Shown in pieces: positions 1 to 64,000 of a DNA stretch of 64,000 nt (within the stretch, counting starts at the first letter, position 1; each line of letters opens with the position of its first letter). This DNA is from Actinophytocola xanthii (GTDB lineage Bacteria; Actinomycetota; Actinomycetes; Mycobacteriales; Pseudonocardiaceae). The notes below the pieces were generated by a model. The model searched no databases and had not been told where the DNA came from. It worked only from the letters and a program-made list of their open reading frames with translations. The stretch lies in contig NZ_MSIE01000058.1 of NCBI RefSeq assembly GCF_001921205.1, positions 1 to 64,000 of the forward strand. Reading direction: 5' to 3'. Made by a program: the position numbers and the translations under genes.

Positions 1-1170
1 GCCTTCCGGGTCGGGTGCGCCGAGGCCGCCGGGGCCGAGCCCGCCGCCCGGCAGCCCGCCGCGCAGCGGCTGGGCGCCGCGGGCGACGTCGCCGGCGTTG
101 CCGGGAACGTGCGGCTGGACGAGCGGGTTGCCCGTCGGGTTGTACGGCGACAACAGGTTGAGGTTCTGGTTGAACGGCGGGTTGCCCGGCCCGTTGTAGG
201 GCGGGTTCCCCGGGCCGTTGAACGGCGGGTTGCCGGGGCCGTTGTACGGGGGGTTGCCCGGGTTCGGGTTGCCGATCGTCGGCGGCTTGCCCGGCGGGAA
301 CGAGTTGGACGGCGTCGTGTTCTGCGAGGGCCCGACCGTGCCACCGCCACCGACCGTGGGCACGACCGTGCCACCGCCGCCGCCTCCACCGCCACCACCG
401 CCACCGCCACCGGCGCCACCGACGCTGCCGGTGGGGACCTGCGGGGCGTGCGCGGGCGGCGGTGAGGTGCTGACCTTGCCACCGTTCGACGGGGCGAAGC
501 CGTTCGCGGTGGTCCCCTGCTGGCTGCCCGAGGCGGCCGTGTCCGCCTCGGCGCCACCGCTGGGCACGTAGGACAGGGTGCCGCCCTGGGGCGGCGGCGC
601 GGAGACCACGACGTCGGGCGGTGCCACGAACGTGCCGAGCGTGTCCCGATTCCAGGTGCTGCTCGACTCGTAGGTCTGCATGGTCTGCACGGCGCGCTGC
701 TCGGCCTCGTTCTGCGCGGCCTCCTGCGCCTCGTGGTCCGCGGCCTGTGCGGCGACGGCGACGGCCGGACCCGCGTTGCCGGTCAGTGCCGCGGCGCCGG
801 CGGTGGCGACCGCCCAGGCCGAGGGAGCGGGCGTGGTCACCGGCACTGGTTCGGGCATCCTGGCCCGCGCGTCGGAGACGTAGTCGGCCTGCAGCTCGCT
901 GGAGGTGCGCATGACGCTGCTCGCCGACTCGGCGTCGGCCGCCCACTCGGCGAGCGGGGTCAGGCCGGTACGCGCCCGGTCGGCGGCCTCGCCCTCCCAG
1001 GTGGCGCCGGTCTCGGAGAGGCGCTTGTTGAGGTCGGCGTCGATCTGGGTGAGCTCCGCGGTGAGGCTCTGCCAGTACGCCGTCTGCGGTTCGGAGGCGG
1101 CCGCACCAGGGCCGCTGTTGATCATCTTGTAGAGCTCAGGGTGCTCGAAGCCCCGCCATCGGTAACCCAT
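1..1170 (-). CDS. PPE-like type VII secretion substrate (C-terminus beyond window)
   Basis: The reading frame begins at an ATG at 1170 and stays open to the window edge, so the C-terminus is missing. The first ~170 residues are Ala/Glu/Gln-rich and look helical, with a WXG-type turn (TWEG, W58), as in PPE/WXG100 secretion substrates. The rest is low complexity: a Pro/Ser/Thr linker, a run of about 13 Gly, then an octapeptide repeat GNPP(Y/F)NGP (about four copies, roughly 180-260 on the DNA). A short AGAGGGA lies upstream of the ATG. It follows a small WXG-like gene and a DUF3558 lipoprotein gene on the same strand. The role, an exported surface or wall protein, is inferred from family and neighbours. 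Confidence 0.75.
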   Translation of the reverse strand, partial: MGYRWRGFEHPELYKMINSGPGAAASEPQTAYWQSLTAELTQIDADLNKRLSETGATWEGEAADRARTGLTPLAEWAADAESASSVMRTSSELQADYVSDARARMPEPVPVTTPAPSAWAVATAGAAALTGNAGPAVAVAAQAADHEAQEAAQNEAEQRAVQTMQTYESSSTWNRDTLGTFVAPPDVVVSAPPPQGGTLSYVPSGGAEADTAASGSQQGTTANGFAPSNGGKVSTSPPPAHAPQVPTGSVGGAGGGGGGGGGGGGGGTVVPTVGGGGTVGPSQNTTPSNSFPPGKPPTIGNPNPGNPPYNGPGNPPFNGPGNPPYNGPGNPPFNQNLNLLSPYNPTGNPLVQPHVPGNAGDVARGAQPLRGGLPGGGLGPGGLGAPDPEG

Positions 1171-1184
1171 GGAGATCAATCCCT

Positions 1185-1568
1185 CTAGTTGTACTTACCC
1201 CAGCGGGCGGTGTTGGTCCCCTCCGTCGCCAGATACTGCTGCTGGGAGAGCTCGAGCGACTCGATCGCGTTGGCCAACTGCTCCTGGTACCCCACCAGGC
1301 ACTGGTACGCCGAATCGGCGCCGCCGCCGTTGGTGCGCTCGCCGAACGTGGTCGCGGTCTCACCGCTGACCGGATCGCCCGCCCACTCCTCGACGGGGAG
1401 GCCGGCCAGCTCCCGCACCTTCGCGTTGACCCGGTCGTGAGCGTCCCGGAACGCGGCCAGAGCCTGCGGTATGGCGGACGGCTCGATGCGCAACCGCTGC
1501 GTCCCGGTATAGGTCGGTCCGGCTGGGACGGCAGGGGCGGCACCCCCGCCACCGTCTGTAACGAACAC
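1185..1568 (-). CDS. Small WXG-like T7SS-associated protein (127 aa)
   Basis: The GTG at 1568 is chosen because GGAGGAG lies 8 nt upstream; the frame is open further but without a ribosome site. A Gly-rich start is followed by a mostly helical protein with a WAG turn at W62 (WXG type) and a C-terminal YxxxE (Y112-LATE), the general T7SS export signature. It ends 14 bp before the PPE-like gene, so the two are probably co-transcribed and may be exported as partners, as PE/PPE or EsxA/B pairs are. No close family is recognised. Partnership and secretion are inferred. Confidence 0.7.
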   Translation of the reverse strand: MFVTDGGGGAAPAVPAGPTYTGTQRLRIEPSAIPQALAAFRDAHDRVNAKVRELAGLPVEEWAGDPVSGETATTFGERTNGGGADSAYQCLVGYQEQLANAIESLELSQQQYLATEGTNTARWGKYN

Positions 1569-1710
1569 GGCTCGTCTCCTCCGTTGGTGTAACGCGGACG
1601 ACTGTATCTCCGATGCGCGCTGCCGGGGAGTGGTTCCCAGAAGCAACCGTTTCTACGCCTGAGACGTCCCACACTCCCGGTCCGGTTCCTTCCGGGTCGG
1701 TCCTACCCGG

Positions 1711-2337
1711 TCAGCGCATCAGGCCGACGGCCGCTGTCGCGATCTCGGCGACCGTGCCGCACAACTGTGGCTGCGGCTGGACGGGGCGGGTCCCGCTCTT
1801 CGGCGTGCCGTAGGAGACATACAGCATCTGGCCGTCGTGGACGTCCACCACGGCGATGCACGTGTCCGGGTTGCGCGGGGTGAGCACGGTCATCGGGTAG
1901 CCGGCGGCCACCCCGTCGGTCTTCGCCGTGACGTTGGCGGAGTCGACATAGGACGGCGCGTCCCGGTTGGTGACCGCGACGGCCAGCATCGAGGCGTTGG
2001 TGTCGATCCCGCTGGCCGAGCAGTCGAGCGAGCCGGGGAACAACAGGGACCGTCCGCCCAACGGCGGCCGGTCGTCGTCGAGCCCGAACTTCCGGCGGGG
2101 TAGCGCGGCGACCACCTGGCAGATGTCCACCTGGGAGAGGTTGATCGGGGCGGGCCGCTGGACCGACGGTCGCGTTGTGGACGGTGCGCCGGTCGAGGGG
2201 GCCGGGGACGAGGTGCTCACCTCGGATGTGACGGACGTCTCAGCCGCGACCGGAAAGCCAGGAGCGGGACTCGAGCACCCCACGAGCACGAGCAGACAGG
2301 CGCCGGCCAGCGCCCGCCGCAGCTTGTGGATCCCCAT
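1711..2337 (-). CDS. DUF3558 family lipoprotein
   Basis: A 208-aa protein with a lipoprotein signal: basic start (MGIHKLRR), hydrophobic stretch, and a lipobox ending LVGC at about residue 24. A Ser/Thr/Pro linker leads into a DUF3558-type domain with a conserved DICQVV-like start and paired cysteines (DICQ, LDCS, DTCI, QLCG). DUF3558 proteins are common in Pseudonocardiaceae and mycobacteria and are often found beside EspG/PPE genes, as here and again at 33.9-34.5 kb. It is probably anchored outside the membrane. An in-frame GTG/ATG at 2364 exists, but the start at 2337 puts the signal peptide at the N-terminus. Confidence 0.8.
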   Translation of the reverse strand: MGIHKLRRALAGACLLVLVGCSSPAPGFPVAAETSVTSEVSTSSPAPSTGAPSTTRPSVQRPAPINLSQVDICQVVAALPRRKFGLDDDRPPLGGRSLLFPGSLDCSASGIDTNASMLAVAVTNRDAPSYVDSANVTAKTDGVAAGYPMTVLTPRNPDTCIAVVDVHDGQMLYVSYGTPKSGTRPVQPQPQLCGTVAEIATAAVGLMR

Positions 2338-2379
2338 GCCCGCCCACCCTAGCCGCCGGGGCACGTTGCCGGGCAGCGC

Positions 2380-4455
2380 TCAGACCAGCCACCGCACGAT
2401 CTCCTCCGGCGGGCCCGGCTTGGCGTAGAGCCAGCCCTGCGCGCTGTCGCAGCCGATGTCGCTCAGGCGCTCCGCCTGGTCGCGGGTCTCCACTCCCTCG
2501 GCGATGACACCGAGCCCGAGCGTGTGGGCCAGCGAGACGAGGGCACGCACGATCTGGGCGTCGACCGAGTCCGGCTCGTCGGCCCGCAGCCCCACCACGA
2601 AGGACCCCGCGATCTTCAGGGCGTGCACGGGCAGGTGTCGGAGGTAGGCGAGGTTCGAGTAGCCCGTGCCGAAGTCGTCGATCGCCACGCACACGCCGAG
2701 GTCGACGAGCTCGCGTAGCGCGTCGAGCGGTTCACCGGTCGTGCCCATGATCGCACTCTCGGTGAGTTCCAGCTGCAGGCTCGTCGGCGGCAGGCCCGCC
2801 TCGCGCAGGATCCGGGCGATGTCCTCGACCAGGCCCGGCTCCTCGACCTGGCGCGCGGCCAGGTTCACGCTGACCACCGGCGCGACCCCACCGAGCGCGG
2901 CCCACTCCGCGGCCTGGGCACACGCCTTGGCCAGGACGGACCGTCCGAGCTGGACGATCAGGCCGGTCTCCTCGGCGAGCCCGATGAACCGGTCCGGGCC
3001 GAGGCGGCCGAACTCCGGGTGGGCCCACCGCACCAGAGCCTCGACCCCGGTCAGCGTGCCCTCGGGTAGTCGCACGATGGGCTGGTACTCCACATAGAAC
3101 TCGTCGCGCTCGAGCGCGGCCGGCATCGCCGCGGAGAGCGCGATCCTGGCGACCTCCCGAGCGTTGCGCTCCGCGTCGTAACAGGCCCAGCGGTTCTTCC
3201 CGTCGGCCTTCGCCCAGTGCAGGGTCACGTCCGCGTCGCGCATGGTGTCCGCCGGGGTGGACGTCGACACGGCGCGCTCGACGATGCCGACACTGGCCGA
3301 GACGGCGAGCCGGTGCCCGCCGACCCGGACCGGCTCCGCCACCGCCGCGAGCACCCGCTCGGCGAGCGCGACCAGCTCCGACACCCCGTCGGTCTGCTCG
3401 ACGAGCAGGGCGAACTCGTCGCCGCCGACCCGGGCCAGCAGCCGGTTGGGCGCGGTGACCAGACCGTAGAGCCGGTCGGCGATCTCGATCAGCAGCTGGT
3501 CGCCGATCACGTGGCCGAGCGTGTCGTTGATGGCCTTGAAGCCGTCGAGGTCGACGTAGCACAGCCCGATCCGCTGGGCCGTCCGCCCGAACGCCGCCTC
3601 CAGTCGTTCGGTGAACAGTGCCCGGTTGCCCAACCGGGTCAGCGGGTCGTGGTTGGCCTGGTGGCGCAGGCGCTCGGACAGCACGTGCCGCTCGGTGTTG
3701 TCCTCGACCATGCCGACCAGCAGCTGCGGTTCGCCGCCCTCGTCGCGCACGAGCGAGACGGTGACGCTCGCCCACAACGCCGAGCCGTCCCGCCGGCGGA
3801 ACCGCCGCTCGATCCGGTAGTGGTCGCGCCGGCCGGCCACCATCTCGTTGAAGTAGCGGCGCAGCTCCGGCGGGTCGTCCTCGTGCAGGAACTCGGCCAC
3901 GTTGCGGCCGCGCACCCGGTCCGGTGCGAGGCCGAGCATGGCCGCGAAGGCGGCGTTGACCTCGACCAGGCGGCCGGAGGTGTCGGTGATGCCGATGCCG
4001 ATCGCGGCTGCCGAGAACACGGCGTTGAACCGCGCCTCGCTCCGCCGGTCCGACTCGACCGCGTCGCCGCCCTGCTCATCCCCCTGGACGGCCCGGACGA
4101 ACCCGCGGGCGAGCGCGGCCTGCACGTCGGCCAGCCGGGGCGACCCGGGCAGCGCGTCGGCGAGGAACCGGATCGTGGCGGCGAGCACGTCGGGCGTGCC
4201 GAGACCGGCGTCGACGAGCTCCGCGGCGCCCCGCTCGACGGGAATGATCGAAAACGGCTCCGCGGTCGCGGCGGTCAGCACGACGTCAAGGAATTCACCG
4301 GCACGCTCGCGGAATGCCGCCACCTCCGTCGGTGCGACTCCGCTTCCGAGCGCGTGGGCCCACGACACCGCGAGCACATCGCGGCGAGACCCTGTCGCGC
4401 CTGCCACGGGCACACCTTTCGGCTTCGAGTTCTCCGAGGATAAGCCCACCTTCAC
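2380..4455 (-). CDS. PAS-GGDEF-EAL cyclic-di-GMP regulator
   Basis: A 691-aa soluble protein without membrane segments: a helical N-terminal region (about 1-140), a PAS domain (about 145-260), a GGDEF domain with intact GGDEF, and an EAL domain. The EAL domain keeps the expected catalytic residues (EAL, N in NLAAR, ELTES, DDFGTG, the Lys of LKI, EGVE, QGW). Two departures: no RxxD inhibitory site five residues before GGDEF, and LKIA where most EAL proteins have LKID. It may both make and degrade c-di-GMP. The start is GTG at 4455; a GTG at 4407 behind AAAGG is an equally credible start. It is transcribed divergently from the lysozyme gene. Confidence 0.9.
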   Translation of the reverse strand: MKVGLSSENSKPKGVPVAGATGSRRDVLAVSWAHALGSGVAPTEVAAFRERAGEFLDVVLTAATAEPFSIIPVERGAAELVDAGLGTPDVLAATIRFLADALPGSPRLADVQAALARGFVRAVQGDEQGGDAVESDRRSEARFNAVFSAAAIGIGITDTSGRLVEVNAAFAAMLGLAPDRVRGRNVAEFLHEDDPPELRRYFNEMVAGRRDHYRIERRFRRRDGSALWASVTVSLVRDEGGEPQLLVGMVEDNTERHVLSERLRHQANHDPLTRLGNRALFTERLEAAFGRTAQRIGLCYVDLDGFKAINDTLGHVIGDQLLIEIADRLYGLVTAPNRLLARVGGDEFALLVEQTDGVSELVALAERVLAAVAEPVRVGGHRLAVSASVGIVERAVSTSTPADTMRDADVTLHWAKADGKNRWACYDAERNAREVARIALSAAMPAALERDEFYVEYQPIVRLPEGTLTGVEALVRWAHPEFGRLGPDRFIGLAEETGLIVQLGRSVLAKACAQAAEWAALGGVAPVVSVNLAARQVEEPGLVEDIARILREAGLPPTSLQLELTESAIMGTTGEPLDALRELVDLGVCVAIDDFGTGYSNLAYLRHLPVHALKIAGSFVVGLRADEPDSVDAQIVRALVSLAHTLGLGVIAEGVETRDQAERLSDIGCDSAQGWLYAKPGPPEEIVRWLV

Positions 4456-4634
4456 GGTCCGTCCATGTCCACATTCTGGCCGTTATCCCAGCAGGCAGGC
4501 GAGGGGTTGTCCAACTTGTTGTTACTAATTAACCGGGAAGGGTGACAAAACGGTAGAACGCGCCCACAATCGGTACCTTGGCAACTCCGGGCTCCCCGAA
4601 GCTGTCACCGCGAGGGCAATGGAAAGGCGATCAC

Positions 4635-5513
4635 ATGAACCGCATTCTCCGCGGCAAACGCCGCGGACCAATCGCCGCGGCGACCGCGATGATCGTGGTG
4701 GTAACCGCGATGACCACCGCCGTAGCACTCGCCAGCCCGGCGCTGGCCGACCAGGACGCCACCCCTGCCGGCGACCAGGCGGCCATCGACGCGCTGGTGG
4801 CGAAGTACGACCACCCCATGGGCTCGCAGATCCGCAAGCACGAGGGAACCGCCCAGATGCCGCGCAGCGTCGACCCCCGCGACCACGGCGTGCTGGCCTC
4901 GGTCGAGGGCATCGACGTCAGCGGCTGGCAGGGCAACGTCGACTGGCCGGCGCAGTGGAACGCGGGCAAGCGCTTCGTCTGGGCCAAGGCGACCGAGGGC
5001 ACCGGGTACGAGAACCCGTACTTCGCCCAGCAGTACAACGGCTCCTACAACCAGGGCTTCATCCGGGGCGCGTACCACTTCGCGCTGCCCGACCGCTCGA
5101 GCGGCGCCGCGCAGGCGAACTACTTCTCCAACAACGGCGGTGGCTGGTCGGGTGACGGCAGGACGCTGCCCGGGGCGCTGGACATGGAGTACAACCCCTA
5201 CGGCGCGACCTGCTACGGGCTGTCCAAGGCGGCCATGACCAACTGGATCAGGGACTTCAGCGACACCTACAAGGCCCGCTGGGACAAGTACCCGGCGATC
5301 TACACCTCGACCAGCTGGTGGAACCAGTGCGTGGGCGCGAGCTTCGGCAGCACCAACCCGCTCTGGGTCGCCCGCTACGCCTCGGCGCCTGGCGCGCTGC
5401 CCGTCGGGTGGAGCGTCTACACGGTCTGGCAGTACAGCTCCACGCCGATCGACCAGAACTCGTTCAACGGCAGCTACGACCGGCTCGTGGTGTTCGCGCG
5501 CAACGCCGACTGA
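4635..5513 (+). CDS. Secreted GH25 lysozyme (N-acetylmuramidase)
   Basis: A 292-aa precursor with a Sec signal peptide (basic start, hydrophobic 15-35, cleavage likely after ALA at 38). The mature part is a glycoside hydrolase 25 domain beginning GIDVSGWQG (D94) with the D183-M-E185 catalytic DxE motif, close to the Streptomyces cellosyl/M1 muramidase type. It cleaves the beta-1,4 bond of peptidoglycan outside the membrane. ATG 4635 has GAAAGG 9 nt upstream; the frame extends to 4578 but without a signal-peptide rationale. The upstream 180 bp shared with the c-di-GMP gene holds an AT-rich patch near 4520-4535 that may be promoter. A strong hairpin follows the stop. Confidence 0.93.
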   Translation: MNRILRGKRRGPIAAATAMIVVVTAMTTAVALASPALADQDATPAGDQAAIDALVAKYDHPMGSQIRKHEGTAQMPRSVDPRDHGVLASVEGIDVSGWQGNVDWPAQWNAGKRFVWAKATEGTGYENPYFAQQYNGSYNQGFIRGAYHFALPDRSSGAAQANYFSNNGGGWSGDGRTLPGALDMEYNPYGATCYGLSKAAMTNWIRDFSDTYKARWDKYPAIYTSTSWWNQCVGASFGSTNPLWVARYASAPGALPVGWSVYTVWQYSSTPIDQNSFNGSYDRLVVFARNAD

Positions 5514-5530
5514 GCACGTACCTCCCAGCG

Positions 5531-5575
5531 GGAAGAGGGCCGCTCGCGCCAACCCGGGCGCGAGGGCCCTCTTCC
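5531..5575 (+). terminator. Long GC-rich hairpin after the lysozyme gene
   Basis: An inverted repeat, GGAAGAGGGCC then CTCGCGCC paired with GGGCGCGAG then GGCCCTCTTCC, begins 17 bp after the stop. The stem is about 19-20 bp with a small loop and one unpaired base. There is no T-run, which is normal for actinomycete terminators. Confidence 0.7.
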
Positions 5576-5665
5576 GGCATTTAAGCTCCGCGTGAGCAGG
5601 GAACGGACACCCCCGCGTTCACGTCGGACGTCCGGGCAGAAGTGATCCCGGGGAGGAAAGCGCGC

Positions 5666-6838
5666 ATGACGTACCCACCACAGCCGCCGCAGGGCGGGCC
5701 GGATCCGTACGGGCAGGGGCAGCAGCCCGGTCAGCAACCGGGTCAGTACGGCGGGCAGGACCCCTACGGTCAGCAGTACGGCGGCGGTCAGCAGTACGGC
5801 GGACAGCAGCAGCAGTACGGCGGGCAGTACGGCGGACAGCAGTACGGTGGCGAGCAGCAGCAGTACGGCGCCGGTCAGCCCTACGGGGCCTACCAGCAGC
5901 AGCCGACCGCGCAGTACCCCGGCTACGACCAGAGCACCCAGTACGGCGGCTTCCCCGGCGGCCAGCAGTACGGCGGCTACGGCACGCCACCGCCGCAGAA
6001 GAAGAAGACCGGCATGATCGTCGCGATCGTGTCGGTCGTGGTGCTGGTGCTGGCCGGCGTCGGGATCACCGGCTTCGTGGCGCCCGGCTTCTTCCTCTCC
6101 GACGACAAGAACAACGCGGGCGGCGGCGGCTCCTCGCAGACCTCCGCACCCGCGGGTGGCGGCGCGGACCAGTTCCTCGCCCAGCTCGTCGCCGCGACCG
6201 ACGGCAAGGACGCCGACCGGCTCAAGGAGATGGCCTGCGACAACGCCGAGGACAACGTCAACCAGGCCATCGAGGACATCGACCAGATCTCCGGCGCCAA
6301 GCTCAAGGACAGCGAGGAGGTGTCGGACAGCGAGGTCAAGGCGACCGTCGACATCACCGTCGACGGCGACACCGGCGCCTTCGAGGTGCTGGTGACCAAG
6401 GACGGCGGGGACTGGTGCTGGAAGGACATCGACCTCGGGGCCGGCAGCACGGACCCGAGCGCGGACGTCCCGACCTCGAGTGAGAACGCTCCGCCGCCGA
6501 GCGAGGGCGGCGGTGGTGGTGGTGGTGGTGGCGGCGGCGAGCCGGGTGCCAGCGAGGGGCAGGCGTTCGTCGAGAGCTTCCTGAGCGCGATCAACGCCGG
6601 GGACACCGCGAAGGCGACCGGCGTGCTCTGCGGCGACAGCGACAGCCAGGGCGACGTCACCGACGCGATCAGCGCGAAGGCCCAGCTCCAGATCGACCCG
6701 GCCGGCCTGCAGGCGCAGGACGAGTACGTGGGGGCGGACCTCAAGGGCACGCTGGACGGCGCACCGACCTCCGCCGCGCGCACCAGCGCGTTCTACGAGG
6801 AAAACGGGTGGTGCATCTACACCTTCTACGCGTTCTGA
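5666..6838 (+). CDS. Membrane protein with Gln/Gly/Tyr-rich cytoplasmic tail and two similar extracellular domains
   Basis: ATG 5666 follows an ideal GGGAGGAAAG. Residues 1-115 are a low-complexity tract of PYGQQ/QYGG-type repeats. After a KKK stop-transfer-like patch there is one membrane span (about 122-148). Two ~95-residue domains follow, joined by a Ser/Pro/Gly linker with about 10 Gly. Each domain starts with a helix (DQFLAQLVAATDGKD; QAFVESFLSAINAGD), then a cysteine (MACD; VLCG), and ends with a second cysteine after Trp (DWCW; GWCI), so they look like a duplicated DUF4878-like fold with one disulphide each. Function is unknown. The next gene starts 13 bp downstream. Confidence 0.75.
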   Translation: MTYPPQPPQGGPDPYGQGQQPGQQPGQYGGQDPYGQQYGGGQQYGGQQQQYGGQYGGQQYGGEQQQYGAGQPYGAYQQQPTAQYPGYDQSTQYGGFPGGQQYGGYGTPPPQKKKTGMIVAIVSVVVLVLAGVGITGFVAPGFFLSDDKNNAGGGGSSQTSAPAGGGADQFLAQLVAATDGKDADRLKEMACDNAEDNVNQAIEDIDQISGAKLKDSEEVSDSEVKATVDITVDGDTGAFEVLVTKDGGDWCWKDIDLGAGSTDPSADVPTSSENAPPPSEGGGGGGGGGGGEPGASEGQAFVESFLSAINAGDTAKATGVLCGDSDSQGDVTDAISAKAQLQIDPAGLQAQDEYVGADLKGTLDGAPTSAARTSAFYEENGWCIYTFYAF

Positions 6839-6851
6839 TCGGGACCCGGCG

Positions 6852-8015
6852 ATGACCAGCCTGCTGTTCGTCGTCGTCGGGCTCGTGTCCATCCTCGGCG
6901 GCGTGTGCGTGTTCGCGGTGTGGAACCTGCGCGCCAGGGGGATGGAGAACCTGCGCCTCGTCGGCACCGTGCTGCTGGCCGGCGGGGCGCTCGCCCTGGT
7001 CACCGGCTGGCTGCTGACCGGGGAGAACCCGGACCGCGGCGATGCGATCAAGACGGGCGGGCTGGCGGCGGGGTCGGTCGTGGCGCTGTACGCGCTGTGG
7101 CTCAACGACCGCCGCCGCCGGGTCGACGAGGAACGCCAGGAGCTCGAGCAGAGCCGCCAGCGGCTGGAGAGCGACCGGGCCGAGCACGACCGGGAGCGAG
7201 CCGCGGACGAACGGTTCCTTCGGGCTGTCGAGCTGCTGGGCCACGAGGCCGACCAGGTGCGGGTGGGCGCGCTGCACGCACTGGCCGGTCTCGCCCGCAG
7301 CCGGCCGTCCTACACCCAGGACGTGCTCGACGTCATCTGCTCGTACCTGCGCCGCCCGTTCGACCACCCGCGCTACGCGGCGATCCGAGGGGTCCCGGCC
7401 CGGTTCGAGGGCGACGAGCGGGACGCCGACCGCTGGCTGCAGGTGCGGCTGACCGCTCAGCGCCTGATCGCCGACCTGCTGCCCGAGGTCGGCACCCCGG
7501 ACGCACCGGCCTACAACCTCGACCTGCACGGGGCGACGCTGGAGTACTTCGACATCGCCAACCGGGTGCTCGGCCAACTGCGGGCGCGCGAGCTCAACCT
7601 CTACGAGGCGAACACGCTGCGCGGGTGTGTCGTGCGGGGTCCGGCCTGGTTCACCGGCAGCCGCAGCTGGGGCCGGCTGGGGGTGCACAACGCGGTGTTC
7701 GAGCGGGAGTGCTGGTTCAGCCGTTTCACCGCGCACGAGCGGGTCGACTTCAGCAACACCGAGTTCCGCGGCAACACCAAGTTCGCCAACTCCAGCTGGT
7801 CGGGCCCGGTCCTGTTCCGCGACGCCCGGTTCGCCAACAACGTCGACTTCTCCCACACCCGCTTCGCCGCCGACCTCGACCTCCGCGTCGCCGGCGCCAC
7901 CCTCACCGGCCGCACGTACGCGATGCGGGTGTCGCTGTCCCACGAGCACCACCTGCCCCCCGGCTGGCACCTGGACGGCAGCCGCGAGGGAGACCTGGGC
8001 CTGGTCCGGGCCTGA
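6852..8015 (+). CDS. Membrane-anchored pentapeptide-repeat protein
   Basis: A 387-aa protein. Two hydrophobic spans (about 3-22 and 35-52) and a third weak one near 70-85 are followed by a charged, probably coiled region (about 88-120, RRRRVDEERQELEQ) and a soluble domain. The C-terminal third shows the loose five-residue periodicity of pentapeptide repeats (FSNTEFRGNTKFANSSW, FRDARFANNVDFSHTRF), which fold as a quadrilateral beta-helix. Actinomycete proteins of this layout are common, but their function is unknown. The gene follows the previous one by 13 bp and is probably co-transcribed with it. Confidence 0.75.
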   Translation: MTSLLFVVVGLVSILGGVCVFAVWNLRARGMENLRLVGTVLLAGGALALVTGWLLTGENPDRGDAIKTGGLAAGSVVALYALWLNDRRRRVDEERQELEQSRQRLESDRAEHDRERAADERFLRAVELLGHEADQVRVGALHALAGLARSRPSYTQDVLDVICSYLRRPFDHPRYAAIRGVPARFEGDERDADRWLQVRLTAQRLIADLLPEVGTPDAPAYNLDLHGATLEYFDIANRVLGQLRARELNLYEANTLRGCVVRGPAWFTGSRSWGRLGVHNAVFERECWFSRFTAHERVDFSNTEFRGNTKFANSSWSGPVLFRDARFANNVDFSHTRFAADLDLRVAGATLTGRTYAMRVSLSHEHHLPPGWHLDGSREGDLGLVRA

Positions 8016-8020
8016 CCTCA

Positions 8021-8130
8021 CTACTCCCGCACGGCACGCACGAACAGAAACACCGGCTGGGTGTCGAGCACGGCGAACAGCTCCGCGCCGTGTGCCGGTC
8101 GTAGGCTTCGGCGTGCTCGTCGAAGATCAA
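8021..8130 (-). pseudogene. Probable remnant of a SAM-dependent methyltransferase gene behind purL
   Basis: On the minus strand a TTG overlaps the purL stop (TTGA) and reads [11 protein letters not shown], like the N-terminus of many class I methyltransferases (FDxxAxxYDR). After about 16 codons this frame is lost, and a second frame with normal codon use ends ELFAVLDTQPVFLFVRAVRE before a TAG at 8021, like a methyltransferase C-terminus. The middle (SAM-binding core) is absent. This fits a large internal deletion of a gene once coupled to purL. It is based only on short motif likeness. Confidence 0.35.
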
Positions 8131-10409
8131 CCGAACAGGGCGGGGAGCGTGCCCTCCCAGGCCGTGCGCAGCTCGGGCAGGGGCAGGGCGGGGATGCCCT
8201 CGATCTCCAGCACGTCGGTCGCCCCCACGGTGCCGAGGCGGCGCCAGGGGACGTCGGCCTCGGTGCAGCGGGCGGTGAACCCGTCCAGCTCGGCGGGGGG
8301 TACGGCGACCAGGACACGGGCGCTCGACTCGCTGAACAGGGCGACGAACGGGTCGTCACCCGGCAGGGTGACCCGGCAGCCGGTGCCGGACAGCAGGCAC
8401 GCCTCGACCAGGGTCTGGGCCAGCCCGCCGTCGGACAGGTCGTGCGCGGCCGCGACACCGCCGCCGCGCAGGACCTCGGCGAGCCGCCGTTCGCGGCGCA
8501 GGTCGACCGCGGGCGGACGGCCGCCGAGGTGGCCGTGTGCCACGTGGGCCCACTCCGAGCCGCCGAGCTCGGGCTCGGTGGCGCCGAGCAGCACCAGGAC
8601 GTCCCCGGGGGCGCCGAGGCCGGTCGGGATCCTGGCGGCCACGTCGTCGATGACGCCGAGCACCCCCACCACGGGGGTGGGCAGGATCGCGGTGGCGCCG
8701 GTCTGGTTGTAGAAGCTGACGTTGCCGCCGGTGACCGGGATGCCGAGCTCGGCACAGCCGTCGGCCAGACCGCGGACGGCCTGCTCGAACTGCCACATCA
8801 CCCCCGGGTCCTCCGGGGAGCCGAAGTTCAGGCAGTTGGTCACCGCGACCGGGCGGGCACCGGAGACCGCCACGTTCCGGTAGGCCTCGGCCAGCGCCAG
8901 CTGCGTCCCGGCGTAGGGGTCCAGGCGCACGAAGCGACCGTTGCAGTCGCAGGAGATCGCCACGCCCCGCCCGGTGGCCTCGTCGACCCGGATCATGCCG
9001 GCGTCCGAGGGCTGGGCCAGCACCGTCCCGCCGCGCACGTAGCGGTCGTACTGCTCGGTGACCCACCGCCGCGACGCCAGGTTGGGCGAGGCGGCCATCC
9101 GCAGGATCTCCGCGCGCAGCTCGTCCGGGCCCGAGGGCCGCGGCAGCTGCTCGGGGCCGGCGGCGACCAGGGCGTCCTGGTCGGCCGGGCGCTGGACCGG
9201 GCGCTGGTACACCGGGCCCTCGTGGGCGACGGTGCGCGGCGGCACGTCCACGACGGTCTGGCCGTGCCAGGTGATCACCAGGCGGTCGCCGTCGGTGACC
9301 TCGCCGATCTCGGTGGCGATCACGTCCCACTTGGCGCAGACGCGCATAAAGGCGTCCACATCGGACGGACGGACGACCGCGCACATGCGTTCCTGCGACT
9401 CCGAGGACAGGATCTCGGCCGGGGTCATCCCGGTCGCCCGCAGCGGCACCCGGTCCAGGTTCACCAGCATGCCGCCGTCTCCGGCGGAGGCCAGCTCGCT
9501 GGTCGCACAGGACAGACCGGCGCCGCCGAGGTCCTGGATGCCGACCACCAGGCCGGCGCCGAACAGCTCGAGGCAGCACTCGATGAGCACCTTCTCCATG
9601 AAGGGGTCACCGACCTGCACGCTCGGCAGCTTCTTGCGGCCGGTGCCGCCCTCGTCCCCGGCGAAGGTGTCCGAGGCGAGCACCGAGACGCCGCCGATGC
9701 CGTCCAGCCCGGTCCGGGCGCCGAACAGGATCACCTTGTTGCCGGTGCCCGAGGCGTGGGCGAGGTGTAGGTCCTCGACCCGCATCGCACCGACGCAGAG
9801 CGCGTTGACCAGCGGGTTGCCCTGGTAGGACGGGTCGAACACGACCTCGCCGCCGATGTTGGGCAGGCCGAGGCAGTTGCCGTAGCCGCCGACGCCGGCG
9901 ACGACGCCGGGCAGCACCCGGCGGGTGTCCGGGGCGTCCGCGGCGCCGAACCGCAGCGGGTCCATGACCGCGAGCGGCCGAGCGCCCATCGCCAGGATGT
10001 CGCGCACGATGCCGCCGACGCCGGTCGCCGCGCCCTGGTACGGCTCGACGTAGGAGGGGTGGTTGTGCGACTCGACCTTGAACGTGACGGCCCAGCCGTC
10101 GCCGATGTCCACCACCCCGGCGTTCTCGCCGATGCCGGCCAGCATCCCGGCCCGCATCTCCTCGGTCGTGGTGGTCCCGAAGTAGGCCAGGTGAACCTTC
10201 GAGGACTTGTAGGAGCAGTGCTCGCTCCACATGACCGAGTACATGGCGAGCTCGGCGTCGGTCGGCCGGCGACCCAGGATCTCGCGGATCCGGGCGTACT
10301 CGTCGTCCTTGAGCCCCAGCTCCCGGTAGGGCTGGTTGACCTCGGGGGTGCTTACCGCGTGGTCGACCGTGTCCACGTGGACGGCACCCGGCGTGTGGGT
10401 GGCGGTCAT
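8127..10409 (-). CDS. purL: Phosphoribosylformylglycinamidine synthase, large subunit PurL
   Basis: A 760-aa protein, the size of the small-type PurL that works with PurS and PurQ. It is the ATP-dependent amidotransferase of the fourth step of purine synthesis (FGAR to FGAM). Recognisable blocks include [16 protein letters not shown] near the start, [36 protein letters not shown] and [14 protein letters not shown] 10409 overlaps the purQ stop by four bases (ATGA), indicating translational coupling. The frame is open far upstream through purQ and beyond, but only as a GC-driven antisense opening. Confidence 0.97.
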
Positions 10410-11074
10410 GCTGGCACCGACCCCAGCACCGAGCGGAAGATGCCAAGGCCGTCGGCGCTCGGCCCGGTGAGCGCGTCGACGGCGTGCTCGGGATGCGGCA
10501 TCAGGCCGACGACCCGGCCGTCGGTGGAGCAGATCCCGGCGATGTCGCCGACGGAGCCGTTCGGGTTCCCACCGACGTAGCGGAAGACCACTCGACCCTC
10601 GCCCTCCAACTCGTCCACTGTGGACTTCGAGGCGGTGAAGCGCCCGTCCATGTTCTTCACCGGGATGACGATCTCCACTCCCTGCTCGTAGCTCCCGGTC
10701 CACGCGGTCGAGGTGCGCTCCACCCGCAGGGTCTGGTCGCGACAGACGAAGTGCAGCCCGGCGTTGCGCAGCAGCGCGCCGGGCAGCAGGCCGGCCTCGC
10801 ACAGGACCTGGAAGCCGTTGCAGATGCCCAGAACCGGCATCCCGCGCCGGGCGGCGGCCACCACCTCGCCCATCACCGGGGCGAACCGGGCGATGGCACC
10901 GGCCCGCAGGTAGTCGCCGTAGGAGAACCCGCCGGGCACGACGACGGCCTCCACCCCGCGCAGGTCGGCGTCGCCGTGCCAGAGAGCCACCGGCTCGGCA
11001 CCGGCGAGGCGGACCGCACGGGCGGCGTCGACGTCGTCGAGGGTGCCCGGGAAGGTGATGACACCGACCTTCAC
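10406..11074 (-). CDS. purQ: Phosphoribosylformylglycinamidine synthase, glutaminase subunit PurQ
   Basis: A 222-aa class I glutamine amidotransferase supplying ammonia to PurL. It shows the oxyanion/nucleophile elbow GICNGFQ (Cys nucleophile), a preceding [11 protein letters not shown] block, and the His-Glu pair in PHPEHAVD. The start is GTG 11074, overlapping the purS stop by four bases; the stop overlaps the purL ATG likewise, so purS-Q-L form one tightly coupled operon. Confidence 0.97.
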
Positions 11075-11310
11075 GACTCCACCCGCCGCACGACGAAGTC
11101 CTCGACGACCGGGTTGGACAGGAAGCCCTCGGCGATCCGCTCGAGCGTCCGGTCGTCGACCGAGTCGTCCACCTCCAGCTCGAAGTGCTTGCCCTGCCGG
11201 ACGTCGGAGACGCCGGCGAAGCCCAGCCGGGGCAGCGCGTTGGCGACCGCCTGTCCCTGCGGGTCGAGGATCTCGGGCTTGGGCATGACATCGACGACGA
11301 CTCGGGCCAC
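11071..11310 (-). CDS. purS: Phosphoribosylformylglycinamidine synthase subunit PurS
   Basis: A 79-aa protein, the usual PurS size, with [19 protein letters not shown] and the GKHFELEV strand. PurS bridges PurQ and PurL in the complex. GTG 11310 is taken because GGAG lies 9 nt upstream and it gives the family length; the frame is open to 11406. It is first in the operon. The 197-bp gap to the divergent beta-propeller gene should carry the pur promoter, but no clear operator was identified. Confidence 0.95.
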
Positions 11311-11507
11311 GACAGGCTGCTCCTGGGTCGAGGAGAGGTGGGTTTCGCCCAGCACACTACCCGCCGCACGGCGAAGGGTGCCCTGGTCGGGCCGGTGAAC
11401 TCGCACACGACCGAGTGGCGGCGGTTCTTCCGTTCCGCACCCGGCGCGACCGCGGATTCGGGATGATCCGTACAGCGAACCCGACCTGACTGAGGGGGAT
11501 CAGGCAG

Positions 11508-12452
11508 ATGCGAACCCGTACCCGCGTTTCCGCCGCCGTGCTGGCGGCCACCATGGCGGCCGCCGCGCCGGCCGCGACCGGAGTGGCCCAGGCGACCCAC
11601 GGCCACCTGCCGCCGGTGTTGACGCCGGCGGCCGTCAACCAGTTCCCCGAGGGGGTGGCCTGGGATCCGACCCGGCAGGCGCTGCTGGTCGGCTCGGTGA
11701 CCATGCCACCCGTCATCTCCGCGGTCGGCCGGGACGGTGTGGCTCGTACCGTCGTCACCGACCCCGGGGTGCCGGCCTTCCTCGGCCTCAAGGTGGACGC
11801 GCGCCGCGGGCGGATCGTGGCCGTATACGGCGTTCCCGGTTTTCCGGCGCCGACCGGGCTCGGGATCTACGACCTGGCCACCGGAGAGCGGGAGCGGCTC
11901 GTCGACCTCGGCGGAGAGAACCACGCACCCAACGACGTCGCGCTGGACGACCGGGGCAACGCCTACGTCACCGATCCGAGCGCGGGCGCGGTGTACCGGG
12001 TGGACCTGGCGGGACAGGTGACCACGGTCGCGAGCGACCCAAGGCTGGGACCGGCGCCCGGCGCCAACGGCATCGCCTGGCATCCGGACGGGTACCTGCT
12101 GGTCGTCAACCACACGACGGGCCGGCTCTACCGGCTGGCCGGTGGGCGGGTGAGCGAGGTGTGGATGCCGGAACCGCTGGTCGGCGCGGACGGCATCGGC
12201 CTGCGCCGGGACGGCACGCTGGTCGTGGTCACCAACACGATCCTCGGGCTGCCCGGCAGCACGGTCGAGGTGCACGAGCTGGCGGTGGTCGCCGGCGGGC
12301 GGGTAGCCCTGCCGCTGCGGGCCACGCCCTGGCCGGACCCCGCCCCGACCACGGTCGCGGTCACCCCGCACGGCGACTACGTCCTGGACGGCCACCTGGA
12401 CGTGCTGTTCAGCGGCGGCACCGCGACCGACTTCGTGCTGCGCCGGGTTTAG
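11508..12452 (+). CDS. Secreted SMP-30/NHL-type beta-propeller protein
   Basis: A 314-aa protein with a Sec signal peptide ([19 protein letters not shown], cleavage near AQA at 28-30). The mature part carries repeated propeller blades of SMP-30/gluconolactonase type ([52 protein letters not shown]). Such proteins bind or hydrolyse lactones or sugars outside the cell; the substrate cannot be named. The ATG follows GAGGGGGA. It is transcribed divergently from purS. Confidence 0.8.
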
Positions 12453-12524
12453 GGCACCCGGGCACGGCGTTCGCCGAGCGCGAGATCGCTGGCGGTGCGG
12501 TGACCTCCAGGCGAGGGTGTCGCC

Positions 12525-13538
12525 ATGAGACTCCTGGTTCTCGGTGGAACGATCTTCGTCGGACACGCGGTGGCGGCGGAGGGGGTACGGCGCGGGCACG
12601 AGGTCGTCTGCGCGGCGCGTGGGGAGTCCGGCTCGGTGCCGGCGGGCGCGACCCTGGTGCGGGTCGACCGGAACGCCGAGGACGGGCTGGCCCCGCTCGC
12701 CGGACAGGACTTCGACGCGGTGGTGGACGTGTCGCCGCTGTCCTACCCCTGGGTGGAACGCGCGCTGCGGGCCCTGGGCGAGCGGGTCGGGCACTGGTCG
12801 TTCGTGTCGACGATCAGCGTGTACGCCGACAACGCCACGCCCGGACTGACCCCGGAGACCGGCCCGCTGGTGCCGGCGCTGACCGAGCACTCCGACCGCG
12901 AGCAGATGGCCGCCCGGGGCGGCGAGGACGGTGTCCTGCTCTACGGCGGGATCAAGGTGGCCAGCGAGAACGCCGTGCGGGCGGCGATGGGCGACCGCGC
13001 CCTGGTCACCCGGCCCGGCCTCATCACCGGCGCGGGCGACCGCAGCGACCGGTTCGGCTACTGGCCGGCCCGGTTCGCCCGCGGCGGCCGCGTCCTCGTG
13101 CCGGACACCCCCGAGCTCCCCATGCAGTACATCGACGTGCGGGACTACGCGCGCTGGCTCCTCGACGCCGCGGAACGGGGGCTCACCGGCACCTTCGACG
13201 CCGTCGGCCCGGCCCAGCCGCTCCCGGACCTGGTCGCCGGGATCCGGGAGGCGGTCGGGGTGGACGTGGAGCCGGTGCCGGCCACCGCGGAGCAGTTGGT
13301 CGAGGCGAAGGTCGAGCCGTGGGGCGGTCCGCGCTCGCTGCCGCTGTGGCTGCCGCCGGAGTTCCTCGGCATGGGAGCCCACGACCCGACGCCCGCCCTC
13401 GAGGCCGGCTTGCGGGTGCGCCCACTCGACGAGGCGGTGGCCGACGCGCTGGAGCGGGAGCGGGAGCTCGGCCTGGACCGGCCGCGCCGGGCGGGACTGA
13501 GCCCACAGGAGGAGCAGGAGGTACTCGCCAAGCTCTGA
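12525..13538 (+). CDS. NAD(P)-dependent extended-SDR epimerase/reductase
   Basis: A 337-aa protein starting directly with a Rossmann NAD(P) motif ([10 protein letters not shown], residues 4-13), then [11 protein letters not shown] and a lysine in [12 protein letters not shown] in the place of the YxxxK catalytic pair (here YGGIK), and a C-terminal substrate domain. It belongs to the NAD-dependent epimerase/dehydratase superfamily, close to the plant-type mRNA-binding/isoflavone-reductase-like actinomycete reductases. The substrate is unknown. GAGGGTG precedes the ATG. It lies 72 bp behind the propeller gene and 22 bp before the GMC oxidoreductase. Confidence 0.8.
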
Positions 13539-13560
13539 CCGGAGTGGGAGTCTTGCTCGG

Positions 13561-15129
13561 GTGAGCGAGACCTTCGACTACATCGTTGTGGGCGCGGGCA
13601 GCGCGGGATGCGTGCTGGCCAACCGGTTGACCGAGGACCCGGCACGTTCGGTTCTGCTGCTCGAGGCCGGCGGCGAGGACGACGCCGACGAGATGCACAT
13701 CCCGGCGGCGTTCTCCAGCCTGTTCAAGACCAGGCACGACTGGAACTACGAGACGGTCGAGCAGAAACAGCTCGGCGGCCGACGGGCCTACTGGCCGCGG
13801 GCGAAGGTGCTCGGCGGCTGCTCGTCGATGAACGCGATGATCTACATCCGCGGCAACCGGGCCGACTACGACGGCTGGCGCGACAAGCACGGCGCCGCCG
13901 GCTGGGGCTACGACGACGTGCTGCCGTACTTCGTCCGCTCCGAGCACAACACGCGGCTGGGCGGGCCGCTGCACGGCACCGACGGCCCGCTGTACGTCGA
14001 GGACCGCCGCTTCACCCACGAGCTCTCCCAGGCCTGGGTGGACGCGGCGGTGGCCTGGGGCCTCAAGCCGACCGACGACTTCAACGGCGCCACCCAGGAG
14101 GGCGCCGGGCTGTACCAGGTGACCTGCCGGGGCGGGCGGCGCTGGTCCACGGCGGACGCCTACCTGCGCCCGGCGCTGGACCGGCCGAACCTGACCGTGC
14201 GCACGAACGCCCTGGCCGAGCGGGTGCTGTTCGAGGGCACCCGGGCGGTCGGCGTGGCCTACCGCCGGCACGGGACGGCGGAGGTCGCCCGCACCGAGGG
14301 CGAGGTCCTCCTGGCCGGGGGCGCGGTGAACTCGCCGCAGCTGCTCATGCTGTCCGGCATCGGGCCGGCCGAACACCTGCGTGAGCTGGGGCTGGAGGTG
14401 CTGGTGCACCTCCCGGAGGTCGGCGAGAACCTGCACGACCACCCGGCCGCGGCGATCCTCTGGCAGACCAGGGACACCACCGACCTGGCGGACCTCGCGA
14501 CGCCCGGCGCGCTGCTGCGCTGGAAGCTGACCGGCCGTGGGCCGCTGGCCTCCAACGTGGGTGAGGCCGGGGCCTTCTACCAGGTGCGGACCGACCTGCC
14601 GGACATGCAGGTGCACGTCGCGCCGTCGATCTTCTACGACAACGGCCTGCGCGAGCCCTCGGTCTCCGGGTTCACCGCCGGCGCCACGCTGGTGGCACCG
14701 CTGAGCCGGGGCCGGCTGCGACTGCGCTCGGCCGATCCGCGGTGGCGCCCGGAGATCGACCCGGCCTACTACGCCGACCCGATCGACCTGGAGGTCATGG
14801 TGGCGGCGCTGCGCCACATGATCGAGATCGGCACGCGGGCCCCGCTGGCCCGGCTGCTCGCCGGCCCGCACCTGCCCACGACGCACACGCTCTCCGACGA
14901 GGACCTGGCCGAGCACGTGCGGGCGGTCACCCAGACGCTCTACCACCCGGTCGGCACCTGCGCGATCGGCACGGTCGTCGACCCCGAGCTGCGGGTCCGG
15001 GGCGCGGAAGGGCTCCGGGTGGTCGACGCGTCGGTGATGCCGGTGGTGCCCCGGGGCAACACCAACGCACCGACGATCATGGTCGCCGAGCGGGCGGCGG
15101 ACCTGATCCGGGGCCGAACCTCGTCCTGA
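13561..15129 (+). CDS. GMC-family FAD oxidoreductase (choline dehydrogenase-like)
   Basis: A 522-aa glucose-methanol-choline oxidoreductase with an N-terminal ADP-binding motif ([15 protein letters not shown]), [15 protein letters not shown], the GMC signature near [17 protein letters not shown], and C-terminal His (YHPVGTC) and Asn (GNTNAPT), the usual active-site pair. It oxidises a primary alcohol to the aldehyde using FAD. The start is GTG 13561. It faces an aldehyde dehydrogenase gene with only 12 bp between the stops, so an alcohol-to-acid pathway is plausible, but they are not in one operon. Confidence 0.9.
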
Positions 15130-15141
15130 GTGTCCGGCGGC

Positions 15142-16653
15142 TCAGCGGCGCCTGCCGTGCAACAGGGTGATCACCTTGGCCACGGTGGCGTCGGTCTTGG
15201 CCGTGCGGGCGAACGTGGTCAGGTTCAGCGGCGCGCGGAAGCGCTGGCGAGCGATGGCCTTGGGCCGGGCGAACTCCTTGAGGCCCTCCGGGCCGTGAAT
15301 GCGGCCGAACCCGGACTCGCCGATGCCGCCGAAGGGCAGCGCCGGGATGCCGGCGAAGCTGATCACGCCGTTGACCGCGGTCATGCCCGAGCGCAGCCGC
15401 CGGGCCAGCTCCATCCCGCGTGCCTTGGCGAAGACGGTCGCACCGAGGCCGTAGCGGGTGGCGTTGGCCTTGTCGACCGCCTCGTCCATGTCGCGGACCT
15501 TCGCGACGGTGAGGGTGGGCCCGAACGTCTCCTCGCGCACGGCTGCCGAGTCCTCCGGGACGTCGACCAGCACGGTCGGCTGGACGAACCGCTCGCCCAC
15601 CGCGTCCGCGCCGCCGACCAGTGCCCGCCCACCCCTGGCCAGGGCGTCGGCGATGTGCCGCCGGATGATCTCGAGCTGGCCGGGCATGGTGATCGGGCCG
15701 ATCTGGGCCTCGGGGTCCGAGCCGGCCCGGACCTTGCCGGCGAGGTCGACGACCCGGGACAGGAAGTCGTCGTAGACCTTCTCGTGCACATACACGCGCT
15801 CGACCCCGGTGCAGGTCTGGCCGGCGTTGGACATACCGCCCCAGACCGCCGCGTCGGCGGCGGCCGCGACGTCCGCGTCCGCGTCCACCAGCAGGGCGTC
15901 CTTCCCGCCGGCCTCGATCAGCACCGGCGTGAGCGTCTCCGCGCACGCGGCCATGATCTTCTTGCCGGTGCCGGGTGAGCCGGTGAACGCGAGCTTGCCG
16001 ACCCCGGCCCGGCACAGCGCCGCCCCGGTCTCGCCGAAGCCGGTGACCACCTGGAACACCGGGTGCTCCGGCACGACGTCGGCGAAGGTGTCGGCGAGCC
16101 ACCGGCCGACGCCCGGGGTGTACTCCGAGGGCTTGAACACCACGGCGTTCCCGGCGGCCAGGGCGTAGACGATCGAGCCCATCGGCGTGAACACCGGGTA
16201 GTTCCACGGGCCGATCACGCCGACCACGCCGAGCGGCTGCCACTCCACGGTCGCGGACTGGTTGGCCATCAGCATGCCGGCCGACCGGCGCTTGGGGCCG
16301 AGCACCTTGGGCGCGTGCTTGGCCGCCCAGGCCGTGTGGTCGATGGCGAGCACGATCTCCAGCATCGCGTCGCCGTGCGGCTTGCCGGTCTCGGCGTGCA
16401 CCAGCTCGGCGAGCTGGGCCGCGCGCCGGGTCAGCACGCCCTTCCAGCGGTTCAGCCGCTCCGCCCGGCCGGCGAACCCGAGCCCGGCCCACCAGTCGGC
16501 GGCCACCCGGGCCCGTTCCACGGCCGCGGCGACGTCCTCCGCGGTGTGGATCGGGTAGGTGCCGATCACCTCGTCGGTGGCCGGGTCGAGCGAGTCGAAG
16601 GTCTCGCGGACGGGCTCACCGGTGGTCGCGGACTCGGCCTGGACGGTGGTCAT
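15142..16653 (-). CDS. NAD(P)-dependent aldehyde dehydrogenase (succinate-semialdehyde dehydrogenase-like)
   Basis: A 503-aa ALDH superfamily enzyme with VVGVIGPWNYPVF, the catalytic Glu in LIEAGGKD and the nucleophilic Cys in NAGQTCTGVERVYVH. It most resembles the actinobacterial GabD2/aliphatic aldehyde dehydrogenase group. The start ATG 16653 has GGGAGG 6 nt upstream. A perfect 16-bp palindrome, GCTACCGGTCGGTAGC, lies 34 bp upstream in the divergent promoter region, probably an operator for a TetR-type repressor. Confidence 0.9.
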   Translation of the reverse strand: MTTVQAESATTGEPVRETFDSLDPATDEVIGTYPIHTAEDVAAAVERARVAADWWAGLGFAGRAERLNRWKGVLTRRAAQLAELVHAETGKPHGDAMLEIVLAIDHTAWAAKHAPKVLGPKRRSAGMLMANQSATVEWQPLGVVGVIGPWNYPVFTPMGSIVYALAAGNAVVFKPSEYTPGVGRWLADTFADVVPEHPVFQVVTGFGETGAALCRAGVGKLAFTGSPGTGKKIMAACAETLTPVLIEAGGKDALLVDADADVAAAADAAVWGGMSNAGQTCTGVERVYVHEKVYDDFLSRVVDLAGKVRAGSDPEAQIGPITMPGQLEIIRRHIADALARGGRALVGGADAVGERFVQPTVLVDVPEDSAAVREETFGPTLTVAKVRDMDEAVDKANATRYGLGATVFAKARGMELARRLRSGMTAVNGVISFAGIPALPFGGIGESGFGRIHGPEGLKEFARPKAIARQRFRAPLNLTTFARTAKTDATVAKVITLLHGRRR

Positions 16654-16686
16654 GCTGGCCTCCCTGGTCGGCTTCCGGCCACCCAC

Positions 16687-16702
16687 GCTACCGGTCGGTA
16701 GC
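16687..16702. promoter_or_regulatory. Palindromic operator (TetR-type) between ALDH and MBL genes
   Basis: GCTACCG-GT-CGGTAGC has perfect 7-bp arms and sits midway in the 53-bp divergent gap. ACCG(N)CGGT cores are typical of TetR-family operators in actinomycetes. No regulator gene adjoins it. Confidence 0.5.
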
Positions 16703-16706
16703 GACC

Positions 16707-17369
16707 GTGACGAGTACTGTGACCGGCGTGCGGATCGTTCACCACGGGCATGCCTGCGTGCTGGTCGACACCGGCTCGGCGCGGCTGCTGTTCGACCCTG
16801 GCACGCTCTCCACCGGGTTCGAGGAGCTCCGCGACCTCGACGCCATCCTGGTCACCCACCAGCACTTCGACCACCTCGACCCCGAGCGGTTGCCCGCACT
16901 GGTCGCCGTGAACCCGACGGCCGCACTGGTCGTCGACCCCGGCTCGGTCGCCGAGGTCGAGAAGCTCGGGTTGACCGCGCGGCAGGTCCTGGCCGGCGAC
17001 ACCCTGACCCTCGGCGGCGCCTCGGTCGCGGTGCTCGGCGGCGAGCACGCGGTCATCCACCCGGACGTCCCGACCGTCCCCAACGTGGGGTACCTGGTCG
17101 ACGAGGGCGCCTTCTACCATCCGGGGGACTCGCTGGTCGTGCCGGAGCGACCGGTGGACGTGCTCGGCCTGCCGACCGCGGCGCCGTGGCTCAAGGTCGT
17201 CGAGGCCGTGGAGTTCATGCGCTCGGTGGCGCCCAGGGTCGCGACGCCGATCCACCAGGGCCTGCTCAACGAGCAGGGCCTGCGGGTGACCTACGGCTGG
17301 TTCGAGCGGATGGCGCCGGAGGGCACCGAGCTCCGGCCGCTCACGCCGCTCGAGCCGACCGAACCCTGA
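16707..17369 (+). CDS. MBL-fold metal-dependent hydrolase (UPF0173-like)
   Basis: A 220-aa metallo-beta-lactamase-fold protein with the dinuclear zinc motif THQHFDHLD (HxHxDH), a later metal His in GEHAVIH, YHPGDS and the final His in PIHQG. It belongs to the UlaG/UPF0173-like branch; the substrate is unknown. Start choice is unsure: GTG 16707, 16719 and 16728 are all in frame without a clear ribosome site. The N-terminal VRIVHHGHACVLV favours 16728, which matches the usual family start. The 3' end overlaps the convergent deacetylase gene by 29 bp. Confidence 0.8.
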   Translation: MTSTVTGVRIVHHGHACVLVDTGSARLLFDPGTLSTGFEELRDLDAILVTHQHFDHLDPERLPALVAVNPTAALVVDPGSVAEVEKLGLTARQVLAGDTLTLGGASVAVLGGEHAVIHPDVPTVPNVGYLVDEGAFYHPGDSLVVPERPVDVLGLPTAAPWLKVVEAVEFMRSVAPRVATPIHQGLLNEQGLRVTYGWFERMAPEGTELRPLTPLEPTEP

Positions 17370-18051
17370 GCAGGTCGGGGTAGGTGGTCGCGCGGGCGCC
17401 GTGCTGCAACGCGATGTCCACGGCGTCCAGCACCGCCTGGCGCGGCCCCGAGCGGTCCAGGTCCACGGCGTCCACGGCGAGGCGCACCAGCCCGCCCCGG
17501 CGGGCGGTCCGCGCGGTGCCCATCACCAGGGCGAAGCACCACCAGGGCTCGGTCCGTTCACCGAAGGCGAAGCCCTGGACCCGTCCCCGGTGCAGGTCGC
17601 CGGTGCGCAGGTCGCGCACGCCGACGACGTCGGCACACAGGTCGTAGCCCCGCCGCCGCAGCGCCGCCCGGGTGCCCGGTGAGGCGAGCCAGCGCGGCGG
17701 GACGAAGCCGCGGGTGTCGAGCCCCAGGCCCTCCATGGCGGCAGCCGCGGCGATGAGCCGCAGACCGGCCTCGTGGGCCGGGAGCGCGGCGAACTCGGCC
17801 CGTCGCCGGCCGCCGGCCACGGGCGCGGGGTCGAAGCCGTGCTGGAGCAGGGCGTCGCCCGCGGCGACGCGCTCACGGACCCAGGAGAGCACCGACGGGG
17901 GCTGGGGGGCGCCGGCGTACCTCGGCGCGAGCAGGAGGGAGAGCGGGACGCCCCGACCGGCGAGTTCCTCGCTCAGTTCGGCACCCCGGTCCAGCGTTGT
18001 GACGTTGATCCCGGACAACGACACGAGCAGGCGTGCGTGCACGTGTCCCAT
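17341..18051 (-). CDS. DUF2334 polysaccharide-deacetylase-like protein
   Basis: A 236-aa protein with features of DUF2334: start RLLVSLSGINVTTL, LLAPRY, LLQHGFDP, a RRAEFAALP block and the GFVPPRWLAS motif. It is a divergent NodB-fold deacetylase family; no signal peptide is seen, so it probably acts inside the cell. GTG 18042 is a possible alternative start (VHARLLVSLSG). It is last in a run of four minus-strand genes, 48 bp behind the SAM hydrolase gene. Confidence 0.75.
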   Translation of the reverse strand: MGHVHARLLVSLSGINVTTLDRGAELSEELAGRGVPLSLLLAPRYAGAPQPPSVLSWVRERVAAGDALLQHGFDPAPVAGGRRRAEFAALPAHEAGLRLIAAAAAMEGLGLDTRGFVPPRWLASPGTRAALRRRGYDLCADVVGVRDLRTGDLHRGRVQGFAFGERTEPWWCFALVMGTARTARRGGLVRLAVDAVDLDRSGPRQAVLDAVDIALQHGARATTYPDLLRVRSARAA

Positions 18052-18099
18052 GACGCCATGCCCGGGTGACCTCGACCCGACGCCGAGGTGGCCGGACGG

Positions 18100-18912
18100 T
18101 CAGGGTCGGGCGAACAACAGCACCGCCTGTTCACCGAGCGCGCCGCCGAACGCGCTCGCCGCCGAGCCGCCGTTCACCGCGAGCGCGACCTGACCTGCGG
18201 AGTCGAGGAAGACGATCAGCGCGCCGGGCGCGGTGTCGCCGAAGGTGCGCGCGACGACCGCGGTGACCGACCGACCGCCCAGGTTCACGTGCGCCGCGAC
18301 GCCCGCGTTGGCGCCGGCCGCGGCGAGGTCGGCACCGGTGGCGGCGAGCTGGACGTTGCCGAAGGCGTCGACGGCGAGGACCTCGGTCGTCAGCTTGCCC
18401 GGCTCGGCGATGGTCTCCGGCTCGGGGAGGCGGACCAGCGTGCCCACCTCGACCGGGGGGCCGAGCTCCTCGGGCGCGACACCGGTGGCGAGGTGCGCCG
18501 CCGCGGGGGCGAAGACGTCCCGGCCGTGGAAGGTGGCCGAGACCCGTGGGAGCTGGTAGGCGGGTTCGGTGAGCTGGTGGGCGGCGCGGATCCCGCCGAG
18601 CGCCTCGGCCGCCGAGACCAGCAGCCCGTTGTCCGGGCCCACCAGCAGCCCGTCCCCGGCGACGAGGACCACCCCGCGCCGGTTCGTGCCGACGCCCGGG
18701 TCGACGACCGCGAGGTGCACGGCGGGGGGCAGGTAGGACACGGTCTGGGCGAGGATCGCCGCCCCCCGGCGGACGTCCTGGGCCGGCACCCGGTGGCTCA
18801 CGTGCAGGACCCGGAGGGCGGGGGCGATCCGGGCGACCACGCCCTCGCAGGCGGCGACGAAGCCGTCGTCGGTGCCGTAGTCGGTGGTGAAGGAGATCCA
18901 GTCGTAGGCCAT
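18100..18912 (-). CDS. SAM hydroxide adenosyltransferase (SAM hydrolase, DUF62)
   Basis: A 270-aa protein with FTTDYGTDDGF at the start, VDPGVGTNRRG, VGPDNGLL and FHGRDVFAPAAAHLA. These place it in the DUF62/fluorinase superfamily. The Asp-Arg-His triad of the water-using members is present (D and R in VDPGVGTNRRG, H in FHGRD), and there is no obvious 20-residue insertion as in fluorinases. The expected reaction is S-adenosylmethionine plus water to adenosine and methionine. GGGGA precedes ATG 18912. Confidence 0.85.
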   Translation of the reverse strand: MAYDWISFTTDYGTDDGFVAACEGVVARIAPALRVLHVSHRVPAQDVRRGAAILAQTVSYLPPAVHLAVVDPGVGTNRRGVVLVAGDGLLVGPDNGLLVSAAEALGGIRAAHQLTEPAYQLPRVSATFHGRDVFAPAAAHLATGVAPEELGPPVEVGTLVRLPEPETIAEPGKLTTEVLAVDAFGNVQLAATGADLAAAGANAGVAAHVNLGGRSVTAVVARTFGDTAPGALIVFLDSAGQVALAVNGGSAASAFGGALGEQAVLLFARP

Positions 18913-18949
18913 CTGGTCGTTCCCCGCTTGGCGGCGGTCGGCGGGCGCG

Positions 18950-19789
18950 TCAGCCGAGGGTATCGCCGGTGCCGGTGGCGCCGCCGGCTACCAGCTCATC
19001 GCCGACGGCGAGCTGCCCCGGGACCTCGACCGCGAGCTTCACCCCGAAGCTCACCCCGCCCTCCGGCTCCCGCCGGAAGGTCGCCAGGGTACGCAGCGGT
19101 TCCGGGCCGGCTCGCCCACCTGTCTCCTGGTCGACCATCGTCACCTTGCAGCGCACGTCCGGCTTCACCCAGCGCAGCCGCAGGCCCCCGGCCTCGAACC
19201 AACGCAGGCCGTCCTCGGCGTAGGGCTCGGGCAGCCCGCCGACCACGATGTTCGGCCGGAACCGGTCCATCGGCACCGGGCTCCCGCCCCGCTCCAGGAT
19301 CCGCGCGTTGAGGTCGTCGAGCGAGGACAGCGAGGTCAGGTGGAGCGCGGTGGAGTCGGTGAAGGTGACGGGGCCGTGGTGGGCGTCCACCATCCGCTCG
19401 TGGTCGGGCGGTACGCGCACGAGCCGCAGCGGCTCACCGACGAGCTCGCTCGCCCATCCGGCCGCGTCCTCGCCCTGGTCGACACCCTCGCCGAACCAGA
19501 CGCCGTGCACGCTGATCTCCCGGCGCGGTCCGTCCGGCCGCACGTCCAGCACGAGCTCGGCGGTGCCGGCGGCCGACAGGGCGAGCTTGGTGCCGTCGTG
19601 CACCAGCGACGGGCGGATCGTGGCGAGCGCGGGCGTGCCGCGCTGGCTGCGGAACACGCCGTCCGCGGCGCTGACGAACATGAACTCGCGGTCGTGCGCC
19701 GGGCCGACGGGCGTGATGTCGAGCCGCGGCGCGGCGACCCCCGCGCACCCCTTGACCGGGTAGTACCTCAGCTCGGAAACGGTGACCAC
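18950..19789 (-). CDS. MOSC-domain protein (mARC-like molybdenum-cofactor enzyme)
   Basis: A 279-aa protein with an N-terminal MOSC_N beta-barrel (ELRYYPVKGCAG, RDIR-equivalent HDREFMFV) and a C-terminal MOSC domain with DRFRPNIVV and the conserved cysteine in DVRCKVTMVDQETGG, equivalent to the molybdenum ligand of mARC/YiiM proteins. It probably reduces N-hydroxylated or related compounds. GTG 19789 is chosen so that the protein begins just before the MOSC_N strand. It starts 19 bp behind the purB stop. Confidence 0.8.
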   Translation of the reverse strand: MVTVSELRYYPVKGCAGVAAPRLDITPVGPAHDREFMFVSAADGVFRSQRGTPALATIRPSLVHDGTKLALSAAGTAELVLDVRPDGPRREISVHGVWFGEGVDQGEDAAGWASELVGEPLRLVRVPPDHERMVDAHHGPVTFTDSTALHLTSLSSLDDLNARILERGGSPVPMDRFRPNIVVGGLPEPYAEDGLRWFEAGGLRLRWVKPDVRCKVTMVDQETGGRAGPEPLRTLATFRREPEGGVSFGVKLAVEVPGQLAVGDELVAGGATGTGDTLG

Positions 19790-19808
19790 ACCGGCAGGGT
19801 AACCGCCC

Positions 19809-21242
19809 CTACAGGATGGCCGCGGGGGAATAGGCCGCCGCGTCACCGAAGCGGCTGACCACCTCGCCGACCCGCTTCACCACCGCGGCGACCTGCGCCC
19901 CGGCCACCCCGGTGAACGAGAGCCGGTCGGCCAGCAGGCCCTCGAGCGCGGCTCGGTCCAGCGGGATGCGCTCGTCCGCGGCCAGCCGGTCGAGCAGGTC
20001 GTTGCGCTCGGTCCCCTGCTCGCGCATGGCCAGCGCGACCGCGACCGCGTGCTCCTTGATCGCCTCGTGCGCGGTCTCCCGGCCGACGCCGGTCTGCACC
20101 GAGGCCATCAGCACCTTCGTCGTGGCCAGGAAGGGCAGGTACCGGTCGAGCTCGCGGGCGATCACCGCCGGGTACGCGCCGAAGGAGTCCAGGATGGTCA
20201 GGAACGTCTCGAACAGGCCGTCGAGCGCGAAGAACGCGTCCGGCAACGCGACCCGGCGCACGACCGAGCAGGACACGTCGCCCTCGTTCCACTGGTCGCC
20301 CGCGAGCTCGGCGACCATCGAGGCGTAGCCGCGCAGGATCACCGCGAACCCGTTGACCCGCTCGCTGGAGCGGGTGTTCATCTTGTGCGGCATCGCCGAC
20401 GAGCCGACCTGGCCGGGGCGGAAGCCCTCGGTCGCCAGCTCGTGGCCCACCATCAGCCTGATCGTGGTGGCCAGGCTGGACGGCGCCGCGGCCAGCTGGA
20501 CGAGGGTGGAGACCACGTCGTAGTCCAGCGAGCGCGGGTACACCTGGCCGACCGAGTCGAACACCGTGGTGAAGCCGAGGTACTCGGCGATCCGCTGCTG
20601 GAAGGTGTCCAACCGGGACGGGTCGCCGGCGAACAGGTCGAGCATGTCCTGGCCGGTGCCGACCGGGCCCTGGATGCCGCGCAGCGGGTACCGCTCGATC
20701 AGGCCCTCCAGCCTGGCGAAGGCGACCAGCAGCTCCTCCGCGGCCGAGGCGAAGCGCTTGCCGAGCGTCGTGGCCTGCGCCGCGACGTTGTGCGAGCGGC
20801 CGGCCAGCACCAGGTCCGCGTGCTCCGCGGCCAGCGCGGCCAACCGGGCGAGCACGGCGACGGCGCGGTCCCGCACGAGCACCAGCGAGTCGCGGAGCTG
20901 TAGCTGCTCGACGTTCTCGGTGAGGTCGCGCGAGGTCATGCCCTTGTGCACCTGCTCGTGCCCGGCCAGCGCGTTGAACTCCTCGATCCTGGCCTTCACG
21001 TCGTGCAACGTGACCCGCTCCCGGGCCGCGATCGACTCGAGGTCCACCCGGTCGACCACCCGTTCGTAGTCGGCCAGCACCTGCTCGTCGACGCCGACCC
21101 CGAGGGCCGCCTGGGCCCGCAGCACCGCAAGCCACAGCCGCCGCTCCAGGACGATCTTGTGCTCGGGCGACCAGAGCGTGGCGAGCTCCGCGGAGGCGTA
21201 GCGACCGGCGAGCACGTTCGGGATGCTGGGCTTGGCTGTCAC
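19809..21242 (-). CDS. purB: Adenylosuccinate lyase PurB
   Basis: A 477-aa member of the fumarase/aspartase superfamily with the signature SSAMPHKMNTRSSERV, TSRDLTENVEQ and GRSHNVAAQATTLGKR. It catalyses two steps of purine synthesis (SAICAR to AICAR and adenylosuccinate to AMP). The start is GTG 21242. Only 12 bp separate that start from the edge of a 119-bp inverted-repeat element (21255-21373), so the element forms nearly all of its leader. MOSC, SAM hydrolase and DUF2334 genes follow closely. Confidence 0.96.
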   Translation of the reverse strand: MTAKPSIPNVLAGRYASAELATLWSPEHKIVLERRLWLAVLRAQAALGVGVDEQVLADYERVVDRVDLESIAARERVTLHDVKARIEEFNALAGHEQVHKGMTSRDLTENVEQLQLRDSLVLVRDRAVAVLARLAALAAEHADLVLAGRSHNVAAQATTLGKRFASAAEELLVAFARLEGLIERYPLRGIQGPVGTGQDMLDLFAGDPSRLDTFQQRIAEYLGFTTVFDSVGQVYPRSLDYDVVSTLVQLAAAPSSLATTIRLMVGHELATEGFRPGQVGSSAMPHKMNTRSSERVNGFAVILRGYASMVAELAGDQWNEGDVSCSVVRRVALPDAFFALDGLFETFLTILDSFGAYPAVIARELDRYLPFLATTKVLMASVQTGVGRETAHEAIKEHAVAVALAMREQGTERNDLLDRLAADERIPLDRAALEGLLADRLSFTGVAGAQVAAVVKRVGEVVSRFGDAAAYSPAAIL

Positions 21243-21254
21243 ATCTGCCGAGCC

Positions 21255-21373
21255 TAGGGCGCGTCCGCACAGTCCCGGTCGATGGGCTTCGTGATCCAGG
21301 GCTTGTCCAACAACGCCGCCAGCGGCGGGCTGGGCGCGAAGACCGCGACCGCGGGCTGTGCGGACGCGCCCTA
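21255..21373. mobile_element. MITE-like element, copy 1 (short form) in the purB leader
   Basis: The ends are perfect inverted repeats (TAGGGCGCGTCCGCACAG and its complement), bounded by TA at both sides, as in a TA target duplication of IS630/Tc1-type elements. It is 119 bp long, with no transposase. The TA-G at its right end is the TAG stop of the 240-aa protein gene at 21371; removing the element restores TAG there, followed after 11 bp by the purB GTG. Its interior matches copy 2 (28104-28269, opposite orientation) except for a 47-bp gap. In RNA the ends would pair into a long hairpin. Confidence 0.75.
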
Positions 21374-22093
21374 ACCAGGCCCGTTGTCCTCGGATCGCAG
21401 CACGGGGTCGGTGGCGATGGCGATCAGCGCCTTCAGCCCGACGCCACCAGTGGCGGCGGCCTGGATGGTGACCCGGCCGTCGCCCCAGCGCACGAGCTGC
21501 CGGCCGGTGGCCCGGTAGATGCGCAGCCGCCCGCCGTCCGCCCACTCCTTGTCGCCAACCAGCTTCCCATCGACCGGCGCACCGGGGCGCAGGGCGGCGA
21601 GCAGGAGGAGGTCGCCGCCGGGCAGCCGGTAGACCGGGCAGTCGGTGTCCCGGTCCCGTGGCAGCGGCCTGAGATCGGCTCCCGGCAGGTGGGTGGAAAC
21701 GACCTTCGACCAGAGGCCGGCCGACCGGCGCACGCAGTCCGCCGCCGGTGGGCCGCCGCCCACCTCGCCGTCCGGTGCGGTCGTGGGCGCCACGGTGGCC
21801 GGCAGCGAACTGGTCGATCGCGAATTGGTCGATGGTGAATTGGTCGATGCCGAACCGGTCGGAACGGGTGTGGATGTGGCGGCCGCGTTCCGGTCGCCGG
21901 GCGGCAGCCGCGGCCCGTCGCGTAGGGCACCGACGACCATCGTCACCGCCGCGGTGAGCAGCACGGCGAGCGTGGTGGCGAGCACCGAGCGCCGCTGCCG
22001 GTCGACCGCGGCGGCCCGGGCGACCAGGTCGTCCAGGTCGAGCACCAGCCGCGGCTCCTCCAGGCGGAGCTCGCGCAGCCGGTCCTCGATCAC
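21371..22093 (-). CDS. Single-span membrane protein, third gene of a sigma-factor module
   Basis: A 240-aa protein. A short N-terminal cytoplasmic part (RLRELRLEEPRLVLDLDDLVARA) resembles the starts of the two neighbouring regulator-type proteins. One membrane span follows (about 38-57), then a Ser/Thr-rich linker and an extracytoplasmic domain with two cysteines (DCVRR, DCPVY). GTG 22093 lies 3 bp behind the stop of the preceding gene. The TAG stop is formed by the edge of the MITE-like element. A sensory or anti-sigma-like role is inferred from position only. Confidence 0.65.
   Translation of the reverse strand: MIEDRLRELRLEEPRLVLDLDDLVARAAAVDRQRRSVLATTLAVLLTAAVTMVVGALRDGPRLPPGDRNAAATSTPVPTGSASTNSPSTNSRSTSSLPATVAPTTAPDGEVGGGPPAADCVRRSAGLWSKVVSTHLPGADLRPLPRDRDTDCPVYRLPGGDLLLLAALRPGAPVDGKLVGDKEWADGGRLRIYRATGRQLVRWGDGRVTIQAAATGGVGLKALIAIATDPVLRSEDNGPG
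21807..21866. repeat. 15-bp direct repeat inside the linker of the membrane protein
   Basis: Three full copies of GAA(C/T)TGGTCGAT followed by three variable bases, plus a diverged fourth, run head to tail. In the gene's frame they encode an STNS-type linker. Confidence 0.7.
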
Positions 22094-22096
22094 GGC

Positions 22097-22903
22097 CTAC
22101 AGCCCGAGGCCCGGGTTGCCGGCGAGCTTCGCCAACTGCTCCACGCTGACCGGCATCGGCAGGACGGTGCTGCGGGTCGCGCCCCGGCCGGTGGGGTCGT
22201 AGTTGTAGCCGACGACCGACACGGCCGAGCCGTCCTGGCGGAGGCTGTACACGGTCACGATCCGCAGGGTGGGGTCGGCCGGGTCGACGCCCTCGTCGAC
22301 GGTGAACACCGTGCGCGACTCGTTGAGCCACTCGCAGCGCTTCGCGTTGGTCGGGCACAGCTGCTCCACGTCGGTCGCGCCGGGGGTGAACGCGTTCACC
22401 CCGAGAGCGAAGCGCTCACCGGCGAGGGTGTAGGCCGCGAAGGTAGTCAGGTAGTCCTGCCCGTCCTCGACCTGGCCCGTCGCCTCGCCGCCGAACGGCT
22501 GGATGACCACGTCGACGGCACCGGGAAGGACCTCACGCAGCGCGTCCTCCAGCTCGGCCTGCATCTGCCGGCCCCGCCGCCGGAGTTGCTCGGCCGTGTA
22601 CTCCCGCGCCGCCTCGGACGCGGGCGGCGTGGACGGCCGCTCGGTGGCACCGGGCACGGGCGAGCTCGCCACCGGGCGGTTGCCCGGGGTGAGGTCGCCC
22701 TGCTCGCGGGAGACGCCCAGCACGACCGGCACCGCGACCGCGGCGACCGCGACGGCGACCGTCGCCAGGCTCGCCGACACGAGCGCGCGCCGGCGTCGAG
22801 CCTCCCGGCGCGCGGTGGCGACCAGCGCGTCGGGGTCGAAGTCGAGCGGTGGCTCGTCCGCCACCGCGCTCCGCAGGCCCTCACGAACGTCCCGCTCGGT
22901 CAT
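22097..22903 (-). CDS. Membrane-bound regulator encoded with SigE-family factor (probable anti-sigma)
   Basis: A 268-aa protein: a cytoplasmic N-terminus (LRSAVADEPPLDFDPDALVATARREA), one span (about 38-59), a Pro/Ser linker and an extracytoplasmic domain with two cysteines (QLCP, KRCE). ATG 22903 overlaps the sigma-factor stop by four bases. Its N-terminus matches the protein encoded behind the second sigma factor (LRDAVADAPPPSFDHQDV), so both pairs are paralogous. No zinc-finger HxxxCxxC motif is present. An anti-sigma role is inferred. Confidence 0.7.
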   Translation of the reverse strand: MTERDVREGLRSAVADEPPLDFDPDALVATARREARRRRALVSASLATVAVAVAAVAVPVVLGVSREQGDLTPGNRPVASSPVPGATERPSTPPASEAAREYTAEQLRRRGRQMQAELEDALREVLPGAVDVVIQPFGGEATGQVEDGQDYLTTFAAYTLAGERFALGVNAFTPGATDVEQLCPTNAKRCEWLNESRTVFTVDEGVDPADPTLRIVTVYSLRQDGSAVSVVGYNYDPTGRGATRSTVLPMPVSVEQLAKLAGNPGLGL

Positions 22904-23451
22904 CTCGCGACCCTCCCCGCAGTCGGCCCCAGCTCCTCCTCGGCGGACAACCGGGCGACCGAGGCCCGCAGCGTGTCCAGCGCGCGGGCCGTCTGGCTCT
23001 TCACCGTTCCCTCCGAGCACCCCATCACCGCCGCCGTCTCGGCCACCGACAGCTCGTCGAAGTACCGCAGCACCAGCACCGCGCGCTGGCGCGGCGGCAG
23101 GCGCAGCAGACCGCGGTGCACGACGTCCCGCACCCACATCCGGTGCACGCCCTCGGCCGGGTCGTGCCGGGGGTCGGCCACCTCCGGCACCGCGGCCTCG
23201 GTGTGCTCCGAGCGCCGCCACGCCCGCCGCTTCTCGTCCAGCCAGGTACGCAGCAGCACGGTGCGGCCGTAGTTGGCCAGGCTCTCGTCGTGCTGCACCC
23301 GCGACCAGGACCGGTAGACCTTGATCAGGCTCTGCTGCATCAGGTCCTCGGCCAGGTGCCAGTCGCCGCAGAACAGGAACGCCGAGCGGCGCAGCGAGGC
23401 GGCGTAGCGGGTGGCGAACCGGCGAAAGCTGTCCTCGTCGGTCTGTCGCAT
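22900..23451 (-). CDS. SigE-family ECF RNA polymerase sigma factor
   Basis: A 183-aa protein with regions 2 and 4 only: region 2 (SAFLFCGDWHLAEDLMQQSLIKVYRSW) and region 4 with PPRQRAVLVLRYFDELSVAETA and a helix-turn-helix GCSEGTVKSQTARAL. It belongs to the actinobacterial SigE (TIGR02983-like) group, whose members usually sit with a single-span partner, as here. AAGGGAG precedes ATG 23451. It probably drives its own three-gene operon. Confidence 0.9.
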   Translation of the reverse strand: MRQTDEDSFRRFATRYAASLRRSAFLFCGDWHLAEDLMQQSLIKVYRSWSRVQHDESLANYGRTVLLRTWLDEKRRAWRRSEHTEAAVPEVADPRHDPAEGVHRMWVRDVVHRGLLRLPPRQRAVLVLRYFDELSVAETAAVMGCSEGTVKSQTARALDTLRASVARLSAEEELGPTAGRVAR

Positions 23452-23501
23452 GGGGCTCCCTTCGCACCCTTACCCACGACGTCGTCGCGGACGGGGTTGC
23501 A

Positions 23502-24089
23502 TCAGGGCGCGAGGAACTCGTGCAACATCCGACGGGCCACGCCGCGCGGGTCGGTGTTGATCTCGATCAGCGCGTTGACCACCGCGCCGTCCACGATCGC
23601 GATCACCTGCTCGACCCGGCGCGCGTCGAACTCCATCCCGGAACGGGTGAACACCTCGAGCAGCAGCCCGCGCAGCTCCGCACCGAGGACGTGCATCAGC
23701 GGGCGCAGGTACGGGCGGCGGAACGTGGCGACCAACCGCTCGTAGCGCAGCAGTACCAGCTCGGCGTCGCGCTCCCCGGCCGGCGGACCGAGCAGCTGGT
23801 CGAGCACGAGGTCGACGACGGCGTCCACGCCGCGCGGCTGGGTGGGCAGGGCGGCGAGCAGCGCGCTGCCGCGAACCAGCTCCGCCCGACCGTGGTGCTC
23901 CACGGCGGCGGCGACCAGCTCGTCCAGCGAACCGAAGTAGTAGGTGGTGGACGACAGCGGCAGCCCGGCACGTTCGGCGACCGCTCGGTGGCGGACCGCG
24001 TCGAAGCCGCGTTCGACCAGCAGCTCCGCGGCGGCCTCGACCAGTGCCTGCCGGCGGCGCTCGCCCTTGGGTGTGCTCGCGGCCGTCAT
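23502..24089 (-). CDS. TetR/AcrR-family transcriptional regulator
   Basis: A 195-aa protein with an N-terminal TetR helix-turn-helix (ALVEAAAELLVERGFDAVRHRAVAERAGLPLSSTTYYFGSLDEL broken here only by reading) and a C-terminal ligand domain of the TetR_C_6-like type. ATG 24089 has no strong ribosome site. It lies between the two sigma-factor modules on the same strand, with gaps of 45 and 50 bp; the target is unknown. Confidence 0.88.
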   Translation of the reverse strand: MTAASTPKGERRRQALVEAAAELLVERGFDAVRHRAVAERAGLPLSSTTYYFGSLDELVAAAVEHHGRAELVRGSALLAALPTQPRGVDAVVDLVLDQLLGPPAGERDAELVLLRYERLVATFRRPYLRPLMHVLGAELRGLLLEVFTRSGMEFDARRVEQVIAIVDGAVVNALIEINTDPRGVARRMLHEFLAP

Positions 24090-24134
24090 CCGGACAGATC
24101 GTGCCAGCTCAGGGTTCGGCCGCAGAACACAGGC

Positions 24135-24875
24135 TCAGCTCCGGGCGGCGACCGCGCCGGCCAGCCTGCCGAGCTCGTCGGCGTAGGGCGGCTCCTGCCC
24201 GGGCACCGCGGGTTCGCTGAGCACCACGACCGTCCACCCGTCCTTGGTCGTGGCGGTGGCCTGCCGCCCGCGATCGGCGGCAACCGGGATCTGAATCTCG
24301 GTCGCCCGGACCAGGAGGATTGAGAGCGTGCCGCCCGGGACGTGGAACGCGGCGCCCGACGCGTTGGGCGGGCAGCCCGAGGGCAGCGGCACCGCGGCCT
24401 CGGGCTGGAGCTTTGCGGCGGCCGGGAGCTCGCCCGCGAGGGCAGCAGCGAGCTCCCGGTCCGCCTGTTCGCACCCACTAGAGGTGCTCCCGGGCCCAGT
24501 GGGCCCGGCGTCCCCTTCCGAAGTGCGTCCCTGCTTACGCGACTCCGGCGGGGAGTTTTCCTGACGCTCCGTCTTAGGAGCGACGTCTTGTTCCCTGTTC
24601 GGTAACTCGTATGGAGCAGCGTTTCCGTTACCGGATGCAGCCTCACTATCTGCCGCAGTCGGCTGATCGGCCGAACGCGCCCCTGTCCACAATGCCACGC
24701 CCAGCGCAGTCGCGCCCGCCAACAGGGCTAGTGCGAGGGCGGAACCGGACAGGATGCCGTTGCGCCTGCGCTGCTGCCGCTTCGACTCGCGCGCCACGTC
24801 CTGGTGGTCGAACGACGGGGGCGGAGCGTCGGCGACCGCGTCACGCAGCAGTTCGCTCAGCTTGTGCTCGTCCAT
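24135..24875 (-). CDS. Single-span membrane partner of the second SigE-family factor
   Basis: A 246-aa protein: cytoplasmic N-terminus (LSELLRDAVADAPPPSFDHQDVARES), one span (about 38-60), a long Asn/Glu/Ser/Thr/Pro-rich linker, and an extracytoplasmic domain with two cysteines (GCEQ, SGCPP). A strong GGGAGGG precedes ATG 24875. It follows the sigma factor by 16 bp. The linker is much less GC-rich than its surroundings (many AAG/GAA/TCT-type codons), hinting at relaxed or different history. An anti-sigma role is inferred. Confidence 0.68.
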   Translation of the reverse strand: MDEHKLSELLRDAVADAPPPSFDHQDVARESKRQQRRRNGILSGSALALALLAGATALGVALWTGARSADQPTAADSEAASGNGNAAPYELPNREQDVAPKTERQENSPPESRKQGRTSEGDAGPTGPGSTSSGCEQADRELAAALAGELPAAAKLQPEAAVPLPSGCPPNASGAAFHVPGGTLSILLVRATEIQIPVAADRGRQATATTKDGWTVVVLSEPAVPGQEPPYADELGRLAGAVAARS

Positions 24876-24891
24876 CGACGTCCCTCCCTTC

Positions 24892-25410
24892 TCACGTCGC
24901 CGACCTCAGGTCGTCCAGCGAGTCCCCGAGCGCCTCCCGCAGTGCGGCCAGGCCTCGAGCCGTCTGGCTCTTCACGGTGCCCTCGGAGCACTTGAGCGCC
25001 TCGGCGGTCGCCGTGACGTCCAGTCCCTCGAGGAACCGCAGCACGAGCACCGCCCGTTGCCGGGGCGGTACCCGCCGCAGACCGTCGAGCAGCGTCGCCC
25101 GGTTGGCCACGGTGGTGTCGACCCCGCCGTCGAGCTGCGCCTGCTCGGGCAGCTCGTCGACGAAGCGCTCCCGCCGCCACGGCCGCCGCGACTCGTCGAT
25201 CACCGCACGCACCAGCGTGCGGCGCACGTACGCGTCCAGCGCACCACGGTCCCTGACCTTGCGCCATCTCCGGTGCAGCGCGACGAACGCCGTCTGGGCG
25301 AGGTCGTCCGCGCGGTGCCAGTCACCGCACAGCAGGTACGCGGATCTCCGCACGGCGTCCTGTCTCGCCGTGAAGTACTCCGCGAATGCCTCCTCGTCGC
25401 GCTGTTCCAC
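24892..25410 (-). CDS. SigE-family ECF RNA polymerase sigma factor (second)
   Basis: A 172-aa sigma factor with region 2 (SAYLLCGDWHRADDLAQTAFVALHRRW) and region 4 (PPRQRAVLVLRFLEGLDVTATAEALKCSEGTVKSQTARGL). GTG 25410 with GGAGAAG 8 nt upstream gives the family length; an ATG at 25485 would add 25 atypical residues. It is a paralogue of the factor at 22900-23451 (shared CGDWH and CSEGTVKSQTARxL), which suggests a duplicated sigma/partner module. It is divergent from the threonine aldolase gene. Confidence 0.88.
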   Translation of the reverse strand: MEQRDEEAFAEYFTARQDAVRRSAYLLCGDWHRADDLAQTAFVALHRRWRKVRDRGALDAYVRRTLVRAVIDESRRPWRRERFVDELPEQAQLDGGVDTTVANRATLLDGLRRVPPRQRAVLVLRFLEGLDVTATAEALKCSEGTVKSQTARGLAALREALGDSLDDLRSAT

Positions 25411-25570
25411 GCGGACTCTTCTCCGCTCGTCGTCTGCGTCAGGGGGGACGGAATGCGCCCGCTCCACGGTTGCACGGGACCTCACCGAGATCTACGCCAC
25501 CCCCCACACGGGTTAGGACGTCCGAGGTGCCCCTCAGGATGTCCGCACCAGAATGTGGTGTGATCGGATC

Positions 25571-26596
25571 GTGACAAACACTCGGCTGATAGACCTCCGT
25601 TCGGACACCGTCACCAAGCCCGACGACGTGATGCGCGCCGCGATGGCGGGCGCCGAGGTCGGCGACGACGTGCTGGACGGCGATCCGACGATGCGGCGGC
25701 TGGAGGAGCGAGTCGCCGAGCTGCTGGGTGTCGAGGCCGCGCTGTGGGTTCCGAGCGGGTCGATGGGCAACATGATCGCGTTGACCGTGCACCTGCGTCG
25801 CGGGGACCGGTTCCTCGCCCCGCGCGGGGCGCACGTGCTGGAGAACGAGCTGGGCGCGGCGGCCTGGCTGTCCGGTGGCATGCCGCAACCGGTCGAGTGG
25901 GGCGAGCAGCCGGGGCGGATCCCGGTGGAGGCGGTACGGGCGAGCGGTGGCTCCCGGGGGCCCTACCACGCCCTGCGGACGACGCTGCTCTGCCTGGAGA
26001 ACACGCACAACGCCGCCGGCGGCACGGTCACCCCGCCCGACGAGCACGCCAAGCTGGTCGCGACGGCCAAGGACGTCGGGCTGCTGGTGCACCTGGACGG
26101 GGCGCGGCTCTGGCACGCCTCGGTCGCCCTCGAGGTGCCACCGGCGGCGCTGACCGTCGGCGTGGACACCGTCCAGGTGTGCCTGAGCAAGGGCCTGGGC
26201 GCCCCGGTCGGCTCGGTCGTCGCCGGCTCGGCCGCGTTCGTCGAGGAGGCCCGCCGGGTGCGCAAGATGCTGGGCGGCGGGGTCCGCCAGGGCGGCGTAC
26301 TGGCGGCCGCGGGCCTGGTCGCCCTCGACCGCATCCCGACCCTGGCGCTGGACCACGCCAACGCCACGGCGCTGGCCACCGGGCTCGCCGAGCTCGGCTG
26401 GGAGGTCAACCGGCCGGAGACGAACATCGTGCTCGTCGCGACGCCGGACGTCGGGGCGACCCTCGCGGCACTGCGCCGGGTCGACGTGCTGGGCGTGCCC
26501 ATGGGCAACCGCGTCCGTCTCATCGCCCACCGGGACGTGAGCGTCGCCGACATCGCCGAGGTGCTGGACCGGGTGGCCGCCGTCACCACCCGGTGA
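25571..26596 (+). CDS. Low-specificity L-threonine aldolase (PLP enzyme)
   Basis: A 341-aa fold-type I PLP enzyme with the family start DLRSDTVTKP, GDDVLDGDPTMRRLEE, VPSGSMGNM, LENTHNAAGG, HLDGAR and the Schiff-base lysine in CLSKGLGAPVGS. It cleaves L-threonine or allo-threonine to glycine and acetaldehyde. GTG 25571 puts DLRSDT at residue 7, as usual, but no good ribosome site precedes it. It is divergent from the second sigma-factor gene. Confidence 0.9.
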   Translation: MTNTRLIDLRSDTVTKPDDVMRAAMAGAEVGDDVLDGDPTMRRLEERVAELLGVEAALWVPSGSMGNMIALTVHLRRGDRFLAPRGAHVLENELGAAAWLSGGMPQPVEWGEQPGRIPVEAVRASGGSRGPYHALRTTLLCLENTHNAAGGTVTPPDEHAKLVATAKDVGLLVHLDGARLWHASVALEVPPAALTVGVDTVQVCLSKGLGAPVGSVVAGSAAFVEEARRVRKMLGGGVRQGGVLAAAGLVALDRIPTLALDHANATALATGLAELGWEVNRPETNIVLVATPDVGATLAALRRVDVLGVPMGNRVRLIAHRDVSVADIAEVLDRVAAVTTR

Positions 26597-26599
26597 CGC

Positions 26600-26770
26600 T
26601 CACCGGATCTGCTTGCGCTGGGCGCTGCCCTTGACGGCGGCGTAGCCCAGGGCGCCGACGGTGAGCACGGCGGCGACGACGAGCAGGGTGCCGAGCACCT
26701 CGAACACGAAGCCGAGCACCGAGAACGCCACCCAGATGACGATGATCGCGCCGATGATCTTCAACAGCAT
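26600..26770 (-). CDS. Small membrane protein (56 aa)
   Basis: ATG 26770 to a TGA at 26600 gives MLLKIIGAIIVIWVAFSVLG at the N-terminus and a second hydrophobic stretch (LGTLLVVAAVLTVGALGYAA), with a basic tail (QRKQIR): two short spans with the C-terminus inside. GGGAGGG lies upstream. Codon use is typical of the genome. Its stop lies 3 bp from the convergent threonine aldolase stop. Function is unknown. Confidence 0.7.
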   Translation of the reverse strand: MLLKIIGAIIVIWVAFSVLGFVFEVLGTLLVVAAVLTVGALGYAAVKGSAQRKQIR

Positions 26771-26851
26771 CGCGGGTTCACCCTCCCGAGGAACCGGCCG
26801 TGGTGGCCGTTATCTGGTCAACGAACGTCGCACACCAGCTGTTCCACACCT

Positions 26852-26866
26852 CGAGTGTGACACTCG
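26852..26866. terminator. Palindrome CGAGTGT-G-ACACTCG behind the aminotransferase gene
   Basis: Perfect 7-bp arms with one central base, flanked by GTTCC and GGAAC that could extend the stem. It lies 30 bp past the aminotransferase stop and 82 bp ahead of the small membrane gene. It could be a terminator for the former or an operator for the latter. Confidence 0.35.
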
Positions 26867-26895
26867 CGGAACCCGCGCACATCGGGGAAGACCCC

Positions 26896-28056
26896 TCAGG
26901 GGAGCCAGCCCTGCAGCCGCTCCAGCGCCTCGGTGATGTCGGTGGACGGGCCGGCGAAGGAGAACCGGACGAAGTGGCGTCCCTCCTCCGGGTCGAAGTC
27001 GATGCCGGGGACGATGGCCAGACCCGTGTCTGCCAGCAGGCGCTGGCAGAACGACATCGAGTCCGACGTCAGGTGGGCGATGTCCGCATAGATGTAGAAC
27101 GCGCCGTCGGCCGGGGCGAGCTTCGTGACACCCAGCCGGTGCAGCCCGTGGATCAGCGTGTCGCGGTTGGCCTCGTACTGCGCGACGTGCGCGTCGAGCT
27201 CGGGGTAGGCGCCGAACGCCGCGGTGGCGGCGTACTGGGAGAGCACCGGCGGGCAGATGGTGAAGTTGCCGGTCAGGCAGTCGACCGCGCGGTGCAGTCG
27301 CTCGGGCACGAGCAGCCAGCCCAGGCGCCAGCCGGTCATCGCGAAGTACTTCGAGAACGAGTTCACCACGACGGCCTCGCGGGAGAACTGCCAGGCGGAG
27401 GCCGGGTCGGTGGTCCCGTAGTGGATGCCGTGGTAGATCTCGTCGCTGACCAGCTGCACGCCGTGCTCGACGCACCAGCCGGCGATCGCCGCCAGCTCGC
27501 CGGGTGCCAGCATCGTGCCGGTCGGATTGGCCGGGCTGGCGACGACCAGGCCGTCGAGCGGGAGGAGCTCCTCGAGCAGCTCGACGGTCGGCTGGAACCG
27601 GGCCTCCGGACCGCACGGCAGCTCCACGACCTCGCAGTCCAACGCCCCGAGGATGTTGCGGTAGGCCGGGTAACCGGGCCGCGCCAGCGCCACCCGGTCG
27701 CCCGCGTCGAACGCGGCCAGGAACGACAGCAGGAAGCCGCCCGAGGAGCCGGTGGTCACCACGACGTCGTGCGGCTCGACGGACAGGGAGTACCGGCGCT
27801 CGTAGTGCCCGGCGATCGCCTCCCGCAGCTCGGGGATGCCCAGCTGCTCGGTGTAGCCGAGCGGGCCGGCCAGGGCCTCGGCCGCCGCGATCCTGACCCC
27901 CCGCGGCGGCCCGGCGCTGGGCTGCCCGGCGGCCAGCGACACCACGTCCCCCTTCGCCCGCTGCCGGGTGTTGGCCGCGGACAGCACGTCCATGACGTGG
28001 AACGGCGGGACCGCGGACGCGCGCGCGGCGACCTTCATCAGGCGGGCCTGGGACAT
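26896..28056 (-). CDS. Class I/II PLP aminotransferase
   Basis: A 386-aa fold-type I aminotransferase with TTGSSGGFLLSF, ARPGYPAYRNI, SPANPTGT, SDEIYHGI, the Schiff-base lysine in NSFSKYFAMTGWRLGW and the final Arg in FVRFSFAG. Substrate, probably an amino acid with a 2-oxo acid acceptor, is not determinable. ATG 28056 has GGAG 5 nt upstream; the frame runs upstream into the MITE-like element but without support. It lies 47 bp behind that element. Confidence 0.9.
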   Translation of the reverse strand: MSQARLMKVAARASAVPPFHVMDVLSAANTRQRAKGDVVSLAAGQPSAGPPRGVRIAAAEALAGPLGYTEQLGIPELREAIAGHYERRYSLSVEPHDVVVTTGSSGGFLLSFLAAFDAGDRVALARPGYPAYRNILGALDCEVVELPCGPEARFQPTVELLEELLPLDGLVVASPANPTGTMLAPGELAAIAGWCVEHGVQLVSDEIYHGIHYGTTDPASAWQFSREAVVVNSFSKYFAMTGWRLGWLLVPERLHRAVDCLTGNFTICPPVLSQYAATAAFGAYPELDAHVAQYEANRDTLIHGLHRLGVTKLAPADGAFYIYADIAHLTSDSMSFCQRLLADTGLAIVPGIDFDPEEGRHFVRFSFAGPSTDITEALERLQGWLP

Positions 28057-28103
28057 GGTCTCCAGCCTGCCGCCACCGGCGCGCGTCCGCACCCCCACCC
28101 CCC

Positions 28104-28269
28104 TAGGGCACGTCCGCACAGCCCTCGATCGCGGTCTTCGCGCCCAGCCCGTCGCTGGCGGCGTTGTCGGACAGGCCGGGTACGACCCGGTACGAGGCCT
28201 GCCCTCCGCCTTGCCAGCGACGACCTGGATCACGAAGCCCATCGACCGGGACTGTGCGGACGCGCCCTA
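28104..28269. mobile_element. MITE-like element, copy 2 (long form) between MFS and aminotransferase genes
   Basis: 166 bp including TA at each end. The inverted repeats TAGGGC(A/G)CGTCCGCACAG differ at one base. It lies opposite in orientation to copy 1 and carries 47 bp that copy 1 lacks, within which lies a small hairpin (CCGGGT-ACG-ACCCGG, 28176-28190). Its right-hand TA-G is the TAG stop codon of the MFS gene; without the element the stop would still be TAG. It has no open frame of credible size. It separates two genes on the same strand and may end transcription. Confidence 0.75.
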
Positions 28270-29727
28270 CACGCCGACAGCCGCCGGCACTGGCTCGCCC
28301 ACTCCAGCCACGGTTCCGGCCGGGCGGCGCAGCACGGTCAGCGCCAGCACGACAGCGGTCGCGACCATTCCGGCACCCACCCAGAACGCCAGGCGGAACC
28401 CGCTGGCCATGGCCTCGGCCGGCGCTGCGCCCCCGGTCAGCAGGGTGTTCGTCCGTGCGGTGGACAGGGTCGCCAGTACCGCGAGCCCGAGCGCGCCACC
28501 GACCTGCTGGGTGGTGTTCACCAGCCCCGAGGTGAGGCCGGAGTCCTCCACCGTGGCGCCCGACATCGCGAGCGTGGTCATGGCCGGGAAGGCGAGCCCG
28601 CCGCCGATGCCCATCAGGGTCACCGACGGGAACACGTCGGAAAGGTAGTTCCCGTCCACCGGCGCCCTGGTGAACAGGGCCAGCCCGACCAGCACCAGCA
28701 GCAGCGCCCCGACCAGCACGGTCCGCTCGCCGAACCGGGCGTTGAGGCGTGCGGAGGCCCCGAGCGAGAGCGCCCCGATGCCGACCGCGACCGGCAGGAA
28801 CGCCAGGCCGATCTCCAGCGGGTCGTAGCCGAGCACCCGCTCCAGGTAGAGCGCGCCGAGGAAGAACATGCTGATCATGCCGCCGACCAGGAGGACCTGG
28901 ATCAGGTTCGCGCCGGCGACGGTCCGGTTGGCCAGGATCCGCGGCGGCAGCAGCGGGTTGGCGATCCGAGCCTGCCGCAGGCCGAACGCGGCGAGCAGCA
29001 GCAGCGAACCGGCGCCGAACAGCAGGGTGTGCGCCGACGCCCAGCCGTGGTCGGCGGCCTTCACGATCGTGTAGACGCCGATCATCAGCCCGGCGGTGAC
29101 CAGCAGCGCACCGAGCACGTCCGCACCCGCCCGCAGGCCGATGCCGCGCTCGGCGGGCACCACGCGCACCGCGAGCAGGAACGCGACCAGGCCGATGGGG
29201 ACGTTGACGAAGAAGATCCAGTGCCAGCTGATGGCCTCGGTGAGCAGGCCACCGGCGAGCAGACCGATCGAGCCGCCGGCGGCGGCGACGAAGCTGAACA
29301 CGCCGATCGCCCTGGCCTGCTCGCCCTTCTCCGGGAACATCGTGACGATCATGCCGAGGATCACCGCGGCTGCCATGGCGCCGCCGACACCCTGCACGAA
29401 CCGGGCCGCGATCAGCAGCGCCTGGTTCTCGGCGAGCCCGCACAGGAGCGAGGCCACCGTGAACACGACGAGACCGGAGAGGAACATCCGGCGGCGCCCG
29501 AGCAGGTCGCCGGTGCGGCCGGCGAGCAGCAGCAGGCCGCCGAAGGGGATCAGGTAGGCGTTGACGACCCACGCCAGACCGGACTGGGAGAAGCCCAGAT
29601 CGTCCTGGATGGCGGGGAGCGCGACGTTCACGATGGTGCCGTCGAGGATGATCATGAGCATCCCCGCACACAGCACGACGAGGGCGAACCAGCGGGAGTC
29701 CCGACGCGCGCTCGTGTTGTCCGACAT
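28267..29727 (-). CDS. MFS drug exporter, DHA2 (14-span) family
   Basis: A 486-aa polytopic protein with the DHA2 motif C-like LDGTIVNVALPAIQ in span 1, GRTGDLLGRRRMF (motif A) and FVQGVGGAMAAA, giving about 14 spans. It is likely a proton-driven exporter of toxic compounds. ATG 29727 has AGGAGAGG upstream. A MarR regulator gene lies just upstream on the same strand, with an imperfect palindrome between them. The stop codon is formed at the edge of the MITE-like element. Confidence 0.9.
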   Translation of the reverse strand: MSDNTSARRDSRWFALVVLCAGMLMIILDGTIVNVALPAIQDDLGFSQSGLAWVVNAYLIPFGGLLLLAGRTGDLLGRRRMFLSGLVVFTVASLLCGLAENQALLIAARFVQGVGGAMAAAVILGMIVTMFPEKGEQARAIGVFSFVAAAGGSIGLLAGGLLTEAISWHWIFFVNVPIGLVAFLLAVRVVPAERGIGLRAGADVLGALLVTAGLMIGVYTIVKAADHGWASAHTLLFGAGSLLLLAAFGLRQARIANPLLPPRILANRTVAGANLIQVLLVGGMISMFFLGALYLERVLGYDPLEIGLAFLPVAVGIGALSLGASARLNARFGERTVLVGALLLVLVGLALFTRAPVDGNYLSDVFPSVTLMGIGGGLAFPAMTTLAMSGATVEDSGLTSGLVNTTQQVGGALGLAVLATLSTARTNTLLTGGAAPAEAMASGFRLAFWVGAGMVATAVVLALTVLRRPAGTVAGVGEPVPAAVGV

Positions 29728-29769
29728 AACGAAACCTCTCCTGGGTGATGCTTCCAGGAGAGACCGTAA

Positions 29770-29795
29770 CAGATAGTCTGGTTCGAGACGATCTG
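29770..29795. promoter_or_regulatory. Candidate MarR operator ahead of the MFS gene
   Basis: CAGATAGTCT-GGTTCG-AGACGATCTG: 10-bp arms with one mismatch around a 6-bp centre, within the 80-bp gap between marR and MFS. Such AGTCT..AGACT-type dyads are typical of MarR-family sites. Confidence 0.5.
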
Positions 29796-29807
29796 CTGTG
29801 GGATTGC

Positions 29808-30287
29808 CTACAGTCGTCGCCGAGGGGCCCGTTGGCACTGGACAGGGGTGGCGAGACGACCGCTCACGAGGCGGATCAGCCCGCTCACGAAAGCGGACCG
29901 CTCGTCGTCGGGCAGGACAGCGAGCACGTCGGCGTAGACCCCGGCGACGATCTCCTCGGCCTGCCGGACGACCCGGCGGCCCTCGTCGGTGAGCACGATG
30001 ATGCGGGCCCGCCGGTCGGTCGGGGACAACTTCCGCTCGACCAGGCTGGACTTCTCCAACTCGTCGAGCGTGACGACCATCGTGGTCTTGTCCATCCCGC
30101 ACAGGTCGGCCAGCTTGATCTGGGTCCGGTCACCGGGGGTGGCCTTGGCCAGCACGCAGTAGCCGCGGGGGGTGATGCCGAGGTCGGCGAGCCGGGCGGT
30201 CAGCTCGGTCGTGAGCACATGGCTGGCGTGACCGAGGAGGAACGCCAGGTCGACCTCGGCGGCGGCGTCGACGCGAGAGGTGGTCAT
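29808..30287 (-). CDS. MarR-family transcriptional regulator
   Basis: A 159-aa winged-helix protein: ITPRGYCVLAKATPGDRTQIKLADLCGMDKTTMVVTLDELE (read in parts) forms the helix-turn-helix, then the wing ERKLSPTDRRARIIVLTDEG, with the conserved DxRxxxxxLT pattern. It probably represses itself and the MFS exporter downstream until a toxic ligand binds. A 13-bp palindrome ACGGAT-T-ATCCGT (30318-30330) lies about 30 bp upstream of ATG 30287 and may be a second site. Confidence 0.9.
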   Translation of the reverse strand: MTTSRVDAAAEVDLAFLLGHASHVLTTELTARLADLGITPRGYCVLAKATPGDRTQIKLADLCGMDKTTMVVTLDELEKSSLVERKLSPTDRRARIIVLTDEGRRVVRQAEEIVAGVYADVLAVLPDDERSAFVSGLIRLVSGRLATPVQCQRAPRRRL

Positions 30288-30317
30288 GGGCCGAGCGTAC
30301 GCCCATTCGTTCTGCTA

Positions 30318-30330
30318 ACGGATTATCCGT
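30318..30330. promoter_or_regulatory. Palindrome upstream of the marR gene
   Basis: ACGGAT-T-ATCCGT has perfect 6-bp arms in an AT-richer stretch 31 bp before the marR start. It is a possible autoregulatory site or part of the promoter; it differs in sequence from the dyad at 29770. Confidence 0.3.
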
Positions 30331-30342
30331 GACGCGGACGAC

Positions 30343-31524
30343 TCAGTAGCCCACGTAGCTGCCACCGCTCTCGGTCGCCCGGATGCCGGGCACGTTGGCC
30401 AGCGAGCCATACCGGGAGATCGCGTAGTTCACCCCGGCGAGGATGTTGTCGACCGGGTTCCAGATGTCGCCGTGCCCGGGGAGCTGGTAGGCGTCGAAGG
30501 TGGGGTCGATCGTCTGCATGAGGCCCTTCGACGGCGTGCCCTTGGCGGCGTTCGAGTCCCAGTCGTTGATCGCGTGCGGGTTGCCACCGGACTCGTGCTG
30601 GATGATCTGCCAGATGCGCTGGGCGTCGGCCTCGGTCACGTTGATCCCGTTCTGCCGCAGGATCTCGATGGCCTGGCGGATCCACTCCTGCACATTGCCC
30701 GGCGGGGGTCCGCCGGCCGGGGGCCCGCCGCTCATCGGGCCCGAGTAGCCGCCGCCACCCCCGCCCCCTCCTCCGCCGCCGGACGAGCCACCAGAGGAGC
30801 CACCGCCGGAGTCCGCCGCTGCGGAGGAGCCGTTCCCGGCGAAGGTGTTCGTGGTGCTCTGGGCGGGCGGCTGGACGGAGCGCTCGGCGCCGGCGGGCGT
30901 GGTCTGCGCCGGCGGGGTGGGCACCCATTCCACGGCCGCGCCGGGTTGCGGGACGAACGGCTGCGCGTCGGGCTCGCCGAGGCCGGAGAACCGGGTCGCC
31001 GGCGTGGCCGCGGCCTGGACCGTGGCCAGCGCGGCGGCCAGCGTCTGCTCGGTGCCGGCGAGGTGCCGGTCGATGTCGCCGGCGACCTCCGCGCACAGGT
31101 CGGTCGTGAAGTCGTCGAGCTGCTGCTGGGTGGCCTGCGGGTTCTGGGTGAGCCACCGCTTGATCTCGCCCAGCGCCTGGTCGCAACGGGTGGAGACGAA
31201 GCGCTTGGCTCCGTCGATCGCGGTGGCGACGCCCTCGAGCGCGGTCGCGGCCTCGGTCATCCCCGAGGCGATGTCGGTCCCCGCCGCGGCGAAGCGGCCC
31301 ATGTAGGCGACGAACGCGTCGGCCGAGGAGCCCTCCCAGGCGCTGTCCAGCCCGGCGACGCCGGCGGCGACCTGTCGGCCCGACGCGCCGGCGTCCTCGA
31401 CGGCCTGGGTGAGCCGGGCCGCGGCCTCGGTGATGGCGGCGCTGTCGGCGTTCGCGACCTTCGCCGCGGCCGTCCTCACGACGTCACCGCCCGCATAGCC
31501 GGCCAGGCTCTCGGCGGCTGTCAC
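30343..31524 (-). CDS. WXG100-lytic transglycosylase fusion, probable T7SS effector
   Basis: A 393-aa protein: an N-terminal helical WXG100-like domain (about 1-110, turn AWEG at W63), a helical part, a Pro/Ser linker with about 11 Gly, and a C-terminal SLT-type transglycosylase domain (about 295-385) with the catalytic Glu in QHESGGNP, SKGLMQTIDPTF and NILAGVNYAISRYG. There is no Sec signal, so export through T7SS via the WXG domain is expected, after which it would cut peptidoglycan. GTG 31524 has AGGAGGAG. It is last in a six-gene operon. Confidence 0.85.
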   Translation of the reverse strand: MTAAESLAGYAGGDVVRTAAAKVANADSAAITEAAARLTQAVEDAGASGRQVAAGVAGLDSAWEGSSADAFVAYMGRFAAAGTDIASGMTEAATALEGVATAIDGAKRFVSTRCDQALGEIKRWLTQNPQATQQQLDDFTTDLCAEVAGDIDRHLAGTEQTLAAALATVQAAATPATRFSGLGEPDAQPFVPQPGAAVEWVPTPPAQTTPAGAERSVQPPAQSTTNTFAGNGSSAAADSGGGSSGGSSGGGGGGGGGGGYSGPMSGGPPAGGPPPGNVQEWIRQAIEILRQNGINVTEADAQRIWQIIQHESGGNPHAINDWDSNAAKGTPSKGLMQTIDPTFDAYQLPGHGDIWNPVDNILAGVNYAISRYGSLANVPGIRATESGGSYVGY

Positions 31525-31536
31525 GTGGGTCTCCTC

Positions 31537-31836
31537 CTAGCGAGGCGTCATCGCGTCGGCGTGCGCGTAGTCGGTGTCGCTCACCGTCGTCACGACCGCG
31601 TCCAGGGCGCGGGCCACCCCGGAAAGCCGGCTCTCCGCGGCCGAGAACTCCTCGTTGAGCATGGTGTTCAGCGTTTCGACCGCGCCGGACAGGGCCGCCG
31701 AGCTTGGCAGGGCGCCGTAGGCGGCGGGTGTCAAGCCAACCCCGGAGAAGGTGTCGGCGACGGCACCGAACTTGGACGTGTGGTCCTGCACGCCGCGCAT
31801 GCAGGCGTTGATGGCGTCGGTGTTGTAGGTGGCCAC
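31537..31836 (-). CDS. Small ESX-like protein with C-terminal YxxxD (99 aa)
   Basis: A helical 99-aa protein of WXG100 size without a WXG turn; the middle has a Gly/Pro break (FSGVGLTPAAYGALP). It ends DTDYAHADAMTPR, where Y-AHA-D fits the YxxxD/E export signature of T7SS substrates. GTG 31836; 6 bp behind espG and 12 bp ahead of the WXG-transglycosylase gene. It may pair with the WXG domain of that protein for joint export. Family not recognised. Confidence 0.75.
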   Translation of the reverse strand: MATYNTDAINACMRGVQDHTSKFGAVADTFSGVGLTPAAYGALPSSAALSGAVETLNTMLNEEFSAAESRLSGVARALDAVVTTVSDTDYAHADAMTPR

Positions 31837-31842
31837 GGTTCC

Positions 31843-32613
31843 TCACACCTCGTCGAGCAGCTCGCGCACCAGCATGGCGAGGCGATGGTTGTCGGCTGGG
31901 GTGACGGTACTCCAGGTGCGGCCGTCGCTGTTGGGTTTCGCGAGGTGTGCGTAGCGACCCTGGGGGGTGTCGTGGAAGGCGACGACCCGGTCGGCGCGTG
32001 CCAGCCGTCCGTCGCGCCGCACCCGGCTGGCACCGAACTGCCCGCGGATGCCCATCCCGGTGACCATGAGGGCGAGGGTTTTGGCGTCGGCGGTCGGCAC
32101 CCCCTTGCGCATGAGCGCGGCACCCAGCTCGCGGGCGTCGCCCTTGGCCTCGGCGTCGGCAGCGGCCAGAGTGTCGGCCGGCACGCTGATCGACAGCCCC
32201 GGTCCGGCGGGAGCCTCCCCGCAGATGGAGACGGCCGACTGGGCGAGCGCGGTCTCCCGGGCCGGGATCAGCCACACCTCGTCCCCCTCGACGACCGCGA
32301 GCAGTGCCCGGGTGCCGGTGGCGACGGTGAGGGAGCGGATCTCCCGGTCGGTCCAGACCCAGCTGTCGATGCAGACCTGCGGGCGGGCGAGCAGGCTGAG
32401 CTGGTCGACAAGCTCGCCGCTGGCCCGCTGCCCGTCGGCGAGGCCGCGCCGCTCGAGCTGGTCAAAGGCCTGCTCGACCAGCGCGGCGCGCTCGGTGTGC
32501 GTCCGTCCCGGGCTGGGCACGGCCAGCGCGGGGTGCTTGTGCGGCAGGCGCTCACGCTCCCAGAGGACGTCGAACTCGAGCGTGGAGAGCTTGACGGTCC
32601 CGCTAGCGATCAT
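31843..32613 (-). CDS. espG: EspG-family T7SS chaperone
   Basis: A 256-aa protein with the EspG layout: LSTLEFDVLWERERLP at the start, the AFDQLERRGLADG region, VWLIPARE and a C-terminal RYAHLAKPNSDGRTWSTVTPADN. EspG proteins bind PPE proteins in the cytosol and hand them to the ESX machine. The start ATG 32613 overlaps the end of the PPE gene by 11 bp, so the chaperone and its likely client are translationally coupled. Confidence 0.88.
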   Translation of the reverse strand: MIASGTVKLSTLEFDVLWERERLPHKHPALAVPSPGRTHTERAALVEQAFDQLERRGLADGQRASGELVDQLSLLARPQVCIDSWVWTDREIRSLTVATGTRALLAVVEGDEVWLIPARETALAQSAVSICGEAPAGPGLSISVPADTLAAADAEAKGDARELGAALMRKGVPTADAKTLALMVTGMGIRGQFGASRVRRDGRLARADRVVAFHDTPQGRYAHLAKPNSDGRTWSTVTPADNHRLAMLVRELLDEV

Positions 32614-33880
32614 CCGGCTCGTCGCCGATGGACTCGGGAGCGACCTCCCGGTCGTCGTCGAACACGTCGCCGGAGTCGATCCCGTACCGCCGCACGTGTT
32701 CCTGGTCTTCCTCGCCCTCGGCGCGGTTCCCGCCGGCGGCCGCCGGCTGCATGATCGACGGGGCCGGTCGTCCGGTCCTGGCCGCGAACCGCTCGGCGTT
32801 GCGCGCGGCCCGCGCCTCCTCGTCGGGCACCGAGCCGAGCGCCGTGCCGCCACGCCCGGGGGCGGCGCCCTTGGTCCCCGTACCCCCGCCACTCCCGGTC
32901 CCGCCACCGGTACCGCCGCCGCGCACGGTGCGGTCCTGCTGCGCGCCAGCGGCGGCGGCGCTCGCACCGCCGGCACCCATCATCGTCGCGGCCTCGGCCA
33001 TGAACAGCGGGCTGACCGGGGTACGCAACAGCGGCGGCGTGATGTTCTGACCGGCCGGCATCGGGTTCACCGGTGGCGTGGCAGCGAACTGGCCGCCGGG
33101 CGGCCCCGTGACGGTGGGTGGGGGCGCACCGGTTGTCGGCAGCGGGTTTCCCCCGACGCTACTGGTCGGAACCGGGCCTACGCCCACCCCCGGGCCGGCC
33201 GAGGTCCCGCTGAGGCCGGACGCACCGCTGAGGCCGGACGCTGCGCCGAGGCCGGACGCTCCGCCGCCGCCGAAGCCGGAGACGCTGGTGATACCGGTCT
33301 CCAGCTCCACGGGCCGGGCGACGAGGTTCATCCCGGGTGGGACGGGAAGGGCGCGGGAGCGGTTCAGGGCGTCGGAGCTGCTTTCCTGGTACCCGTTCAT
33401 GCGCTCGATGGCCTGCTCGCGGGCCTGGCCGGTGGCCTGCACCTGGCGGGCGTGGTCGGTGGTGTGCCCGAAGAACCCGGCGACCCGGTCGGCGAAGTTC
33501 TCCTGGCTGGGGCCGCGCAGGGTGCCGGAGTCGGGCACGGAGTTGCGGGTGGTGGTGAAGGTCGCCCCCTGGCTGTCGACACCCTTGGCGGAGGCCGTCA
33601 CCGGCTCGGATGCCTGCTCGGCGTAGATGGAGGCGTTCTCGGTCGCCTCGGTCCCACCCTCGGCCGCGGCTCCCTGCCAGACGACGCCGATCTCGCGAAG
33701 CTGCTCGCGCAGCGTCTGATCGGTGTCGGCAAGGCCGTTCGCCAACTGCACCAAGGCGCGGACGGCGTTGTTCAGGGTCTCGGAGCCGGCCCCGTCACGC
33801 AGGCCGTCCACCTGGCGCGCCAGGTCCTCGTTCGAGTAGCCCTCGAAGCGCAGGTCGCTCAGCCCGTAGTCACCAGCCAT
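32603..33880 (-). CDS. PPE-like T7SS substrate (client of EspG)
   Basis: A 425-aa protein: N-terminal ~180 residues helical with a VWQG turn (WXG type, W68), then Gly/Ser/Ala and Pro-rich low-complexity sequence with SGLxxxSGLSG repeats, and an acidic C-terminus (DVFDDDREVAPE). ATG 33880 directly follows the DUF3558 gene (6 bp). It is the probable client of the overlapping espG gene. As in the PPE-like gene at the window start, the C-terminal half is a long disordered extension. Confidence 0.82.
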   Translation of the reverse strand: MAGDYGLSDLRFEGYSNEDLARQVDGLRDGAGSETLNNAVRALVQLANGLADTDQTLREQLREIGVVWQGAAAEGGTEATENASIYAEQASEPVTASAKGVDSQGATFTTTRNSVPDSGTLRGPSQENFADRVAGFFGHTTDHARQVQATGQAREQAIERMNGYQESSSDALNRSRALPVPPGMNLVARPVELETGITSVSGFGGGGASGLGAASGLSGASGLSGTSAGPGVGVGPVPTSSVGGNPLPTTGAPPPTVTGPPGGQFAATPPVNPMPAGQNITPPLLRTPVSPLFMAEAATMMGAGGASAAAAGAQQDRTVRGGGTGGGTGSGGGTGTKGAAPGRGGTALGSVPDEEARAARNAERFAARTGRPAPSIMQPAAAGGNRAEGEEDQEHVRRYGIDSGDVFDDDREVAPESIGDEPDDR

Positions 33881-33886
33881 GGCTCA

Positions 33887-34528
33887 TCACCTCAACGTCT
33901 GCAGGGTCTGGGTCGCCCAGGTGGCCACCTGCTCGGTTACCTGGCACAACTGCCGATAGTCCGTATCCACGAGCGGCTGCAGGTCAACGATCAGCTGCTG
34001 GCCGTCGGCGACACCGACCGAGGTCACGCACTCCTCGTCCTCGGTGCCCATCAGCTTGTAGTTCGCCGCCGGATAACCGGCGATCGTCACCAGCCAGGCA
34101 TCGACGTTCCGCCGTCCTGACAGCCACGGCTCGATGCCCTCGTCGGTCGCCACCACGATGTCGATCGCGCTGAACGGTTCGGCCGACTGCTCGATGGAGC
34201 AGAACGGATACTTCTTCGAGTTCTTTCGGACGTCGGACTCCGGCGGCTCGTCGAACTTGAACCGCGAGGCAAGCTGTTCCAGCTGCGGCGCGGTGAGCAG
34301 CGAGCACGGCTCGACGCCGGTCAGGCTGAGGTCACGCGGGCGGGGCGGGATCTCGACGGTGGGGGTGGGCCCGCTCGACGAGGGCGCCGGAGTGCTGCTC
34401 GACCCGCCCGAGGGAGCATCCGCCGTGGTGTCCGTCGGGGTGGCCTCCCCGCCGGTGCTGTTGGTGCAGGCCGCGCACAGGACCAAGGTCAACAGACCGG
34501 CGAGGGAGAGTGCGGCGACCCTACGCAC
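33887..34528 (-). CDS. DUF3558 family lipoprotein (second)
   Basis: A 213-aa protein with a lipoprotein-like signal (RRVAALSLAGLLTLVLCAAC, Cys about residue 20), a Ser/Thr/Pro linker, and a DUF3558 domain with VEPCSLLTAPQLEQL, YPFCSIEQS, EECVTS and QLCQVTEQVA. GTG 34528 overlaps the preceding stop by 8 bp. It corresponds to the DUF3558 gene at 1711-2337, so both T7SS loci carry one; a role in wall passage of substrates is conceivable but unproven. Confidence 0.82.
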   Translation of the reverse strand: MRRVAALSLAGLLTLVLCAACTNSTGGEATPTDTTADAPSGGSSSTPAPSSSGPTPTVEIPPRPRDLSLTGVEPCSLLTAPQLEQLASRFKFDEPPESDVRKNSKKYPFCSIEQSAEPFSAIDIVVATDEGIEPWLSGRRNVDAWLVTIAGYPAANYKLMGTEDEECVTSVGVADGQQLIVDLQPLVDTDYRQLCQVTEQVATWATQTLQTLR

Positions 34529-34919
34529 CCTGTCCCCTGAACGCGGCCTCGATCTCATCTTCGGTGTAGCCGTAGGCCTTCGCGCTGTCGCCCAACTGGA
34601 CCGCCAGCTTCCGCAACCCCAGGACATAGCTCGCGATCCGCTCGGCGTAGCAGTCGTCCCCGTCGACGAGGCGGTCGTTCCACGCGGGCGCGATACGACT
34701 GCTGACATCGTCGGAGCCGGGAGGCTCGATCCGCAGTTCCTCGCGGGCCCCCCTCAACATCGTGAACAGGGCGTCGGCTTGGGTTTCGACGATTCGGGCG
34801 GCGGCGAGGACGTTGTCCTTGGTGACGGTGAAGGAGCCGGAGCTGACGCCCTCGTTGGCCTTGTCCACCTGCCAGAACGCCTGGTTGATGCCACGGCCGT
34901 AGTCGCCGACGATCTGCAT
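34521..34919 (-). CDS. ESX-like small protein, first gene of the T7SS operon (132 aa)
   Basis: A helical 132-aa protein with SFWQ-like AFWQVDKA early and a C-terminal AYGYTEDEIEAAFRGQGA, in which Y-GYT-E or Y-TED-E fits YxxxE. It has no signal peptide. GGGGAG precedes ATG 34919. It overlaps the DUF3558 gene by 8 bp. It is likely a small T7SS substrate or accessory factor; no named family recognised. Confidence 0.7.
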   Translation of the reverse strand: MQIVGDYGRGINQAFWQVDKANEGVSSGSFTVTKDNVLAAARIVETQADALFTMLRGAREELRIEPPGSDDVSSRIAPAWNDRLVDGDDCYAERIASYVLGLRKLAVQLGDSAKAYGYTEDEIEAAFRGQGA

Positions 34920-35045
34920 CCCCGATCGCTCCCCACCTGTTGTAACTGATCGGTCCCGTTTCGCAGGCTACCAAGGACACGGTAAGTCCACGCCCACGTT
35001 GGCCGAAGTCGAACGCGGCGCGGTTCCTCCGGACGGCCTAACAGG

Positions 35046-36290
35046 TCAGCCGGTCTGGGCGGCGGCGGCCGCGATGTCGGTGCGGTGGTGGGAGCCGGCG
35101 AGGTGGACGGCGGCGACCCGGCGGTAGGCCTCCTCCCGGGCGGCGGCGAGCGTGTCGCCCTGGCCCACCACCGACAGGACGCGGCCGCCGGCGGAGACGA
35201 TGGCGCCGTCCTCGCGGCGGCGGGTGCCGGCGTGCAGGACGCCTTCGCTCTCGGCGCCGGTGATGACGTCACCGGCGCGGGGATAGCCGGGGTAGCCCTC
35301 GGCGGCGATGACCACGGTCACCGCCGCGCCGTCGGACCAGTCGAGGGGTGGCTGGGCGGCCAGGGCGCCGGTCGCCGTCGCGTGCAGCAGGCCGGCCAGG
35401 GGGGTGCGCAGGAGGGCCAGCACCGCCTGGGTCTCCGGGTCGCCGAAGCGGCAGTTGAACTCGACGACCTTGGGGCCCTCGGCGGTCAGGGCCAGGCCGG
35501 CGTAGAGGAGGCCGGAGAACGCGCAGTCCCGGGCGGACAGCTCCTGCACCACCGGCTGGACGATCTTCGCGACCACGTCGTCGACGAGGCCGGGCGGCGC
35601 CCACGGGAGCGGGGCGTAGGCGCCCATCCCTCCGGTGTTCGGGCCGGCGTCGCCGTCGCCCACGCGCTTGAAGTCCTGGGCCGGCACCAACGGGACCACC
35701 GTGGTGTCGTCCACAAGGCAGAACAGCGACAGCTCCGGGCCGTCGAGGTAGCTCTCCAGCAGGACGGGATGGCCGCCCTCGAGCAGGGTCATGGCGTGGG
35801 CCCGGGCGGCGGCCAGGTCACTGGTCACGGCCACCCCCTTGCCGGCGGCCAGGCCGTCGTCCTTGACCACCCAGGTCGGGCCGAAGCGGCCCAGGGCCGC
35901 GTCGAGCTTGGCCGGGTTGTCGACGACCTCGCTGTGCGCCGTCGGCACGCCGGCCGCGGCCATGACCTCCTTGGCGTACGCCTTGGAGCCCTCGATCCGG
36001 GCCGCCGCGGCGGAGGGGCCGAAGCAGGCGATGCCGGCGGCCCGCACCGCGTCCGCCGCACCGGCGACCAGAGGCACCTCGGGGCCGACTACGACGAGGT
36101 CCGCCTGCCACCGCGTCGCCAGCTCGGCGACGGCTGCCGGGGAGGTCACGTCGACCCCGTAGGTCTCGGCGAGCGCGGCGGTGCCGGCGTTGCCGGGGGC
36201 GCACGCCAGCGCCACGACCGCGGGGTCATGGGCGAGCGCGAGCACCAGGGCATGCTCACGCGCACCGGACCCGATAACCAGGACACGCAC
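35046..36290 (-). CDS. purD: Phosphoribosylamine-glycine ligase PurD
   Basis: A 414-aa ATP-grasp enzyme: N-domain [15 protein letters not shown], the ATP-grasp core with [23 protein letters not shown], and [13 protein letters not shown]. It makes GAR from phosphoribosylamine and glycine, the second step of purine synthesis. GTG 36290. It lies 39 bp behind the TRAP binding-protein gene on the same strand, with no other pur gene adjacent. Confidence 0.96.
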
Positions 36291-36328
36291 GGCTCTAGAG
36301 GGTAGATGCCGTCCCCACCGGTGTCCGC

Positions 36329-37312
36329 TCAGCCCTGGTCGAGCGCGCGTCGTGCCCCCGGGTGCAGCGGCACCGGGTCCGTCTCGGTGGCCGTGGCGCG
36401 GTCGAGCTCGTCGGCGGCCTTGTGCACCTTCACCAGGTCGGCCTTCTTGTCGAAGATCAGGTTGGTGATCGCGCAGGCCTCGCCGGCGCCGAAGTCCTCG
36501 CGGACCAGCAGCATGTTCGGCACGGCGATCGTGTCGACGTCCTCGGGTAGTCCGTAGGTGTCCGCGGCGAGCGTGCCCTCCTCGTAGACCGGGTTCAGCT
36601 CGCGCATCGCCGGCAGCAGGTCGCTGATGTCCACGAACGACACCTCCGCTCCCAGCGAGGTGGTCAGGTCGGTGATCTCCGGCGTCGGCAGGCCACCGGA
36701 CCAGAACAGGCCGTCGATCTGCCCGGCCTTCATCTGGTCCACGGTCTGGCGCAGGGCGAGGCGCTGGGCCGACACGTCCGTGGTGGGGTCGAGCCCCGCC
36801 GCCTTGAGCAGGCGGTTGGCGATCACCTCGGTACCCGACTTCGGCGAACCGGTGGAGATGCTCTTGCCCCGCATGTCCGCCACGCTGTCGATCCCCGCGT
36901 CGGCTCGCACGATCACGTGGGTGAAGTTCGAGTAGATCCGGGCCAGGGCGGTGATGTCCTGCGGCTTGCCCTCGAAGCTCCCGCTGCCCTCGACCGCGTC
37001 GGCCGCCGAGTCGGCGAGCGAGAACGCGATGTCGTAGTCCCCGGCCACCAGCTGCTGGATGTTCTGCACCGACGCCCCGGTCTCCGCCGCGCTGGCGTTC
37101 AGCTCGGTGTTGTCGCTGATCAGCTGGGCGAGGCCGCCGCCAAGGGTGTAGTACACGCCGCCCGTGTTGCCGGTCGCGATCGTGATCCGACCCTCCGCCG
37201 CCTCGCAGCCGCCCGCCTCATCACCGGCGGGCTCCCTGTCCTGTTTGCCGCCGCACGCCGCCGCGGCCATGGCCACGACGAGGGCACCGGCGGCGATCTT
37301 CGTCGACCGCAT
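36329..37312 (-). CDS. TAXI-family TRAP transporter substrate-binding lipoprotein
   Basis: A 327-aa protein with a lipoprotein-type signal ([19 protein letters not shown]; Cys about residue 20). The TAXI domain shows [42 protein letters not shown] and GSPKSGTEV. It captures a small acid (often glutamate/aspartate or an unknown carboxylate) outside the membrane for the permease. AAGGAG sits inside the end of the permease gene, and ATG 37312 starts 2 bp after its stop, so the pair is coupled. Confidence 0.9.
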
Positions 37313-37314
37313 GC

Positions 37315-39399
37315 TCAAGCTCCTTGTTCTGTAACGGTTTCCCGGGAACGGGTGGCCAGGTGTACCCCGACCGCGATGATCAGGCAGCCCACTCCTATCG
37401 CGATCGAGAGCGGCTGCAGGTAGAGCAGCAGGACCGCGGCGGCCCCGCACAGCACGCGCTCGGGCCAGCGCGCGGGGCCGAACAGCCACGCCCCGGTGAC
37501 CACGGCCAGCGCGGCGACGCCGAGCGCGGAGACCGCGACCACCCACAGCACGGTGCCCGCCGGCCGCTGGAGCAGCAGCGCCGAGCCGTTGTCGGTCAGC
37601 ACGAAGGCGAGCGGCACCAGGAACGCCGGCAGCGTGTACTTCCAGGTCTGCCACATGGTCCCCATCACCGACCCGCCAGTGACAGCGGCCGCCGCCACCG
37701 AGGCGAGCGCGGTCGGCGGCGTCACCTCGGACAGGACCGCGTAGTAGAAGATGAACATCGCGACCTCGGGCGCCGCGACGCCGAGGTCGGTAAGCGCCGG
37801 CCCGAGCACCACCCAGGCGATGATGAACGAGGCGGTCACCGGCACCGCGAGGCCGAGCACGCTCACCGCGACGGCCGCGAACACGACGGTCAGCGTCAGG
37901 ACCACCGCCGGGTTGGTGGCCAGCGCCCGGGCGGCGTCGACGAGTTCCGCCGCGAGCTGCTGGCCGAGGCCGGTCTTGGTGATCGTGGAGGTGATCACCC
38001 CGGCCGCCGCGCAGACCGCGATCACCGGGAGCGCGCCGCGCACCCCCTCGGCAAGCGCGTCGGCCAGCGAGCGCAGCCAGGTCAGCAGTCCCGTGACGGG
38101 CGAAGCGCCCTCCCGGCGCGCCTCGAGCAGCCGAGCCACCAGGGCGAAGGCGGCCGCCACCGCCGTCGCGTAGACAACCGCCGAGAACGGTGGGATGTCC
38201 AGCGCCAGGAACAGCACGATGACCGCCAGCGAGAGGAAGTGGTAGCCGCCGCGCAGCAGCAGCCGGCCCACCCTCGGCACCTCGATGTCGACCGCCCGCG
38301 CGCCGAACCGGCGGGCGTCGGCCTCCACGGCGAACACGATGCCCAGGTAGTACAGCAGCGTCGGGACGATCGCCCAGACCAGCACGGTGAAGTAGTCGGT
38401 CTCCAGGTACTCGGCGATGATGAACGCCGCCGCGCCCAGCGTCGGCGGCGACAGGATCGCCCCGATGCCGGACGCCGCGAGCAGGCCGCCCGCGTTCTCC
38501 CTGGGATAGCCCGCCCGGCGCAGCACCGGCCAGGTGACCGCGCCCAGGCTCACCGTGGTCGCCGTGCCCGACCCGGACACCGTCCCGAGCAGGAACCCCG
38601 ACAGCGCCGCGGTGCGACCGGGCGCGGTGCGCGAGCGGCGGAACAACGCGAAGCTCAGGTCCACGAAGAACACGTCCGCGCCGGACGAGGCGAGCACCGC
38701 CCCGTAGATCGTGAACAGCACGATGTAGGTGGCCGCCACGTCCAGCGGGATCCCGTAGAACCCGCTCTGGTCGTTGTAGAGCGCGTTGACGATCTGGCTG
38801 AAGTCCACTCCGGCATGGGAGATGTCCCAGCTCTGCGGCAGGAACCCGCCGTAGTAGGCGAACGCCAGGAACAGCAGGCACACCACGGGAAGCACGAACC
38901 CGGTGGTCCGTCGGGTCGCCTCCAGCACCAGGACGAGCAGCAACGCCCCGGCCACGATGTCCGACGTGGACAGGATGCCCTGCCGGTCGAGGAAGGCGTC
39001 GTACCCCCCGCCGAGGTCGCCGATCGCCAGCGGCAGCACCGGGTACAACCCGACCAGCAACGCGATCGCGGCGAGCCCCCAGTCGACAGGACCGGGGTTG
39101 TCCGTCCCACCCGGACGACCCCACGGCCGGTAGCAGAGGAACACCAGCGGCAGGGTGAGGCCGAGGAAGATCACGAGGTAGTACTGGTTGCCCTTGGCGA
39201 AGGGCAGGAACACCTGCTTGAGCACGAGCAGCGCGACGGCGATGGAGGCGGCCCACACGAACAGCGCCCACCGACCGGACAGCCGGCGTGCCGGGCGTTC
39301 CTCGTCGTGCTCCCCGACCGGCGTCTCCGGAGCGAGTCCACCCGTCACGCGGGCCGGCTCGTCGGCGGCGTCGGCGCGCTCCGTTGAGCTCGTCACCAT
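37315..39399 (-). CDS. Fused small-large TRAP transporter permease
   Basis: About 694 aa with some 17-19 hydrophobic segments: an N-terminal DctQ-like part (spans between about 45 and 190) joined to a DctM-like part with SGTATTVSLGAVTWPVLRRAG, ASGIGAILSPPTLGAAAFIIAEY and VPVTASFIIAWVVL. Such fused permeases pair with TAXI binding proteins and use an ion gradient. Start unsure: ATG 39399 is given; GTG 39417 and 39396 are in frame. Gene order permease then binding protein is the reverse of the common one. Confidence 0.9.
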   Translation of the reverse strand: MVTSSTERADAADEPARVTGGLAPETPVGEHDEERPARRLSGRWALFVWAASIAVALLVLKQVFLPFAKGNQYYLVIFLGLTLPLVFLCYRPWGRPGGTDNPGPVDWGLAAIALLVGLYPVLPLAIGDLGGGYDAFLDRQGILSTSDIVAGALLLVLVLEATRRTTGFVLPVVCLLFLAFAYYGGFLPQSWDISHAGVDFSQIVNALYNDQSGFYGIPLDVAATYIVLFTIYGAVLASSGADVFFVDLSFALFRRSRTAPGRTAALSGFLLGTVSGSGTATTVSLGAVTWPVLRRAGYPRENAGGLLAASGIGAILSPPTLGAAAFIIAEYLETDYFTVLVWAIVPTLLYYLGIVFAVEADARRFGARAVDIEVPRVGRLLLRGGYHFLSLAVIVLFLALDIPPFSAVVYATAVAAAFALVARLLEARREGASPVTGLLTWLRSLADALAEGVRGALPVIAVCAAAGVITSTITKTGLGQQLAAELVDAARALATNPAVVLTLTVVFAAVAVSVLGLAVPVTASFIIAWVVLGPALTDLGVAAPEVAMFIFYYAVLSEVTPPTALASVAAAAVTGGSVMGTMWQTWKYTLPAFLVPLAFVLTDNGSALLLQRPAGTVLWVVAVSALGVAALAVVTGAWLFGPARWPERVLCGAAAVLLLYLQPLSIAIGVGCLIIAVGVHLATRSRETVTEQGA

Positions 39400-39530
39400 C
39401 CGCAACTTACCGGTCACGACGGGAGCAGCAGAAGTTGATCTAATGCGTTATTCCACCGTTACCCCACGGTCTTGGCCTGTTCGCCCACCCCGAGGAGCAT
39501 CGGGACGCCTTTCGACCGAGGAGGAGCACT

Positions 39531-40652
39531 GTGAGCCCGAAGTTCCTGCGCATGACCGTCGCCGCGGCGGCCGTGCTGACCCTGGTGGGCGCCGCGCCGG
39601 CGACGGCGGACCGACCGGCGAGCACCGGGACGACCCACGCGCGGGGTGACGACTTCCTCGTCGTCGGCCACCGGGGCGCGTCCGGTTACCGCCCGGAGCA
39701 CACGCTGGCCTCCTACGAGCTGGCCGCCCGGATGGGCGCGGACTACATCGAGCCGGACCTGGTGACCACCAAGGACGGTGTGCTCGTCGCCCGGCACGAG
39801 CCGGAGATCAGCGAGACCACCGACGTCGCCGCGCACCCCGAGTTCGCGAACCGCAAGACCACCAAGAACCTTGACGGCATCCAGGTCACCGGTTGGTTCA
39901 CCGAGGACTTCACGCTTGCCGAGCTGCGGACCCTGCGGGCCAAGGAGCGCATCCCGGCGCTCCGCCAGCAGAACACGATCTACGACGGGCGCTACCGGGT
40001 GCCGACCTTCCAGGAGGTCATCGACCTGGCCAAGCGGCTGTCCCGGGAGCTGCGCCGCGAGATCGGTGTGTACGCCGAGACCAAGCATCCCTCGTATTTC
40101 CGCCAGCAGGGCAAGGCGTTGGAGCCCAAGGTCGTGGAGACGTTGAACCGCAACGGTCTCAACCGGCGCGGCGCCGAGGTGTACGTACAGTCCTTCGAGG
40201 TCTCGAACCTGCAGTGGCTCGACCCGCGGCTGAACGTGCCGCTCGTGCAGCTGACCTCGGCCAGCGGCCGGCCCTACGACTTCACCCTCGCCGGTGACCC
40301 CCGCACCTACGCCGACCTGGTCACCGCGGACGGGTTGCGCTGGGTCTCCCGGTACGCCGACGGCCTCGGTCCGGAGAAGGGGCAGGTGATCCCGCGCGAC
40401 GCGGCCGGTTTCCTGCTCGAGCCGACGACCCTGGTCCGCGACGCACACCGGGCCGGACTGGACGTCCACCCGTACACCTTCCGGGTGGAGAACCAGTTCC
40501 TGCCCGCCGACTTCCGCTCCTCCGCGGTGCCGGCGGACTACGGCGACCTGTTCGCCGAGATCGCTGCGTTCCGGGCGACCGGGATCGACGGCCTGTTCAC
40601 CGACAACCCCGATGTGGCCGTCGCCCAGCGCGACGAGCGCCTGGCCGGCTGA
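39531..40652 (+). CDS. Secreted glycerophosphodiester phosphodiesterase (GlpQ-like)
   Basis: A 373-aa protein with a Sec signal peptide (cleavage near ATA-D at 26) and a GDPD TIM-barrel: HRGASGYRPEHTLASY (catalytic His/Arg), YIEPDLVTTKDGVLVARHEP (metal Glu/Asp and second His), YAETKHP and a final IDGLFTDNPD. It releases glycerol-3-phosphate from phospholipid head groups or wall polymers outside the cell. GTG 39531 with GGAGGAG. It is divergent from the TRAP permease. Confidence 0.93.
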   Translation: MSPKFLRMTVAAAAVLTLVGAAPATADRPASTGTTHARGDDFLVVGHRGASGYRPEHTLASYELAARMGADYIEPDLVTTKDGVLVARHEPEISETTDVAAHPEFANRKTTKNLDGIQVTGWFTEDFTLAELRTLRAKERIPALRQQNTIYDGRYRVPTFQEVIDLAKRLSRELRREIGVYAETKHPSYFRQQGKALEPKVVETLNRNGLNRRGAEVYVQSFEVSNLQWLDPRLNVPLVQLTSASGRPYDFTLAGDPRTYADLVTADGLRWVSRYADGLGPEKGQVIPRDAAGFLLEPTTLVRDAHRAGLDVHPYTFRVENQFLPADFRSSAVPADYGDLFAEIAAFRATGIDGLFTDNPDVAVAQRDERLAG

Positions 40653-40663
40653 CCCGCGCGACG

Positions 40664-40698
40664 GGAGCCGTGGGGGACACGACGTCCCTCACGGCTTC
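40664..40698. terminator. Bidirectional hairpin between GlpQ-like and methyltransferase genes
   Basis: GCCGTG-G-GGGAC-ACGAC-GTCCC-T-CACGGC forms an 11-bp stem with one G-T opposed position, between the convergent stops (it overlaps the last codons of the methyltransferase gene). Confidence 0.5.
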
Positions 40699-41314
40699 CG
40701 CGCCAGCACGTAGAGCCGGGCCGACGGGTACTCGCCCGGGTAGGGCGGGCGCTGGTGGCGCTCGAGGACGGTGAGTCCGGCGTCGGTGAGCATGGCGGCC
40801 AGCTCGTCCGGCTCGACCAGGGTCGTGCGCACCGCCACCGGGTGTCCGAACCAGTCCTCGACGCCGACCTCGCCGCTGCCGCCGTGCACCGCGAGCAGCA
40901 GGAGCCCGCCGGGCACGAGCACCCGGTGGAACTCGGCGAACGCCGCCGGCCATTCCGTGCGGGGCAGGTGCACCACCGAGTAGAACGAGACGATGCCCGC
41001 CAGCGCCCCCTCCTCGGCGGGCAGCTCGCGCAGGTCACCCACCCAGAACCGCAGGCCGGGGTTGCGCCGGGTGGCCTCGGCGACGACCGCCGGCGACACG
41101 TCCAGGCCCTCCACCCGCACGTCGCGCTCGGCCAGGTAGCGGGTGACGTGACCGGCCGGACCACAGCCCACGTCGAGCACCGGTGCGCCGACCGCGGCCG
41201 CGAACGAGTCGAGCAGCTCGCGGTCGAACGGTTTGCCGGCAAGCTCCTCGGCGAAGGTCTCCGCGTAGTCCGCGGCGACCACGTCGTAGGTGTGCCTGAT
41301 GTCCGGCCAGTCCA

Positions 41315-41315
<1 letters not shown>
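40689..41315 (-). CDS. Class I SAM-dependent methyltransferase
   Basis: A 208-aa protein with motif I VLDVGCGPAGHVTRYLA, motif II VEGLDVSPAVVAEA and motif IV VSFYSVVHLPRTEW, the Methyltransf_11/25 layout. The substrate is unknown. ATG 41315 overlaps the purA stop (TGATG), so it is translated together with purA. The position just behind purA is notable, as purL also seems to have had a methyltransferase gene behind it (remnant at 8021-8130). Confidence 0.85.
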
Positions 41316-43350
<2,035 letters not shown>

Positions 43351-43449
43351 CGCAACCCTGTTGCCCGTGCGAGCACTCACGGGTGCCCCGAGCCCTCGGT
43401 CCCGGTTGGAATGACCTCCCGTCACGCCCGACGATCGGGAGGTAACCCC

Positions 43450-44307
43450 GTGCGACGCTCCATCCTGGCTGGTGCGCTCACCCTCGCCGCAGCGCTCACC
43501 GGCGTCACCCTGACCTCCGCCCCCGCCGCGGCGGCCCCGCTCCAGGACACGATCACCGGCGACCGGGCCACCGTGCGGGACGCACCGGCGCGGCTGGTGC
43601 TCGCCAACGCCCGGGCCGGCGATCCGGCCGAGGTCACCGCGTCCTGCGGGGAGTGGGTGCGGGTCCGGGTGACGCCCCGACATGCCATGTCCACCCCGGT
43701 CGGCTGGGTCCTGCGCGGCCACCTGGCCAGGGCGAGCCGGCCGGGTGGCCTGGACGGGGTGCCCAGGCGCTGCGGGACGGACGGGACCCGCTGGCGCGAC
43801 TGGGTCGGCGCGATCAACGCCCCGTTCCGCTCGCTGCGCCAGGTCGACGGCCGGTGGCGTCGGGTCACCTTCGGCACGGGTGTCGCGCTCGCGGCGACCC
43901 CGGACTGCGTCCCCTCGCTCAACTACACCCGGCACGCAGGCACGCCGGACGTGGTCGACCCCGCCCAGCGGGTGTCCGGTCTGGACATGTCGGCGGTGAG
44001 CTACCGCTACGTCACGACCGACGGGTCCGTCGCGCTGGTCAGCGCACCCCGGCCGGGTGCGGATCACGGTGTGTGGGGCTTCGTGCCGTCCTCCTGCGTG
44101 CTGCCCAAGGGATCCCGACCCACCGTCTACTTCGACGAGCCGGTCGTCCAGCTCGCGGACCTGTCCGGTCTGGAGGGTGGGGTCGGCTACCCGGACGCGA
44201 CGATCAGGGCGCGGGGGTGCACCGCGGCGTTGCCGAGCCCGTCGCACCCGAGGTTCGGCTACTGGCCCGACCCGCTGCCGGAGAACCGCCCGGCCTGTCC
44301 CGTCTGA
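43450..44307 (+). CDS. Secreted protein with SH3-like features, function unknown
   Basis: A 285-aa protein with a Sec signal (RRSILAGALTLAAALTGVTL, cleavage near AAA-A). The mature part contains a bacterial SH3-like stretch (ATVRDAPARLVLANARAGDPAEVTASCGEWVRVRV ... GWVLRGHL) and several cysteines (SCGEW, RRCG, DCVP, SCVL, GCTA, ACPV), likely three disulphides. GTG 43450 has GGGAGG. It sits in the purA-fba syntenic block but no M. tuberculosis match is claimed. Confidence 0.65.
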   Translation: MRRSILAGALTLAAALTGVTLTSAPAAAAPLQDTITGDRATVRDAPARLVLANARAGDPAEVTASCGEWVRVRVTPRHAMSTPVGWVLRGHLARASRPGGLDGVPRRCGTDGTRWRDWVGAINAPFRSLRQVDGRWRRVTFGTGVALAATPDCVPSLNYTRHAGTPDVVDPAQRVSGLDMSAVSYRYVTTDGSVALVSAPRPGADHGVWGFVPSSCVLPKGSRPTVYFDEPVVQLADLSGLEGGVGYPDATIRARGCTAALPSPSHPRFGYWPDPLPENRPACPV

Positions 44308-44375
44308 CCCACCCGTTCGCCGCACCGCTGCCCCGTTCGGCCCCGGCCCAAGGTCTGGACTTCGTACCGGAACCA

Positions 44376-44387
44376 CAACACGTGTTG
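44376..44387. promoter_or_regulatory. 12-bp perfect palindrome upstream of the HNH nuclease gene
   Basis: CAACACGTGTTG lies 57 bp before the ATG at 44444 in the only AT-richer part of the gap. It could be an operator; no matching factor is identified. Confidence 0.3.
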
Positions 44388-44443
44388 ATCCCGTTACTCC
44401 GCGTACCGCACAGTCGAACGACACCACGGTGATCGGAGGCGTC

Positions 44444-45088
44444 ATGGTCGGCAGGTCAGGGACAGTGCGGGGGTTCGGTGCGTCGTTGCTGCTCGCCGTG
44501 GGGGCGGTGGTCGGCCTGGGCGGCGGTACGGCGGCGGCCGATCCGCCGGGTATCCCGAGCGCGGCCACCGCCCGAACCGAGTTGGCGGCGCTGCGGGTGG
44601 CGCGGGACGGTTCGATGGACGGCTACAGCCGCGATCTGTTCCCGCACTGGTCGACCGTGCAGGGCAGCTGCAACACCCGGGAGACGGTGCTGCGCCGGGA
44701 CGGCGACGATGTCGAGGTCGGCTCGACCTGCGCGCCGACCTCCGGCAGCTGGCACAGCCCCTACGACGGCGGCACCTGGACCAGGGCCTCCGATGTGGAC
44801 ATCGACCACATGGTGCCGCTGGCGGTGGCCTGGCGCACCGGCGCGCGGAGCTGGACGACGGCCAAACGCGAGGCGTTCGCCAACGACCTGTCCTCCCCGC
44901 AGCTGTGGGCGGTCACCGACGACGTGAACCAGTCCAAGGGGGACAAGACGCCGGACGCCTGGAAGCCCTCGCTGCGCTCGCACTGGTGCGAGTACGCGCG
45001 GGCGTACACGCGCGTGAAGTACCGCTACGAGCTGACGGTGCACTCCGCCGAGCAAGCCGCGCTCTCGGGCATGCTGGCGACCTGCTGA
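44444..45088 (+). CDS. Secreted HNH-type endonuclease (DUF1524 family)
   Basis: A 214-aa protein with a Sec signal (cleavage near AAA-D at 32) and a GmrSD/DUF1524-type HNH nuclease core: DIDHMVPLAVAWRTG (the catalytic DIDH), LWAVTDDVNQSKGDKTPDAWKP (Asn/Lys block) and two cysteine pairs (SCNT/STCA; HWCE/ATC at the end). It probably degrades extracellular DNA for nutrients or during competition. ATG 44444 has GGAGG 6 nt upstream. Convergent with the DUF3151 gene. Confidence 0.85.
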   Translation: MVGRSGTVRGFGASLLLAVGAVVGLGGGTAAADPPGIPSAATARTELAALRVARDGSMDGYSRDLFPHWSTVQGSCNTRETVLRRDGDDVEVGSTCAPTSGSWHSPYDGGTWTRASDVDIDHMVPLAVAWRTGARSWTTAKREAFANDLSSPQLWAVTDDVNQSKGDKTPDAWKPSLRSHWCEYARAYTRVKYRYELTVHSAEQAALSGMLATC

Positions 45089-45106
45089 CGGTGTTCCCGC
45101 CGCGGC

Positions 45107-45526
45107 TCAGGCCAGGCCGAGCTGCGCCGGCGCGTCGGGGTCGGAGTCGGCGAGGAACTGGGTGCAGCGAGCATGTTCCTCGCTCTCGCCGATGGCCTCG
45201 GCGGCCCTGGCCAGGGCGGCCAGTGCCCGCAGGAAGCCCTGGTTGGGGCGATGCGACCAGGGGATCGGGCCGTGGCCCTTCCAGCCGGCGCGGCGCAGCT
45301 GGTCCAGCCCGCGGTGGTAGCCGGTCCGAGCGTAGGCGTAGGCGGCGACCGGGTTGTTCTCGGTCAGCGCGAGCTCGGCCAGCGCCGCCCAGCCCTCGCT
45401 GAAGTCCGGCCACTGGGTGACCACCTTCGCCGGCTCGGTCCCCGAGTCCAGGGCAGCCTGGGGCTCGGGCCGGTCCGGCAGCTGGGTCGCGGGCGGACCG
45501 CCGAACAAGTTCTCCTGCAGCGTCAT
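45107..45526 (-). CDS. DUF3151 family protein
   Basis: A 139-aa protein with the DUF3151 pattern: NLFGGPPATQLP start, GWAALAELALTENNPVAAYAYARTGYHRGLDQLRRAGWKGHG in the middle and PNQGFLRALAALARAA. It looks like a TPR-like helical protein of unknown role. The family member in M. tuberculosis (recalled as Rv0360c) also lies near fba. Separated from fba by a terminator-like hairpin. Confidence 0.85.
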   Translation of the reverse strand: MTLQENLFGGPPATQLPDRPEPQAALDSGTEPAKVVTQWPDFSEGWAALAELALTENNPVAAYAYARTGYHRGLDQLRRAGWKGHGPIPWSHRPNQGFLRALAALARAAEAIGESEEHARCTQFLADSDPDAPAQLGLA

Positions 45527-45534
45527 GCGCCCAT

Positions 45535-45566
45535 CCTGCCCGACGCGGCGTATCGCGCCGGGCAGG
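45535..45566 (-). terminator. Hairpin behind fba
   Basis: CCTGCCCG pairs with CGGGCAGG (8 bp, perfect) around a 16-base loop with an inner GCG/CGC pair, 10 bp past the fba stop on the minus strand and just ahead of the DUF3151 start. Confidence 0.5.
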
Positions 45567-45576
45567 AGGCGAGCAC

Positions 45577-46611
<1,035 letters not shown>

Positions 46612-46718
46612 CGGTACGTCCTCCTCGGGGCTGGACAGGGCGTTCGTCTGCGAATCCTACGAGCCTGCCCGCCCGGCACGCACCCGACCGCGAGGAGTCC
46701 GCGACGACACGCCGGGCC

Positions 46719-47543
46719 TCACCCGAGCAGTGCCGGCGCGAGGCGCCGCAGAGCGGCCAGCCGGTCGGGGTTGAGCACCTGCAGGGCGACCTGGTCGGCG
46801 CCCGCGGCGCGGTGCTCCTCGACCCGGGCCCGCACCGCGTCCTCGTCACCCCAGGCGACCATCGCGTCGACCAGGCGATCGCTGCCGCCACCGGCGAGGT
46901 CGTCCTCGGTGAAGCCCTGCCGGCGCCAGCTGTTGGTGTAGTTGGGCAGCTCCAGGTACATCGCCAGGCGCTGTCGGGCCAGCGTTCGGGCCTCGCCGGG
47001 ATCGGTCGACAGCACGACCTTCTGCTCCGGGACCAGCAGCTTCCCGGCGCCGAGGATCTCCCTTGCCCGCGCGGTGTGCTCGGGCGTGACGAGGTAGGGG
47101 TGCGCGCCGCGGGTCCGCTCCGCGGCCAGCCGCAGCACCCTGGGGCCGAGCGCGGCAAGCACCCGGCCGTCCACCGGCACCCCGGCCGCGTCCAGGTCGT
47201 CGAGATAGCTCACGAGCTTCTCGTAGGGCCGGACGTAGGCGTCGCCGACCAGCACGCGGTGGCTCGCTCCGACGCCGAGCAGGAACCGGTCCGGGTAGCG
47301 CTCGAGCACCCGTGTCCGGCTTCGCGCGGCCACCTCGGCGGGCTCGGCCCAGACGTTGACGATGCCGGTGGCCACGGTGAGCGTGGTCGAGCTGTCCAGC
47401 AGTTCCTCGACGATCCGCAGGTCGGGGTCGGGGGAACCGCCGAGCCAGAGAGTGCCGACCCCAATCTCCTCCAGCTCCGCAAGCGTTTCCGCCCGACGCA
47501 GCTCGGCCCAGTGAACCGTGTCCCACAACGCGAGCCCCTGCAC
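46719..47543 (-). CDS. LLM-class (F420-type) oxidoreductase
   Basis: A 274-aa luciferase-like monooxygenase-fold protein: LEEIGVGTLWLGGSPDPDL, TGIVNVWAEPAEVAARS, YPDRFLLGVGASH and VLAALGPRVLRLAAE. It resembles the short TIGR03620-type F420-dependent group common in actinomycetes. Substrate unknown. GTG 47543 has GGGAG upstream. Its stop is 107 bp from fba, its start 73 bp past the phosphatase-like gene. Confidence 0.85.
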   Translation of the reverse strand: MQGLALWDTVHWAELRRAETLAELEEIGVGTLWLGGSPDPDLRIVEELLDSSTTLTVATGIVNVWAEPAEVAARSRTRVLERYPDRFLLGVGASHRVLVGDAYVRPYEKLVSYLDDLDAAGVPVDGRVLAALGPRVLRLAAERTRGAHPYLVTPEHTARAREILGAGKLLVPEQKVVLSTDPGEARTLARQRLAMYLELPNYTNSWRRQGFTEDDLAGGGSDRLVDAMVAWGDEDAVRARVEEHRAAGADQVALQVLNPDRLAALRRLAPALLG

Positions 47544-47616
47544 GACGATCTCCCGTCCTCGGTTCGAAGTTCTCTTCGATACTCCTCGAAGACAAGCGGC
47601 GCGGCAAGCGGTGAGG

Positions 47617-48786
47617 TCAGCCGACCGGCTCGAGCGCGGCGGGTTCCCGGGCGAAGGCGTTCAGCAGCGCCCGGCCGTCCCAGCCCTCCTCCGGCGCCGG
47701 CAGGCCGAACAACGCGGCTACCGTGGGCGCGACGTCCAGCGACCGCACCGGCTCGGCGAACACCCGGCCGCGGCGGACCACCGGGTGCCCGCCCGAGACC
47801 ACCAGCGGGATCGGCTCGGTCACCGGGTGCCCGTGGTTGCCGGGTGCGAGGTCGCCGAACCGCCGACCCGCCGCGCAGTGCACCACCAGGTCCCCGGCCA
47901 GCGGCCCGAGCCGCAGCGATCCCGGCTCGTGAACCGACGACACACCGGGGGTGGCACGGGCACGCTCGCGCATCCGGGCGAGCGCGGCGGGGCGGTCGTC
48001 CTCGCCGCCGGTCCAGTAGAGCAGGGCGGCCCCGCCGTTGCGGGCGACCACGGTGTTGCCGGCGAGCAGCGGGTCGGCCGCCAGCCGCTCGGCCAGCTCC
48101 ACCGGCGGGAGCGGCAGCGACCAGTCGGTCGAGTGGTCGGCGAGCACGACCACGACCGAGCTCCGCCAGCGGCCGGTTCGGCGCAGGTGGCCGGTGAACC
48201 GGGCGAGCTGGGTGTCGGTGTCCACCAGCGCGAGCGTGCGCAGCAGCCGCGGTGAGCCACCGCCGAGGTCGGCATGGCCGAACCGGTCGAGGTCGGCGAG
48301 GTTCGCGAACAGCAGCGCCGGGTCGTGGGCGTCGATCTCGGCGAGCACCGCGCCCATCGTGACCGCGTCCGACGCGTGCCGGGTGACCGGCAGGACCGGC
48401 TCGGGGCCCCACCGGTAGGTGGCGCGGGACCCGAACACCCCGTGCGGGCACTCCTTCGCCAGCACGGTCGAGCTGGACAGCCCCAGCTCGGCCGGCAGGC
48501 GCTCGAGCAGGGTCGGCGCTCGCAGGTCGGTCGCCAGGGCCAGCTCGCGGACCGCACCGCGCTCGGGGTCGAACACGACGTCGGCCGGCACGCCGGAGCG
48601 CTCGGGGTGCACCCCGGTCATCGTCGCCACGAGGTTGGGGACCGTCGCGGCGACCGGCACCGCCCGCGCGGCGGCGAACGACGTGCCGCGCGCGGCGAGC
48701 GAGCGCAGGGTCGGCAGGTAGGGCCCGATGGCCTCGTCCGGTCGCAGCCCGGTGACGACCAGGACGTACACCCGCAGGTCGGTCAT
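47617..48786 (-). CDS. Alkaline-phosphatase-superfamily (sulfatase/NPP-like) protein
   Basis: A 389-aa protein without a signal peptide: YVLVVTGLRPDEA at the start, then ATVPNLVATMTGVHPERSGV carrying a Thr nucleophile candidate, ANLADLDRFGHAD, VLADHSTDW and GNHGH metal residues. The first metal-binding Asp expected in a VxxDGLRPD-type motif is Thr here, so activity may be altered. ATG 48786 overlaps the phoD stop (TGATG). Coupling suggests joint function in phosphate-ester metabolism, one enzyme outside and one inside. Confidence 0.8.
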   Translation of the reverse strand: MTDLRVYVLVVTGLRPDEAIGPYLPTLRSLAARGTSFAAARAVPVAATVPNLVATMTGVHPERSGVPADVVFDPERGAVRELALATDLRAPTLLERLPAELGLSSSTVLAKECPHGVFGSRATYRWGPEPVLPVTRHASDAVTMGAVLAEIDAHDPALLFANLADLDRFGHADLGGGSPRLLRTLALVDTDTQLARFTGHLRRTGRWRSSVVVVLADHSTDWSLPLPPVELAERLAADPLLAGNTVVARNGGAALLYWTGGEDDRPAALARMRERARATPGVSSVHEPGSLRLGPLAGDLVVHCAAGRRFGDLAPGNHGHPVTEPIPLVVSGGHPVVRRGRVFAEPVRSLDVAPTVAALFGLPAPEEGWDGRALLNAFAREPAALEPVG

Positions 48787-50420
48787 CAGACCCCACCGAC
48801 GGGGATCGGCGAGCCGACCCGCTGCACCCGTTGCGTTCCCGCCCGGACGCGGTAGGAGCGGGAGTGGGACAGCGCGCTCGCCGGGTCCAGCTTGTTGGCG
48901 AGGAAGTACCAGTCCATCTGCACCGCGGCCGGGGTCACCTCGAGCACAGACGCCCCGTGCGAGTCGACCTCGACCCACTTCACGTGCCGGTTGAGCGTGG
49001 TCAGCGCGCCCTCGATGACCGGGCCGACGGTCCGCGGGGGTACCCCGGCGATCTCGTCGATGTTGTCGGAGCTGACCGAGGTCGCGACGAACTCGGTGGC
49101 CACCGAGGGCGACAGCGGGTAGAGCCCGGCGTCGCGGGGCACGTCGCAAGCCCACGAGGAGTGGATGTCCCCGGTCAGGAACACCGTGTCCCGCACCTGG
49201 TTGGCGACGATGGTGCCGAGCAGCCGACGCCGGTCGGCCGCGTACCCGTCCCACTGGTCGGGGTTGATCACGCCGCCCTCGCGCGGCAGCCCGAGCAGCT
49301 CCAGCAGCGGGCCGAGCAGGTCGGCCGGCAGCGGCGGCACCAGCACCGGCGCGACCATCACCGAGTTCCCGACCAGCTTCCACTGCGCGCCGCTGGTGAC
49401 CAGGCCGTTCTGCAGCCAGGCCAGCTGGGCGGGGCCGGTGATCGAGCGGTTCGGGTCGTCGGTCCCGCCGTTGAACGGGGGCACCTGCTGGGAGCGGTAG
49501 CTGCGCAGGTCGAGCATGGAGATCTCGGCGAGCAGGCCGAACCGCAACCGCCGGTACAGCCGGTCGGCCTCGTTGCGCACCGGCATCCACTCGAAGTAGG
49601 CCTGGTGGGCCCGGGCCCGGCGGGCGGCGTAGTCGCCCTCGGTCTCCGGCTGGTGGTTCTCCGCGCCGCCCGACCAGGCGTCGTTGGCGACCTCGTGGTC
49701 GTCCCAGGTGGCGATGACCGGGCAGGTGGCGTGCAGGCGCTGGAGGTGCTCGTCGGTCTTGTACTGGGCGTGCCGGCGCCGGTAGTCGGCGAGCGAGATC
49801 ATCTCGTGGGCGGGGTCGTGGGCCCGGACCCCGTCGGCGGACGCGCCGGACTCGTAGACGTAGTCGCCGAGGTGCAGCACCGCGTCGAGGTCGCCGCGCT
49901 CGGCGAGGTACCGGTAAGCCGCGAAGTGGCCCTGCTGCCAGTTCGAGCAGGACACCACGCCGAAGCGGAGCCGGGACACCGCCGCCGCGGCGGCCGGCGC
50001 GGTGCGGGTGGTGCCGACCGCTGATACGGCCGCGCCGAGGTGGAAGCGGTAGTGGTAGGTCGTGGCCGGCGCGAGCCCGGTGACGTCGACCTTCACCGTG
50101 TGGTCCCGGTCCGGGCCGGTGGCCGCGGTGCCGGAGGCGACCACCGAGGCGAACGCGGGGTCGGTGGCGATCTCCCAGCCCACCTCGACCACGGGCCCCT
50201 GTCCGGAGCCGGGGGTCGACTCGGGGGTGGGGGTGACCCGCGTCCACAGCAGCACCGCGTCGGGCAGGGGGTCGCCCGAGGCCACCCCGTGGCCGAAGGC
50301 GGGGTCGACCGCGGCGGCGGCCGGGGCGGCGGTGGCGAGCCCACCGCCGACGACGACGCCCACGGTCGCCACGCCGGATGCCCGCAGCACGGATCGACGG
50401 TCGAGCAGGGGATCAACCAT
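48786..50420 (-). CDS. phoD: Alkaline phosphatase D (Tat-exported)
   Basis: A 544-aa protein with a twin-arginine signal (DRRSVLRASGVATVG) and cleavage near AAA-A. The PhoD N-terminal beta domain (FGHGVASGDPLPDAVLLWTRV) and the calcineurin-like metallophosphatase core follow: GDYVYESG, WDDHEVAND, LTGDIHSSW. It hydrolyses phosphodi- and monoesters at the cell surface. ATG 50420 fits the Tat signal; the frame runs to 50516. It is divergent from an SDR gene. Confidence 0.92.
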   Translation of the reverse strand: MVDPLLDRRSVLRASGVATVGVVVGGGLATAAPAAAAVDPAFGHGVASGDPLPDAVLLWTRVTPTPESTPGSGQGPVVEVGWEIATDPAFASVVASGTAATGPDRDHTVKVDVTGLAPATTYHYRFHLGAAVSAVGTTRTAPAAAAAVSRLRFGVVSCSNWQQGHFAAYRYLAERGDLDAVLHLGDYVYESGASADGVRAHDPAHEMISLADYRRRHAQYKTDEHLQRLHATCPVIATWDDHEVANDAWSGGAENHQPETEGDYAARRARAHQAYFEWMPVRNEADRLYRRLRFGLLAEISMLDLRSYRSQQVPPFNGGTDDPNRSITGPAQLAWLQNGLVTSGAQWKLVGNSVMVAPVLVPPLPADLLGPLLELLGLPREGGVINPDQWDGYAADRRRLLGTIVANQVRDTVFLTGDIHSSWACDVPRDAGLYPLSPSVATEFVATSVSSDNIDEIAGVPPRTVGPVIEGALTTLNRHVKWVEVDSHGASVLEVTPAAVQMDWYFLANKLDPASALSHSRSYRVRAGTQRVQRVGSPIPVGGV

Positions 50421-50501
50421 GACCTCGCATCGTGGCCCAGCGCGAGCCCCCGGCATACAGCCGTCCTGACCAATCGTCCAATCACAGTTGCCATCTACTG
50501 G

Positions 50502-50514
50502 GAGTAGGTTACTC
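50502..50514. promoter_or_regulatory. Short palindrome between phoD and SDR genes
   Basis: GAGTA-GGT-TACTC, perfect 5-bp arms, 40 bp before the SDR start and 82 bp from the phoD start. It may be an operator; the arms are short. Confidence 0.3.
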
Positions 50515-50554
50515 ATGGTAGGTTTCGCCTCGACGGATCTTCGGAGGAGGCGCG

Positions 50555-51460
50555 ATGTTCGGCCGGGAACAGGACGTGCGGGGCAAGGTCGTGGTCGTCA
50601 CCGGGGCGGCGCGGGGCATCGGGGCCGCCGTGGCCCGCGACCTCGCGGCACGCGGCGCCCGGGTGGCGCTCCTCGGACTCGAGGGCGACCAGCTGGCCGA
50701 GGTCGCGGCCGAGTGCGGCCCGGACGCCGCCTCCTGGGAGGCCGACGTGACCAGCTGGTCGGACCTGGAGCGGGCGGTCGCCGGGGTCGTCGAGCGGTTC
50801 GGCCGGATCGACGTCGTGCTGGCCAACGCGGGTATCGCCGCCACCGGGTTCACCCGCTCGATCGACCCCAAGGCGTTCGAGCGGGTGATCGAGGTGAATC
50901 TGCTCGGGGTGTGGCGGACGGTCCGGGTCGCCCTCCCGCACCTGGTCGAGAGCCGGGGCTACGCGCTGCTGGTGTCCTCGCTGGCCGCGATCGTGCACAT
51001 CCCGGGCAACGCGGCGTACTCCGCGGCCAAGGCCGGCGTCGAGGCGTTCGCGAACGCCTTGCGCGCCGAGGTGCGCCACCTCGGGGTGGACGTGGGCGTC
51101 GTGCACCCGACCTGGATCTCCACCGACATGGTCGGCGGCGCCGAGGAGCATCCGGTGTTCGGCCCCGCCCGGCGCGCCACGAAGGGGATCGGCAGCCGGA
51201 CCTACCCGGTCTCGGTGGCCACCGACCTGATCGTCACCGGCATCCGCAGGCGCTCCCGCGTCGTGCACGTGCCCGGCTGGGTCGGCGCGGTCAAGCTCGT
51301 CCGCGCGCTGATGCCGCGGCTGGTCGAGCTCGCCGCGCGGCGCCAGGTGCCGCCGATGGACGCGGCCGCGCTCGAGGACATCGAGCGGCGTGGCGCCGAG
51401 GAGGCGAGCATGGTCGGCCCCGGGGCGCGAGCCGCCGCGAGGAGCGCGGACGCGCGATAG
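50555..51460 (+). CDS. Short-chain dehydrogenase/reductase
   Basis: A 301-aa classical SDR: VVVTGAARGIGAAVA (cofactor), LANAG, SSLAAIVHIPGNAAYSAAKAG (Ser and YxxxK), followed by a C-terminal extension of about 60 residues past the usual length. Substrate unknown. GGAGGAGG precedes ATG 50555. It leads into a PPOX-fold gene 29 bp downstream. Confidence 0.88.
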   Translation: MFGREQDVRGKVVVVTGAARGIGAAVARDLAARGARVALLGLEGDQLAEVAAECGPDAASWEADVTSWSDLERAVAGVVERFGRIDVVLANAGIAATGFTRSIDPKAFERVIEVNLLGVWRTVRVALPHLVESRGYALLVSSLAAIVHIPGNAAYSAAKAGVEAFANALRAEVRHLGVDVGVVHPTWISTDMVGGAEEHPVFGPARRATKGIGSRTYPVSVATDLIVTGIRRRSRVVHVPGWVGAVKLVRALMPRLVELAARRQVPPMDAAALEDIERRGAEEASMVGPGARAAARSADAR

Positions 51461-51489
51461 CCTGCAGCCCACCGAGCACGGGAGGCGCG

Positions 51490-51954
51490 ATGTCGCGGCG
51501 GACGCAGATCAGGATGACACCCGAGGAGGTCACGGCGTTCCTGGCCGAGGGCAGGGTCGCCAGCGTCGCGACGATCGGCCCGAACGGTCGGCCGCACGTC
51601 GTGCCGCTCTGGTATGTCCCGCGCGGGTCGACCCTGGTGACCTGGACCTACGGGAGCTCGCAGAAGGCGAAGAACCTGCGCCGGCTGGCCCAGGCGACGG
51701 TGCTGGTCGAGGACGGCGAGTCCTACGAGGAGCTGCGCGGCGTCTCGATGGAGTGCGACGTCGAGCTGGTCGAGGACGGCGAGCAGGTCGCGTTGATCGG
51801 CACGGAGCTGATGCGCCGCTACGGCGGGAACCAGGAGGTCGCCACCGCGGCGACCCAGTTCGTCCGGCTGCAGGCGCCCAAGCGGGTGGGCCTGGTGTAC
51901 ACCCCGACCGACGTGGTCAGCTGGGACCACCGCAAGCTAGGCGGAACCTACTGA
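51490..51954 (+). CDS. PPOX-class (FMN/F420-binding split-barrel) protein
   Basis: A 154-aa protein of the pyridoxamine 5'-phosphate oxidase-like superfamily: EVTAFLAEGRVASVATIGPNGRPHVVPLWYVP, then SSQKAKNLRRLAQATVLVEDG and a C-terminal FVRLQAPKRVGLVYTPTDVVSWDH. The F420-dependent reductase subgroup is likely. GGGAGG precedes ATG 51490. Its last 18 bp overlap the convergent YciI gene. Confidence 0.88.
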   Translation: MSRRTQIRMTPEEVTAFLAEGRVASVATIGPNGRPHVVPLWYVPRGSTLVTWTYGSSQKAKNLRRLAQATVLVEDGESYEELRGVSMECDVELVEDGEQVALIGTELMRRYGGNQEVATAATQFVRLQAPKRVGLVYTPTDVVSWDHRKLGGTY

Positions 51955-52221
51955 CCCGAAGACGAGCTTCCACTCGTGGATGGTCCGGGACGCGGCGACG
52001 CCCTCGGTCGTGTACGGGTCCTCCTCGAGCAGCCGGTCCAGCTCCGCCCGGTCCTCGACCTGGTAGATCGCGAACCCCGCCGAGTCGTCGGCCCACGGTC
52101 CGGCGGCACCCACCGAGCCCTGCTCGACGAGCCGTCCCAGGTACTCCCGGTGCCGGGGACGCGTGGCGGCCAGCAGCTCACGATCTGCCGTGTACGTGGT
52201 CTCCACGGTGAACCAGGGCAT
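51937..52221 (-). CDS. YciI-like (YCII domain) protein
   Basis: A 94-aa protein with the dimeric ferredoxin-like YCII fold: TADRELLAATRPRHREYLGRLVEQG, GAAGPWADDSAGFAIYQVED and DRLLEEDPYTTEGVA, including the Asp of LEEDPY and His of RPRHREYL. Its enzyme activity is generally unknown. ATG 52221 has GAGGGAG. Its 3' end overlaps the PPOX gene. Confidence 0.88.
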   Translation of the reverse strand: MPWFTVETTYTADRELLAATRPRHREYLGRLVEQGSVGAAGPWADDSAGFAIYQVEDRAELDRLLEEDPYTTEGVAASRTIHEWKLVFGSVGSA

Positions 52222-52336
52222 TCCTCGGCGCTCCCTCGCTGTTCGGCGGGCCCGACGTCGTCCCGGCCCTGCCCGCACGCTACTTGCTCGCTGACTGGCG
52301 CTGTCCGCGCCTGGCGATCACCGGTACGGTTTCCGC

Positions 52337-52939
52337 GTGGCAGGGGAAGGTCAGGGCAGGTTCGAGGGCAGCGCCGAGCGGAGTGTGGAACGCACGCTCG
52401 GCCACCTGAGAGCGGTCGACACCGGGAGCTTCGCCGTCCCGGGCAAGGAACCGGCACCGCTCACCCTGGAGGACCTGTACCGGACCCACCGCATGCGCCT
52501 GGTCCGGCTGGCCCTGCTGCTCGTGGACGAGCCGGCCACGGCGGAGGACGTCGTCCAGGAGGCGTTCACCGGCCTGCACCGCAACTGGGGCAACCTACGC
52601 GACGCGGCGGCGGCGCTCGGCTACCTGCGCACGGCGGTCGTCAACGGCTCGCGCAGCGTGCTGCGGCGGCGCAAGACCGCCCGCGAGTACACCCCGCCGC
52701 ACCAGGTGAACGCCCGCTCGGCGGAGAGCCTGGCCATGCTGACCGCCGAGCACCAGTCGGTGGTGCGCGCCCTGTCGCAGCTGCCGCCGCGCCAGCGTGA
52801 GGTTCTCGTCCTGCGGTACTACGGAGACCTGTCCGAGGCGGAGATCGCCGAGGCCGCCGGGATCTCCAAGGGCACGGTGAAGTCCACGGCCAGCCGGGCG
52901 TTGGACGCGCTGCAGAAGATCATGCGCCACCCGAACTGA
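52337..52939 (+). CDS. SigE-family ECF sigma factor (third)
   Basis: A 200-aa sigma factor: region 2 (LVRLALLLVDEPATAEDVVQEAFTGLHRNW), region 4 (PPRQREVLVLRYYGDLSEAEIAEAAGISKGTVKSTASRALDAL). It has a 40-residue N-terminal lead if GTG 52337 is the start; a later start near residue 40 (LTLEDLYRTHRMR) would give the usual size. Unlike the two at 23-25 kb, no membrane partner follows; nagA with its own operators comes next. Confidence 0.85.
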   Translation: MAGEGQGRFEGSAERSVERTLGHLRAVDTGSFAVPGKEPAPLTLEDLYRTHRMRLVRLALLLVDEPATAEDVVQEAFTGLHRNWGNLRDAAAALGYLRTAVVNGSRSVLRRRKTAREYTPPHQVNARSAESLAMLTAEHQSVVRALSQLPPRQREVLVLRYYGDLSEAEIAEAAGISKGTVKSTASRALDALQKIMRHPN

Positions 52940-52949
52940 CCGCGGACAG

Positions 52950-52965
52950 TTAGCTCTAGACCAAT
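52950..52965. promoter_or_regulatory. DasR-like operator, distal
   Basis: TTAGCTCTAGACCAAT matches 13 of 16 positions of the symmetric core ATTGGTCTAGACCAAT. It also overlaps an inverted repeat ACCAAT-CTC-ATTGGT (52960-52974). It lies 95 bp before the nagA start. Confidence 0.5.
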
Positions 52966-53009
52966 CTCATTGGTACCTTGTGAATTGTTCTCAACGGTAC
53001 GAGCACCGC

Positions 53010-53025
53010 TATGGTATAGACCAAT
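53010..53025. promoter_or_regulatory. DasR-like operator, proximal
   Basis: TATGGTATAGACCAAT matches 13 of 16 positions of ATTGGTCTAGACCAAT, 35 bp before the nagA ATG. DasR of Streptomyces represses N-acetylglucosamine genes through such sites until glucosamine-6-phosphate binds. Confidence 0.55.
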
Positions 53026-53059
53026 GGTCATCGACAGCGGTGGTTCGAGGGGTGGGGCA

Positions 53060-54199
53060 ATGGCTGCGCAGCTCATCACGGGCGGCAGGGTGGCGACGCC
53101 GGACGGCGTGCTCGACCCCGGCTGGGTGCTCGTCGAGTCCGGCACGATCGCGGCCGTCGGCACCGGTCCCGCGCCGGCCTGCGACGGCCCGGTGACCGAC
53201 GCCGCGGGCTCGTGGGTCGTCCCCGGCTTCGTCGACATCCACTGCCACGGCGGCGGCGGGGCGGCCTTCACCTCCGCCGACCCCGAGATCGTGCGGCAGG
53301 CGGTCACCGCGCACCGGCGCCACGGCACCACCACGATGCTGGCCAGCCTGGTCTCCCGGCCCGTGCCCGAGCTCGTCGAGCAGGTCGCGGCGCTGCGCGA
53401 GCTGGTCGCCGACGGGCTGCTCGCCGGGATTCACCTCGAGGGGCCGTTCCTGTCCGCGGCCCGCTGCGGCGCGCACGATCCCGCGGTTCTCCGGCCGCCG
53501 GACGCGCACTCGGTCGACGCCCTGCTCGCCGCTGGCCGGGGCGCCATCCGGATGGTGACCGTCGCGCCCGAGCTGGAGGGAGCGGTGCCGGCGGTGAAAC
53601 GGCTGGTGGACGCCGGCGTGATCGCGGCGATCGGGCACACCGACGCGCTCGCCGAGGACGTCGTGCCGGCCGTCGACGCCGGGGCCAGCGTGGCGACCCA
53701 CCTGTTCAACGGGATGCGGCCGCTGCACCACCGCGAACCCGGGCCGATCGGCACCCTGCTCGACGACGAGCGGGTCACCGTCGAGCTCATCTGCGACCTG
53801 GTCCACCTGCACCCCACCGTCGTGCGGCTCGCCGCCAGGCATGCCGGAACCGGGCGCACTGTCGTGATCACCGACGCGATCTCGGCCGCCGGCGCGGGCG
53901 ACGGCGTCTACGAGATCGGTGGGCTCGAGGTCCGGGTCACCGACGGGGTGCCGACGCTCGCCGGCGGCGGCTCGCTCGCCGGCAGCACGCTGACCATGGA
54001 CGCCGCGTTCCGCAACCTCGTTCGAGGCTGCGGGCTGGGCGTGCTCGAGGCGGTCGTCGCGGCAAGCACCCGGCCGGCCGAGCTGCTCGGGCTCGGCGAG
54101 GTGACCGGGCGGATCGCCGCCGGCCTCGCCGCCGACCTGGTGCTGTTGGACGAGGGACTGCGCCCTGGCGCGGTGCTGCGGCGCGGCGAGTGGGTATAG
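53060..54199 (+). CDS. nagA: N-acetylglucosamine-6-phosphate deacetylase
   Basis: A 379-aa amidohydrolase: VVPGFVDIHCHGGGGAAF (metal HxH), HLEGPFLS (metal Glu), AIGHTDALAE, THLFNGMRPLHHREPG and the catalytic Asp in VVITDAISAAG. It turns GlcNAc-6-phosphate into glucosamine-6-phosphate plus acetate, feeding chitin and wall sugar into glycolysis. ATG 53060 has GAGGGG upstream; two DasR-like operators lie ahead of it. A small membrane protein and a DedA gene follow closely. Confidence 0.95.
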   Translation: MAAQLITGGRVATPDGVLDPGWVLVESGTIAAVGTGPAPACDGPVTDAAGSWVVPGFVDIHCHGGGGAAFTSADPEIVRQAVTAHRRHGTTTMLASLVSRPVPELVEQVAALRELVADGLLAGIHLEGPFLSAARCGAHDPAVLRPPDAHSVDALLAAGRGAIRMVTVAPELEGAVPAVKRLVDAGVIAAIGHTDALAEDVVPAVDAGASVATHLFNGMRPLHHREPGPIGTLLDDERVTVELICDLVHLHPTVVRLAARHAGTGRTVVITDAISAAGAGDGVYEIGGLEVRVTDGVPTLAGGGSLAGSTLTMDAAFRNLVRGCGLGVLEAVVAASTRPAELLGLGEVTGRIAAGLAADLVLLDEGLRPGAVLRRGEWV

Positions 54200-54209
54200 C
54201 GTCGGGAGC

Positions 54210-54521
54210 GTGAGCGAGGACCCGGAACGGCTGGTCGCCGAGGCGCTCAGGGCCCACGCGGCCAGGACGCCGCTGCCGGCCCCGGCCGCCGAGCCGGCCG
54301 AGGGCGCGAGCCCTGTGCTCGGCAGCTACGGCCTGCTCTCCGGATCCGGGGTCGAGCTGCCGGGTGCCGGGCAGGCGCCGGACCAGGACCAGCGGGGTGA
54401 CGCTGAGCTGACCACCCGCGTCGAACCGGACGTACCGGTCGCACTCGGATGGGTGGTCCTGCTCTCGCTGCTCCTCGGTCTGGCGGCCGGTGCGGTGGTC
54501 GGGCTGGTTACCCTTCTATAA
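54210..54521 (+). CDS. Small tail-anchored-type membrane protein (103 aa)
   Basis: Residues 1-75 are hydrophilic, rich in Ala, Glu, Pro, with a Gly/Ser stretch; a single C-terminal span (about 78-102) ends the protein, so the bulk should be in the cytoplasm. GTG 54210 is 10 bp behind nagA with GGGAG close by. No family recognised; the nearness to nagA may only reflect shared transcription. Confidence 0.65.
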   Translation: MSEDPERLVAEALRAHAARTPLPAPAAEPAEGASPVLGSYGLLSGSGVELPGAGQAPDQDQRGDAELTTRVEPDVPVALGWVVLLSLLLGLAAGAVVGLVTLL

Positions 54522-54553
54522 CCATATCCAGGCCTTTCGGTACCGTGGGCCGC

Positions 54554-55267
54554 GTGACGATTGCCGCCGCCACCGCGAACGTGATGTCGATCATGCCGTC
54601 CTGGCTGGATCCCGAGACGATCCTGCGGGGTCTCGGGCCGTTCCTGCTGCCGGGTCTGTGCCTGATCATCTTCGCCGAGTGCGGACTGCTGATCGGCTTC
54701 TTCCTGCCGGGCGACTCGCTGCTGTTCACCGCGGGCCTGTTCGTGGCGAACGGGATCATCAGCCCTGACCTGTGGCTGGTCTGCCTGCTGCTCACGATCT
54801 GCGCGTTCATCGGGAACGTCTGTGGCTACTGGATCGGCTCCAAGGCCGGGCCGGCCCTGTTCAGCAAGCCGAAGTCCAAGCTGTTCAAGCAGGAGTACGT
54901 GGACAAGACCCACGAGTTCTTCGACAAGTACGGAACCCGCGCGATCGTCCTCGCCCGCTTCGTTCCGATCGTGCGGACGTTTATCACCGCGATGGCCGGC
55001 GTCGGGCGGATGGACCCCAAGAAGTACTTCACCTACTCCGCCATCGGCGGCGTGCTCTGGGCGACCGGTGTGACCGTGCTGGGGTACTTCCTCGGCCAGA
55101 TCCCGTTCGTGCACGAGAACATCGAGGCCATGCTCATCCTCATCGTGCTGATCTCGCTGGTCCCCATCGTCATCGAGGTCATCAAGGCACGCCGGGAGAA
55201 GAAGCGGATCACCGAGGCGGCCATCGAGACGGCGGCCGAGACGACCACCGAGATCACCCGGTTCTGA
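54554..55267 (+). CDS. DedA-family membrane protein
   Basis: A 237-aa protein with the SNARE_assoc/DedA hallmarks: AECGLLIGFFLPGDSLLF in a re-entrant loop, GNVCGYWIGSKAG, LARFVPIVRTFITAMAGVGRM and a basic tail (KARREKKR). About five spans. DedA proteins translocate lipid carriers such as undecaprenyl phosphate or affect membrane homeostasis. Start GTG 54554 (ATG 54584 is an alternative). In M. tuberculosis a DedA gene (recalled as Rv0364) follows the fba block, so this may be its counterpart. Confidence 0.9.
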   Translation: MTIAAATANVMSIMPSWLDPETILRGLGPFLLPGLCLIIFAECGLLIGFFLPGDSLLFTAGLFVANGIISPDLWLVCLLLTICAFIGNVCGYWIGSKAGPALFSKPKSKLFKQEYVDKTHEFFDKYGTRAIVLARFVPIVRTFITAMAGVGRMDPKKYFTYSAIGGVLWATGVTVLGYFLGQIPFVHENIEAMLILIVLISLVPIVIEVIKARREKKRITEAAIETAAETTTEITRF

Positions 55268-55282
55268 GCAGGTCGGGGCCGC

Positions 55283-56677
55283 TCATTCCATCGAGAACAT
55301 CGAACCGGGGTTGAACAGGTTCCCCGGATCGAGCGCCGCCTTGATCGCCCGGTGGGTGCGCAGGCCGACCGGGCCGATCTCGCGCTCCAACCACTCGCGC
55401 TTGATCTTGCCGATGCCGTGCTCGCCGGTGACCGTGCCGCCGAGCGACAGGCCGACCGCGAGGATGTCGTGGAAGGCCTGGTTGGCCCGCTCGAACTCGC
55501 CGGGCGAGGTCGGGTCGTAGATGATCGTCGGGTGCATGTTGCCGTCGCCGGCGTGTCCGACGACCGCGATCCGCAGCCCCACCTCGGCGCTGATCCGCTC
55601 ACACCCGGCGATCAGGTCCGCGATCCGGGTACGCGGCACGCACACGTCGTCGGTCATCCAGGTGCCGTACTCCTCCAGCGCCATCAGCACCGCGCGGCGC
55701 GCCGCCAGCAGCATCTGGCCCTCGGCCAGGTCGAACGTCGAGTGCACGAGGTCGGCGCCGGTGTCCTGGCAGACCTGCTCGATCGCGCTCAGCTCCCGGC
55801 GGGCCTGCTCGCCCCCGGAGTCCGACTGGCACAGCAGCAGCGCCGCACACCCCTTGCCGGCGCCCAGCTCGGTCTTCAGGTGTGCCTCGACAGCCTCGAT
55901 CGAGGTCGCGTCCATGATCTCCATCAGCGACGGGACGATGCCCTCCCGCACCACCCGGCTCACCGCCGCACCCGCGGCGGCCACCGAGGGGAACGCCGCG
56001 ACCAGGGTGCCGGGCGCCTGGGGCAGCGGCCGCAGGGCGAGCGTCGCCTGCGTGATCACGCCGAGCGTGCCCTCGCTGCCGACGAACAGCTTGGTCAGGT
56101 CGTAGCCGGCGACACCCTTGACCGTGCGCCGACCGGTGCGCAGCAGCTCGCCGTCGGCCAGCACCACGTCCAGGCCGAGTACCGAGTCGGTGGTCACGCC
56201 GTACTTCACGCAGCACAGCCCGCCCGCGTTGGTCGACAGGTTTCCGCCGATCGTGCACCAGTCGTAGCTCGACGGGTCCGGCGGGTAGAACAGCCCGTGC
56301 TTCTCCACGGCCCCGCGCAGGTCCAGGTTCACCACGCCCGGCTGCACCACGACGAGGCGGTTGTCCGGATCGACCTCCACGATCTCGTTCATCCGGCTGG
56401 TGACCAGCACGACGCAGCCGTCGATCGCGTTCGCCGCGCCGGACAGGCCGCTGCCCGCGCCGCGCGGCACGATCGGCACCCCGGCCGCGCCGCAGGCCCG
56501 CACCACCGCCTGCACCTGGGCGGTGTCCGCCGGGAGCACGACCGCCAGCGGCGTACCGTGCGGGGCCAGCGGCATCATGTCCCGGCGGTAGCTGCTGGTC
56601 ACGTCGGGATCGACAAGCACCGCGTCCTTCCCGAGCGCGTCGGTCAGGGTCGCCAACAAGCCGTTGTCGGTCCGCAC
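55283..56677 (-). CDS. FAD-linked oxidase, GlcD/D-lactate dehydrogenase type
   Basis: A 464-aa protein of the FAD_binding_4 plus FAD-oxidase C-terminal layout: VPIVPRGAGSGLSGAANAID, TIGGNLSTNAGGLCCVKYG, GVAGYDLTKLFVGSEGTLGV, GHAGDGNMHPTI and TGEHGIGKIKREWLE. It oxidises a 2-hydroxy acid such as glycolate or D-lactate, passing electrons to a carrier. GTG 56677. No GlcE/GlcF neighbours. Convergent with DedA (15 bp). Confidence 0.9.
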   Translation of the reverse strand: MRTDNGLLATLTDALGKDAVLVDPDVTSSYRRDMMPLAPHGTPLAVVLPADTAQVQAVVRACGAAGVPIVPRGAGSGLSGAANAIDGCVVLVTSRMNEIVEVDPDNRLVVVQPGVVNLDLRGAVEKHGLFYPPDPSSYDWCTIGGNLSTNAGGLCCVKYGVTTDSVLGLDVVLADGELLRTGRRTVKGVAGYDLTKLFVGSEGTLGVITQATLALRPLPQAPGTLVAAFPSVAAAGAAVSRVVREGIVPSLMEIMDATSIEAVEAHLKTELGAGKGCAALLLCQSDSGGEQARRELSAIEQVCQDTGADLVHSTFDLAEGQMLLAARRAVLMALEEYGTWMTDDVCVPRTRIADLIAGCERISAEVGLRIAVVGHAGDGNMHPTIIYDPTSPGEFERANQAFHDILAVGLSLGGTVTGEHGIGKIKREWLEREIGPVGLRTHRAIKAALDPGNLFNPGSMFSME

Positions 56678-56816
56678 GGTCTAACCGTACGACAGCTGGG
56701 TATCCGAACCGAGACGTTCTGTGGCACATCTTCGCGACGTGAGCTGGACCACTGTCCCTTACAGTCGATGTTGAGCCCGTCACAGGCGAGGGGTTCGGGT
56801 CGGAAGGCGGTGCGCG

Positions 56817-57800
56817 ATGGAGCGTCCGGATCTCGCCTGCCCCGTCCCGGCCAGCCCTGTTCCGGTGACCCCGAGCATGCAGAGCCGTGCCCTGGCCCAG
56901 CTGCTGATGAACGGCCTGCGGCCGATCGGCGACCGGCTCAGCATCACGCGGAACCCGGCCCTGCAGATGGTCCGGGAGGCGTTCGACGGTCTCGGCTACA
57001 CCCCGCTGCCGCGCGGTACCCGGGTCACCGCGGTCGCCGACGGTGAGGTCCGCGGCGTCTGGGTCACCGGCCGACAGGCGGTCCGGGAGAACGGGGTAGT
57101 GCTCTACCTGCACGGCGGCGGTTTCATCTCCGGCTCGACGCGTAGCCACCGGCACCTGGTCGCGGCGCTCTCCGCGGCCGCCGGGCGGCCGGCCTTCCTC
57201 GCGCACTACCGGCGGGCACCCGAGCATCCGTTCCCGGCGGCCGCCGACGACGCGCTCGCCGCCTACCGCTGGCTGCTGTCCTCGGGCTACGCCCCGGAGG
57301 AGATCGTGGTGATGGGCGACTCGGCCGGTGGTCATCTCACCGCCGGCCTGCTGGCCGACCTGTCCCGCCGTCGCTTACCCATGCCGTCCGCGGCCGTAAT
57401 GTTCTCCCCGTTCCTCGACCTGACCGGTGCCGAGCTCGACGACCGGGACGCCGTGCGACGCGACCCGTTCGTCCCGCCGCGCCGGGCGCGCGAGTGCGGG
57501 CGGAGCTACGCCGGTGACCACGCGCTGACCCACCGCCGGCTCAACGTGCTGGCCGCCTCGAAGCGGCGTTGGCCTCCGGTACTGATCCAGGTCGGCGACA
57601 CCGAGTGCCTGCTGGGCGACTCGGAGCGGTTGGCCGAGAGCATCCGGGCCGCGGGCGGAACCTGCGAGCTGCAGGTGTGGCCAGGCCAGGTGCACGTCTT
57701 CCCCGCGTTCTTCCGGATGCTTCCGGAAGGGCGAGCCGCTATCCGCTACGTGGGCGAGTACGTCCGCGCGACCACGACATCGGCCGAGGTCGCCGCCTGA
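56817..57800 (+). CDS. Alpha/beta-hydrolase esterase (HSL family)
   Basis: A 327-aa hormone-sensitive-lipase-type esterase: the oxyanion motif YLHGGGFISGS, the nucleophile GDSAGGH, the acid Asp in QVGDTECLLGDS and the His in QVHVFPAF. It would cleave short-chain or lipid esters; no signal peptide. GGAAGG precedes ATG 56817. Divergent from the GlcD-type gene. Confidence 0.9.
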   Translation: MERPDLACPVPASPVPVTPSMQSRALAQLLMNGLRPIGDRLSITRNPALQMVREAFDGLGYTPLPRGTRVTAVADGEVRGVWVTGRQAVRENGVVLYLHGGGFISGSTRSHRHLVAALSAAAGRPAFLAHYRRAPEHPFPAAADDALAAYRWLLSSGYAPEEIVVMGDSAGGHLTAGLLADLSRRRLPMPSAAVMFSPFLDLTGAELDDRDAVRRDPFVPPRRARECGRSYAGDHALTHRRLNVLAASKRRWPPVLIQVGDTECLLGDSERLAESIRAAGGTCELQVWPGQVHVFPAFFRMLPEGRAAIRYVGEYVRATTTSAEVAA

Positions 57801-57908
57801 CACCGTGCCTGAACAGCGCGTGCTCGGCGGATGACGAACAGGCCGAGAGCGGACGAATAGGACCGGTTCCCGCAGTGCGGCACGCACGAGCCACGTACGC
57901 TACTCGTC

Positions 57909-58583
57909 GTGTCCATGAACCTGGCCGAAGCGAGCGCGGTCGCCACCGGCGTGCTCGAGTCGGCCGGCCCCGTCATGGTGTGGGTCATCGTGCTCGGGTT
58001 CGTGTTCACCGAGTGCGCGTTCATCGTAGGGCTGTTCCTGCCCGGTGACTCGCTGCTGTTCGCCGCGGGCGTGGTGCTCGCGCAGAACGACCACGAGGCA
58101 CACGCCTGGGCGCTGTCCGTGGTCGCCATGCTCACCGCCGTCGTGGGCAACCTGGTCGGCTACTACATCGGCCACAAGACCGGGAACGCGCTGATCGCCC
58201 GGCGCGGCGGCCGGGTGCTCAACGTGGAGAACCTCGCGCGCGCCCGCGACTTCCTCGACCGCCGCGGGTTCTGGGCGATCGTCCTGGCCAGGTGGATCCC
58301 CTGGATCCGCACGCTCGCGCCGTTGATCGCCGGTGCGGCCAACATGGACCGCCGCCGCTTCCTGCTCGCGACCTCGATCGGGGGACTGGCCTGGGTGCCC
58401 ACGTTGGTGCTGGTCGGCTACTACGCCGCCGGCGTCATCGAGGGCCTGCCCTGGCTCAAGGCCGTCGCCCTCTGGGGCAGCATCGCGTTCTTCGTGGTCG
58501 GTACGGTGTGGGGCGTGCTGCGGTACCGGCAGGAGATGCACCGCCCGGTGGAGGCGGCGGTCACCGCGAAGGCAGGCGACTGA
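57909..58583 (+). CDS. DedA-family membrane protein (second)
   Basis: A 224-aa protein with FTECAFIVGLFLPGDSLLFAAG, GNLVGYYIGHKTGNALI and LARWIPWIRTLAPLIAGAANM, hallmarks of DedA, and about five spans. It is a paralogue of the protein at 54554-55267. Start GTG 57909 or ATG 57915; no ribosome site is evident, so it may be leaderless. Confidence 0.9.
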   Translation: MSMNLAEASAVATGVLESAGPVMVWVIVLGFVFTECAFIVGLFLPGDSLLFAAGVVLAQNDHEAHAWALSVVAMLTAVVGNLVGYYIGHKTGNALIARRGGRVLNVENLARARDFLDRRGFWAIVLARWIPWIRTLAPLIAGAANMDRRRFLLATSIGGLAWVPTLVLVGYYAAGVIEGLPWLKAVALWGSIAFFVVGTVWGVLRYRQEMHRPVEAAVTAKAGD

Positions 58584-58690
58584 GGGTCGAGTCTCGGCCT
58601 GCAAAAGATCCAGTAACGGCCGGGGAATCGGCACGCGTCTGGGGCAGTATGGCGAGGGGGCCCGCCCCGAACGGGCCCGGAAGGACTCTG

Positions 58691-59101
58691 ATGCCGACGT
58701 TGACCGGCGTCCACCATGTCGCGCTCACCGTGACCGACGTGGACCGCAGCGAGCCGTGGTACGAGCGGGTGCTCGGATTCGAGACCATCGGCCGGGACGA
58801 CGACCCGACCACCGGGCGCCGCAAGGTCTACCTGCGCGGCCCCGGGTTCGGGATCACGCTGACCCTGGTCCAGCACCCGGACTCCGGGCGGACCCTGTTC
58901 GACGAACGCCGCCCCGGCCTCGACCACCTGAGCTTCAGCGTGCCGAACAACACCTGCCTGCACGAGTGGACCGACCGGCTCACCGAGCACGGTGTGACCT
59001 TCTCGCCGATCAGCGAGGAGCAGTCCGCCCCGGGAACCGAGGTCATCGCCCTGCGCGACCCGGACGGGATCCAGCTCGTGCTGTGGGCCCGCGAGGTGTA
59101 G
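58691..59101 (+). CDS. VOC-family (glyoxalase-like) protein
   Basis: A 136-aa protein with two beta-alpha-beta-beta-beta units: VHHVALTVTDVDRSEPWYERVLGFE (metal His), GLDHLSFSVPN (second His) and ALRDPDGIQLVLWA (Glu-equivalent). The substrate cannot be told. GGAAGG precedes ATG 58691. Convergent with the SDR gene by 9 bp. Confidence 0.88.
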   Translation: MPTLTGVHHVALTVTDVDRSEPWYERVLGFETIGRDDDPTTGRRKVYLRGPGFGITLTLVQHPDSGRTLFDERRPGLDHLSFSVPNNTCLHEWTDRLTEHGVTFSPISEEQSAPGTEVIALRDPDGIQLVLWAREV

Positions 59102-59110
59102 TGGCCCGGC

Positions 59111-59863
59111 TCAGTAGCCGCCGCTGATCGGCAGCACCGCCCCGGTCACGAACGAGGCCGCGGGCGAGAGCAGCCACAGGATGCCCTCGGCGATCTCCTC
59201 CGGGCGACCGGCCCGCCTCATCGGGATCATCGGCGCCCGGGTCCTGGTCCGGTCGGGCATGCCGGCAGCGGCATGCAGGCCGGTCTCCACCAGCCCGGGG
59301 GCGACCGCGTTGATTCGCAACCCCTCGTCGCCGACCTCGATCGCCAACCCGTGGCTGAACGACTCGACGGCCGCCTTGCTCGCCGCGTAGTGCACCCACT
59401 CGCCGGGCGAGCCCCGCTCGGCCGCCGTGGACGAGACCGTGACGATCGCCCCGCCCGGACCGCCGTGCCGGGTCGACATCCGCCGCACGGCCTCCCGGAC
59501 GCACAGGATCACGCCGACGACGTTCACGTCGATCACCCGGCGCACGGTGTCCATCGACTGCTCGTCGAGCCGGCCGGCGGCGCCGACGATGCCGGCGTTG
59601 GCCACGAGGCCGGTCACCGGTCCGAGCTCGGCGGCCACGTCGAACAGGCGAACCACGGCGGCATCGTCGGTGACGTCCCCGGGAACCGCCGTGCCGCGCC
59701 CACCGGCGGCCTCGACCTCGGCCAGCACGCTCCGCGCCGCCTCGCCGTCCGACCGGTAGTTGATCACGACCGACCATCCCCTGGCCGCCGCCAGCCGGCA
59801 CACCGCGGCCCCGATACCCCTGCTCCCGCCGGTCACGACCAGCACCGGTCCTCGCTCACTCAC
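59111..59863 (-). CDS. Short-chain dehydrogenase/reductase (FabG-like)
   Basis: A 250-aa classical SDR: LVVTGGSRGIGAAVCRLAA, VANAGIVGA, TVSSTAAERGSPGEWVHYAASKAA (Ser, YxxxK), and a C-terminal PISGGY. GTG 59863 overlaps the stop of the upstream GH76-like gene by four bases (GTGA), so the two are translated together. Confidence 0.88.
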   Translation of the reverse strand: MSERGPVLVVTGGSRGIGAAVCRLAAARGWSVVINYRSDGEAARSVLAEVEAAGGRGTAVPGDVTDDAAVVRLFDVAAELGPVTGLVANAGIVGAAGRLDEQSMDTVRRVIDVNVVGVILCVREAVRRMSTRHGGPGGAIVTVSSTAAERGSPGEWVHYAASKAAVESFSHGLAIEVGDEGLRINAVAPGLVETGLHAAAGMPDRTRTRAPMIPMRRAGRPEEIAEGILWLLSPAASFVTGAVLPISGGY

Positions 59864-61008
59864 GAACGGGAACCTATCCGCTCCAGCATCGCCGCCGCCT
59901 CGAGCACCATCCACCCGGACAGCTGGACCGACAGGTCGCGCTCGATCAGCCGGTGCCGCCAGGACCGGGGCACCTGCGCCGGCCGCGACCACTCGGGCCC
60001 GAGCAGCGGGCCGCCCTGGGCGGGTGCCCGGTTGCGCCAGGCGGCACCGGCCGAGGCCAGCACGAGCCCGGCGGCCGCCTCGCCCGCGGCCGAGCCGTGC
60101 TCCGGCAGCCGCACCGCGGCCAGCGCCAGGTAGCGGGCCAGGATGCCGGCGAACAGGCCGCCGTCGCCGCCGCCGCGTCCACGCAGCACGCCGTCGTCGG
60201 CCAGGTGGGCCGAGACCGCCCGGATCGTGCGCTCCGCCCTGGCCACCCACACCCCGGAGGTGTCGCCCTCGGCGAGCTCGACGCAGGCGCCGAGGAACAC
60301 GCCCTGGCAGTAGGTGTAGACGGTCTTGACGATGTCGCGCACCGCTCCGTCGGGGCCGACGTACAGGCCGTCCCACAGCAGTCCGGTGGCCGGGTCCACC
60401 AGCGCCCGCTCCATCCACTCGGTCATCGAGCGGGCGCGTTGCCGGTCGGACCGCTCGCCGCCCAGGCCCGCCCACCGCGCGAGCAGGACCGCGGCCGGGC
60501 CGTTGGCCGGCACGTTCTTGAAGGTGTCCCCGCGCCGCCACCAGATTCCGCCACCGGCGTGGTCGGTCCAGCCCTCGCGCAGCTGCGCGGTGATCCTGTC
60601 CAGCGGTGCCCGCACGGGCATGCCCTCGCACTGGTGCGCACGCAGCAGCGCGAGCCCCAGCCAGGCGATGTCGTCGTAGTACGAGTTGGTCCAGAGACCG
60701 AGGTTGCGCAACCGGATGCCGCGGGTCACGCGGTGGATCGTCGCCGAGCGACCCGGGTTCGGTTGGCGGTGTTGCGCGTCGACCAGGCAGTCCAGCAGGT
60801 GCGCCTGCCACCAGTAGTTCCAGTGGGTGTGGAACCGTTGCCGCGTCGAGGATGGCCAACCGGTCACGCCGAGCCGGGTGGCCGGCAGTGCCCAGACCCG
60901 GCGCAGGTGTCGCGTGAGGACGGCCCGCTCGACGACAGCGGCCCGCGCCGCCCACAACGTTGGGGACTCCTCTGTGGAGTCCTCGGCACACTGCGCTCCC
61001 TGGCTCAC
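59860..61008 (-). CDS. GH76-like glycoside hydrolase
   Basis: About 382 aa in the alpha/alpha-barrel style of GH76 (alpha-1,6-mannanase): TNSYYDDIAWLGLALLRAH with the paired Asp, then DHAGGGIWWRRGDTFKNVPANGPAAVLLAR and TYCQGVFLGACVELA. There is no signal peptide, so action inside the cell is likely, unlike wall mannanases. Start unsure: GTG 61008 is given; TTG 61038 is possible. Coupled to the SDR gene; divergent from the molybdopterin oxidoreductase. Confidence 0.78.
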   Translation of the reverse strand: MSQGAQCAEDSTEESPTLWAARAAVVERAVLTRHLRRVWALPATRLGVTGWPSSTRQRFHTHWNYWWQAHLLDCLVDAQHRQPNPGRSATIHRVTRGIRLRNLGLWTNSYYDDIAWLGLALLRAHQCEGMPVRAPLDRITAQLREGWTDHAGGGIWWRRGDTFKNVPANGPAAVLLARWAGLGGERSDRQRARSMTEWMERALVDPATGLLWDGLYVGPDGAVRDIVKTVYTYCQGVFLGACVELAEGDTSGVWVARAERTIRAVSAHLADDGVLRGRGGGDGGLFAGILARYLALAAVRLPEHGSAAGEAAAGLVLASAGAAWRNRAPAQGGPLLGPEWSRPAQVPRSWRHRLIERDLSVQLSGWMVLEAAAMLERIGSRS

Positions 61009-61087
61009 CCCTCCATGGTGCGGGCTGGATCGGTTCAACGCTTACGCCAGGCGGGTGATGTCACCGCGTTGTGTAACAGTTGGACCC

Positions 61088-63268
61088 ATGGTTGGGAACA
61101 CGACGGGAAATATGGCGCAGACACCGGTGACCTGTCCGCTCTGCGAGGCGACCTGTGGGCTGGCGGTGACCGTCGAGGACGGTCGGGTCACGGGCGCGCG
61201 CGGGGACGCCGCGGACGTGTTCTCCCGTGGCTTCGTCTGCCCGAAGGGCGCCTCGATCGGCGCACTGCACCACGACCCGGACCGGCTGCGCACCCCGCTG
61301 GTGCGCCGCGACGGCCGGCTCGTCGAAGCGAGCTGGGCCGAGGCCTTCGCCGAGATCGACCGGCGGCTGTCGCCCCTGCTCGCCGAGCACGGCCGGGACG
61401 CGGTCGCCGTCTACGCCGGGAACCCGTCCGTGCACAACCTGCCGGTCGCGCTCTACGGGTCGGTGTTCTTCCGGGCCCTCGGCACGAAGAACTTCTTCAC
61501 CGCCGGCTCGGTGGACCAGATCCCCAAGCACTTCTCCGCCGGCCACATGTTCGGTCACCCGCTGACGATCCCCGTCCCCGACCTGGACCGCACCGGGTAC
61601 CTGCTGCTGCTCGGCGCGAACCCGCTGGTGTCCAACGGCAGCCTGATGACCGCGCCGGACGTCCGCGGACGGCTGCGCGGGATCCGCGACCGCGGCGGAC
61701 GAGTCGTCGTGATCGACCCGAAGCGGTCACGGACCGCCGAGGTCGCCGACGAGCACCACGCGATCCGGCCAGGAACCGACGCCCTGCTGCTGTTCGCGCT
61801 GGTCAACGTCCTGTTCGCGGAGGACCTGGTCGCCATGGGCGACCTGGCGCAGCACGTGGCCGGCGTGCGGCAGGTCGGCGCGCTCGCCGAGCCGTTCACC
61901 CCGGAGGCCGTCGCTCCGGTGACCGGGGTCGCGGCCGACGCCATCCGTCGGCTCGCCCGCGAGCTGGCGGCCGCCGACCGCGCGGCGGTCTACGGCCGGC
62001 TCGGCACCACCACCCAGGAGTTCGGCACGCTCGCGAGCTGGCTGGTCGACGTGCTGAACGTGCTCACCGGCAACCTGGACCGGCCAGGCGGGGCGATGTT
62101 CCCGCTCGCCGCCGCGGGCCAGGCGAACGCCACCCCGGGGCGGCGCCGACCCTGGCGGTCCGGTCGCTGGCGTAGCCGGGTCCGCGGCCTGCCCGAGGTG
62201 ATCGGGGAGCTGCCGGTCGCCACGCTGGCCGACGAGATCCTCACCCCCGGCGAGGGCCAGGTCCGCGCGCTGGTGACGGTCTGCGGGAACCCGTGTCTGA
62301 GCACGCCGAACGCGGCCCGCCTGAGCGAGGCCCTCGACCGGCTCGAGTTCATGGTGTCGCTGGACGTCTACCTCAACGAGACCAGCCGGCACGCGGACGT
62401 GGTGCTGCCCGGCCCGTCCCCGCTCGAGCGGCCGCACTACGACCTGTTGCTCTACCAACTCGCGGTCCGCAACGTGGCCAACTGGACACCGGCGCTGCTG
62501 CCGACCGACCTCCCCCAGGAGTGGGAGACGCTGCTGCGGCTGACCGCCATCGTCAGCGGAATGGGCCCGGACGCGGACGTGGCGGCGCTGGACGACCTCG
62601 TCGCCGCCGAGGCCGCCCGGCGGGCCGGTCTCGAGCCCGCGGCCGACCGTCGCGGCCCGGAGCGCCTGCTGGACCTGGCCCTGCGGGCCGGCCCGTACGA
62701 GCTGACCCTCGCCGACCTCGAGGCAGCGCCGCACGGCGTCGACCTGGGCCCGCTCACCTCCCGGTTACCGGACGTGCTCGCCACCGAGAGCGGGCGGATC
62801 GAGCTGGCCCCGGAACCGGTGGTGGTCGACGTGCCGCGGCTGCGCGCCGCCCTGGACCAGGTGCCCAACGGCCAGCTGGTGCTGATCGGCCGGCGTCAGC
62901 TCAGCTCGAACAACTCGTGGATGCACAACATCGAACCGCTGGTCCGCGGCCGCAACCGGTGCACGGCGCAGCTGCACCCGACCGACGCCGCCCGGCTCGG
63001 CCTGGTCGACGGCGAGCTGGCGCTCGTCCGCTCCCGCGCGGGCGAGGTCGAGGTGCCGGTGGAGGTCACCGACGCGATCCGCCCGGGGGTGGTGAGCATC
63101 CCGCACGGCTGGGGGCACGACGTCGACGGCGTGCGGACGGCCGTGGCCCGCGCCCACGCGGGGGTGAACTCGAACCTGCTCGCCGACGAGACCCTGGTCG
63201 ACGTCCCGACCGGCACGGCGGTGCTCAACGGCATCCCGGTCGAGGTGGTCGCCGCGCCCCGGGCCTGA
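61088..63268 (+). CDS. Molybdopterin-dependent oxidoreductase (DMSO reductase family)
   Basis: A 726-aa protein with an N-terminal 4Fe-4S motif (TCPLCEATCGLAV ... GFVCPKG, CxxCxxxC-C), molybdopterin domains (YLLLLGANPLVSNGS, VVVIDPKRSRTAEVADEH) and the C-terminal cofactor-binding part (HPTDAARLGLVDGELALVRS). The metal-ligand region reads TAGSVDQIPKH with no Cys/Sec, suggesting Asp or Ser as ligand. The substrate is unknown and no electron-transfer subunit is adjacent. ATG 61088; ATG 61112 with GGGA is an alternative. Confidence 0.9.
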   Translation: MVGNTTGNMAQTPVTCPLCEATCGLAVTVEDGRVTGARGDAADVFSRGFVCPKGASIGALHHDPDRLRTPLVRRDGRLVEASWAEAFAEIDRRLSPLLAEHGRDAVAVYAGNPSVHNLPVALYGSVFFRALGTKNFFTAGSVDQIPKHFSAGHMFGHPLTIPVPDLDRTGYLLLLGANPLVSNGSLMTAPDVRGRLRGIRDRGGRVVVIDPKRSRTAEVADEHHAIRPGTDALLLFALVNVLFAEDLVAMGDLAQHVAGVRQVGALAEPFTPEAVAPVTGVAADAIRRLARELAAADRAAVYGRLGTTTQEFGTLASWLVDVLNVLTGNLDRPGGAMFPLAAAGQANATPGRRRPWRSGRWRSRVRGLPEVIGELPVATLADEILTPGEGQVRALVTVCGNPCLSTPNAARLSEALDRLEFMVSLDVYLNETSRHADVVLPGPSPLERPHYDLLLYQLAVRNVANWTPALLPTDLPQEWETLLRLTAIVSGMGPDADVAALDDLVAAEAARRAGLEPAADRRGPERLLDLALRAGPYELTLADLEAAPHGVDLGPLTSRLPDVLATESGRIELAPEPVVVDVPRLRAALDQVPNGQLVLIGRRQLSSNNSWMHNIEPLVRGRNRCTAQLHPTDAARLGLVDGELALVRSRAGEVEVPVEVTDAIRPGVVSIPHGWGHDVDGVRTAVARAHAGVNSNLLADETLVDVPTGTAVLNGIPVEVVAAPRA

Positions 63269-63274
63269 GCGGTC

Positions 63275-63931
63275 CTACCAGGCCCGGCCGAGGTCGGCGT
63301 GCTGGCGGACCCAGGCGTGCATGACGATGCCGGCGGCCACCCCGGCGTTGATCGAGCGGGTGGAGCCGAACTGGGCGATCGACACGACCAGCGTCGCCCC
63401 GGCCCGGGCCGGGTCGGTCAGCCCGGGCCCCTCCTGGCCGAACAGCAGCACGCACCGTCGGGGCAGCTCGGTGGTCTCCACCGGGGCCGCTCCGGGCGTG
63501 TTGTCCACCCCCACCACGACCAGGTCCTCGGCGGCGGCGAAGGCGAGCAACGAGGCGACGTCCGGGTGGTGGGCGACGTGCTGGTACCGGTCGGTGACCA
63601 TCGCCCCCCGCCGGTTCCAGCGCCGCCGGCCGACAATGTGCACCGCCCGGGCGGCGAACGCGTTGGCGGTCCGCACGACCGTGCCGATGTTGTGGTCGTG
63701 GCCGAAGTTCTCGATGGCCACGTGGAAGTCGTGCCGGCGCCGGTCGAGGTCGGCCACCACCGCCTCGCGCCGCCAGTACCGGTAGGCGTCGACGACGTTG
63801 CGGCGGTCGCCGCCGGCCAGCAGGTCGGGGTCGTAGCGCTCGTCTGTCGGCCACTCGCCCGGCCAGGGCCCGACCCCGACGGGCTCGCCGAACTCCCACT
63901 CGGTCGGCCCGACGCCGGCCTGTTCGTTCAC
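63275..63931 (-). CDS. TrmH/SpoU-family RNA 2'-O-methyltransferase
   Basis: A 218-aa protein with the SPOUT motifs: IENFGHDHNIGTVVRTANAFAA (motif 1 with Asn/Arg), LLFGQEGPGLTDPA (motif 2) and IAQFGSTRSINAGVAAGIVMHAW (motif 3). It probably methylates a ribose in rRNA or tRNA. GTG 63931 overlaps the stop of an upstream membrane-protein gene (GTGA). Convergent with the oxidoreductase by 6 bp. Confidence 0.9.
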   Translation of the reverse strand: MNEQAGVGPTEWEFGEPVGVGPWPGEWPTDERYDPDLLAGGDRRNVVDAYRYWRREAVVADLDRRRHDFHVAIENFGHDHNIGTVVRTANAFAARAVHIVGRRRWNRRGAMVTDRYQHVAHHPDVASLLAFAAAEDLVVVGVDNTPGAAPVETTELPRRCVLLFGQEGPGLTDPARAGATLVVSIAQFGSTRSINAGVAAGIVMHAWVRQHADLGRAW

Positions 63932-64000
63932 CGAACCGCCGGGGAGACGACCTGGCGCTGCCGCCACCGCAGGTAGACGCCTACATAGGACACGACCAGC
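63928..64000 (-). CDS. C-terminal end of a probable membrane protein (N-terminus beyond window)
   Basis: The last 23 codons read VVSYVGVYLRWRQRQ and end SPAVR before a TGA overlapping the TrmH start. A hydrophobic segment followed by Arg/Gln suggests a last membrane span with an inside tail. In mycobacteria a small membrane protein lies next to the SpoU-type gene (recalled as Rv0881/Rv0882), but the match is not tested. Confidence 0.5.
   Translation of the reverse strand, partial: LVVSYVGVYLRWRQRQVVSPAVR

What the first reader, a model, noticed from the sequence alone, without database searches (positions are those of the whole stretch)
21255..28269. Two-copy MITE-like family with 16-18 bp inverted ends and TA flanks
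Copies at 21255-21373 and 28104-28269 share ends TAGGGCGCGTCCGCACAG (perfect in copy 1, one mismatch in copy 2), lie in opposite orientation, carry no transposase and have a TA at each edge. That is the layout of a short non-autonomous element mobilised by an IS630/Tc1-type transposase. I know no named family for it.
Basis: partly seen in the sequence, partly recalled or inferred. Interest (0 to 1): 0.75.

Follow-up and report, generated by a model that had tools for sequence, protein, structure and literature searches.

The report
Mobile hairpin element borrowing transposon ends
The two short repeats belong to a high-copy jumping element without genes, probably moved by a common type of bacterial transposase, and inside it sits a folded hairpin that is kept in distantly related bacteria while the outer ends change, which may be a travelling RNA of unknown job.

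Summary
Both copies are one transposable element, a MITE of about 166 bp with at least 38 near-complete copies in the host genome (probably an Actinophytocola). It inserts mostly at the TA of CTAG. Seventeen of 35 scorable copies sit exactly in a TAG-type stop codon, which the element's own TAG end restores; ordinary CTAG sites lie in stop codons about as often (12 of 31).

The IS630/Tc1 reading is not supported. In the same genome an IS5-family (DUF4096 + DDE_Tnp_1) insertion sequence abuts a member of this MITE family, and their ends agree at 20 of 22 positions on each side. The window copies' own autonomous partner was not found.

The new part is the core: a hairpin of about 110 nt with conserved internal loops, strong compensatory change (covariation score 0.54 against 0.19 shuffled) and strand polarity (191 G-U against 16 A-C cells). 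It occurs in 67 of 150 genomes of the family, in isolates of two phyla (Actinomycetota, Acidobacteriota), and in draft bins labelled as three more, with different ends in different lineages. No Rfam family matched. Best reading: a MITE superfamily carrying a conserved single-strand hairpin, probably RNA. The hairpin's function is inferred, not shown.

The parts
21255..21373 (+). MITE copy 1, 119 bp; lacks 47 bp of the core, including the GGCAAGGCG arm and the tip of the hairpin
   Evidence: DNA fold z -7.79
21255..21272 (+). copy 1 left terminal inverted repeat
   Evidence: exact
21356..21373 (-). copy 1 right terminal inverted repeat; its TA plus G gives the stop codon of the ORF 21371-22093(-)
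28104..28269 (-). MITE copy 2, 166 bp, complete
28104..28121 (+). copy 2 terminal inverted repeat with one mismatch
28252..28269 (-). copy 2 terminal inverted repeat, exact; its TA plus G gives the stop codon of the MFS transporter ORF 28267-30102(-)
28130..28240 (-). conserved hairpin core, 111 nt, the strand carrying GGCAAGGCG
   Evidence: fold -76.3 kcal/mol on this strand, -63.6 on the other

Best explanation
The window holds two copies of a non-autonomous DNA transposon (MITE). Shown by sequence: inverted ends, TA at both edges mostly inside CTAG, tens of copies, CTAG without an element in relatives, ends of a sister copy matching an IS5-family element of the same genome, and a core that is a covarying, strand-polar hairpin kept far beyond the genus while the ends change. 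Inferred: an IS5-family (IS427-type) transposase acting in trans recognises the ends and inserts the element at the TA of a CTAG, duplicating TA. CTAG is scarce in genes and often lies in TAG stop codons; because each end begins TAG, such a stop is rebuilt and the insertion costs little. The core persists because one strand folds into a specific hairpin, most likely an RNA made by read-through or from a promoter not identified here, that serves the element's own maintenance or movement. The ends change by drift or exchange as IS5-type partners change.
For: Copies and ends. Target: CTAG in 26 of 35 restored sites; 17 stop codon, 17 intergenic, 1 in a called gene. Element-free CCTAG in 3 of 5 same-genus genomes (one-sided). 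Recent movement: 8 of 8 extracted G002 copies differ at one position and all have CTAG at both borders. Partner: 977-bp IS5-family element abutting a 166-bp sister MITE, ends 20 of 22 on each side. Hairpin: 25 of 38 pairs with double changes, covariation 0.542 against 0.189 shuffled and at most 0.112 slid; cross-phylum set 24 of 30 pairs, 0.583 against 0.166. Polarity: G-U 191 and A-C 16 in 38 of 38 rows; 89 and 14, 25 of 27 rows. Spread: 67 of 150 family genomes; Geothrix isolates and several bins.
Against: No autonomous element with the window subfamily's own ends was found. G019, with 19 model matches, has no DUF4096 match, nor do 5 of 10 more distant genomes; PF01609 matched 3 of 6 of the genomes tried, and no matching ends were seen on the three loci tested. 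Transposases were sought only by these two models, which favours IS5. No expression data. Two Sideroxydans bins have one copy each with little or reversed polarity. Streptomyces L219 also folds slightly better on the other strand. No evident orientation bias relative to host genes (by eye).
Confidence: 0.65

Rival explanations
1. An ordinary IS5-type MITE whose palindromic core has no function. Template switching at replication forks repairs imperfect palindromes toward symmetry, which mimics covariation, and the family is merely old and horizontally spread.
For: Palindromic MITEs are common (recalled). Sideroxydans L228 has an almost perfectly paired hairpin (29 Watson-Crick of 30 pairs, no G-U), as symmetry repair would give.
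Against: Symmetry repair should remove G-U and A-C alike, yet G-U is 191 and A-C 16. The asymmetric loops stay imperfect: GGCAAGGCG and CAACGC are kept in most of the 38 cores, which were found by BLAST and not by motif.
Confidence: 0.2
2. The selected molecule is a single-stranded DNA hairpin, formed at the replication fork or during transposition, not an RNA.
For: One-strand polarity and loop conservation fit ssDNA as well as RNA. No promoter or transcript was shown.
Against: Frequent G-U (G-T in DNA) pairs are better tolerated in RNA (general knowledge). Orientation along the single-contig genome G021 is mixed (14 copies, by eye), with no sign of a lagging-strand bias, though replication arms were not mapped.
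Confidence: 0.22
3. One reading: a MITE moved by an IS630/Tc1-type transposase.
For: TA duplication also fits that family, and CTAG preference is known for IS630 (recalled). The window subfamily's own partner was not found. IS630 transposases were not searched for.
Against: In this genome an IS5-family element shares both ends with a sister copy. IS5-family elements in related genomes have similar ends, for example L359 and L361. The sampling by PF13340 favours IS5.
Confidence: 0.06

Closest known systems
IS5-family MITEs such as BrickBuilt of Porphyromonas gingivalis (PMC4596501, passages seen)
   Same: Gene-less element whose terminal inverted repeats match full-length IS5-family elements of the same genome; predicted to form long stem-loops
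   Different: BrickBuilt's stem-loops come from internal direct repeats. Here a non-repetitive hairpin with conserved loops covaries across genera and phyla while the ends change
IS5 family, IS427 group (autonomous elements; PMC3281130, passages seen)
   Same: 2-bp target duplication in most listed IS427 elements; lengths there 832-865 bp; similar terminal repeat size
   Different: The window element has no transposase and carries the hairpin, which was not found inside the IS elements tested
IS630/Tc1-mariner MITEs (recalled)
   Same: TA at both edges
   Different: The best partner found is IS5-family; IS630 transposases were not searched
Correia, BOX, RUP and ERIC-type interspersed palindromes (recalled)
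   Same: Short, many copies, mostly intergenic, strong hairpins
   Different: As recalled these are confined to narrow lineages; this core spans phyla and shows strand-polar covariation

Membership tests
MITE | Short, no transposase, terminal inverted repeats | tested here: met
   119 and 166 bp; ends exact or with one mismatch
MITE | Many dispersed copies at different sites with short target duplication | tested here: met
   38 copies over 160 bp; TA at edges, CTAG in 26 of 35 restored sites
MITE | Element-free target in relatives | tested here: met
   CCTAG in 3 of 5 same-genus genomes at copy 1, alignable on the purB side only; copy 2 uninformative
IS5/IS427-mobilised element | Ends match an IS5-family element | tested here: met
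   For a sister copy in the same genome, 20 of 22 at each end; for the window's own end type no exact partner found
IS5/IS427-mobilised element | Moved in trans by that transposase | not testable with these tools
   Needs a transposition assay
IS630/Tc1-mobilised element | Ends match an IS630-family element | not tested
   DDE_3 transposases were not searched
Functional structured RNA | Covariation beyond shuffled and slid controls | tested here: met
   0 of 500 shuffles reach any of the five measures
Functional structured RNA | Strand polarity of wobble pairs | tested here: met
   191 G-U and 16 A-C; 89 and 14
Functional structured RNA | Transcribed | not testable with these tools
   No expression data
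Known Rfam family | Match to an Rfam model | tested here: not met
   No match over the element at E up to 5 nor over the hairpins of the seven loci

The most novel reading that the evidence does not exclude
A cross-phylum superfamily of mobile structured RNAs: one hairpin, marked by the loops GGCAAGGCG and G(A/G)CAACGC, is carried between bacterial phyla inside MITEs that keep taking on the ends of local IS5-type transposons, the hairpin itself being the conserved replicating entity.
Probability: 0.45. Interest if true: 0.85.

Novelty: new variant of a known kind. Interest (0 to 1): 0.68.

Why it matters
MITEs are usually read as genome-specific remains of one insertion sequence. Here the inside is more widely shared than the ends and shows strand-polar covariation, the mark of a folded single strand under selection. 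That makes three questions testable: whether a gene-less element lives on a structured RNA, how it changes transposase partners, and how it reached distant phyla. The stop-restoring insertion also shows how such an element can reach high copy number in compact GC-rich genomes at little cost.

Tried and rejected
Full-length IS with the window copies' own ends in the host: none seen with the 18-base end at up to 2 mismatches, with a 13-base end at 1 mismatch (first 100 of 229 places listed) or in 20 fetched regions. The genome is a 204-contig draft and several contigs end in a copy.

Hairpin inside the IS5 elements: model R1 on 30 IS loci found the abutting MITE in L198 (E 1.5e-20) and three weak hits (E 0.0085, 0.71, 0.78) that I did not examine.

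Stop-codon targeting as a special mechanism: not needed. 17 of 35 insertions and 12 of 31 ordinary CTAG sites fall in stop codons. This used a home-made gene caller; 2 of 37 copies were dropped for short flanks, and 20 of the 21 background sequences had been fetched because they hold end-like strings.

Orientation relative to genes: no evident bias (by eye). Orientation along G021: mixed (by eye). Phage origin: 0 exact matches to the core pattern in viral contigs and no BLAST match in phages. Copy-2 empty site: alignment uninformative. Rfam: none.

Literature: ten full-text searches. Going by the titles and abstract starts listed, none describes this element. Passages of PMC2516522, PMC4596501 and PMC3281130 were seen. 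Only open-licence PMC papers are held.

Full report
OBSERVATION. The 18-bp end is present four times in the window against a shuffled mean of 0.27. Copy 1 (119 bp) is copy 2 (166 bp) with 47 bp missing from the middle, which removes the 5' arm and the tip of the hairpin described below. Folded alone, copy 1 is still strongly palindromic (DNA, z -7.79).

COPY NUMBER AND HOST. The draft genome (8.34 Mb, 204 contigs) has 90 matches to the end with up to 2 mismatches; the reversed control pattern has none. After dropping matches under 80% identity and duplicates, 58 matching pieces were extracted, 38 of them longer than 160 bp. The 37 of at least 163 bp are 87.3-100% identical to copy 2, mean 95.6%. 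This is a lower bound, since one search scored 40 of 185 candidates. The host is probably an Actinophytocola: contigs of the same-genus genomes G002 and G004 have the same lengths as records of A. oryzae DSM 45499 and A. algeriensis CECT 8960.

TARGET. With one TA restored in a script, the sites read CTAG in 26 of 35 copies, TTAG in 3, CTAA in 2 and something else in 4 (2 of 37 dropped for short flanks). At copy 1's site three of five same-genus genomes read CCTAG without the element and two read CTTA. Only the side next to purB (name recalled from the translation) can be aligned, so this is a one-sided empty site. In G002 eight of eight extracted copies differ at a single position and all have CTAG at both borders, so movement there was recent. 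Seventeen of 35 copies sit exactly in a stop codon, 17 between genes and one inside a called gene; for 31 ordinary CTAG sites in 165.8 kb the figures are 12, 16 and 3. Where CTAG occurs therefore suffices to explain the stop-codon sites. Because each end begins TAG, the stop is rebuilt; an ORF next to each window copy ends in such a TAG.

PARTNER. L355, from the host genome, holds a 977-bp element (2081-3057) with DUF4096 and DDE_Tnp_1 frames, named IS5 family transposase by NCBIfam NF033580. Whether its two overlapping frames make an active enzyme is not shown. It abuts a 166-bp sister MITE (3056-3221). Their ends agree at 20 of 22 positions on each side, and one of the two positions that distinguish the two IS ends also distinguishes the two MITE ends. 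Elements with related ends were seen in G013 (L359, 945 bp), G004 (L361, 987 bp) and G021 (L365, 937 bp). Against this: no autonomous element with the window subfamily's own ends was found; G019 and 5 of 10 more distant genomes have no DUF4096 match; and of six such genomes three have a DDE_Tnp_1 match, with no matching ends seen on the three loci tested. IS630 transposases were not searched.

THE CORE. A DNA search found relatives in 15 of 41 genomes, own included. In G002, G004, G009, G013, G019 and G021 the matches lie mainly in the middle of the element, and the ends differ between genomes. For 38 cores found by BLAST and not by motif (54 were at hand, and 16 mostly near-duplicate ones were left out), RNAalifold gives 38 pairs, 25 with double compensatory changes. 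The covariation score is 0.542 against 0.189 shuffled and at most 0.112 with partners slid. A wider set of 27 gives 24 of 30 pairs and 0.583 against 0.166. Most of its rows came from a motif pattern, so its loop letters and the pairs next to them are conserved by construction, but the outer arms are not. G-U cells outnumber A-C cells 191 to 16, in 38 of 38 rows, and 89 to 14, in 25 of 27 rows with one tie and one reversed. The GGCAAGGCG strand folds better than its complement in 73 of 75 distinct motif sequences; many of the 75 come from a few genera, and L219 and L241 are the exceptions. A double-stranded cruciform, or symmetry repair of palindromes, should not favour one strand, whereas a one-strand RNA or ssDNA should. 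The asymmetric loops, with GA/GA replaced by CC/GG in some lineages, point the same way. No Rfam family matched.

DISTRIBUTION. Model R1 matches 67 of 150 genomes of the family and 27 of 46 genera, own included, with 25 candidates scored per genome, and 9 of 296 genomes of the phylum, own included. The records include many Pseudonocardiaceae, Streptomyces, Nocardioides, Stackebrandtia and Actinocatenispora, and outside Actinomycetota the isolates Geothrix campi, Geothrix sp. SG200 and Geothrix paludis (Acidobacteriota). Draft bins are labelled Holophagaceae, Acidobacteria, Acetobacteraceae, Sideroxydans, Planctomycetota and Cyanobacteria. The three phyla seen only in bins (Pseudomonadota, Planctomycetota, Cyanobacteriota) could be binning errors. 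My hand estimate is about 0.2 chance matches to the pattern in the whole collection (not a tool result). Of 15 such genomes searched with model R2, 13 have 3 to 50 matches and the two Sideroxydans bins have one each.

ENDS ELSEWHERE. In 17 of 34 rows ends matching at 12-14 of 14 positions lie 159-168 bp apart; the other rows gave none, inner, shorter or implausible ends. Five distinct Acidobacteriota places have ends 273-274 bp apart. In the Sideroxydans bins the hairpin lies between genes that I read as iscS and iscU (names recalled from translations), on the strand opposite to them, with little or reversed polarity.

ROUTE. There was no match in viral contigs or phage records. Eight Streptomyces plasmid records matched over 36-45% of the query, and the two fetched match model R2 over its full length. 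Plasmids are thus a possible vehicle.

MECHANISM. Most likely an IS5/IS427-type transposase recognises the ends in trans and inserts the element at the TA of CTAG. The hairpin acts as a single strand, most likely RNA. Three of 37 host copies clearly combine the ends of two subfamilies, which suggests that ends can be exchanged. What the hairpin binds is unknown. My best guess is a role in the element's own maintenance or movement, because no orientation bias relative to host genes is evident (by eye).

VERDICT. A real, recently mobile MITE family with a corrected likely transposase, and an unexpected conserved strand-polar hairpin in its middle. The kind (MITE) is known; the variant looks new. 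Passages read describe IS5-type MITEs with matching ends (PMC4596501) and mostly 2-bp duplications in IS427 elements (PMC3281130). Ten searches listed nothing that by title or abstract start describes this hairpin.

Noticed in passing
L228:5917-6029 and L241:3839-3948: Two Sideroxydans bins carry one copy of the hairpin between genes read as iscS and iscU, with different arms that still pair: possibly a domesticated copy.
   Followed up: partly
L095:8676-8895 (G000:C133): Two copies of the element directly in tandem, the second cut short, consistent with insertion at the CTAG formed at an element's edge.
   Followed up: no
L265 and its genome G465: A Planctomycetota bin has 50 model matches, many at contig ends, so the element breaks the assembly.
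   Followed up: no
L159:772-884 and L160:770-879 (G020): Both conserved loops are changed together (GGCGGTGCGGG opposite CCGCCCGTGCC in L159), a natural variant of the hairpin.
   Followed up: no
L356:1429-2366 and L358:1588-2443: Further IS5-type elements of the host with other ends (AGAGGGCATCTGATC, TAGTGATCAGTTCA); the second resembles ends of the Actinocatenispora MITE.
   Followed up: no
window 28081-28092: An extra GCGCGTCCGCAC, like the inner part of the element's end, lies 11 bp before copy 2.
   Followed up: no
window 21242-21255: Copy 1 sits 12 bp upstream of the GTG read as the purB start, so it may have displaced that gene's upstream region.
   Followed up: partly
host genome, 165.8 kb sampled: CTAG is very scarce: 31 sites outside the elements, 12 of them stop codons.
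   Followed up: partly
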